This document shows, piece after piece, positions 1 through 31,847 of a stretch of 31,847 bases of DNA. This stretch comes from a virus. Location: the IMG/VR virus record IMGVR_UViG_3300029309_000188, positions 1 to 31,847 of that record. One strand, given 5' to 3'. Both the position numbers and the translations under genes were made by a program. Each line of letters opens with the position of its first letter. Within the stretch, counting starts at the first letter, position 1. The notes under the pieces are model-generated. The model was not told where the DNA came from and searched no databases. It saw only the letters and a program-made list of their open reading frames with translations.

Positions 1-22
1 CCTCAGTTATCCCACTCGATAT

Positions 23-64
23 AAAAAAAATAGTTGGACAATGGGGAGAATATCCCCACTATCC
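23..64 (-). terminator. Intrinsic terminator of the left minus-strand operon
   Basis: Read on the minus strand, 64-53 and 47-36 form a 12-pair stem around a 5-base loop (UAUUC). Two of the pairs are G-U wobbles that exist only in minus-strand RNA; on the plus strand they become A/C mismatches. The core is GGGGA/UCCCC, and a run of eight U (plus-strand A at 23-30) follows after a short gap. It lies just after the stop at 77-79. The gap between stem and U-run is longer than in a textbook terminator, so efficiency is uncertain. Confidence 0.75.
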
Positions 65-76
65 TAAGTGAAACTT

Positions 77-580
77 TTATTTCAGCATATTGTTTACAGT
101 ATCTTTTACTGCTTGTATTTCAGCTGGAGTCATATCCTTCATAGTACGCATTTTACCTTGTGATTTAGTAGGTAGTTTACGTTTTTGATAATCCTCTTTG
201 TATAATTCTAGATACAATTTCCTAGCAGCATTGTGCATACCTGCAAACTTACGGTACAGTGCATCATATGTCTTAGCTATTGCTACCTGTTTATCAAAGT
301 TAGTCTGTGCTATTTCTTGACCAACTGTTGCAACACGTTCATTTACAATACTATCCTGTAATCTTGTTCTTGCAGTATCATAATAACCATTGAATATATC
401 CATTGATCTTTTAGTCGAATTACATATCTGCCATAGATAGATATTCATATACTTTACATCAATCTCAGATGTCTCATCTATTTCAGCTTTGTAATGTGCA
501 TACCAATCAATCCCAGTCATAGAATTAATTGCATCTATTTCATCAGTTGATGTTTCGATAGGTGGAACGTAATTACTCAT
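77..580 (-). CDS. Hypothetical protein, 167 aa, last gene of left minus operon
   Basis: I do not recognise a family. The protein begins MSNYVPPIETSTDEID and is helical and charged, with a basic C-terminal third (about residues 120-150, rich in K and R) and no membrane segment. I chose the ATG at 580 because GGAGG sits 6 bases upstream; the reading frame is open 11 codons further (to 613), but that start has no ribosome site. The chosen start overlaps the end of the upstream gene by 8 bases, suggesting translational coupling. It is followed by the terminator at 23-64. It could be an early protein or a minor virion protein; no function is claimed. Confidence 0.8.
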   Translation of the reverse strand: MSNYVPPIETSTDEIDAINSMTGIDWYAHYKAEIDETSEIDVKYMNIYLWQICNSTKRSMDIFNGYYDTARTRLQDSIVNERVATVGQEIAQTNFDKQVAIAKTYDALYRKFAGMHNAARKLYLELYKEDYQKRKLPTKSQGKMRTMKDMTPAEIQAVKDTVNNMLK

Positions 581-764
581 AGATAACCTCCAATTCTTCT
601 TGAGTTCTTTCATCTAGTTCTGAGATATCTTCATACCCCAATCTTTGATTAATACTACCTAGAGTTGTTTCCTCTAGAGCCGCCTCATCTTTTTTTCCTT
701 GTCTTTTTAGATCTCGTACTCTTTGTACTTGAGCTATATATTCCTCTTCGAATGAATTATACAT
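573..764 (-). CDS. Small hypothetical acidic protein, 63 aa
   Basis: Unrecognised, short, highly charged and acidic toward its C-terminus (ending ELEVIYE); probably helical. Three ATG codons follow one another at 770, 767 and 764. An AAAGGAGG ribosome site directly abuts the first one, so only the third (764) has normal spacing (6 bases), and I place the start there. The gene is the middle member of a three-gene minus-strand set and overlaps both neighbours by 8 bases, typical of co-translated phage genes. No motif points to a function. Confidence 0.75.
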   Translation of the reverse strand: MYNSFEEEYIAQVQRVRDLKRQGKKDEAALEETTLGSINQRLGYEDISELDERTQEELEVIYE

Positions 765-951
765 CATCATCCTCCTTTTTTACTAATACTTCCAAATCCT
801 TTATACACTTAGCATAGCCGCTAACATATAACCAATCTGGACCATCTCCACCTCCGCTGTTTGCAATTTCTTGCTCTATATCATACTGCTTACCTTTTAG
901 TTCTGTGATCATTTTGAACACATCATAGTAGTTATCATCTAGATTCTTCAT
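757..951 (-). CDS. Small hypothetical protein, 64 aa, first gene of left minus operon
   Basis: Unrecognised protein beginning MKNLDDNYYDVFK, with a predicted amphipathic helix, a GGGDG turn, and a second helix ending in an acidic tail (KKEDDDV). The frame is open upstream to 1056, but the ATG at 951 is supported by AAAGGAG seven bases before it. Longer versions would read through the structured region at 965-1133 and lack any ribosome site. The closing helix of that structure ends right where this ribosome site begins, so if the element acts on the minus strand it could control this gene. Confidence 0.75.
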   Translation of the reverse strand: MKNLDDNYYDVFKMITELKGKQYDIEQEIANSGGGDGPDWLYVSGYAKCIKDLEVLVKKEDDDV

Positions 952-964
952 TTTATATCTCCTT

Positions 965-1133
965 TCTAGATTTCTAAGGCTATACAATATCTCTATCGGA
1001 AGGTTAGCGAGAGGCACGAGCTTATCTTGATGTTGCACCTCGTGTGCGACATGCAAGACGTATTTGATGGGATCAACGCATCAGGCGTCCAGCAAATACG
1101 CCTGTAGTATATTGTTATCCTTCCAAATCTAGA
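965..1133. ncRNA. Candidate structured RNA between divergent operons
   Basis: A 9-pair perfect helix (TCTAGATTT at 965-973 with AAATCTAGA at 1125-1133) closes the region. It continues inward through AAGG/CCTT (976-979/1119-1122) and ACAATAT/ATATTGT (984-990/1109-1115). Inside are a 7-pair hairpin with one G-U pair in plus-strand RNA (1032-1038/1044-1050), CACGAG/CTCGTG (1015-1020/1039-1044), CGTATTTG/CAAATACG (1059-1066/1093-1100) and AGGCGT/ACGCCT (1083-1088/1098-1103). The last two share bases and exclude each other, as in a switch. The interior is clearly richer in G+C than the flanks. It matches no RNA family I recognise. Alternatives are a packaging site, an origin, or a 25-codon plus-strand ORF (1030-1107) that has no ribosome site. 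Confidence 0.5.
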
Positions 1134-1261
1134 GAGAGAGATTGACTGACCGAATAGACTCGATTGTCTTGGCATATGCGTAGCATATCTATATATGTGG
1201 ATCGCTATGAGACAGTCTTTTTCTTTCCATACCATGTATGGTCGGCTAGGAGGGTGGTTCT
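1134..1261. other. Non-coding stretch with two hairpins upstream of the terminase leader
   Basis: I see no gene here. Two perfect short hairpins are present: ATATGC-GTA-GCATAT (1174-1188) and CCATAC-CAT-GTATGG (1227-1241). The second ends 6 bases before the strong AGGAGGG ribosome site at 1248-1254 and could modulate access to it. A GA-dinucleotide run (1131-1140) and a pyrimidine-rich patch (1215-1228) flank them. In many phages the packaging recognition site lies near the small terminase gene, so this is a reasonable place to look for it, but nothing in the bases proves that. Confidence 0.4.
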
Positions 1262-1318
1262 ATGCCACCACGAGTAGACGATACAAATGTTTACAAAATA
1301 GTTCTTGACAAGCAATAA
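1262..1318 (+). CDS. 18-codon leader ORF in frame with the small terminase
   Basis: ATG at 1262 follows an ideal AGGAGGG (1248-1254) by 7 bases and encodes MPPRVDDTNVYKIVLDKQ before TAA at 1316-1318. It is in the same frame as the small terminase ATG at 1340, with seven sense codons between that stop and that start. The stop overlaps a second ATG (TAATG, 1318-1320) opening a 20-codon ORF in another frame (to 1380). It may be a leader peptide that delivers ribosomes to the weakly initiated terS, or the former N-terminus of terS cut off by a nonsense change. Confidence 0.5.
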   Translation: MPPRVDDTNVYKIVLDKQ

Positions 1319-1339
1319 TGGTACAAGGTATCTATCGTT

Positions 1340-1723
1340 ATGGGCAGTCTAGTAAAAGGAAAAGATGGTCTAACAAATAAACAAAGGTTATTGGTCGATA
1401 CCCTCGTAACGTCTGGTTGCACCATAACCGAAGCTGCGAAAAAGGCAGGTTATTCAAAGACAGAAAGTGGTAGAGTAATAGCGTCAAGGACGTTACGAAT
1501 CCCCAAGGTCCAAGAGTACTACCGACAACAAGTTGCAGAGATAGGATTGCTTGGTTCAGTCCCAGCAGTTAAGACTTTGGTTAGGCTTTCCACTGAAGCC
1601 AAGAGTGATTACGTAAAGCTTGAAGCGAGTAAAGATATCCTAGATAGATCAGGGTTCAAAGCTCCTGATAAGGTCCAACATTCTCACACTGGTAATTTGT
1701 CTATAACTATCGACCTAGACTAG
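1340..1723 (+). CDS. terS: Small terminase subunit-like protein
   Basis: 127 aa. The region around residues 13-50 (LTNKQRLLVDTLVTSG, then TITEAAKKAGYS) reads as the helix-turn-helix DNA-binding domain typical of phage small terminase subunits, which recognise the packaging site and feed DNA to the large subunit. A second helical segment (about 50-90) would form the oligomer core. Length fits the family. The start at 1340 has only a weak AAGG ten bases upstream; the strong ribosome site belongs to the in-frame leader ORF at 1262. Position, upstream of the terminase large subunit though separated by small genes, supports the call. No other candidate for this role is visible. Confidence 0.7.
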   Translation: MGSLVKGKDGLTNKQRLLVDTLVTSGCTITEAAKKAGYSKTESGRVIASRTLRIPKVQEYYRQQVAEIGLLGSVPAVKTLVRLSTEAKSDYVKLEASKDILDRSGFKAPDKVQHSHTGNLSITIDLD

Positions 1724-1952
1724 AGCAAGGTGGGGGGTTAGAAATATAGGGCGACAGCAAGATAAAACCACCTGTACTCACATTAATAGTCAAAATAGTA
1801 AACGTTACAACCTGTTACAAATATTAAACTGGAATATAGAAGAAAGAACAAAGTACGAACGTTGCCACTGTGGGAACTGGGGTACATTCCATATACGTAC
1901 CGAGAATGGTAACTACTTCTTTCTGTGTGGTACTCATTACAAGGAGTATTGA
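1719..1952 (+). pseudogene. Zinc-finger-like reading frame without a usual start codon
   Basis: Open from 1719 to TGA at 1950-1952, after the small terminase. The C-terminal part is protein-like and shows CHCGNWGTFHI (C-x-C) followed by FFLCGTHYKEY (C-x2-H), a plausible zinc site. The frame contains no ATG, GTG or TTG. A GTG (1730-1732) with AGCAAGG before it lies at a run of six G (1732-1737); with five G it would open this frame and give a 73-aa protein. Thus it is a single-base frameshift pseudogene, an assembly or sequencing error, ribosomal slippage, or a gene using a rare start (ATT, ATA or CTG). Confidence 0.5.
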
Positions 1953-1982
1953 AAATATATTTTTTTTGGGTAAAGTACGCCT

Positions 1983-2264
1983 ATGAGTCAGAGTTTACTA
2001 AAACGTATAGGAGTATCTGGTTACAACAAACCTAAAAGAACTCCTGGACACCCTAAAAAATCTCATGTCGTAGTCGCCAAAGAAGGATCTAAGGTCAAGA
2101 CTATTAGATATGGGGAGCAGGGAGCTAGTACAGCTGGTAAGCCTAAAGCAGGAGAGTCAAAGAGAATGAAGATGAAAAGAAAATCATTTAAGGCTAGACA
2201 TCGAAAAAATATAGCAAAAGGAAAGATGTCAGCTGCGTTCTGGGCAAATAAATCAAAATGGTAA
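1983..2264 (+). CDS. Very basic small protein, marine-phage type
   Basis: 93 aa, beginning MSQSLLKRIGVSGYNKPKR, and dominated by K and R, with a C-terminal block rich in KMKRK/KARHRKN and ending in SAAFWANKSKW. I recognise the pattern as a small-protein family common in marine phages and some large DNA viruses (a DUF6321/DUF5872-type neighbourhood; the exact DUF number is not certain from memory). The strong positive charge suggests nucleic-acid binding, perhaps DNA condensation, but that is inference. It heads a run of small overlapping genes and overlaps the next one by 7 bases. No clear ribosome site precedes it (TAAAG at 1971-1975). Confidence 0.8.
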   Translation: MSQSLLKRIGVSGYNKPKRTPGHPKKSHVVVAKEGSKVKTIRYGEQGASTAGKPKAGESKRMKMKRKSFKARHRKNIAKGKMSAAFWANKSKW

Positions 2265-2431
2265 AGAGCAGAGTCAATGAGGCAGGTAATTATACCAAGC
2301 CTGGAATGAGAAAGAGTTTATTTAATCGTATTAAAGCTGGAGGAAAAGGAGGAAAGCCTGGACAGTGGTCAGCTAGAAAGGCTCAGATGTTAGCTAAACA
2401 ATATAAATCTAAAGGTGGTGGATATCGGTGA
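2258..2431 (+). CDS. Basic 57-aa protein of the 'NYTKPGMRKxLFNRIKAGGKGG' family
   Basis: Short gene starting at ATG 2258 and ending at TGA 2429-2431. Residues 11-32 carry NYTKPGMRKSLFNRIKAGG followed by KGG, then GQWSARKAQMLAKQYK, and a GGGYR end. This pattern is shared by small proteins of marine phages and giant viruses, function unknown as far as I know. It is strongly basic. It overlaps the preceding gene by 7 bases and the following one by 4 (GTGA), so it is translationally linked to both. Its family-like sequence and tight packing make it convincing despite the short length. Confidence 0.85.
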   Translation: MVKSRVNEAGNYTKPGMRKSLFNRIKAGGKGGKPGQWSARKAQMLAKQYKSKGGGYR

Positions 2432-2670
2432 AGAAGCCACAACGAAGTTTGAAAGCATGGACTAGACAGAAATGGAGAACCAAATCTGGAAAGCCATCTG
2501 GAAAAACAGGTGAACGCTACTTACCTGAAGCTGCGATCAAGTCATTGACTGCTAGTGAATATGCAGCTACAACTAGAGCTAAGAGAAAAGGCAGTAAGAG
2601 TGGGAAACAATTTGTCAGACAACCCAAAGGTATTGCTGCTAAAACAAAACCTTTTAGGAGGGTATCATAA
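2428..2670 (+). CDS. Basic small protein, DUF5872-like
   Basis: 80 aa, GTG start overlapping the previous stop (GTGA). The sequence contains SLKAWTRQKWRTKSGKPSG, then TGERYLPEAAIKSLTASEYAATTRAKRKGSKSGKQ, and a basic end (KTKPFRRVS). This order (SLKxWxxQxW, GERYLP, LTxxEYAATxRxKRKG, GKQ) resembles the DUF5872 type of small protein seen in marine phages and large DNA viruses; I am fairly but not fully sure of the number. Function is unknown. Charge is strongly positive. The last codons (AGGAGGGTATCATAATG) also hold the ribosome site for the next tiny gene. Confidence 0.8.
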   Translation: MKKPQRSLKAWTRQKWRTKSGKPSGKTGERYLPEAAIKSLTASEYAATTRAKRKGSKSGKQFVRQPKGIAAKTKPFRRVS

Positions 2671-2777
2671 TGTATGGAATGAAAAAACCTGCCGCTGGAT
2701 CTAAAAAGTTAAAGGGTAAGCAAAACAAATTACCACCTGCTTTGAAGAAAAAGATTATGGCTAAAAAGAAAAAGTAA
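2670..2777 (+). CDS. Tiny lysine-rich protein, 35 aa
   Basis: ATG at 2670 overlaps the previous stop (TAATG), with AGGAGG ten bases upstream at 2656-2661. It encodes MYGMKKPAAGSKKLKGKQNK and ends in KKKIMAKKKK; about 14 of 35 residues are lysine. The stop overlaps the next start by one base (TAATG again). The coupling at both ends and a good ribosome site argue that it is a real gene. Function is unknown; it fits the theme of basic, potentially DNA-binding microproteins in this cluster. Confidence 0.7.
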   Translation: MYGMKKPAAGSKKLKGKQNKLPPALKKKIMAKKKK

Positions 2778-2947
2778 TGGGAGCAAGTAGCAAACATTAC
2801 CTTAAAAGTGGGAAAGAGTTTAAAGGTGCATATCACAAAATGTCTAATGGTAAACTACATACAGGCAAGACTCATACTGCATCTAGCAAACCTTTAGTAC
2901 ACTTTAAAGATCTATCACCAACAGCTAAAAAGAAAGCGAAGGCATAA
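2777..2947 (+). CDS. Basic 56-aa protein, 'MSNGKLHTGKTHTASSKPLxHF' type
   Basis: Starts at ATG 2777 (TAATG overlap) and stops at 2945-2947. The sequence includes HYLKSGKEFKGAYHKMSNGK, THTASSKPLVHFKDLS and a basic end (PTAKKKAKA). I recognise this arrangement (HYxKxGKxxxGxxHKMxxGxxHTGxTHTxSSKPVxHFxDL) as a frequent small protein of phages and large viruses with no assigned role. It shares stop/start overlaps with both neighbours. Histidine- and lysine-rich composition could mean metal or nucleic-acid binding; that is conjecture. Confidence 0.8.
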   Translation: MGASSKHYLKSGKEFKGAYHKMSNGKLHTGKTHTASSKPLVHFKDLSPTAKKKAKA

Positions 2948-3048
2948 TGGATTGGGTAAAAACTAAATGGAACAAGTTAAATAGAAATGCAAAGATATTT
3001 GTATGCTGTGTTCCTATCCTAATTATCTTAGGAATCATATTTAATTAA
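2947..3048 (+). CDS. Tiny single-pass membrane protein, 33 aa
   Basis: ATG at 2947 overlaps the previous stop (TAATG). The N-terminal half is positively charged (MDWVKTKWNKLNRNAK) and is followed by an uninterrupted hydrophobic segment IFVCCVPILIILGIIFN, enough for one membrane helix with N-in orientation by the positive-inside rule. No clear ribosome site, so expression would rely on coupling. Two bases separate it from the next gene. Role unknown; it is unusual for a membrane peptide to sit among terminase genes. Confidence 0.6.
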   Translation: MDWVKTKWNKLNRNAKIFVCCVPILIILGIIFN

Positions 3049-3050
3049 AC

Positions 3051-3242
3051 ATGAGGTACGCAGAGGAACTATCTTACGAGGATCGTCAAAGACTTCGTAA
3101 GATAGTGAAGAAGGAACATTTTAAACATTATCCAAAAGACTTACGATTCTCGGACAATGAAGCCGATAAATTTATAGAATCTCTACTACCAGAAACTATC
3201 TACAAACTTATTAAAAGATCTGTAGATAATGGTATTGCTTGA
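3051..3242 (+). CDS. Terminase-adjacent small protein, 63 aa
   Basis: 63 aa: MRYAEELSYEDRQRLRKIVK, then HFKHYPKDLRFSDNEADKFI and a helical C-terminus (SLLPETIYKLIKRSVDNGIA). The motif pattern (LSYEDRQxLRxIVxxxHFxHYPxD...TDxEADxxIES) is one I associate with a small protein often encoded immediately before the large terminase in marine phages; its biochemical role is not known to me. Its stop overlaps the TTG start of the large terminase (TTGA), implying coupled translation and perhaps a partner role in packaging. Confidence 0.8.
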   Translation: MRYAEELSYEDRQRLRKIVKKEHFKHYPKDLRFSDNEADKFIESLLPETIYKLIKRSVDNGIA

Positions 3243-4762
3243 CAGAACTCAACTACAAAGCTCCAGGTGAAATAATAAAAACCTTTATGAAGGATGATTC
3301 CTTCTTTAGAGGTGTACGTGGTCCAGTAGGATCAGGGAAGTCTGTATCTTGTTGTATTGAAATATTTAGACGTGCATTAAAGCAGAAGCCTGGTCCAGAT
3401 GGTAAACGTAAATCTAGATGGGCAGTAATTAGAAATACAAACCCTCAGTTAAAAACTACTACTATTAAAACATGGTTAGATTGGTTTCCAGAAAGTTCAT
3501 TTGGAAACTTTATGTATTCAGTTCCTTTTACACATAACATTCATGTAGGTGATGTAGAGCTAGAAGTTATTTTTTTAGCACTAGATAGACCAGAAGATGT
3601 AAAGAAACTATTGTCTTTAGAATTAACTGGTGTATGGATTAATGAAGCAAGAGAGATTCCTAAATCTATTGTAGATGCATGTACTATGCGTGTAGGTAGA
3701 TTTCCTTCTATGAAAGATGGTGGACCTTCATGGTATGGTGTTATAGCAGATACTAACGCACCTGATGAAGATCATTGGTGGTCTATTATGTCTGGTGAAG
3801 TACCAGTACCAGATCATATGAATCAAGAAGAATCTTTAATGTTAGTTAAACCAGATAACTGGGAGTTTTTTGTACAACCCCCAGGCATGATAGAAAAGAA
3901 AGAAGATGATAAAATTAAAGGTTATGAGCTTAATAGCTCAGCAGAAAATATTCAAAATGTTACACCTGATTACTATCCAAATATCATCAGAGGAAAAAGT
4001 AAGTCTTGGATTGATGTTTACGTTTTAAATAGATTAGGAACTATTGAAGATGGTAAACTTGTTTATGGTTCATTTAGAGAAGATGTACACATAGCAGATG
4101 AAGATATAGAGTTTGCACCTACTACTGTTTATATTGGATTAGACTTTGGTCTTACACCTTCTGCTGTATTTGGCCAGAAACTACCTGATGGTAGATGGTT
4201 GATACTACATGAACTAGTTTGTTTTGATATTGGTACAGTTAAGTTTGGTGAACTACTGAAGCATGAGATAATTAAACACTGTGCAGATAAAGATTTAAAA
4301 ATATTTGGAGATCCTGCTGGTGATTTTAGAGCTCAGACAGATGAAACAACTCCCTTTCAAATACTTAGACAACAAGGCATCCAAGCATTTCCTGCACCAT
4401 CTAATGATGTAGGTTTGAGAATAGAATCTGTAGAAGCTGCATTGAATAGAATGGTAGATGGCAAAGCAGGATTTTTATTAAATAGATCTTGTAAGTCTTT
4501 ACGTAAAGGATTTTTAGGTGGATATCATTATAGAAGAATACAAACTTCTGGAGAAAGATATGAAGATAAACCAAATAAGAATAAATTTTCACATGTACAT
4601 GATGCATTACAATACCTAATGCTAGGTGCTGGTGAAGGTAGATCATTGACAGTAGGTCCAGCTAAACCACAAGTATCTAATGCTTATAAGAACTGGAATA
4701 TATTTGATCGTGGTTCAATTAACAGGAGGAAGAAGTGGGATATTTTCCGAAGGAATGGTTGA
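3239..4762 (+). CDS. terL: Terminase large subunit (ATPase and nuclease)
   Basis: 507 aa, the DNA-packaging motor. The N-terminal ATPase domain has a Walker A motif GPVGSGKS (residues 28-35) and a Walker B-like VWINEARE (132-138). The C-terminal RNase H-fold nuclease shows its acidic residues in YIGLDFG (D302), IFGDPAGD (D358) and HVHDALQY (D455). Length is normal for T7-like podoviruses. The start is TTG overlapping the previous stop (TTGA); the next ATG is 16 codons in and would leave Walker A only about 11 residues from the N-terminus, so TTG is preferred. The last 28 bases overlap the following gene, whose ribosome site lies inside terL. Confidence 0.95.
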   Translation: MTELNYKAPGEIIKTFMKDDSFFRGVRGPVGSGKSVSCCIEIFRRALKQKPGPDGKRKSRWAVIRNTNPQLKTTTIKTWLDWFPESSFGNFMYSVPFTHNIHVGDVELEVIFLALDRPEDVKKLLSLELTGVWINEAREIPKSIVDACTMRVGRFPSMKDGGPSWYGVIADTNAPDEDHWWSIMSGEVPVPDHMNQEESLMLVKPDNWEFFVQPPGMIEKKEDDKIKGYELNSSAENIQNVTPDYYPNIIRGKSKSWIDVYVLNRLGTIEDGKLVYGSFREDVHIADEDIEFAPTTVYIGLDFGLTPSAVFGQKLPDGRWLILHELVCFDIGTVKFGELLKHEIIKHCADKDLKIFGDPAGDFRAQTDETTPFQILRQQGIQAFPAPSNDVGLRIESVEAALNRMVDGKAGFLLNRSCKSLRKGFLGGYHYRRIQTSGERYEDKPNKNKFSHVHDALQYLMLGAGEGRSLTVGPAKPQVSNAYKNWNIFDRGSINRRKKWDIFRRNG

Positions 4763-5142
4763 TATATTTCTATGATCCACCTAAAGAGGAGTGGTATCAT
4801 ATGTTTAGAAAAAACAATATGGGTCATTGTGGTATGTTAGGTTTTGATCCCAAACAAAAGAAATGGATAGCTATAGAGCATATACACAAAAGATTAGATA
4901 TTAATATATTAGATGGTGAAGATGTAGCAAAAGTGTTTGATTATGTTAAAGATCACAATGGTAAGTTCATAAAAGCTAAATTATTCAGGCAGAAGTTTAG
5001 ATTATTTCAAGCTGCATGGCTTAGAGAACACTCTTGTGTAACCATAGTTATGAGAATATTAGGAATAAATAAGTTGATTATTACCCCTTATCAGTTATAT
5101 AAATATTTAAAGAAACAAGATTGTGAACAATGGGATTTTTAA
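4735..5142 (+). CDS. Conserved protein with possible cysteine-peptidase-like features
   Basis: 135 aa, GTG start with AGGAGGA (4724-4730) placed inside the end of terL, giving a 28-base overlap. An early segment (WYHMFRKNNMGHCGMLGFDP) and a later one (REHSCVTIVMRILGI, then TPYQLYKYLKK) match a pattern I have seen in small phage proteins sitting between terminase and portal. A conserved Cys opening a helix with an upstream His is reminiscent of NlpC/P60 or papain-like folds, but I cannot confirm catalysis. It could be a structural or head-completion protein. It overlaps the next gene by 13 bases. Confidence 0.8.
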   Translation: MGYFPKEWLIYFYDPPKEEWYHMFRKNNMGHCGMLGFDPKQKKWIAIEHIHKRLDINILDGEDVAKVFDYVKDHNGKFIKAKLFRQKFRLFQAAWLREHSCVTIVMRILGINKLIITPYQLYKYLKKQDCEQWDF

Positions 5143-5351
5143 AACCAAAAAAATATGAAAAACCAGCTACAGAAATAGCCATGGAAAAACAAATGGATGA
5201 AGAACGTATTGCCGCTGAAAAAGAAAAAGAAGAATTAGAAGCAGCAGAAGAACGTAGAAAGAAAAGATTTGCTGCTGGTAAAATAGGATCTAGATCGTTA
5301 TTTGCTAGAGCTGGTGGTAGAGGTTTTTATCAAGAAGGTAAAAAAGTATAA
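5130..5351 (+). CDS. Small coiled-coil protein between terL and portal
   Basis: 73 aa: MGFLKPKKYEKPATEIAMEK, then a strongly charged helix (about residues 16-46, rich in E, K and A) and a glycine/arginine end (RAGGRGFYQEGKKV). Proteins of this design are common just before the portal gene in marine podoviruses; function unknown. The helix could form a coiled coil. The start overlaps the previous stop by 13 bases and the stop shares one base with the next ATG (TAATG). Confidence 0.8.
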   Translation: MGFLKPKKYEKPATEIAMEKQMDEERIAAEKEKEELEAAEERRKKRFAAGKIGSRSLFARAGGRGFYQEGKKV

Positions 5352-6130
5352 TGGGATCTGCAACATCTACATCTAAAAGTAGTAGTAGAAGTGAAGCTAT
5401 GAGTCCAGGACAATCCTTAGCTATGTCTGGAAATACTGGATTAGCAGGTACTACTCAAAAAGAAGCAGAAACAATTAAAAGAACAACTGGTAAATCTTTT
5501 AAAGCTATAGGTCAAAACATTGGAGAAGTAGGTTCTAAATATCGTAGACCAGCTGATGTAGAAAAATATGCAAAAAATTTACAAGTCATAGAAGCAGGAG
5601 AAGTATTGGGTGCAAAAAGATTTGTTGGTCCTGATGGTGTAGAAAGAGTTAATTTTGTTGGAACAGGAATGAAAGATGAACAAGGAAGAACTATAGTTTC
5701 AAAAACAGTACCACAACTTACTGCAACAGCTCCTACATTTAGACAGTTAGGTGGGGATATTGCTAGAGGTGCTATGGGTTATAACAGTATTAAATACATA
5801 GATGATAAACCAACTATGGTTAAGACAGAAGGAGTAATACCTTCTTTAGTTAGTGCAGCTATTACTGGAAATTTAAGTCCTATAGGTTTAGTTATGAGAG
5901 GTGTAGAAAAGTCAGGATTCTTTTCTTATGGAGATGGTAAAGATACAACAACAAAGACAACACAACCTTCTCAAGAATCAACAGAAATTAATCAGACAAA
6001 TGTTATAGCAGAAAATAATAGAAGAAATAAAATAGAAAAAAGATTAGCTCAACTTGGTAGCACAACTACAGATGAAACAAGACCATTCCTTACTCTTAAG
6101 AGTAGAGGATTTGGTGGAACAATGAGTTAA
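5351..6130 (+). CDS. Hypothetical protein, 259 aa, before the portal gene
   Basis: Unrecognised. It begins with a long serine/threonine-rich, low-complexity stretch (MGSATSTSKSSSRSEAMSPG), then a central part with some beta character (about residues 85-125) and a second threonine/asparagine-rich region (about 195-220) before a short C-terminal helix. No membrane helix or catalytic motif is visible. Both ends are joined to neighbours by one-base stop/start overlaps. From position it is probably a minor head or portal-associated protein, but this is only inference. Confidence 0.75.
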   Translation: MGSATSTSKSSSRSEAMSPGQSLAMSGNTGLAGTTQKEAETIKRTTGKSFKAIGQNIGEVGSKYRRPADVEKYAKNLQVIEAGEVLGAKRFVGPDGVERVNFVGTGMKDEQGRTIVSKTVPQLTATAPTFRQLGGDIARGAMGYNSIKYIDDKPTMVKTEGVIPSLVSAAITGNLSPIGLVMRGVEKSGFFSYGDGKDTTTKTTQPSQESTEINQTNVIAENNRRNKIEKRLAQLGSTTTDETRPFLTLKSRGFGGTMS

Positions 6131-7710
6131 TGTATAGTTATAATTATAGATCTAGTCCTAATACAGGATCAATGAATCCTAAATCATTTCTTAAAAAGTT
6201 TAGTCATGCAGAACAGTTAAAGACACATTGGATTCCAAAGTTTGAAGAAGCATATGAATATACAATGCCAGGCAGAGAAGCATTTTATGATGAAGCTCCT
6301 GGAGAAAAAAGAACTGATAGAATATTTGATGAAACAGCTGTTGTAGGTATTCAAGAGTTTGCTTCTAGACTACAAGCAGGTATTACACCTACATTTGGAA
6401 GATGGATTAATTTAAAAGCAGGTATGGAAATACCAGCACAGTTAGCTCCACAAGTAGATGAACAATTAGATTCTATTACAGATTATATATTTGAAGTACT
6501 CCACGCATCTAACTTTAATCAAGAAGTACATGAATCATTTATGGATTTAGCTATTGGTACTGGGGTGATGTTAGTAAATGAAGGTCCATCAACTAATCCT
6601 ATTGTATTTAATTCTATACCATTACCACATGTATATTTAAATGCAGGAGCAGATAATAAGATAGACTGTGTATTTAGAAAACGTCAAATAAGATTAGGTG
6701 ATATTAAAATATTATATCCTGATGCAAATTTAGAATCATTAGAAGATAAAGTAACTAATGAGCCAGATGCAAAGTGTACTGTTATTGAAGGTACAATGAG
6801 AAACTATAAAGATCCAAACAAAGAAGTTTATGATTATGTAGTATGTATAAAAGATCATGAACAAATAATATTTGAAAATCAGTTTGAAGGACAAGGTTCT
6901 AATCCCTTTATTACATTTAGATGGAACAAAGCTAGTGGCGAAGTATATGGACGTGGTCCAGTATTTAATGCTATGTCAGCTATTAAAACTACTAACTTAA
7001 CTATTGAACTAATTTTAGAAAATGCACAGATGAATATATCTGGTATTTATCAGTTAGAAGATGATGGTGTAATTAATACAGATAATATTCAATTAGTGCC
7101 TGGCACAATTATTCCAGTAGCTCCAGGATCTAGAGGATTACAACCTATTAGTGCAGCAGGTAGATTTGATGTAGCTCAATTAGTATTAGATGATATGAGA
7201 AGTAATATTAGAAAAGCATTGTATATGGAAACACTTGGTCCAACTAAAGGTACGCCTATGTCAGCTACAGAAGTAGCAGAAAGAATGGCAGATTTATCAA
7301 GACAGATCGGATCTTCTTTTGGTAGATTACAGTCAGAGTTTATCATGCCATTAATTAGACGTGTTATCTATATTCTAAAGAAGCAAGGTAGAATAGAATT
7401 ACCATCATTAAACAATAAAGAGATTAAGATTATTCCAGAATCACCATTATCAAGAGCTCAAAATGAACAAGATATTGCAGATGTAAATAGATTTAACGCA
7501 ACGTTAGGTCAAACATTTGGGCCACAAGTATTAAATCTTATTGTTAAACAAGATGAAGTAGCTAGGTATTTAGCAGAAAAAATGAATTTACCAGAAAAAA
7601 TTATTAGAGATGCAGCTGAGCAACAACAAATAATGCAGCAGATGCAACAAGTAATGCAACAACAACAAGGAGGAATGAATGAGTTGGGAGCAGCTCCAGA
7701 ACAAACCTAA
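6130..7710 (+). CDS. Portal (head-to-tail connecting) protein, T7 gp8-like
   Basis: 526 aa. Features of the podovirus head-tail connector family (PF12236 type): PKFEEAYEYTMPGREAF near the N-terminus, a central core with VFRKRQIRLGDIK and WNKASGEVYGRGP (typical WxxxxGExYGxGP motif), then TPMSATEVAERM and a long C-terminal helical crown. It ends in a glutamine/methionine-rich tail. The protein forms the dodecameric channel at the packaging vertex. Length matches T7 gp8 (about 536 aa). Its last 32 bases overlap the next gene, whose ribosome site (AAGGAGGA) lies inside the portal frame. Confidence 0.93.
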   Translation: MYSYNYRSSPNTGSMNPKSFLKKFSHAEQLKTHWIPKFEEAYEYTMPGREAFYDEAPGEKRTDRIFDETAVVGIQEFASRLQAGITPTFGRWINLKAGMEIPAQLAPQVDEQLDSITDYIFEVLHASNFNQEVHESFMDLAIGTGVMLVNEGPSTNPIVFNSIPLPHVYLNAGADNKIDCVFRKRQIRLGDIKILYPDANLESLEDKVTNEPDAKCTVIEGTMRNYKDPNKEVYDYVVCIKDHEQIIFENQFEGQGSNPFITFRWNKASGEVYGRGPVFNAMSAIKTTNLTIELILENAQMNISGIYQLEDDGVINTDNIQLVPGTIIPVAPGSRGLQPISAAGRFDVAQLVLDDMRSNIRKALYMETLGPTKGTPMSATEVAERMADLSRQIGSSFGRLQSEFIMPLIRRVIYILKKQGRIELPSLNNKEIKIIPESPLSRAQNEQDIADVNRFNATLGQTFGPQVLNLIVKQDEVARYLAEKMNLPEKIIRDAAEQQQIMQQMQQVMQQQQGGMNELGAAPEQT

Positions 7711-7954
7711 AGGAAGCCATCTATCTATTGATGGATTTTACAGAACAGAATCACAAGAACGTGAAATTAATTCAGAGATGGCAGCTGTATTTAGTACAGT
7801 TGTCGGAGAAAAGGTTTTGGATTATTTAAGATCCATTACAGTAGATGCTGTTGCTGGTAAAGATATCAGTGATGAACATTTACGACATCTTGAAGGTATG
7901 AGATATTTATATTTCATTATCAAGAAAAGAATTGAATCTGATAAGGAGGTCTAA
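7679..7954 (+). CDS. Bbp19-like small head protein
   Basis: 91 aa. The core VFSTVVGEKVLDYLRSITVD followed by LRHLEGMRYLYFIIKKRI matches the Bbp19-like phage domain (pattern: FxTxxGxxVLxxLRxxT...EGxRxLxxxI), first seen in podovirus BPP-1 between portal and scaffold. Its exact role is unclear; the location suggests head assembly. ATG at 7679 has AAGGAGGA about five bases upstream. It overlaps the portal gene by 32 bases, and the stop shares one base with the scaffold start (TAATG). Confidence 0.75.
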   Translation: MSWEQLQNKPKGSHLSIDGFYRTESQEREINSEMAAVFSTVVGEKVLDYLRSITVDAVAGKDISDEHLRHLEGMRYLYFIIKKRIESDKEV

Positions 7955-8703
7955 TGTCAGAAGAACAAGTACAAGAAACACAAGAAACAACACAAGAGGT
8001 ATCTCAAGAAAACACTAGTGAAGTTCAGATACCTGAGTATATTCCAGAAAAATTTTGGGATACTGATAGAAATGAAATTAAAGTTGAAGAACTGGGTGCA
8101 TCATACAAAGCATTGGAACAAAAGTTTGGTATGCGAACTGAAGATCTTACGAAACAATTACGTGAAGATATGGAAGCAGAAAGAAAGTCTAGCGTTCCTG
8201 AATCATATGAAGTAAGGCTACCAGAAATACCACAAGATGTTGAAATTACAGTTGATCCAGAACAAGAACTTGTTAAGTCTTGGACAGAAATTTGTAAAAG
8301 TCATGGATTATCACAGGAAGTATTCGACCAGGGAGTGGCGGCTTTTGTTAATAATGAGATTGCAGGTTTACCGAATCTTCAAGAAGAGATGGGAAAGTTG
8401 GGAGATAATGCCAAAGAACGCATTGAAGCTGCTGATCTTTGGAGCAAAAAGTATTTATCTACTGATGCCTATAATGCTATTGCCAATATGGCTAGTACTG
8501 CTGAAGGCGTTAAAGCTCTAGAAGAAATAATGGGTTTATCAAGCAACAAACCATTACCAAATAATAATACTGTTGTAGATGTAGAACTAGATGAAAGAGA
8601 TCTACAGTCTATGATGCAAGATCCTCGTTATTGGAAAGAAGGATCAAAAGATCAAGCATATATAAGGAAAGTAACAGATCTATATCAAAAGAAATATGGC
8701 TAA
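7954..8703 (+). CDS. Capsid assembly scaffolding protein, T7 gp9-like
   Basis: 249 aa. Starts with a glutamate/glutamine/threonine-rich disordered stretch, then IPEYIPEKFWDTDRNEIKVE and SYKALEQKFG, the typical 'pPxYxPEKFxD...SYxxLE' entry of podovirus scaffolds. The middle is acidic and helical; the C-terminus is basic (KDQAYIRKVTDLYQKKYG), as expected for the helix-turn-helix that docks to coat protein. It would direct procapsid assembly and then leave or be degraded. The place between portal and major capsid protein agrees with the T7 order. A good AAGGAGGT precedes the start. Confidence 0.88.
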   Translation: MSEEQVQETQETTQEVSQENTSEVQIPEYIPEKFWDTDRNEIKVEELGASYKALEQKFGMRTEDLTKQLREDMEAERKSSVPESYEVRLPEIPQDVEITVDPEQELVKSWTEICKSHGLSQEVFDQGVAAFVNNEIAGLPNLQEEMGKLGDNAKERIEAADLWSKKYLSTDAYNAIANMASTAEGVKALEEIMGLSSNKPLPNNNTVVDVELDERDLQSMMQDPRYWKEGSKDQAYIRKVTDLYQKKYG

Positions 8704-8947
8704 GTTTCCATATAAAAAATATATAATTATATGGGAAGATCCTACTGGAGATAGTTCATGGTTATCTGATAAAGATATGGAAAACCTATCTCCAGCTATA
8801 ATTACTACAGAAGCATACATTTATTCTAAAAATAAGAAGTATATCAAGACATTTGCAAGTTATATAAGGGAACAAGACGGATCATACACATATGCTGATG
8901 TCAATGTTTTTCCTGCATCTTGTCTTGTAAAGCTAACAAAAATATAA
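8696..8947 (+). CDS. Conserved small phage protein, 83 aa
   Basis: 83 aa containing IIWEDPTGDSSWLSDKDMEN, then TTEAYIYSKNKKYIKTFASY and DVNVFPASCLVKL. This pattern (hxWEDxxGDSxW...TEGYLYxKxxxYIKTFxSY...DxxxFPxxCI) is a widespread phage protein of unknown function, usually encoded apart from structural genes. It probably folds as a small beta-barrel. Here it sits between scaffold and capsid and overlaps the scaffold gene by 8 bases. Its site inside the head module is slightly unusual. Confidence 0.8.
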   Translation: MAKFPYKKYIIIWEDPTGDSSWLSDKDMENLSPAIITTEAYIYSKNKKYIKTFASYIREQDGSYTYADVNVFPASCLVKLTKI

Positions 8948-9059
8948 TATATCTGAATCAACAAGCCGATTTAAACTGGACTTTGCCCAGTAATGGATAA
9001 CTTAGTAAAGGTTTATGACGACAACTTGGAAATAAACAATAAATGAAAAGGAAAACACA
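8948..9059 (+). promoter_or_regulatory. Leader region of the major capsid gene
   Basis: At 112 bases this is one of the widest gaps of the late operon. It contains a weak hairpin (ACTGG/CCAGT, about 8976-8992) and the ribosome site AAAAGGA (9047-9053) of the capsid gene. A 17-codon ORF (8993-9046) has no ribosome site and is probably chance. Extra spacing before the capsid gene is typical where a promoter or RNA processing site boosts capsid expression; I cannot name a clear -35/-10 pair. Confidence 0.35.
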
Positions 9060-9893
9060 ATGACAGCAACGATAGATCAAGCATTTGTGAAACAGTTTGA
9101 AGCTGAAGTTCACATGGCTTATCAACGCATGGGTTCAAAATTGAAGCCTATGGTACGTAATGTCAATGGTGTGAAAGGTAATACTGTTCAGTTCCAAAAA
9201 ATAGCGAAAGGTTCTGCTTCAACTAAAGCAAGACACGCTGAGGTTGTCGCTATGAACTCAGTACACTCAAATGTAACTGCAACTGTATCAGACTTTTATG
9301 CTGCTGATTACGTAGACAAACTAGACGAACTAAAAGTAAACATTGATGAAAGAAACATTGTAGCACAAAATGCTGCATATGCTCTTGGTCGTAAGACTGA
9401 TGAGATCATCACTGATACTTTTGATGCAGGTGCAACAGCACTAGCAAATAACTCTGCTGGTTCTACTACTGGTATGAACTTAGACAAAGCTCAAAACGTT
9501 TTTGAAATCTTTGGAAACAATGATGTTCCAGATGATGGAGGAAGATATTGGGTAGTCGGTCCAAAACAGTGGTCAGACCTTTTAGATATAGATCAGTTCT
9601 CAAGAGCTGAATATATCGGTGAAGCAGATCTACCATACAAAGGTGGAATGACAGCTAAAAGATGGTTGTCTTTCATGTGGTGTGGCTTTAGTGGTTTACC
9701 AACATCTGGTTCAACAGATAGACACACTATGGCTTTCCATAAATCATCTCTAGGTTTAGGTGTAGGTTCAGACGTAAGAACTGAAGTGAACTATATCCCT
9801 GAGAAAGTAGCACACCTTACAACTTCATATATGTCAATGGGAGCAGTCCTAATTGATGGTGATGGTGTAAGAATACAGAAGTGTGCAGAGTAG
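9060..9893 (+). CDS. Major capsid protein
   Basis: 277 aa. Begins MTATIDQAFVKQFEAEVHMA and contains GNTVQFQKIAKGSA, DFYAADYVDKLDELK and WVVGPKQWSDLLDIDQFSRA; the last third has PTSGSTDRHTMAFHKSSLGL and INYIPEKVAHLTTSYMSMGA-like beta segments. This is the style of HK97-fold coat proteins of marine podoviruses (Phage_capsid_2/PF19821-like). It builds the icosahedral head. Position right after scaffold and before the tail tubular genes supports it. Codon use looks somewhat more G+C-rich than flanking genes, as is common for highly expressed capsid genes. Confidence 0.9.
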   Translation: MTATIDQAFVKQFEAEVHMAYQRMGSKLKPMVRNVNGVKGNTVQFQKIAKGSASTKARHAEVVAMNSVHSNVTATVSDFYAADYVDKLDELKVNIDERNIVAQNAAYALGRKTDEIITDTFDAGATALANNSAGSTTGMNLDKAQNVFEIFGNNDVPDDGGRYWVVGPKQWSDLLDIDQFSRAEYIGEADLPYKGGMTAKRWLSFMWCGFSGLPTSGSTDRHTMAFHKSSLGLGVGSDVRTEVNYIPEKVAHLTTSYMSMGAVLIDGDGVRIQKCAE

Positions 9894-9902
9894 GAGTAAA
9901 TA

Positions 9903-10151
9903 ATGGCATACGCAACTTCAAACCCTGTAAAAAAAATCTCTCAAATGGGAGATTCTAATTCACTTTGGTATTATGCTGATGGTGATGCTATCGGTACTAT
10001 TGATGATAATGAATACTTTTTAGCATCAACTGGCGACTTAAATGCTGGTGATGTTATCATAGTCAATAGTGGTGGATCAAATGGTGTTGTAGATATATTA
10101 ATTGTAACTACAGCATCTTCAACACAAGTAAGAACTGCCTTACTATCATAA
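9903..10151 (+). CDS. Small post-capsid protein, possible head decoration protein
   Basis: 82 aa starting MAYATSNPVKKISQMGDSNS, with predicted beta strands (WYYADGDAIGTIDDNEYF, DVIIVNSGG, VVDILIVTTA). Proteins opening MAYATSNPP... and encoded directly after the coat protein are common in marine phages; a decoration or head-fibre role is often supposed. The ribosome site AGGAG overlaps the capsid stop (TAGGAG), with 7 bases to ATG. It ends just before the strong hairpin at 10159-10177, so it would share the abundant capsid transcript. Confidence 0.75.
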   Translation: MAYATSNPVKKISQMGDSNSLWYYADGDAIGTIDDNEYFLASTGDLNAGDVIIVNSGGSNGVVDILIVTTASSTQVRTALLS

Positions 10152-10158
10152 TGATATT

Positions 10159-10177
10159 GGGGGGATTTATTCCCCCC
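10159..10177 (+). terminator. G6/C6 hairpin after the capsid genes
   Basis: GGGGGG (10159-10164), loop ATTTATT, CCCCCC (10172-10177): a perfect six-pair all-GC stem in an A+T-rich genome. It is followed by TATAAATATGG, not by a U-run, and the next start codon is only 7 bases downstream with no ribosome site. T7 carries its T-phi terminator at exactly this position (after capsid gene 10, before gene 11), so a partial terminator, transcript-end protector or translation attenuator is likely. The functional class is inference. Confidence 0.55.
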
Positions 10178-10184
10178 TATAAAT

Positions 10185-10781
10185 ATGGCAGATACTAAAG
10201 TAGACATTTGTGCAAGAGCATTAACTATGATTGGTGCTCAACCCATATCTTCTTTTGATGATGGTTCAACAGAAGCATTAGTAGCTTCTAATCTTTATGA
10301 AAATCTTACACAGTCTATGTTATGTAGACACAGATGGAGATTTGCAACAGAACAACAACAACTATCTTTATTAACTGCTGCACCTACAGGTAGATATGAT
10401 TATGCATATCAACTACCTACTTCCCCAGATTTATTACAATTGAATACTATCACTGTAGCTGACCTACCTATTGAGTATGCACGTTATGGAGATAAGATAT
10501 TTGTTGATGGATATGATTCACAATCTGCATTGATAGCTGATTATATTTTTAGACAAGATGAATCAGAGTTTCCTGCATATTTTAAAGATGCATTAGAATT
10601 AAAACTTGCATCAAGGTTTGCTGGATCAGTAGCTAGAGATGCAGCTATGATTAAGCAATTTAGTGATGAAGCAGAAAGACAAATGCTTATTGCTAAGAAC
10701 ACAGATAGTCAAGAAGTAACAAACAAAAAACTAAGTACAAAAAGATTCGTAACAAACAGATTAACTACTAGGGGGTACTAA
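10185..10781 (+). CDS. Tail tubular protein A, T7 gp11-like
   Basis: 198 aa. Typical features are VDICARALTMIGAQPISSFD, SMLCRHRWRFATEQQQLSLL, YDYAYQLPTSPDLL and DALELKLASRFA near the C-terminal third. These match the T7 gp11 / adaptor family that forms the ring beneath the portal. Length equals T7 gp11 (about 196 aa). No ribosome site is present: the ATG lies 7 bases after the G/C hairpin, suggesting that initiation depends on that structure or is weak, which would lower expression relative to capsid. Its stop overlaps the next start by one base. Confidence 0.92.
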   Translation: MADTKVDICARALTMIGAQPISSFDDGSTEALVASNLYENLTQSMLCRHRWRFATEQQQLSLLTAAPTGRYDYAYQLPTSPDLLQLNTITVADLPIEYARYGDKIFVDGYDSQSALIADYIFRQDESEFPAYFKDALELKLASRFAGSVARDAAMIKQFSDEAERQMLIAKNTDSQEVTNKKLSTKRFVTNRLTTRGY

Positions 10782-12976
10782 TGGCTAATACCCTAAGAAC
10801 AGTTTACACTAACTTTGCAAGTGGAGAACTTAATCCATTATTAGTTACTAGAACAGATGCTAATGCTTATTTTAGTGGAGCTAAAACATTACGTAATTGG
10901 TATTTACTAGATGAAGGTGGTATTATGCGTAGACCTGGAACTACATTTAAAGCTACGTTGCCAGGGGAATCAAGACTTATTCCATTTATATTTTCTAATG
11001 ATGAACTAGCAGTATTTGTTTTATCTAACAATAGATTAGATGTTTATGGATCTGATGGTGCAGCTATACAAACAAATATAACTAGTAATTGTAATTGGAC
11101 AACAGCTCAGTTATTTGAAATAAATTTTGCACAGTTTGGCGATACGGTATTTCTCACACATAGAAATAATCCTATAAGAGAAATTAAAAGAACTAGTGCA
11201 TCTACATTTACTGTATCAGCTTATGAATTTGAAGAAGATACTAGTGTATCTGTTGGTGGTAAAAATAAAACTTTACAAGCATTTTTTAAATATGCTGCTA
11301 CAAGTTTAACTATTACACTATCTTCACATGCTACTGGCACAGGTAGAACATTAACTGCAAGTGCAGATTTTTTTACAACTGATCATGTAAACACATATTT
11401 AAAGATAAATGGTAAACAAGTTTTTATTACTGCTAGAACTAACGCTACAGAAGCAACTGCAACTGTATTAGAAGATGTTGGTAGTGCTGGACCTCATGCA
11501 AATTTTGAAGAACAATTAATATCTCCTGCAAGAGGATTTCCTCAAGCAGTTACCTTTCATGATAATAGACTATACTTTGCAGGAGTAAGAGATGCTCCTG
11601 CTGCTGTAATAGCATCACAAGTTGGAGGATATTTTAATTTTGATGTAGGTAGTGGAGCTGCGGATCAAGCTATTAATGTATTTGTATCTGGTGATAGAGT
11701 AAACGAAATTAGGCATTTAGTATCTTCTAGAAACTTACAAGTTCTTACAGATGGTGGTGAATATTTTGTTCCTACATCTACAGATACTTCTGCTGTTACA
11801 CCTGCTAATATAACATTTCTTAGACAAACACCTTATGGTTGTAGTCGAGCTAAACCTATTATCTTTGATGGTGCAACATTGTATGCACAAAAGAATGGTA
11901 AAGCTATTCGTGAATATTTATTTAGTGATGTAGAAAATGCTTATGCATCTACATCTATTTCTATCTTAGCATCACATTTAGTGAAAGCTCCAGTAGATAT
12001 GGCTATGATAACTGGTACAACAACTAGACCAGAACAGTTTGCTTTCTTTACAAACAATGATGGAACACTTGGTTTGTTTCATAGTGTTCGTGCAGAAAAA
12101 ATAGCTGGTTGGACACAATGGAGTACAAAAACTGGTGATGAGTTTACTAGTATTACAGCTGTTAATGAAAATTTATTTTGTGTTGTTAAAAGACAACTAG
12201 AAGGTGGAACTGTCTACACATTGGAAAAGTTTGCAGAACAAGATGATTTAACACTAGATTGTTCAGCAACAACTACAGTAAATCAACAAGGAACACCTTT
12301 GATAAATGGTGCTAGTCAAACAGGTACAACTGTAAATGTAGATGGATATTCAACTGCACCTAATACAGGTGATGTTATTACTATAGCTGGAGTTACTGGT
12401 AGTTACGAAATACAAACAGTTACAGCTACAGCTAGTGGTCATACTGTAGTTTTAGACCAGGCACTAGCTTCTTCACCTGCTGATAACGCTGCAATTACTA
12501 TTACTTCAGGTCGTGTCCATAACAGTCCAGCTCATTTAACACAAGAAACTGTTAATGCTGTTGATGGTACATTTTCATTAGGATCATTTACAACATCAGC
12601 TAGTGATACCATTACATTTGATGTAGCTCATAGTGCTGGTGTAGTAGTAGGATTTAACTATGAACCTAGTTTAGAAACTATGCCTATTGATAGAGAAGTA
12701 TCTAATGGTCCATTGACAGGTGAAATAAAAAGGATATCAAGAGCAGTTATAGACTTATCAGATTCTTTAAATGTAGCTTTACAAGCAGCAGATAATACTG
12801 CTAAAAGTTTAGTTATTAGAGATGTAGCTTTTGATGTAGCAGCTCCAGTAGCTAAAGTAACAGGAAAGAAAGAGTTTTTCTTTTTAGGTTATGATAGAGA
12901 GCCTACATTAAAAATAACACAAACAGCACCCTTGCCTTTGAAGGTATTAGGTGTAGCATTAGAGGTAGTATTTTAA
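10781..12976 (+). CDS. Tail tubular protein B (tail nozzle), T7 gp12-like
   Basis: 731 aa. N-terminal signature of the nozzle family: TNFASGELNPLLVTRTDANA, GAKTLRNWYLLDEGGIMRRP and PGESRLIPFIFSNDELAVFV. Then a beta-propeller-like body (FPQAVTFHDNRLYFAGV, DGGEYFVPTSTD). A threonine/serine-rich insertion at about 490-620 (PNTGDVITIAGVTGSYEIQT) looks like an Ig- or beta-sandwich module added to the core. It forms the hexameric nozzle carrying the fibres. Length is near T7 gp12 (794 aa). AGGGGGT lies upstream of ATG. Confidence 0.93.
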   Translation: MANTLRTVYTNFASGELNPLLVTRTDANAYFSGAKTLRNWYLLDEGGIMRRPGTTFKATLPGESRLIPFIFSNDELAVFVLSNNRLDVYGSDGAAIQTNITSNCNWTTAQLFEINFAQFGDTVFLTHRNNPIREIKRTSASTFTVSAYEFEEDTSVSVGGKNKTLQAFFKYAATSLTITLSSHATGTGRTLTASADFFTTDHVNTYLKINGKQVFITARTNATEATATVLEDVGSAGPHANFEEQLISPARGFPQAVTFHDNRLYFAGVRDAPAAVIASQVGGYFNFDVGSGAADQAINVFVSGDRVNEIRHLVSSRNLQVLTDGGEYFVPTSTDTSAVTPANITFLRQTPYGCSRAKPIIFDGATLYAQKNGKAIREYLFSDVENAYASTSISILASHLVKAPVDMAMITGTTTRPEQFAFFTNNDGTLGLFHSVRAEKIAGWTQWSTKTGDEFTSITAVNENLFCVVKRQLEGGTVYTLEKFAEQDDLTLDCSATTTVNQQGTPLINGASQTGTTVNVDGYSTAPNTGDVITIAGVTGSYEIQTVTATASGHTVVLDQALASSPADNAAITITSGRVHNSPAHLTQETVNAVDGTFSLGSFTTSASDTITFDVAHSAGVVVGFNYEPSLETMPIDREVSNGPLTGEIKRISRAVIDLSDSLNVALQAADNTAKSLVIRDVAFDVAAPVAKVTGKKEFFFLGYDREPTLKITQTAPLPLKVLGVALEVVF

Positions 12977-12977
12977 A

Positions 12978-13502
12978 ATGGGAGCAGATCCAGCAACATT
13001 ATTTCTTATTAGTGCAGGTATAGCTGCTGCTGGTTCAGCAATACAAGTACAACAAACAAATCTTCAAACTAAAGAAATGACAAGAAGATACGAGCAAGAA
13101 AAGCAAGTATCATACTTAGAAGGATTACAATCAGAAAATGCAAGAATGAGAGATATGAATACTATTCTTGCTAACAATAGAGCTGTAAGAGGAGCATCTG
13201 GTGTAGGTGATAGTCCTAGCTTTGATGCTATCCAGAAAGATATTATTGATATAACAAAGAAAGATTTATCTTCTATTAGATTAAATGCAGCTAAAGTAAA
13301 TAGTAGTTATGACAGAGCTATCTTTAACACTAGACAACAAGCGTTTTATTCTAATATGGGATCTATTGTTAATGCAGGTACTAGCATAGTTAATGGATGG
13401 AATTACTATAACTATTATAAACAACCTACTACTACTAGTGGTGTTAAAAAAGGAACAGGTGCTTCTGGCCCACCAGGAAGGAATTACCCAGTAAATGGTT
13501 AG
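12978..13502 (+). CDS. Internal virion protein, T7 gp14-like
   Basis: 174 aa. A hydrophobic alanine-rich N-terminus (TLFLISAGIAAAGSAIQVQQ) could be a membrane-inserting helix. A long helical part follows (residues 30-130) with ENARMRDMNTILANNRAVRG and DSPSFDAIQKDIIDITKKDL. The tail is glycine/proline-rich. This is the organisation of podovirus gp14-type ejection proteins, which leave the virion first and build a channel in the outer membrane. Position after the nozzle gene and before two giant genes fits T7 order. It starts 1 base after the previous stop. Confidence 0.8.
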   Translation: MGADPATLFLISAGIAAAGSAIQVQQTNLQTKEMTRRYEQEKQVSYLEGLQSENARMRDMNTILANNRAVRGASGVGDSPSFDAIQKDIIDITKKDLSSIRLNAAKVNSSYDRAIFNTRQQAFYSNMGSIVNAGTSIVNGWNYYNYYKQPTTTSGVKKGTGASGPPGRNYPVNG

Positions 13503-16500
13503 AGAGATAAAAAGAACAAGAAGAACTGAACTTGTTTCTCCTTCTGGTACTGCATCTAGAATGGGAGTTGTTGATGTATATTCACCTAACATAAGTAAGA
13601 TGTTTGGTGCAGTTTCAGATACAATAAACACATTAGCTGAGAATCAAGTAAAGATATTAGATGCAAAATGGCAGAATAATTTTGAAACAGAAACTACAAA
13701 GTATTTAAATAATAAAGTTAATGGCATATTAAAGTCAGGAGAAAAACCTGATTTACAGAAGTTTCAAGAAGAAACTGATGGATATATTAATGGTGTATTA
13801 GCAGGTGTACCAGAAAGATTAAGTATTAATGCTGAATCATACTACAATCAAAAGAACTTAAATGCATTTGAAACATTAAGAAAACAAGCAAACTTAATTG
13901 AATACGCAGAACTAAGTGATAGCTATGCAACTAATTTAGAAAGCACACTTGCTGATGTAGATTCTTTTTTAGAAAATAATTTTATGACAACACAAAGTCC
14001 ACAAGAAAGTATAGATGCAATAGATCAATTTTTTGCAACAGAAGTTACTAAGTTTTTAGGTAGCCATAATGAAAAGTATGAAGCATTGATTGTGGCTAGT
14101 AATTTTAAATTAAATAAAACTACACAAAAACAAGCAGAAGAAGCATTGATGTTATCTTTAGAACAAAAAAGAGTGAATTCTGTAGTTAAAAGTTTTTATC
14201 AAAACGTTGATGTAAATAATGCTGAACAAGTAGCAGAAGCAGATGCACAAGCACAATTATTTTTAAGGAACTATTCTCTTAATGAAGGTGGAGTAAGAGG
14301 TGTTAATTATGAAGTATTTGAAGATGAAACAGGAAGAAAGATAGGTCAAGATCTTATAGATAGTGTAGTTCAAAAAGGAATCAATACATACAATCAAACA
14401 AAATCTTTAAATGATTTTGGTTTGAAAGAAGCAAGTAGAAAGAAAATGACAGAAGATTCTATTGTTTTAAATGAACTAGATAAACAAATCTCAAACATAA
14501 CAACTCCAGTTTCAAATCAAATAAACTTATTTACAAACTTAATAAATGGAGAAGAAGTTCCAGTAGGCCCAGAAGTATTTAGAGAATTTTTAGAAAGCAA
14601 AGGTATTGTAGCTAACACAAGTGATATTACAAACTTGTATAATAAAAACTTAGCAGCATTTAATATAAGAAATAATATAAATCTAGCGAATGAAGATTTT
14701 AGTTTAACAGAAATATTAGCTTCACAAGAAAATCAAGGATATTTAAATACGTTAGGACTTTCTACAGAAGATGTAGTAAAAGACACATTAACAGAGATAT
14801 CTAACTTTTATAAAGTAGAAGATACATTACAAGGATATTTAAGTTTAGGTCAAGGTGATGAAGGAGTAGCTAATGTATTATATTCATTTATGAGAGATAA
14901 CCAGACACTTAGCTTTGGAGCAGAACAATTATTTTCACAAATAGGTACAACTAGAATGATAGATCTACTAGATAAAGGTGATAAAGAAAGTATTGATAAA
15001 TGGTTTGATGAAGTATTACCACAGTGGGCATCCTTAACAAATAATGGTGGAATAAAATTTAATAATATTAGTAAAGAAACTAATGAGATGTTTACATTCT
15101 TTGATGGTTTAAAACAACATTATCAACCTATGGACATAGCTAATAAATGGAAAACAGTAATAGAAAACAGAGCTAAGACTGATGCAGCTGAACTTATACC
15201 TGAAAGTGGTGCATTTAAATCTTGGTTTAAAGAATTTGAAAGTAATGAAAATAGAAGTGTAACAACAGATTATATTGAAGCCTTTAGAGAAGCACGTAAT
15301 AAAAACAAAATATGGAATGAAAGTTTTTTTGGTTTCGATAGTGAACCTTTAATGACCATGATTGAAACAGAACAAATGATTCAAGAAAAGTTTAATCCAG
15401 ATTACATTACACAATTAGATACTAAAATTGAGATGGAAGCCTTAAGACTTACTAAAATAGATACACAAGGAATAGACGATCCAAGTATTATAGAAAATGT
15501 ATTTAATCAAAATGTATTTAAAGTAATGGAAAATTTAATCAAAGAAGAAGATTATGGTGTTACATTATTTGCACCTAATAGTGGAGATAAATTTGCATTT
15601 CATAAAGATGCTATGGAAAAGGTCCATGGCTTATCTAATGATGATGCGTTGAATTATGTATCTGCATTTGTAAATACATATATGAAACAAAACTATGATA
15701 CAGATCCAGATTTAAGAAATGCATTTAAAGATTTTAATGATGTTGAAAAGAGACCATCATTTGAAGAAATATATAAAATGGCAGAAAGTGGTGTGTTTGA
15801 ATTAGAAAGAATAGAAGGAACAAAAGATTATAGAGTTAAAATGAATTTAGATAATGCAGGTATGCTTGATATTTCACCTTATCCATATGCAGATGATACG
15901 ATTGAAATAAAAGTAGATGGCAGAGACTTTAATCCAAATATGTATTATAGAACATTTGATACATTCTTAAACAAAGAAACAGAAAAGTACTTAGATGATA
16001 ATGGTATAGATGGTATGGCTAGAGGATTAATTAAAAAGTTTGTAATGAGTATTAGACAGATGGATGCTCCATTTGACTCAACAGAATTTAGATCAATAGA
16101 TCAAAGATTTCAGGATGACATTATACAATTTTATGAAAGAGTATCTAATGATGAAGCATTTAGTTATGCTAATAATATAACAAATAATTTTTTAATTGGT
16201 GGAGATGAAAAACCAGAAGATTTCTTAATAAGAACAGCAGGTAAAATACATAATTCAATATATGAAGGTGATAGCTCAAGTAGAGTTACAGATTCTTACG
16301 AAGATAATACAAAGATTGTATTAGATACTTTTGAAGAAAGATTTAAAACAAGACCTGGTCAAGTAGCATACTTACTAGATATTTACACTGTTTATCAACC
16401 AGACATAAATAGTCTTAAATCAGCTATAGAAAGTGGTAAAGAAGATCAACTATTAAGTTTATTCCCAACAATGGGAGATTACCAAAAAAGAACATTGTTA

Positions 16501-16536
16501 TATTTATTTGGAGACGAATACAGTGAAACCAATTAA
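13495..16536 (+). CDS. Large internal virion protein, T7 gp15-like position
   Basis: 1013 aa, largely helical and acidic, with no recognisable enzymatic motif. It begins VREIKRTRRTELVSPSGTAS after the Met and continues MGVVDVYSPNISKMFGAVSD, a typical opening for the core/ejection proteins of marine podoviruses. T7 gp15 is 747 aa; the greater length is common in marine relatives. It would be part of the inner core and be ejected to form the periplasmic tube. ATG at 13495 overlaps the previous gene by 8 bases. The identification rests on gene order and size more than on sequence motifs. Confidence 0.75.
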   Translation: MVREIKRTRRTELVSPSGTASRMGVVDVYSPNISKMFGAVSDTINTLAENQVKILDAKWQNNFETETTKYLNNKVNGILKSGEKPDLQKFQEETDGYINGVLAGVPERLSINAESYYNQKNLNAFETLRKQANLIEYAELSDSYATNLESTLADVDSFLENNFMTTQSPQESIDAIDQFFATEVTKFLGSHNEKYEALIVASNFKLNKTTQKQAEEALMLSLEQKRVNSVVKSFYQNVDVNNAEQVAEADAQAQLFLRNYSLNEGGVRGVNYEVFEDETGRKIGQDLIDSVVQKGINTYNQTKSLNDFGLKEASRKKMTEDSIVLNELDKQISNITTPVSNQINLFTNLINGEEVPVGPEVFREFLESKGIVANTSDITNLYNKNLAAFNIRNNINLANEDFSLTEILASQENQGYLNTLGLSTEDVVKDTLTEISNFYKVEDTLQGYLSLGQGDEGVANVLYSFMRDNQTLSFGAEQLFSQIGTTRMIDLLDKGDKESIDKWFDEVLPQWASLTNNGGIKFNNISKETNEMFTFFDGLKQHYQPMDIANKWKTVIENRAKTDAAELIPESGAFKSWFKEFESNENRSVTTDYIEAFREARNKNKIWNESFFGFDSEPLMTMIETEQMIQEKFNPDYITQLDTKIEMEALRLTKIDTQGIDDPSIIENVFNQNVFKVMENLIKEEDYGVTLFAPNSGDKFAFHKDAMEKVHGLSNDDALNYVSAFVNTYMKQNYDTDPDLRNAFKDFNDVEKRPSFEEIYKMAESGVFELERIEGTKDYRVKMNLDNAGMLDISPYPYADDTIEIKVDGRDFNPNMYYRTFDTFLNKETEKYLDDNGIDGMARGLIKKFVMSIRQMDAPFDSTEFRSIDQRFQDDIIQFYERVSNDEAFSYANNITNNFLIGGDEKPEDFLIRTAGKIHNSIYEGDSSSRVTDSYEDNTKIVLDTFEERFKTRPGQVAYLLDIYTVYQPDINSLKSAIESGKEDQLLSLFPTMGDYQKRTLLYLFGDEYSETN

Positions 16537-19500
16537 ATTTGGTAGAAATATAACACCAAGATACACACCATCAGTAGATGCAAAACCAGAACCTACTACA
16601 GATGAAATTTTAGGAACTTTAAAAAGAGGTTTTTTAGATAGATCAGTTGTTGGTGCTATTAATAATATTCAAAAAGAAATATTTGAATATCAAGATATGG
16701 ATGAAGAAGGATATAATCCATATACAGATCCACAAGTACCACCTCATTTAAGATTCTTAGTACCCAAAATATTACATACAAGTGGTAGTGCAGAAGAAAC
16801 TGCTATCAAACTAGCAGAGTATGAACAAAGGAATGAAGATTTACAAAATCCATTATTTAATGCAACTAGTTTAATGTCAGAAATATTTTTAGATCCTGTT
16901 GGTATAATGACTATGACTCCAGGAGTTAGTGCTTTGTTCAAAGGTAAAAAAGCAATATCAAGAATAACTAAAGGTTTAGCTGGTGAAGAAATAATTAAAC
17001 AAATAGGTGATGAAGATAGATCATTACAAGATGCAGCTGTAGTTATTGGTGGTGCATATGTAATTAACAGAATAGGAAACAAGTTTCAAAAGTATGACAA
17101 GTTTGATTCAAGACGTAGTGGTAGTACAAAACAAAAGTTAAAAGAATGGGATGAAGCTACTAAAACAGAAACAGGTGTTAGTACCAATCCCTATAGAAGA
17201 AAAAACAAAATAGTAGAATCAACTATTAAACCTACGAAAAAGAAAGTAAAGTTTGATGCAAAAGTAAAAACAATCTCAAACATTCTTTCTCAAGAATATA
17301 ATGGACTTAAAGTAAAGATTACTAATATGGCAATACTAGATGCCATAAAAGATTTTAGAAACTTTGGTGTTGTATATGACAGATTGAACAACACAGTGAG
17401 AATTAATATTAGTCAGTTAAAAAAAGGATTTGCCGAAGGTAAAAAAAAATATGGTTTAAAAACAGAAGATGAATGGATTGAGTTTCAAATTAGAAAAATA
17501 ATAGAATCTAAAAAAGTAAGGAAAGCTGATGAAGGATTAGTAAATAAATACATATTAGAGTCTATGAAAGAAAGAAAAAACTTTAAAGGTAATGATTCTA
17601 TAGTGCTTACAGATGTAGAAAAAAAAATACAAATAGAAAAAAACAGTATTAAATTTAGAAATAGTGTAGACGAAACTGTTAAGTCAGAAGATATTACACC
17701 AGTTAAAACTGGATTAGGTCTAGAAGGATTAGGTTTATCTGCATTTGATAAGATATTTAATGGTCCATCTAGAAAAGCAAAAGAATTTTTATTAAACCTT
17801 AGTAAGTCAGATATTTATATGAACTATGAAAAATACGCAGCATCACCAGATAGTGTTGAGATAATTATGAATACACTATACAGACCACATTTAGTATCTG
17901 TTATTGAAAATTTAGAAAATGCTTACATAAGATATGTTAAAGAAGTTTCTGGAAAAGATATTAAATATTTTAAAAAGGCTAGGTTAATGTTTAGTAGAAG
18001 TAAACCATTACCAAATGGAGAAACTATTTTATCATATAATGATTTTCAAACAGAAGTATATAAGGCAGTAAGAAATAAAGGCAATATACTAAATGGAAGT
18101 ACAGTTACTAGAAAATATATTAGTGAAGCTGTGGAAACTACAAAAGGTTTTTTTAAATTTTATGAACAAGAAATTATAGATACTAAACTATTTTTAATAG
18201 AGTTGATAAAGAAAGAAGATTGGCTAAGTAGTTCTATTGCTAGATTTAAAAATTCAAAAGTAAAACCTAATATTGTAGATCCTAAAACTAAAAAACAATG
18301 GACATTAAAAGAATTAGAAAATGCTTTAGAAATTACATTAAAGAATATGAAAGATACAGAAAAACTAATAGATGGTTATGTACCACAATTATATAAAAGA
18401 ACAAACATAGAAAGAAACTTTGATTCTTTTAAAGCTATACTTATGAAAAGAGTATTAGCAAATGTAGATCCTAAAGAAATTGATGAGGTTTTAGATTCAT
18501 TTAAACAATACAATCCATTTAGGAAACCATATGACAATTTAGAAGATGCTAATTCATTTTATAAAATGAAGATTAGTCCAACTAGTAAGTTTTTAAAACA
18601 AAGATTATTAAAAATAGATGATGCAACATTAGATGAATTAATTGCAGGTGATTTTATAGAAACAAATATAGAAACATTGTCATCATTTTACTATAGATCT
18701 ATGACTCCAGATATTGTTATGACAAAAAAGTATGGAGATCCTGGAGGATATGGTTGGTTTGGTGATATAAAAGAAATGGGATATGCACCTGGATTAAATC
18801 AAGTTGCAGATGAAATAACAAAAATGGTTGCATCAAAAAAAATAAATGTAAAAGAAGGTCAAGATATTATTAAAAGATTAGAAAATTTAAGAGACCTTAG
18901 AAAAGGTATATTTGGATTAAGTGATAACCCTCATGGATTTTGGTCTACTTCTATAAGAAACTTTAAATTATTTAATACGCTAACACAATTAACAGGTGCA
19001 TCTACATTAGCAGATCTTGGTAGATTGGTTACTATAGGAGGATTACAACAAAACTTTAATAGAATATTTAGTACATTTAGTAATGGTTTATATAAAAGTT
19101 ATGTAGCAGGTAAAAGCGTAGGTAAAAAAGTAGGTCAGTTAAATGATCTTACATTACAATTTTCAAGAGCACAGATATTATCTGGTAATGATGTTATCCA
19201 ATCTAGCTTTGTAGGTTTTGAAAAACAGTTACAAAAGCTAGGTGCATTAAACTTTCAATATGGAAACTTACAAAATGCAGCTACTACAATAACTAAGACT
19301 TATGCTACACTTTGGGGTGGTGATGACATATTAATTAAAATATCTAATGTAGTATCTGGTAAAGCTAAAGATGTAGATATTATGTTTTTAAATCAAAAAG
19401 GTATTAGTAAAGAAGATGCATTTAAAATATGGGATAACTATACAAAAAAAGGCTTTGGTCCAGGAGCTAACAAATGGGATTTTGATGATGTTAGTGTTGC

Positions 19501-20143
19501 TAATTCTGATCTATGGGATGATTCAACAATAGCATTTAAATTTAATAGAGCATTAAATGATTATGTAGATGAGATTATTATTACTCCTGGAGATGGATCT
19601 GCACCATTAATAGCTAATGCAGAGATCGGATCTTTGTTTTTTCAATATAAAAAGTTTAGTTTAGACATGACAAGAAAACTATTGATTAAAGGTATGCAAA
19701 GAAAAGACCAAAAGTTAATAGGTGATATAGCTGCATTAACAGCATTTGGTATGATTGTAGATAGAAGTAGAACTGAAGATTATGGTAAAGATTATGGTAA
19801 AAAATCATTAACTGAAAGATTATTAGATGGTGCTGAAAGAGGTGGGGTGTTTGGTATATTTGGTGATATTAATAGAATTATAGAATCTTTATCAGATAAT
19901 AACTTAGGATTAAGACCTTTACTAGGGCAAGGTAGACCATATGGTACTTCATTAACAAGTAAAGCTGGTAGTATTACACCATTAGCTAGTAATATAGGAA
20001 CTGTAGCACAAATACTTTATGATTGGGGTAGAGGTAGACATACACATCATACTGCTAGAAGGATAAGAAAACTTGTACCATTAAACAATATATGGTATTT
20101 GGATAGTGTATTTGATAAAATAGAAAAAGGCTTGAGATTTTAA
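16523..20143 (+). CDS. Giant internal virion protein, T7 gp16-like position
   Basis: 1206 aa from GTG at 16523. I prefer this start to TTG at 16508 because GGAG (16510-16513) sits 9 bases before the GTG and would be inside the coding part for TTG. It overlaps the previous gene by 14 bases. Mostly helical and lysine-rich. The C-terminal third has FWSTSIRNFKLFNTLTQLTG and STLADLGRLVTIGGLQQNF, a hydrophobic pattern shared by large ejection proteins of marine podoviruses. No lytic transglycosylase signature is visible at the N-terminus, unlike T7 gp16. It probably completes the ejection tube across the inner membrane. Confidence 0.78.
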   Translation: MKPIKFGRNITPRYTPSVDAKPEPTTDEILGTLKRGFLDRSVVGAINNIQKEIFEYQDMDEEGYNPYTDPQVPPHLRFLVPKILHTSGSAEETAIKLAEYEQRNEDLQNPLFNATSLMSEIFLDPVGIMTMTPGVSALFKGKKAISRITKGLAGEEIIKQIGDEDRSLQDAAVVIGGAYVINRIGNKFQKYDKFDSRRSGSTKQKLKEWDEATKTETGVSTNPYRRKNKIVESTIKPTKKKVKFDAKVKTISNILSQEYNGLKVKITNMAILDAIKDFRNFGVVYDRLNNTVRINISQLKKGFAEGKKKYGLKTEDEWIEFQIRKIIESKKVRKADEGLVNKYILESMKERKNFKGNDSIVLTDVEKKIQIEKNSIKFRNSVDETVKSEDITPVKTGLGLEGLGLSAFDKIFNGPSRKAKEFLLNLSKSDIYMNYEKYAASPDSVEIIMNTLYRPHLVSVIENLENAYIRYVKEVSGKDIKYFKKARLMFSRSKPLPNGETILSYNDFQTEVYKAVRNKGNILNGSTVTRKYISEAVETTKGFFKFYEQEIIDTKLFLIELIKKEDWLSSSIARFKNSKVKPNIVDPKTKKQWTLKELENALEITLKNMKDTEKLIDGYVPQLYKRTNIERNFDSFKAILMKRVLANVDPKEIDEVLDSFKQYNPFRKPYDNLEDANSFYKMKISPTSKFLKQRLLKIDDATLDELIAGDFIETNIETLSSFYYRSMTPDIVMTKKYGDPGGYGWFGDIKEMGYAPGLNQVADEITKMVASKKINVKEGQDIIKRLENLRDLRKGIFGLSDNPHGFWSTSIRNFKLFNTLTQLTGASTLADLGRLVTIGGLQQNFNRIFSTFSNGLYKSYVAGKSVGKKVGQLNDLTLQFSRAQILSGNDVIQSSFVGFEKQLQKLGALNFQYGNLQNAATTITKTYATLWGGDDILIKISNVVSGKAKDVDIMFLNQKGISKEDAFKIWDNYTKKGFGPGANKWDFDDVSVANSDLWDDSTIAFKFNRALNDYVDEIIITPGDGSAPLIANAEIGSLFFQYKKFSLDMTRKLLIKGMQRKDQKLIGDIAALTAFGMIVDRSRTEDYGKDYGKKSLTERLLDGAERGGVFGIFGDINRIIESLSDNNLGLRPLLGQGRPYGTSLTSKAGSITPLASNIGTVAQILYDWGRGRHTHHTARRIRKLVPLNNIWYLDSVFDKIEKGLRF

Positions 20144-21532
20144 ATGGCATTACAAATAAGCGATACCACACCTAGAGTTCAATATACAGCTACGTCTGGA
20201 CAGACTACATTTGCTGTAAATTTTGAATTTTTTGATGTAGCTGACCTAAAAGTTTTTAATGGTACGACACTCCTTACTTACAACAACTCACCTTCATCTG
20301 CATCACAATACAGCGTTACTGGTGCAGGTGTTACAGGTGGGGGATCGATAACATTAGGTGGATCAGGTGCTACTGTTAATGATAAAATTACTATAGTTAG
20401 AGATTTAGCTATTGAAAGAATATCGGATTTTCCTGTATCTGGTAACTTTCCAATACAAACCCTTAATACAGAACTAGATAAAATTGTTGCTATGTTGCAA
20501 CAGTTAGAAGAACAGTTTGCTAGAACACTACAATATCCTGTTACTACAACTACAGGATTTAATGTAGACCTACCAGATCTAGTAGCTAATAGAGTGTTAT
20601 CTGTAAACTCAGATGCAACTGCATTATTAGCTGAACAAGAACTAGGTACATTCAAAGGCAACTGGGCAGCTTCTACTAGCTATCAGATAAGAGATTTAGT
20701 TAAAGATACATCTACAGGCAATATATTCTTTGTTAATACTGCACATACATCAACTGGTAGCCAACCATTAACTACCAATGCTAATAGTGCTAAATATGAT
20801 TTAGTAGTAGATGCGGCATCAGCTACTACGTCAGCTACAAATGCTGCTAGTTCAGCTACAGCTGCCGCATCAAGTGCAACTACTGCATCTGGTCATGCAA
20901 CCACAGCGACTACCAAAGCTGGAGAAGCTGCAACTTCTGCTACTAACGCAGCTAGTTCTGCCACAGCGGCAGCTAGTTCGGCTACTAGTGCTAGTGGTTC
21001 TGCCACAACTGCAACTACTAAGGCTAGTGAGGCAAGCACCAGTGCAACCAACGCAGCATCATCTGCAACCTCTGCTGCAAGTTCTGCCACAACTGCAACG
21101 ACTAAAGCAAGTGAAGCATCAACTTCTGCAAGTAATGCTTCTACTTCTGCAAGTACAGCTACGACTCAAGCAACTACAGCTACAACCAAAGCTACTGAGG
21201 CGGCTACATCAGCTACGACAGCAACAACACAAGCAACTACAGCTACGACTAAAGCATCAGAAGCCGCTACATCAGCGACTAATGCTGCTGCTAGTGCTGC
21301 CGCTGCTGCTGCTTCTGCTGATAACTTTGATGATACATATTTAGGTGCTAAGTCATCTGATCCAACACAAGATAATGATGGAGATGCCTTGAACGCTGGT
21401 GATTTATACTTTAATACTTCTAGTAATGAACTTAAATATTATACTGGATCTGCTTGGAACGCTATTGTAGCTGTTGATACAAGTGGATTTGCAACAAAAG
21501 GATTTGCGACAGCAATGAGCATCGCATTATGA
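20144..21532 (+). CDS. Tail fibre protein with T7 gp17-type N-terminus and alanine coil
   Basis: 462 aa. Residues 1-150 match the T7 tail-fibre N-terminal domain (PF03906): RVQYTATSGQTTFAVNFEFF, LKVFNGTTLLTYN, DKITIVRDLAIERISDFP and LDKIVAMLQQLEEQFARTLQ; this end binds the nozzle. Residues 171-223 form a small beta domain (NWAASTSYQIRDLVK...). Residues 224-391 are 24 unbroken alanine-based heptads (20813-21316). The C-terminus has DALNAGDLYFNTSSNELKYY, a common fibre end motif. There is no large receptor-binding tip here; downstream genes may supply it. The start directly follows the previous stop. Confidence 0.92.
   Translation: MALQISDTTPRVQYTATSGQTTFAVNFEFFDVADLKVFNGTTLLTYNNSPSSASQYSVTGAGVTGGGSITLGGSGATVNDKITIVRDLAIERISDFPVSGNFPIQTLNTELDKIVAMLQQLEEQFARTLQYPVTTTTGFNVDLPDLVANRVLSVNSDATALLAEQELGTFKGNWAASTSYQIRDLVKDTSTGNIFFVNTAHTSTGSQPLTTNANSAKYDLVVDAASATTSATNAASSATAAASSATTASGHATTATTKAGEAATSATNAASSATAAASSATSASGSATTATTKASEASTSATNAASSATSAASSATTATTKASEASTSASNASTSASTATTQATTATTKATEAATSATTATTQATTATTKASEAATSATNAAASAAAAAASADNFDDTYLGAKSSDPTQDNDGDALNAGDLYFNTSSNELKYYTGSAWNAIVAVDTSGFATKGFATAMSIAL
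20813..21316 (+). repeat. 24 tandem alanine heptads within the tail fibre
   Basis: Each seven-residue unit starts with Ala and also has Ala at its fourth place: for example ATNAASS, ATTATTK, ASEASTS, ATTATTQ. The seventh place is S, K, Q or H. Ala at both a and d positions of every heptad predicts a tight alanine coiled coil, about 25 nm long at helical rise. The coding DNA is more G+C-rich than its surroundings and produces long shadow ORFs on both strands. Unit families (ATTATTK+AxEAxTS, ATNAASS+ATxAASS) recur as blocks, showing growth by internal duplication. Confidence 0.9.
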
Positions 21533-21546
21533 AAAAGGAGAGATAG

Positions 21547-21882
21547 ATGGCACAAGACTTTGAGAGAAATTTTGCAAGTTCAATATCAAACAACTCTGGT
21601 TCACCAACTACATTAGTTACATCTAACAGTGATGATGCAATAGTATCTATTAGATGTGTTAATAAACATACAGCTTCTATTAATGTAACTGTATTAATTA
21701 GTTCTGGTGGTACAGATTATTTTGTTATTAAAGATGCACCTGTACCTGTAGGTGGATCGTTAGAACTTATAGATTCTGGGAGTAAAATTGTCATACAAAC
21801 TGGTGATGTACTAAAGGCATATGCTGATACAGCAAGTGCTGGAGATGTATTAACATCATTTGTAGACGCAATTAGTACATAA
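21547..21882 (+). CDS. Small beta-rich virion-associated protein, 111 aa
   Basis: 111 aa: MAQDFERNFASSISNNSGSP, then alternating beta-strand stretches (DAIVSIRCVNKHTASINVTV, GSLELIDSGSKIVIQTGDVL) and VLTSFVDAIST. Proteins with this beginning and 'VPVPAGGSLxLIDxGxKIVLxxGDxL' occur next to fibre genes in marine phages. Function is not known; a fibre-tip cap, chaperone or virion decoration is possible. AAAGGAG lies upstream. The stop overlaps the first fibre-tip gene start (TAATG). Confidence 0.75.
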   Translation: MAQDFERNFASSISNNSGSPTTLVTSNSDDAIVSIRCVNKHTASINVTVLISSGGTDYFVIKDAPVPVGGSLELIDSGSKIVIQTGDVLKAYADTASAGDVLTSFVDAIST

Positions 21883-22733
21883 TGGCTTATATTGGGAACA
21901 TACCTGGAGATAAATATAAATCTTTAGTTAAGCAGACATTTAGTACATCTGCTACAGCAACATATACTTTAGATCATGCAGTAAGTACTGTTAATGACAT
22001 AGAATTATTTTTAAATAATGTCAGACAAGAACCTACTTCTGCATATACTATATCTGGTACTACACTTACATTAGCTAGTGCTATAACTGGTAGTGATTCT
22101 CTATATTGTATATATCAAGGTAGAGCAGTAGAAACTATTGCTCCAGCTACAGGATCAGTTACTAATGCTATGTTAGCTGGTTCTATTGCTAACTCTAAAC
22201 TTGCTAATTCATCTATTACTTTAAATGGTTCTGCTGTTTCTTTAGGTGGTAGTGCTACGATTGGCGGTGGTGGTAAGATTGGTCAAGTGATCCAAACAAG
22301 TCTTGATGGTATTGTAGAACTCACATCTTCTAGTGGTACTTTTGTTGATATTACTGGTTTTAATGCTTCAATTACACCTTCAGCAACAGATAGTAAAATT
22401 CTTATAAACTGTTCAATTAATTATGGTGGTACAGGAAATCTATATGGTGCTACAAGATTACTAAGAGGAAGTACAGCTATTGGATTAGGTGCTAGTGCAG
22501 GTAGTAGAATACCAGCTACAGTTTTTACTTCTTCTGGTGATTTTACAAAAGCTGTTAATAGTGCAGTTCAATTTTTAGATACCCCTTCAACTACTTCAGC
22601 AACAACTTACAAATTACAAGTAACATTAAACAGTGGTCAAACATTTAAATTAAACAGTGAAGGTGAGAATATAGACAATGCTGCTAACCACAGAACTATA
22701 TCAACTATGACACTAATGGAGGTATTAGCATAA
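21882..22733 (+). CDS. Fibre-tip protein 1 (long N-terminus, shared C-terminal domain)
   Basis: 283 aa. N-terminus MAYIGNIPGDKYKSLVKQTF with FLNNVRQEPTSAYTISGTTL is a small beta domain typical of marine-phage fibre proteins. A linker (SITLNGSAVSLGGSATIGGG) leads to a C-terminal domain of about 150 residues: KIGQVIQTS, ITPSATDSKILI, QFLDTPSTTS and a final TMTLMEVLA. The same C-terminal domain recurs in the next three genes. Likely a receptor-binding or tip protein at the end of the short fibre; inferred from position and style. One-base overlap at both ends. Confidence 0.8.
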   Translation: MAYIGNIPGDKYKSLVKQTFSTSATATYTLDHAVSTVNDIELFLNNVRQEPTSAYTISGTTLTLASAITGSDSLYCIYQGRAVETIAPATGSVTNAMLAGSIANSKLANSSITLNGSAVSLGGSATIGGGGKIGQVIQTSLDGIVELTSSSGTFVDITGFNASITPSATDSKILINCSINYGGTGNLYGATRLLRGSTAIGLGASAGSRIPATVFTSSGDFTKAVNSAVQFLDTPSTTSATTYKLQVTLNSGQTFKLNSEGENIDNAANHRTISTMTLMEVLA

Positions 22734-23272
22734 TGCCATTATCTAAAATACAAGCAGAGAGTATGAACCTTGCAGATACTTATTCCTTTACAGGAACAGT
22801 AAGTGGCGTGGGAAAGATTGGTCAAGTAGTTTCAACACACACTAACGCAGTAAGTTTTAGCACTAATTCAACTACTATGGTTGATGTAACAGGAATGAGT
22901 GTAGCTATTACACCAAGTGCCACAAGCTCTAAAATTTTAATAATGGCTTCTGTTACAGCAACATCAAACGAAACCACTAGATGTTTTATTGGTCTTAAAA
23001 GAGGCAGTACTGCTATTGCTAATTGTAGTCCTTCTGGTAGTCAAATTTCAGGAGTAACTTCAGGACATGAACAAGAAGGCAACAATGCACTTTTTAATTA
23101 TCATTTATCTTTTCTTGATAGTCCCTCATCTACTAGCGAACAGACATATAAAATAACTGGGTGTGCAGAAGGTGCAGATGTTTTTCGTTTAAACAGAAGT
23201 CCTGGAGATGCAGATTCAAATACAGTATCTAGAGGTACATCATCAATCACAGTCATGGAGATACTAGCATAA
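22733..23272 (+). CDS. Fibre-tip protein 2 (short N-terminus)
   Basis: 179 aa. Only about 26 residues (MPLSKIQAESMNLADTYSFT) precede the shared C-terminal domain, which starts KIGQVVSTHTN and keeps VAITPSATSSKILIMASV, HLSFLDSPSSTSEQ and SSITVMEILA. It therefore looks like a reduced version of its neighbours, lacking the first beta domain. Similar 'MPLSKIQ' starts are frequent in marine fibre genes. Ribosome site GGAGG is supplied by the last codons of the previous gene. Function presumably host binding; unproven. Confidence 0.8.
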   Translation: MPLSKIQAESMNLADTYSFTGTVSGVGKIGQVVSTHTNAVSFSTNSTTMVDVTGMSVAITPSATSSKILIMASVTATSNETTRCFIGLKRGSTAIANCSPSGSQISGVTSGHEQEGNNALFNYHLSFLDSPSSTSEQTYKITGCAEGADVFRLNRSPGDADSNTVSRGTSSITVMEILA

Positions 23273-24105
23273 TGGCATATATAGGTAGAGATATATCAAG
23301 TGTTTCCGATAGAGTAGTATTAGATAATATTACAGCAAGTGCTACAGCTACATATAACCTATTATTAAATAGTGTTGCATTTGTACCTAGTAGTGCAGAG
23401 AGCCTCACTGTGAGCCTCAATGGAATCATTCAGAAACCCCAAGGCTCTTATTCAGTATCAGGTAGTACGATTGTATTTGCATCAGCATTAACTTCTTCAG
23501 ATTCTATAGACTTTATTATTGCAGAAAGAGCAATCACTTTAACGACAGTAGGTAGTGGTTCAGTAGGAGCATCTCAGATTGTTGATGGATCAGTATCAAA
23601 TGCCAAGTTAGCTAACAGTTCAATTACACTAAATGGTAGTGCAGTATCACTGGGTGGCAGTGCCACTATAGGTGGGGGAAAAATTGGTCAAGTGATTCAA
23701 ACTGTAAGCACAGCTAGTGCTAGCATAAGCACTACATCTTTTGCAGATGTTATGACTGCGGATATAACTCCCTCAGCTACAAGTAGTAAAGTTTTAATAG
23801 ATTTTAGATTAGGTGGTTATAATCCAGGTGCTGCTATGGATATATTTTTTAGAGTATTAAGAGATAGTACAACATTACAAACTGGAACTGCTGGTCAAGG
23901 CACAGCTGCTCAAAGTGCTGGAACACCTAACTCAGATAGAGGTGATGGTGGTTTTAGTATTAATTTTTTAGATAGTCCAAACAGCACGAGTTCTATTACT
24001 TTTCACTTACAATCAAAAGTATCTGGTAGTAGTTATACTTTTAATAGTAAAGGTGGAGGTTATAGCACAATTTCAACTCTAACACTTATGGAGGTACTAG
24101 CGTAA
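23272..24105 (+). CDS. Fibre-tip protein 3 (long N-terminus)
   Basis: 277 aa. N-terminal domain MAYIGRDISSVSDRVVLDNI with VSLNGIIQKPQGSYSVSGST is homologous to that of fibre-tip protein 1, and the same linker follows (LANSSITLNG... with identical residues but different codons). The C-terminal domain shows KIGQVIQTVSTAS, DITPSATSSKVLIDFRLG, INFLDSPNSTSS and TLTLMEVLA. Thus genes 1 and 3 are full-length paralogues and genes 2 and 4 short ones. Start overlaps the previous stop (TAATG), with GGAG before it. Confidence 0.8.
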   Translation: MAYIGRDISSVSDRVVLDNITASATATYNLLLNSVAFVPSSAESLTVSLNGIIQKPQGSYSVSGSTIVFASALTSSDSIDFIIAERAITLTTVGSGSVGASQIVDGSVSNAKLANSSITLNGSAVSLGGSATIGGGKIGQVIQTVSTASASISTTSFADVMTADITPSATSSKVLIDFRLGGYNPGAAMDIFFRVLRDSTTLQTGTAGQGTAAQSAGTPNSDRGDGGFSINFLDSPNSTSSITFHLQSKVSGSSYTFNSKGGGYSTISTLTLMEVLA

Positions 24106-24578
24106 TGGCACTTATTAAATTAAATAATCAATCAATCTCTGCTGTTGATGTAGGTAAGGTTGGTCAAGTTGTTGCTAATCATATTACAACTCAAACTTCT
24201 TCTTCATCAAGTTCCTTTGCAGATGTAGGCGGTAGTGAAACAACTATTGTTACAACTGCAACAACTTCAAAGGTTTTACTTCATATATCTTTATCAGCTA
24301 GAAAATTTAACAATATGTATTTAGCTTTAGATTTATACAGAAAAATAGGTAGTGGTAGTTATTCTAAAATTAGAGATTTTGAAAATGGTTTTTTATTTAC
24401 AAATAGCACAGCAACAAATACAGGAAGATTTGCAGTATCTTTTTTAGATGAACCAGCAAGTGCAGATACAATAAAATATAAAATGCAGTTTAATTCTGGA
24501 CCAAATGGTGCATCAGTTGTTATCAATCCAGATGCACAAGAAACTTCATCTATAATTTTAGAGGAGGTATTAGCATAA
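24105..24578 (+). CDS. Fibre-tip protein 4 (short N-terminus)
   Basis: 157 aa. Starts MALIKLNNQSISAVDVGKVG, an N-terminus common in marine phage tip proteins, and goes straight into the shared domain: KVGQVVANHITT, TTATTSKVLLHISLSARKF, AVSFLDEPASADTI and SIILEEVLA. It is the most divergent of the four (LEEVLA instead of LMEVLA; the ITPSATSSK motif reads VTTATTSK). GGAGG in the previous gene's last codons serves as ribosome site. Likely tip or receptor-binding function by association. Confidence 0.8.
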   Translation: MALIKLNNQSISAVDVGKVGQVVANHITTQTSSSSSSFADVGGSETTIVTTATTSKVLLHISLSARKFNNMYLALDLYRKIGSGSYSKIRDFENGFLFTNSTATNTGRFAVSFLDEPASADTIKYKMQFNSGPNGASVVINPDAQETSSIILEEVLA

Positions 24579-24600
24579 TGAAATTGAAAGGAGAAAAACA

Positions 24601-24945
24601 ATGACAAGTATAATAGATGCAATCAAAGCTCTTGATGCAGATGCTCAAGTAGTAGTCAATGATGAACCCAGTAATCAAGCTGAGTACGAAACCAATGTAA
24701 AATATATCTCTGGTGCAGATGAGAATGGCAGTGCCATTTACAAAGACACACAGGATTTTACATGGGATCAAGTATCAGCAAAGAAAGCTGAGTTACAAAC
24801 TGCTTACGACAACAATGAGTATCAGAGAAAAAGAGCTTCTGAGTACCCAGCTATTGTAGATCAACTTGATGACATTTTTCATAATGGCATTGATGGTTGG
24901 AAAACTACAATACAAGCAGTCAAAGATAAATACCCAAAGGAGTAG
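24601..24945 (+). CDS. Conserved phage protein after fibre genes, 114 aa
   Basis: 114 aa. The C-terminal half (RASEYPAIVDQLDDIFHNGI, then DGWKTTIQAVKDKYPKE) is a well-known pattern in cyanophages and other marine phages, usually encoded near tail fibre genes; it also resembles the end of XkdW-like and fibre-assembly proteins. The N-terminal part (IIDAIKALDADAQVVVNDEP, WDQVSAKKAELQTAYD) is helical. A fibre chaperone or structural role is possible but unproven. AAAGGAG lies about 8 bases upstream of ATG. Confidence 0.8.
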   Translation: MTSIIDAIKALDADAQVVVNDEPSNQAEYETNVKYISGADENGSAIYKDTQDFTWDQVSAKKAELQTAYDNNEYQRKRASEYPAIVDQLDDIFHNGIDGWKTTIQAVKDKYPKE

Positions 24946-24948
24946 ACC

Positions 24949-24987
24949 ATGTGTGAACTATGTAATGGTGAATGTATCTGTAGGTAA
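24949..24987 (+). CDS. 12-residue four-cysteine peptide
   Basis: ATG at 24949 has AAAGGAG (24936-24942) six bases upstream and encodes MCELCNGECICR, then TAA at 24985-24987 overlapping the next ATG (TAATG). Four of twelve residues are cysteine (C-x2-C-x3-C-x-C), a spacing able to bind one zinc ion or an iron-sulphur cluster, or to form two disulphides. The perfect ribosome site and stop/start coupling argue for translation. It may also simply bring ribosomes to the next gene, which otherwise has no ribosome site of its own. Confidence 0.6.
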   Translation: MCELCNGECICR

Positions 24988-25349
24988 TGCCTAGTCTATC
25001 TGAAAAAACAGAAATAGGATTACCTCTTAAGAATCTCATAGGTTTATTAGGAGCTACTGCTACTGCTGTTTGGGCATACTTTGGTATTATTGAAAGGTTA
25101 AATAATATAGAAACTAGAGCTACTTTATTTGAAGCTGATCTTGTTAAAAATGCAAGTCAAATACCTATAGATCAGGAACAGTTTATGCTACTAGAATTTG
25201 TATCAGAGCAAGTAGAAGGTATGTCACAAGATTTAGAAAACATGGCACATAACAAAGTAAACATTATGAGATTGCAAACTGATATGGAAAAAGCATTAAA
25301 TGACATTGAAGAATTAAAAGATAAAATAAGAGCAGCAAATGGTTACTAA
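24987..25349 (+). CDS. Membrane-anchored coiled-coil protein, 120 aa
   Basis: 120 aa. Residues about 13-33 (LPLKNLIGLLGATATAVWAYFGI) form one membrane helix, followed by a long helical region with heptad character (IERLNNIETRATLFEADLVK and DMEKALNDIEELKDKIRAAN). Topology with a short cytoplasmic N-terminus and long soluble coil resembles inner-membrane lysis accessories (i-spanin-like) or tape-like membrane adaptors; I cannot say which. It opens the lysis-type block. The start is coupled to the 12-residue peptide. The end overlaps the next gene by 11 bases. Confidence 0.8.
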   Translation: MPSLSEKTEIGLPLKNLIGLLGATATAVWAYFGIIERLNNIETRATLFEADLVKNASQIPIDQEQFMLLEFVSEQVEGMSQDLENMAHNKVNIMRLQTDMEKALNDIEELKDKIRAANGY

Positions 25350-25554
25350 AGTTATTATAGCATTACTATTGTTTTCACAAGGCACTATGATTGAACATAC
25401 TGTTACTAATGGTGTTAAAGATTGTCTTGAAAAGAAAAGAATAATGGAAAGAAATATGTCAGATACAGTTAGAATATCCTGTACAAAAGTAGAGGCCCAA
25501 ATAGAAACTGTAGAAGGTGTTGAATTTATTAGATCAATGAGTAAAGTAAACTAA
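25339..25554 (+). CDS. Small exported protein with two cysteines, 71 aa
   Basis: 71 aa. The N-terminus MVTKVIIALLLFSQG is a hydrophobic signal-like segment with one Lys before it. The mature part carries two cysteines (residues about 29 and 48) that could pair in the periplasm, and a charged helix (LEKKRIMERNMSDTVRI). No lipobox is apparent. Likely periplasmic or membrane-tethered lysis accessory by neighbourhood only. One-base overlap with the next gene (TAATG). Confidence 0.7.
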   Translation: MVTKVIIALLLFSQGTMIEHTVTNGVKDCLEKKRIMERNMSDTVRISCTKVEAQIETVEGVEFIRSMSKVN

Positions 25555-25853
25555 TGGCAACACAAAAAGAAACAGAAAAAGAACTTAGAGCTGTTAAAAA
25601 AGAAGTTAGAGAGCTCAGAACTCATAACAAATTCTTATTAGACAGACTTGATTTAGCACATGAAAAAAATGCTAAGTTAAGAGAAGAAAAGAATAACATG
25701 ACTGTAGATGATGTTGTCTTGATGCAGAAAGCTAAAGCTGAATATGCCTCATCTATTGAAAAATCAATTAGTGAGCAGCTATCTATGCAAGAAAAAGTAC
25801 AATTAAATTCATCAGGATTACCTAATGGCGAGTCAGTCGGAGAAAATAAATAA
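25554..25853 (+). CDS. Soluble coiled-coil protein, 99 aa
   Basis: 99 aa with very high content of K, E and R. Residues about 4-50 (KETEKELRAVKKEVRELRTH and ALREEK-like continuation) are strongly predicted to be coiled coil; a second helix follows (VVLMQKAKAEYASSIEKSIS). No membrane segment. It sits among small lysis-type genes and could associate with the neighbouring membrane coiled-coil proteins. Family unrecognised. The end overlaps the next gene by 29 bases. Confidence 0.75.
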   Translation: MATQKETEKELRAVKKEVRELRTHNKFLLDRLDLAHEKNAKLREEKNNMTVDDVVLMQKAKAEYASSIEKSISEQLSMQEKVQLNSSGLPNGESVGENK

Positions 25854-26019
25854 GTTAGAAAAAGATATTCTTTTAATCAAAAAGGATATCGAAATAATTA
25901 AGTCTAATCATCTTAGACATATTGAAACTGACATCTCCATGATAAAGAAAGTAATGTGGTCCGTTGGTTTTCTAGTATTTTCTAATCTACTTGCTATTAT
26001 AATTACACAAGTAAAGTGA
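25825..26019 (+). CDS. XhlA-like small membrane protein, 64 aa
   Basis: 64 aa. An N-terminal helix of charged heptads (KINKLEKDILLIKKDIEIIK, HLRHIETDISMIKKV) leads to one C-terminal membrane segment (MWSVGFLVFSNLLAIIITQ). This layout, coil then C-terminal transmembrane helix, is that of the XhlA/haemolysin-type small proteins of phage lysis regions and of cyanophage homologues. Role inferred from topology. ATG at 25825 lies within the previous gene, and the GTG of the next gene overlaps its stop (GTGA). Confidence 0.75.
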   Translation: MASQSEKINKLEKDILLIKKDIEIIKSNHLRHIETDISMIKKVMWSVGFLVFSNLLAIIITQVK

Positions 26020-26222
26020 AAATATATCTAATAATACTATTCTGTGTTCAATCATTAAACTCTCCATTAGATAAAAGTTGTGTATTAGAACCTATTTATG
26101 AGCCATTTGAAACTGTACCAGATTGCCTTGCATATGTGGATAACTTTAGATACAGTTTAAGAAACAATAAGGATTTGTACATATCAGGATTTTGTACACA
26201 AAAAGATTATGACACAATATAA
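26016..26222 (+). CDS. Small exported cysteine-containing protein, 68 aa
   Basis: 68 aa, GTG start overlapping the previous stop. A hydrophobic N-terminus (MKIYLIILFCVQSLNS) is a likely signal peptide. The remaining part has three cysteines (SCVLEP, PDCLAY, GFCTQK), fitting disulphide formation outside the cytoplasm. Comparable short exported proteins precede lysozyme genes in marine phages. It could be an outer-membrane partner or lysis regulator; unproven. Overlaps the lysozyme start by 14 bases. Confidence 0.7.
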   Translation: MKIYLIILFCVQSLNSPLDKSCVLEPIYEPFETVPDCLAYVDNFRYSLRNNKDLYISGFCTQKDYDTI

Positions 26223-26634
26223 CAAACTAAAAGGGAGGATTAAAGAACATGAGGGTTATTGCGAAACAGTATACAAAGATACTTTGGGATTTGAAACTGG
26301 TGGGTATGGACATAAGATCATACCTGGTGAAGATATACCAACAGACAGAGATGGATGGGAGGCTTTATTTGAGAATGATTTTCAAAACGCAGTTAATGGT
26401 GCTGAGAGGATTCTTGATGGTTATGATATTACTGACACAGCTAGGGAAGTTATTATTGAGATGGTGTTCCAAATGGGCGAAGGCGGTGTATCTAAATTCA
26501 AAGGTGCTTTATCTAATCTTAAAGAACAAAGGTACTCGGAATGTGCCGCAGAAATGTTAGATTCCAGATGGGCAAATCAAACACCGAACAGAGCAAAGTC
26601 TCTGGCATCAATAATGGAGGAAGCAAATGCTTAA
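26209..26634 (+). CDS. T4-type lysozyme (endolysin)
   Basis: 141 aa, glycoside hydrolase family 24 pattern. The catalytic triad of T4 lysozyme (E11, D20, T26) is matched in spacing by E15 (KEHEGY), D24 (VYKDTLG) and T30 (FETGGYGH). Later motifs REVIIEMVFQMGEGGVSKFK and DSRWANQTPNRAKSLASIM complete the helical lobe. The enzyme cuts the glycan strands of peptidoglycan at the end of infection. There is no signal peptide, so it depends on a holin, which is encoded next with an 8-base overlap. Length is slightly short but complete (T4: 164 aa). Confidence 0.93.
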   Translation: MTQYNKLKGRIKEHEGYCETVYKDTLGFETGGYGHKIIPGEDIPTDRDGWEALFENDFQNAVNGAERILDGYDITDTAREVIIEMVFQMGEGGVSKFKGALSNLKEQRYSECAAEMLDSRWANQTPNRAKSLASIMEEANA

Positions 26635-27010
26635 CTTACTCGGACCTGTCGCTGGAGCAGTCTTTAAAACTATTGATAAAGTTGTCGATAATAAGGGAGA
26701 GGCTAGCAAACTTAAAGCAAAGGTACAAGAAAAGATCATTGCAGGAGAACTAGCAGAGTTAGAAGGTGCTGCTAAAACTATACAAATAGAGGCACAGGGA
26801 GGATTCTTACAAAGAAATTGGCGACCAATAATGATGTTGGTATTTGCTGGTCTTATGGTAGCTCATTGGTTTGGCTTTACTGCACCCAACATACCTGAAT
26901 CTGTACAAAACTCTCTACTAAATATAATCCTAGTGGGGATAGGAGGCTATACAGTTGGAAGATCAGCAGAGAAAGTCGCAGATAGATTTAAAGATAGTAA
27001 AAAGGGGTAG
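26627..27010 (+). CDS. Holin, 3TM family
   Basis: 127 aa. Residues 59-84 (GFLQRNWRPIMMLVFAGLMV) show the motif 'WRPITMLxFAxL' of the 3TM_holin family (PF11351 type). Membrane segments lie at about 67-84 and 95-111, and an N-terminal amphipathic helix (residues 1-20) may be the third. GGYTVGRSAEKVADRF is the family C-terminus. It would permeabilise the inner membrane and release the lysozyme. GGAGG lies before the ATG within the lysozyme gene. Confidence 0.88.
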   Translation: MLNLLGPVAGAVFKTIDKVVDNKGEASKLKAKVQEKIIAGELAELEGAAKTIQIEAQGGFLQRNWRPIMMLVFAGLMVAHWFGFTAPNIPESVQNSLLNIILVGIGGYTVGRSAEKVADRFKDSKKG

Positions 27011-27767
27011 GGGTAGACCTAGAAAAGGTGAAATTACCCCCTCTACGGCTCTTAAAACAGGAAAAAACGCTAGAATTTTGGTCATCTCTGACCTGCACGT
27101 GCCTTATCATCATCCAGATAGCTATAGGTTTTTGGAGTCTTTGGCTTCTAAGTATAATCCTACGAATGTTATCCACATCGGAGATGAAATGGATTGGCAC
27201 TCAATTAATGTTTCTCACATAATCAATCCAGATCTACCTAGTCCTGCTGATGAACTAGAAATCGGTAGATATCACATGAAGAAACTAGAGTCCATGTTTC
27301 CTGTAATGACTATACTAGAATCTAATCATGGTTCTATGGTACTCAGACGTGCTATGGCAAAGGGTATGTCTAAGTTCTTTCTTAAAGACTACAATGAAAT
27401 ACTAGATGTAGGTCATGGTTGGGTATGGAAAGAATCCCATTGGGAAGATACTGCTATGGGTAGAGTTTACTTTGCACATCAAGTATCTAAGAATATTGTG
27501 AAGGCAGTACAGATGATGTCCGCTTCAGTTGTCCAGGGGCATTATCATACCCAGTCAAATATAGAGTATGTAGGTAATGACTTCCATCTTAACTGGGGTA
27601 TGTCTGTAGGTTGTCTTGTAGATAAGAAGTCTATGGCTATGGCATATATGAAAGTCAATATGGCTAAACCAATATTATCTTGTGGTGTTATTACTAATGG
27701 TGTACCATCCATTGTTCCAATGTTATTGAGGAAGGATGGTTCATGGGATGGCAAAGTATACGTCTAA
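26955..27767 (+). CDS. AT-hook plus calcineurin-like metallophosphoesterase
   Basis: 270 aa from TTG at 26955, supported by AGGAGG (26941-26946) eight bases upstream; no ATG exists before the catalytic part. Residues 16-25 (KRGRGRPRKG) are an AT-hook with the R-G-R-P core. The phosphoesterase domain has all metal-ligand motifs: SDLHVPYHH (D46, H48), GDEMD (D77, D80), SNHGS (N124, H125), H175 and GHYHT (H196, H198). This predicts a two-metal nuclease or phosphodiesterase that can bind A+T-rich DNA. It overlaps the holin gene by 56 bases and the HNH gene by 32. Substrate unknown. Confidence 0.85.
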   Translation: MEDQQRKSQIDLKIVKRGRGRPRKGEITPSTALKTGKNARILVISDLHVPYHHPDSYRFLESLASKYNPTNVIHIGDEMDWHSINVSHIINPDLPSPADELEIGRYHMKKLESMFPVMTILESNHGSMVLRRAMAKGMSKFFLKDYNEILDVGHGWVWKESHWEDTAMGRVYFAHQVSKNIVKAVQMMSASVVQGHYHTQSNIEYVGNDFHLNWGMSVGCLVDKKSMAMAYMKVNMAKPILSCGVITNGVPSIVPMLLRKDGSWDGKVYV

Positions 27768-28038
27768 AGATAAAAAATATTTTCTAAAAATTATTGAACA
27801 CGGATGTTGTGTTCCAGGTTGTATGTCAAATACACCAATGAATGTTCATCATCTACGTGGTAGCCAGGTTCAACATAAACGATCTAATCAGCTTGTAGTA
27901 CCATTGTGTTTTGAACACCATTCGGAACTGACATGGGGTAAGTATAAACCAGAATATAGGTTTTGGGAACATCATAATTTTGATGCAGTGGAATATGCTA
28001 ATGAACTGTATCAGAAGCACGTGCCTGAACAACGTTAA
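27736..28038 (+). CDS. HNH-like protein, DUF968-type
   Basis: 100 aa. Pattern CCVPGC (C24-C29), NVHHLRG (H38, H39), PLCFEHHSELTWG (C58, H61, H62) and YRFWEHHNFD matches the DUF968 kind of HNH-fold protein in phages, where it often stands where a Holliday-junction resolvase would be. Zinc binding and a nuclease role are likely but not proven. I take the ATG at 27736 (AGGAAGG just upstream); a second ATG five codons in is also possible. It is the last gene of the plus-strand block and its end overlaps the end of the convergent gene by 41 bases. Confidence 0.82.
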   Translation: MVHGMAKYTSKDKKYFLKIIEHGCCVPGCMSNTPMNVHHLRGSQVQHKRSNQLVVPLCFEHHSELTWGKYKPEYRFWEHHNFDAVEYANELYQKHVPEQR

Positions 28039-28231
28039 GTTCTGACATACGTTCTTTAATAGCATCTGAGGAAGCGTTTTTCTTGATCTTTTTGCCTGAT
28101 AGCGAAGCTGCCATGATGGCATATGCTGCAAAAATAGTATCGATATCGTAACCAAATTGTTTTAAGTAGACACTGTAGTCATTGAGCGTGTCTACAAGTT
28201 CGTCAAGTTCTCCTTTAACAATCATTGTCAT
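27998..28231 (-). CDS. Small hypothetical protein, 77 aa, convergent with HNH gene
   Basis: 77 aa: MTMIVKGELDELVDTLNDYS, then an alanine-rich helix (DIDTIFAAYAIMAASLSGKK) and a charged C-terminus. Unrecognised; helical, possibly a small regulator. A GAAAGAG ribosome-like site precedes two candidate ATGs (28231, 28225). It points opposite to the late operon and shares its last 41 bases with the end of the HNH gene. Upstream it has 162 bases of non-coding DNA containing inverted repeats, so it may have its own control. Confidence 0.65.
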   Translation of the reverse strand: MTMIVKGELDELVDTLNDYSVYLKQFGYDIDTIFAAYAIMAASLSGKKIKKNASSDAIKERMSELNVVQARASDTVH

Positions 28232-28253
28232 TAACTCTTTCTATCATTTGTAA

Positions 28254-28325
28254 GGTGCTAATACTAGGGGAGATATATACACAAATATATTATCCTTTCT
28301 TTTAACTATAGTTTGTACTAGCACC
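28254..28325 (-). promoter_or_regulatory. Inverted repeat upstream of the 77-aa gene
   Basis: Arms 28254-28264 and 28315-28325 pair over 11 positions in minus-strand RNA (GGTGCTAGTAC with GTATTAGCACC) with a single G-U wobble; on the plus strand that pair would be an A/C mismatch. The wobble suggests selection on minus-strand RNA. A 50-base A+T-rich interior (with ATATATAC and TATTATCC) separates the arms. It could be a leader structure of the 77-aa gene, a transcription end for the ssb operon, or a protein-binding dyad. Confidence 0.45.
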
Positions 28326-28330
28326 CTGTA

Positions 28331-28383
28331 TTCCCCAACCTAGATTTTTGATATGCAGTCAAAATACCCAAGGGGTAGGGGAA
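28331..28383. repeat. Nested inverted repeats just after ssb
   Basis: Outer arms TTCCCC (28331-28336) and GGGGAA (28378-28383) enclose a hairpin TTTTGA-TATGCAG-TCAAAA (28346-28364). The right side holds GGGGTAGGGG. It lies directly downstream of the ssb stop on the minus strand, where a terminator would be expected, but no U-run follows. Together with 28254-28325 this makes the whole 28232-28393 gap rich in dyad symmetry. No gene is visible in the gap. Confidence 0.4.
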
Positions 28384-28393
28384 ACTTTTAAAA

Positions 28394-28801
28394 CTAAAAT
28401 GGTATATCGCTAGGGATATCGTCATCTGGTAAGTCATTAGATGGTTGCTTTTTAGCATCACCTTTACCACCTAACATCTTCATAACACCAGTGACTCTTG
28501 GTATAATGATAGAAGTATTATACTTTTTATTACCATTAGAATCAGTATATTCTGATACATCTATTTCACCTTCAAGATACAACATAGTACCCTTAGATAC
28601 ATAGTCTTTGATTGTCTTAGTAAGATTCGGATCAAAGGTAGTAATCTTGTGCCAAGTAGTTTTCTCTTGCCACGTACCATCTTTGGTCTTGATCTTCTTT
28701 GATGTAGCTAAACTAAAGTTAGCATACTCGTCACCTTTACTGGTAGCTTTGATCTCTGGATCGACACCTAATCTACCTACTAATATTACTTTGTTAATCA
28801 T
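28394..28801 (-). CDS. ssb: Single-stranded DNA-binding protein
   Basis: 135 aa. The OB-fold (about residues 1-108) begins MINKVILVGRLGVDPEIKAT and has YANFSLATSK, TWHKITTFD and LYLEGEID, the usual bacterial-type SSB signatures. The C-terminus is acidic and ends DDDIPSDIPF, the tip that binds partner proteins such as recombinases and helicases. It protects single-stranded DNA in replication and recombination. AAGGAG lies six bases before ATG. It is the downstream end of the recombination operon (exonuclease, annealing protein, SSB). Confidence 0.96.
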   Translation of the reverse strand: MINKVILVGRLGVDPEIKATSKGDEYANFSLATSKKIKTKDGTWQEKTTWHKITTFDPNLTKTIKDYVSKGTMLYLEGEIDVSEYTDSNGNKKYNTSIIIPRVTGVMKMLGGKGDAKKQPSNDLPDDDIPSDIPF

Positions 28802-28802
28802 A

Positions 28803-29111
28803 TTATCTCCTTAACTGTACTAGTTTATTTTCTAGCTTTGCCTTTGGTTTAGGAAAAGCCTTGTCAATCTTCTTAATGATGTCATTCATTAATAGATTTT
28901 CACACATTCTAATTGCTTTCCTCTTAGCACCTGCGTAAGAATCCCAATCAGATTTGTGTTGGTTCTTGATGAGTGTATCATCAATAGTCAATCTCCATTT
29001 AGTAACGGAGTCCTGAAAGCGAGGAGTTACCTTCACTATGTTTACTATAATGTTTAGGCTATGCCCATACGCTATAGTTGTTTGGTAATGTCCAGCTCTT
29101 ATACACTTCAT
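28803..29111 (-). CDS. Hypothetical protein between annealing protein and SSB, 102 aa
   Basis: 102 aa, unrecognised. The N-terminal half has alternating beta strands (AGHYQTTIAYGHSLNIIVNI, VTKWRLTIDD) and the C-terminal half is helical and lysine-rich (AGAKRKAIRMCENLLMNDII, KPKAKLENKLVQLRR). No zinc or catalytic motif. AGGAGG lies 5 bases upstream of the ATG. It overlaps the annealing-protein gene by 4 bases and stops 1 base before the ssb start codon, so it is probably part of the recombination module. Confidence 0.8.
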   Translation of the reverse strand: MKCIRAGHYQTTIAYGHSLNIIVNIVKVTPRFQDSVTKWRLTIDDTLIKNQHKSDWDSYAGAKRKAIRMCENLLMNDIIKKIDKAFPKPKAKLENKLVQLRR

Positions 29112-29602
29112 GTAACCTCCTTAATTTTAGATTTATCTACATTAGATTTAATATCTGCTTTGACTTTTTCAATGTACTTACTGCTATCATGTAAACCTAA
29201 GAATACATCTGCACTCATACCTAGATGAGACATAGCTTTAGTTAGTGCATCTGTCATAGCTTTCTTAGGTGCTTCATCATCTAGCTTACCATTGTTTTTG
29301 TACAATGATTGAACTGAAGATACAGGCCCAAAGCCACCTAGACTTGAATGTGAACCTGCCCACATCTTTAACTCACAGAATACTAGAGTATCTGTATACT
29401 TGTATTCAGCGTTCCATTGCCAACCTTCACCAATCGGACCGAATACTTCCGTCATCTTTCCGATCTGCCACATTGGATCAATGGTGGTAATATCACCAAA
29501 GCCTTTGTTGATCTTCTTGGTAAAGTCTGGATTAGTAACTTTAAGTTGATCCCAGTATCTTTTGTGTTCTTCTGGGTTACTTAGTGGTTTCATTTTAGTC
29601 AT
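29108..29602 (-). CDS. Rad52-like single-strand annealing protein
   Basis: 164 aa. Has a conserved central part (ITTIDPMWQIGKMTEVFGPI, WNAEYKYTD) and the helix KKAMTDALTKAMSHLGMSAD followed by VFLGLHDSSKY. The segment 'KKAxTDALxKAxSxLG...DVFxGxxDxxKY' is the hallmark of a Rad52-superfamily group of phage annealing proteins (Sak/ERF-related); the exact subfamily is uncertain. It would anneal single strands made by the neighbouring YqaJ exonuclease. AGGAGG lies before the first ATG. Overlaps the exonuclease gene by 8 bases. The context strengthens the call. Confidence 0.75.
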   Translation of the reverse strand: MTKMKPLSNPEEHKRYWDQLKVTNPDFTKKINKGFGDITTIDPMWQIGKMTEVFGPIGEGWQWNAEYKYTDTLVFCELKMWAGSHSSLGGFGPVSSVQSLYKNNGKLDDEAPKKAMTDALTKAMSHLGMSADVFLGLHDSSKYIEKVKADIKSNVDKSKIKEVT

Positions 29603-30191
29603 TAGTTCCTCCTATCGAACTGAACTCTACATGGTCAGCAGGTTCTTCATCATTAATTATATATTGCCAAAACATTTCCTCTGCCTGTATTAGTTTCTTC
29701 TGAAACTTCTTATCTGCTTGGACATGAAATGACTTCCATTTGTTATTACCAAAGAGTATAGATAGCCAGGCTTGAGGTAGATTACTCACAATCATATAGT
29801 GTTGTATCTGTGCGTAATACTTTTCAAGTATAGTATCATCTTTAGTAAATGCATGGACATGCTTAGCCTCAAACACACCCATTGGTTTTAAGTTTTCATT
29901 GAGTACATATCCATCTAAGTTAGCTAACATAAAGTCATGCTTCTTGTGTTGTAATGTACTCTCTACTTCTTTGACTGGTAAATCTGTATGAGCAGTAAAC
30001 CAATCTCTGTTGAAGTCTTCGGTATATATTCCCATCTGTACAGGTAATATAAATGATAGATCTTCATCATCTATCAAACCTTTCTTGAGCTGATAGAGCT
30101 GCTTCCATTCACCAGCTACAATCTTGGTGGCATCACTGCCTCCGATTCCTGACTTTCTGTCTAATACGTTCTTTTGTTTGTTGATGTTCAT
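29595..30191 (-). CDS. YqaJ-type recombination exonuclease
   Basis: 198 aa. Catalytic pattern of the YqaJ/lambda-exonuclease family: GIGGSDA (residues 15-21), E58 in MGIYTEDF, D93 in ANLDGYV, E108-x-K110 in VFEAKHV, and YYAQIQHYM (126-134). It resects double-stranded DNA ends 5' to 3', giving the partner annealing protein its substrate. GAGGAGG lies 4 bases before ATG. The first 59 bases overlap the end of the upstream gene. Length is normal for phage members. Confidence 0.92.
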   Translation of the reverse strand: MNINKQKNVLDRKSGIGGSDATKIVAGEWKQLYQLKKGLIDDEDLSFILPVQMGIYTEDFNRDWFTAHTDLPVKEVESTLQHKKHDFMLANLDGYVLNENLKPMGVFEAKHVHAFTKDDTILEKYYAQIQHYMIVSNLPQAWLSILFGNNKWKSFHVQADKKFQKKLIQAEEMFWQYIINDEEPADHVEFSSIGGTND

Positions 30192-30474
30192 CGAGCCTCC
30201 TCTTTGTTAATTCTTCTAAACCTTTTCTTTCATTCCATAAATCTCTAGCAAGTCCTCTAGCAGATGCATGAACATAAGGTTTATTAAGTTCAATGCGTAA
30301 TGCCTGGGCAGTTTGCTTATCATGTTTGAGATAGCAGAAGTAACAAACCTTATCTATCCACCACAACTTACGTTGCATAGGATCAGACATGTTATAATTT
30401 TTTTTAGATTTATTACGTAACTTCCTATCACTTGCAAATTTTCTAACTAGAATCTTTGGATCTATCGTATTCAT
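30133..30474 (-). CDS. Basic hypothetical protein with CxxC, 113 aa
   Basis: 113 aa, strongly basic (N-terminus LVRKFASDRKLRNKSKKNYN; C-terminus KERIRQKVRNRRQ). One pair of cysteines, VCYFCYLK, could be half of a zinc site but no second pair is seen. Unrecognised; likely nucleic-acid associated. It overlaps the exonuclease gene by 59 bases and the DUF3310 gene by 32. The ATG at 30474 has no strong ribosome site, so translation probably relies on coupling; a later ATG 28 codons in is an alternative. Confidence 0.7.
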   Translation of the reverse strand: MNTIDPKILVRKFASDRKLRNKSKKNYNMSDPMQRKLWWIDKVCYFCYLKHDKQTAQALRIELNKPYVHASARGLARDLWNERKGLEELTKRRLDEHQQTKERIRQKVRNRRQ

Positions 30475-30655
30475 CTATTGCTTTTTGTAGATACCATTTA
30501 GCTTTTTCAAGATCTACAATACCTCCTTTGTATTTGTGTCTTACAATATACTTTATCACATTACCAAGAGCATAAGATAAATTCTTAGCTATAATGAAAT
30601 CATATGTTTCAATGTTTCCTGTCTTGTAATGATTCGGATTTATCTGATCTGTCAT
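30443..30655 (-). CDS. DUF3310 protein
   Basis: 70 aa. INPNHYKTGNIETYDFIIAK, then YALGNVIKYIVRHKYKGG and DLEKAKWYLQKAIDEY are the DUF3310 (PF11753) pattern: 'HY..G..E..D.i.....f..GN.iKYi.R...Kgg..DL.KA.wYL..ai'. The family is common in phage early regions and is sometimes annotated as nucleotide kinase-like or SaV-like without biochemical proof. It overlaps both neighbours (47 bases upstream, 32 downstream). The ribosome site is weak. Confidence 0.9.
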   Translation of the reverse strand: MTDQINPNHYKTGNIETYDFIIAKNLSYALGNVIKYIVRHKYKGGIVDLEKAKWYLQKAIDEYDRSKDSS

Positions 30656-30893
30656 AGGGATTCCACCTCACATCTATTAGTCTATAAGACTTACCACTAT
30701 ACACTGATTTTTGTGGTGTGCCTATAGTTAAATCAATATCTTTTAATCTATTAGGTGTAAGCATCATTACTTCACCTTTATGAACTGCCTGAATAGTATA
30801 GTTCTTATCAATGGCTTGTTGTATTTCATAATCTCTTAGTGAGATATACATACCTTTCCATAGTTTTTTAACGACTCTTGTTTTTGTTTTCAT
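30609..30893 (-). CDS. Hypothetical protein, 94 aa
   Basis: 94 aa, unrecognised. Basic N-terminus (MKTKTRVVKKLWKGMYISLR) and beta-rich middle (YTIQAVHKGEVMML, SVYSGKSYRLIDVRWNP); may be a small beta-barrel. The ATG at 30893 has AGGAGAGG upstream. Its start lies inside the zinc-ribbon microprotein gene and its end inside the DUF3310 gene, so three consecutive genes overlap. Confidence 0.75.
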   Translation of the reverse strand: MKTKTRVVKKLWKGMYISLRDYEIQQAIDKNYTIQAVHKGEVMMLTPNRLKDIDLTIGTPQKSVYSGKSYRLIDVRWNPYDRSDKSESLQDRKH

Positions 30894-30996
30894 ATCCTCT
30901 CCTGTTAAAACATTTGATACAAAATCTAGCTTGTTGAAAATCTATAAGCATAGCCTTTGTATATTTTCTACTACATGATTTGCATTTATCTATCAC
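30868..30996 (-). CDS. Zinc-ribbon microprotein, 42 aa
   Basis: GTG at 30996 has AAAGGAG six bases upstream and encodes 42 residues with two CxxC knuckles: MIDKCKSCSRKYTK (C5, C8) and ARFCIKCFNRRGYE (C26, C29), a classical four-cysteine zinc ribbon. The C-terminus is basic. It overlaps the next gene start by 26 bases. Small zinc ribbons of phages can be transcription or replication regulators; here the role is open. The good ribosome site and complete motif make it convincing despite its size. Confidence 0.75.
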   Translation of the reverse strand: MIDKCKSCSRKYTKAMLIDFQQARFCIKCFNRRGYENKNKSR

Positions 30997-31041
30997 AAAG
31001 CTCTCCTTTGTTAATTTAGTTACATGGTTCATTGATTGAAG

Positions 31042-31085
31042 GATGGGAGTACGAGGAGGAATAAGATGAAGATTGCACTCCCATC
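31042..31085. repeat. 9-base perfect inverted repeat after the DUF932 gene
   Basis: GATGGGAGT (31042-31050) and ACTCCCATC (31077-31085) are perfect complements with a 26-base spacer, just downstream of the DUF932 stop (31092) on the minus strand and before the zinc-ribbon gene. No U-run follows on either strand, so it may be an RNA processing or stability hairpin, or a protein-binding dyad. The spacer contains GGAGG and ATG on the plus strand, opening a 26-codon ORF (31066-31146) antisense to the DUF932 gene. Confidence 0.5.
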
Positions 31086-31091
31086 TAATCT

Positions 31092-31847
31092 CTATGCTGC
31101 TTGGCTAAACCAAGCCATGTTAGACACTTTCCTCTCCCTATCATAACGAGTATTTACTGAATCGCTAGGATAATGTGTACTCCAATGTGTGATTGCTTGA
31201 TATGCACTGAATTTATTAGGTCCAAATTCTTTTGCATAGTTACCATTGTATTGATCAAGTATGTAGTTCTTGTGGTTTTGATTCACATGACTCTTGTCAG
31301 TACGTGTTGGTTGAAAGCATAATCTATCTACTTCAGCGTTCAATTCATTGTCTTCTACTGGTACTTCTAACCATTTAGACATGTAGTTATGTACAGTTTG
31401 TAGTCCATCAAAAGCTGCATAACTACCAGGTAATGCTAGTTTAACTTCACCACTACCTTTATGTGCAGTATTTAAACTAATATCCCATACTGAACTCTTT
31501 AATCCATTCAAACATAAATACAAATAGAAACCCAGATCAAATCTGTATGAACGTTTACCATTGTAGCTGTTCCATATTACTGCCTCTAGACCAATGGATG
31601 TATTTTTGAATGGTATCTGATACTCTGGTAAAGAGAATCTAGTAGCCATAACAGCACCATTGTTAGAGTGATAGTGTTGTTCAGTCATACCATTGATATC
31701 AAAGTATTCATGAAGAAATTCATGTGCTTTATCATAAGCTACATCATGTGATATAACTCGGTATGTATCTTTGTGAACTGCAATCAGTTCGTTGTTCTCA
31801 TCTTTAACCAACTGCTTGTAGCCACTTAGCTTAGAGCCATGTTGGTT
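31092..31847 (-). CDS. DUF932 family protein, 5' end beyond the window
   Basis: At least 251 codons visible. No start is needed inside the window: the frame is open from 31847 (NQHGSKLSGYKQLVKDENNE), and the first in-frame start-like codon, TTG at 31811, has no ribosome site. The sequence fits the DUF932/phage-plasmid-like family: LIAVHKDTYRVISH, NGAVMATRFSLPEYQIP, FYLYLCLNGLKSSVWDI, GSGEVKLALPGS. Members are common in phages and plasmids, probably DNA-linked, with unknown activity. It heads the visible part of the minus-strand operon. Confidence 0.85.
   Translation of the reverse strand, partial: NQHGSKLSGYKQLVKDENNELIAVHKDTYRVISHDVAYDKAHEFLHEYFDINGMTEQHYHSNNGAVMATRFSLPEYQIPFKNTSIGLEAVIWNSYNGKRSYRFDLGFYLYLCLNGLKSSVWDISLNTAHKGSGEVKLALPGSYAAFDGLQTVHNYMSKWLEVPVEDNELNAEVDRLCFQPTRTDKSHVNQNHKNYILDQYNGNYAKEFGPNKFSAYQAITHWSTHYPSDSVNTRYDRERKVSNMAWFSQAA

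Follow-up and report, generated by a model that had tools for sequence, protein, structure and literature searches.

Element A, a closed structure at positions 963-1135 of a marine phage genome, is almost certainly a genuine conserved structured element, because its base pairs covary among relatives, and this comparative evidence is decisive. The structure runs from an end helix to a four-way junction with three hairpins and belongs to a set of closed RNA cassettes with differing folds that replace one another between the early and late operons of the phage group; it is read here, with a probability of about 0.4, as a cis-acting leader. Catalogues of noncoding RNAs from phages are poor, and a small marine phage would hardly be expected to set aside hundreds of noncoding bases next to its terminase. 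The RNA described here is supported by covariation, assigned to a strand, found in at least three fold types and located at the boundary between early and late genes.

Genomic setting and stability of element A

The window, meaning the whole stretch of DNA analyzed, is a 31.8-kb record of an uncultured marine virus with podovirus-like gene content. The packaging and structural genes to the right of element A encode the terminase small subunit (TerS; 1340-1723, plus strand; PHROG 2538, E 3.6e-13), TerL (3239-4762), a head-tail adaptor, a tail protein and an internal virion protein. The leftward early genes include SSB, a RecE-like exonuclease and another exonuclease, and the first of this operon (757-951, minus strand, about 65 amino acids) has a weak PHROG match only. 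Element A sits exactly between the leftward early operon and TerS, which bears out the location between divergent operons given by the first-pass annotation. The same annotation placed the 3' edge of the element against the minus-strand ribosome site. This is wrong: the site of the first leftward gene, at 959-967 (CTCCTTTCT on the plus strand), adjoins the left edge, and it lies at the 5' end of a plus-strand RNA from element A. A promoter-like box, TTGACA-N18-TATCTA (1305-1334, plus strand), is a candidate only; it ends 5 bases before the TerS ATG, its spacing is kept in most relatives, and by standard spacing its position suggests a leaderless TerS transcript. The cumulative GC skew of the window has its minimum at 996, and in two related contigs, G003 and G004, the minimum lies no more than about 400 bp from the region.

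Among annotated phages, Pelagibacter phage EXVC031P Hodr comes closest, with 66% identity in TerL and 57% in TerS, and Pelagibacter-type bacteria are the likely host kind of the phage group. TerS searches of bacterial genomes gave best matches of 41% or less and thus no host or prophage context. One deposit among the relatives (L157, OQ414635.1) is titled EXVC031P Hodr and carries EXVC032PBaldr locus tags, probably a labelling slip. Elsewhere in the window, at 22701-24585, a gene-start segment recurs in four near-identical copies (GGAGGTAYTAGCATAATG) together with a matching set of repeats, which marks a tandem family of at least four related genes in the distal late region. Long G+C-rich noncoding gaps of 305-388 bases (G+C content 0.39-0.41) occur in related genomes, namely in the contigs of L124 (G001:15030-15417), L146 (G003:29986-30290) and L109 (G004:32427-32731), and these possibly mark the convergence point of early and late genes.

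Folded as plus strand, 965-1133 attains -58.6 kcal/mol (z -4.66), which none of 200 shuffled sequences matches, so the expected excess of stability over shuffled sequence is present. The minus strand reaches -52.7 kcal/mol (z -4.06). Stability alone is insufficient as proof of element A because other stretches reach z -4 to -6 in a scan of the whole window (170-nt windows, step 85 nt, 14 shuffles each). The plus-strand fold reproduces the bulged inner helix and interior hairpins first proposed for this region, and the perfect 9-pair end helix (965-973/1125-1133) is actually two pairs longer, extending to 963/1135 with one U-G pair. The reported interior enrichment also holds, with a G+C content of 0.47 over 984-1115 and 0.44 over 963-1139 compared with 0.339 for the whole contig.

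Covariation among relatives

TerS and TerL searches of IMG/VR supplied the relatives' loci. Of 99 distinct upstream regions searched automatically, 62 contain the leftward ribosome site and, at a plausible distance beyond it, a GAGAGA-type tract. The tract closes the end helix in most of those 62, and the helix sequence varies by group while complementarity is kept. In more distant relatives that lack these two anchors, the noncoding stretch before TerS still measures about 340-850 bases, and its G+C content nearly always exceeds that of the window's genome. A more distant group (L228, L231 and L234) has about 850 bases without an assigned gene at this location, and the region is much more stable on the plus strand (-267 to -279 kcal/mol) than on the minus strand (-227 to -240 kcal/mol).

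Six window-like sequences were aligned by MAFFT without reference to structure. Thirteen of 40 pairs are changed on both sides, 94.5% of cells are paired, and the covariation score of 0.335 compares with 0.153 for shuffled alignments (0/500) and no more than 0.069 for slid ones. The covariance model built from the same six sequences recovers two other subgroups: L206, L210 and L017 (E 1e-15 to 1e-18), and L183, L161, L164 and L167 (E about 1e-13). All these matches lie on the plus strand and in the same slot. An alignment of 13 sequences (11 distinct, window included), which is biased towards the structure because it was fitted to it, has 22 of 40 pairs changed on both sides, 94.8% of cells paired and a score of 0.522 versus 0.168 ± 0.018 for shuffled and no more than 0.123 for slid alignments; the type I sequences are kin, so the cell counts are not independent events. 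Covarying pairs of the kind sought in related phages are therefore found. Across more than 500 kb of sequence, four near-complete relatives included, the type I model gave no significant match at a second site. Type I copies away from TerS were also considered and rejected, since the pattern matches without TerS lie in G+C-rich sequence and none is a significant model match.

Architecture of the type I fold

On the plus strand, the type I fold begins with the end helix P1 and helix P2, continues through a CUYU bulge and a short junction helix, and opens into a four-way junction from which hairpins H1, H2 and H3 extend. P1 pairs 963-973 (TTTCTAGATTT) with 1125-1135 (AAATCTAGAGA), and 98.9% of its cells are paired. 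Between subgroups, A-U becomes U-A and U-A becomes C-G, with both sides changing. The base of P1 is closed by a conserved GAGAGAGA tract. The conserved GAGAGAGAGA tract on the 3' side of P1 (1132-1141) occupies the same place in most related upstream regions and can pair on the plus strand, U-G pairs included, with the sequence opposite the leftward ribosome site. P2 joins ACAATAT (984-990) to ATATTGT (1109-1115), with 5 of 7 pairs changed on both sides, and is followed by the bulge CTCT (991-994), which the alignments give as CUYU in type I relatives. H1 (1006-1022; GCGAG-loop-CGAGC) possibly contains two tandem G-A pairs between Watson-Crick pairs; these positions are U-A and C-G in L206 and L017 of the type I alignment. 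H2 (1025-1058) has 6 of 14 pairs changed on both sides. In H3 (1059-1100), both sides have changed in 7 of the 11 lower-helix pairs and in 2 of the 4 pairs of the short tip; the 5-nt RAUCA bulge (1071-1075) lies below this tip, and the inner hairpin spans 1076-1088. RAUCA in H3 and UAUC after H1 are the conserved unpaired stretches of type I.

Two interior stems that exclude each other had been read as a switch. Both are present in the sequence, and the stem 1059-1066/1093-1100 (CGTATTTG/CAAATACG) has covariation support as part of the extended H3 helix. The alternative stem 1083-1088/1098-1103 (AGGCGT/ACGCCT) has no two-sided change, fails in L008, L107 and L099, and occurs solely in the window's closest relatives. 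The switch is therefore unsupported, and a two-state riboswitch was rejected.

A separate resemblance links P1 to the first leftward gene. Codons 3-5 of that gene repeat a P1 strand (window 937-971; TCTAGAT, or TCTTGAT in L183, L165 and L102), and its leucine codon (CTA or CTT) tracks the P1 sequence. The repeat was equalled in 0 of 20000 permutations, with shared descent uncontrolled. P1 could thus face competition from a hairpin around the start codon and ribosome site of this gene.

Strand assignment

G-U pairs distinguish the two strands. The type I alignment holds 22 G-U cells in 6 columns on the plus strand and no A-C cells, which would be G-U on the minus strand. U1034-G1048 in H2, the pair noted as valid only in plus-strand RNA, is U-G in 9 of 11 distinct relatives and C-G in 2. 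A tally of single helix mismatches was made in diverged elements folded with Watson-Crick pairs only, which avoids fold-prediction bias. The interiors of element A gave 18 G-T versus 2 A-C and 11 T-T versus 0 A-A mismatches, and the shuffle controls gave ratios of 86:58 and 87:50, respectively. The plus strand is thus very probably the functional one, because the wobble excess lies on it and the minus-strand equivalents are absent. Mutational strand bias may add to this asymmetry. Element A probably acts as RNA rather than as single-stranded DNA.

Exchange of folds upstream of TerS

At least three covarying fold types occupy the slot upstream of TerS. Type II, with the core GAGCGnAGCGAGUUAC, is found in L165, L162, L168, L185, L186, L188 and L226, and type III in L223, L204, L214, L217, L208, L109, L104, L108, L169-L171, L177 and L190 among others. 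Two-sided changes affect 8 pairs in type II and 12 in type III. The members of a further group (L178, L174, L187 and others) are 95% alike and uninformative on covariation. Types I, II and III all occur at loci whose TerS genes are 96-98% identical in DNA, and the upstream positions 61-350 of these loci align at only about 50%. Near-identical TerS genes beside unrelated upstream folds indicate that the region is replaced as a unit, as an exchangeable cassette.

A second closed module, element B (1144-1217, plus strand), follows element A. Its covarying end helix (1144-1148/1213-1217) surrounds a conserved core with a hairpin at 1174-1188. Five pairs have two-sided changes among six sequences, and G-U cells are present on the plus strand where A-C cells are absent. 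The mismatch tally, with 6 G-T and 2 A-C, weakly favors plus. The U run after element B is not conserved among relatives. Two small plus-strand hairpins are seen in the sequence of the adjacent region C, CCATAC/GTATGG (1227-1241) and GGTGG/CCACC (1253-1269). The element B of type III loci (such as L223, L208, L177 and L190) has a recurring asymmetric internal loop, UUG-GGUUR-CCU opposite AGG-U-CAA. B elements that otherwise differ are closed by this loop; the pairs on either side of it change jointly in L177, and judged by sequence the loop looks like a protein-binding RNA motif.

Identity searches and coding potential

Searches against Rfam 15 (4227 families) at the gathering score or at E up to 10 returned nothing relevant for the region, which agrees with the earlier statement that element A matches no known RNA class. 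The search over 800-1400 likewise gave nothing up to E 10, including any pRNA model held there. Four query sequences found no similar DNA among 50,697 annotated phage records. We found no paper that describes element A, and one pelagiphage transcriptome paper does not mention intergenic RNA. The proposal that the element was undescribed is upheld by its absence from Rfam, the annotated phage records and the literature found. We rate element A as a new family within a known broad class, the phage-encoded structured RNAs; its unusual trait is whole-fold exchange in one slot.

The coding alternative raised in the first-pass annotation was also pursued, and no reading frame is conserved across type I relatives. 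An 80-residue minus-strand open reading frame (993-1235) is stop-free in L221 only and interrupted in the other type I relatives, and protein coding was rejected. No intrinsic terminator (a G+C-rich stem with a U run) was found in 600-2000, and no conserved terminator lies between element A and TerS. No conserved sigma-70-like promoter was recognised on the plus strand left of element A, and none was found on the minus strand to its right.

Discussion

We infer, tentatively and with a probability of 0.35-0.4, that element A is the cis leader of a rightward transcript. Such a transcript would start just left of element A and continue through TerS to the structural genes, and at the early-to-late switch its fate (read-through by polymerase, processing or stability) would be decided by the tandem closed modules. 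If it began within the leftward ribosome site, it would also be antisense to the leftward gene and could help to silence the early operon. The lack of a conserved terminator before TerS fits the leader reading. It is weakened because no conserved plus-strand promoter is recognised to the left of element A, which abuts the leftward gene, and because a promoter-like box of TerS itself lies downstream of elements A and B. In the cultured relative EXVC031P Hodr, the corresponding region upstream of TerS (L157:4650-4980) folds as well, which makes the question testable in culture.

A trans-acting RNA and a DNA-level role are serious rivals of the leader reading. Element A may instead be a free-standing phage small RNA, a regulator, decoy or immunity determinant that is processed or terminated before TerS, and cassette exchange would then reflect selection for differing specificities between competing phages. 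We consider this the less probable of the two RNA accounts: the compact closed fold with its unpaired UAUC and RAUCA, the replacement of the whole cassette beside near-identical TerS and the separate TerS box speak for it, but no promoter or terminator of its own is recognised and several elements stand in tandem. A broader idea is rather unlikely: that the modular slot between early and late operons is a novel type of phage control locus, in which unrelated plus-strand RNA cassettes are swapped whole and selection keeps them diverse because they determine specificity or immunity when marine phages co-infect. About as improbable is a folded single plus strand of DNA that serves as a replication origin or priming site at the genome's point of divergence. 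The skew minimum and the location between early and late operons suit such a site, and G-T is better tolerated than A-C in DNA as well; however, divergent gene orientation predicts the skew minimum anyway, the folds differ wholly between close relatives, and neither iterons nor a linked replication initiator gene were found here.

The remaining explanations concern the flanking genes. A minus-strand leader of the leftward early operon, with UCUCUCUCU and P1 masking the ribosome site, is improbable because the wobble evidence points to the plus strand, and the element lies away from the ribosome site in L040 and L191, even though P1 adjoins the site AGAAAGGAG, codons 3-5 repeat a P1 strand in several groups and an alternative start-codon hairpin is possible. 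The cos of lambda-like phages lies upstream of TerS, as element A does, and a cos or pac site bound by TerS could yield the folds as a by-product. We regard this as very unlikely: TerS stays near-identical while the region is replaced, its sequence not being conserved together with TerS, an argument that covers sites within A and B, and strand-specific wobble pairs are unexpected of a double-stranded site. Least probable of all is a phi29-like packaging RNA that works in the motor. Element A is likewise a compact closed RNA beside packaging genes with a kept fold and variable sequence, as reported for pRNAs (PMC12670572), but the phage encodes both TerS and TerL, an Rfam match is absent even at E 10, and the four-way junction is replaced by other folds.

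Among known systems, the candidate structured RNAs of Candidatus Pelagibacter ubique were likewise obtained by comparative discovery, in the likely host kind (PMC2704228); they are host-genome RNAs and were compared with element A via Rfam only. A staphylococcal phage RNA sensed by CBASS is also a structured phage RNA tied to the terminase region (PMC10686824), but it is transcribed from the terminase genes themselves, whereas element A lies in noncoding DNA upstream of TerS. The phi29-type pRNA resembles element A as a phage-encoded closed structured RNA near packaging functions, with a sequence that varies while the fold is kept (PMC12670572). Element A differs from it in having TerS beside it, a four-way junction, wholesale fold exchange and no Rfam match.

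The HK022 put antitermination RNA is a cis-acting leader fold whose nascent RNA lets polymerase pass terminators. Put is small, with two stem-loops, and is not a terminase-linked cassette, but as a cis-acting phage leader RNA fold it offers, by analogy, the nearest mechanism to that proposed for element A.
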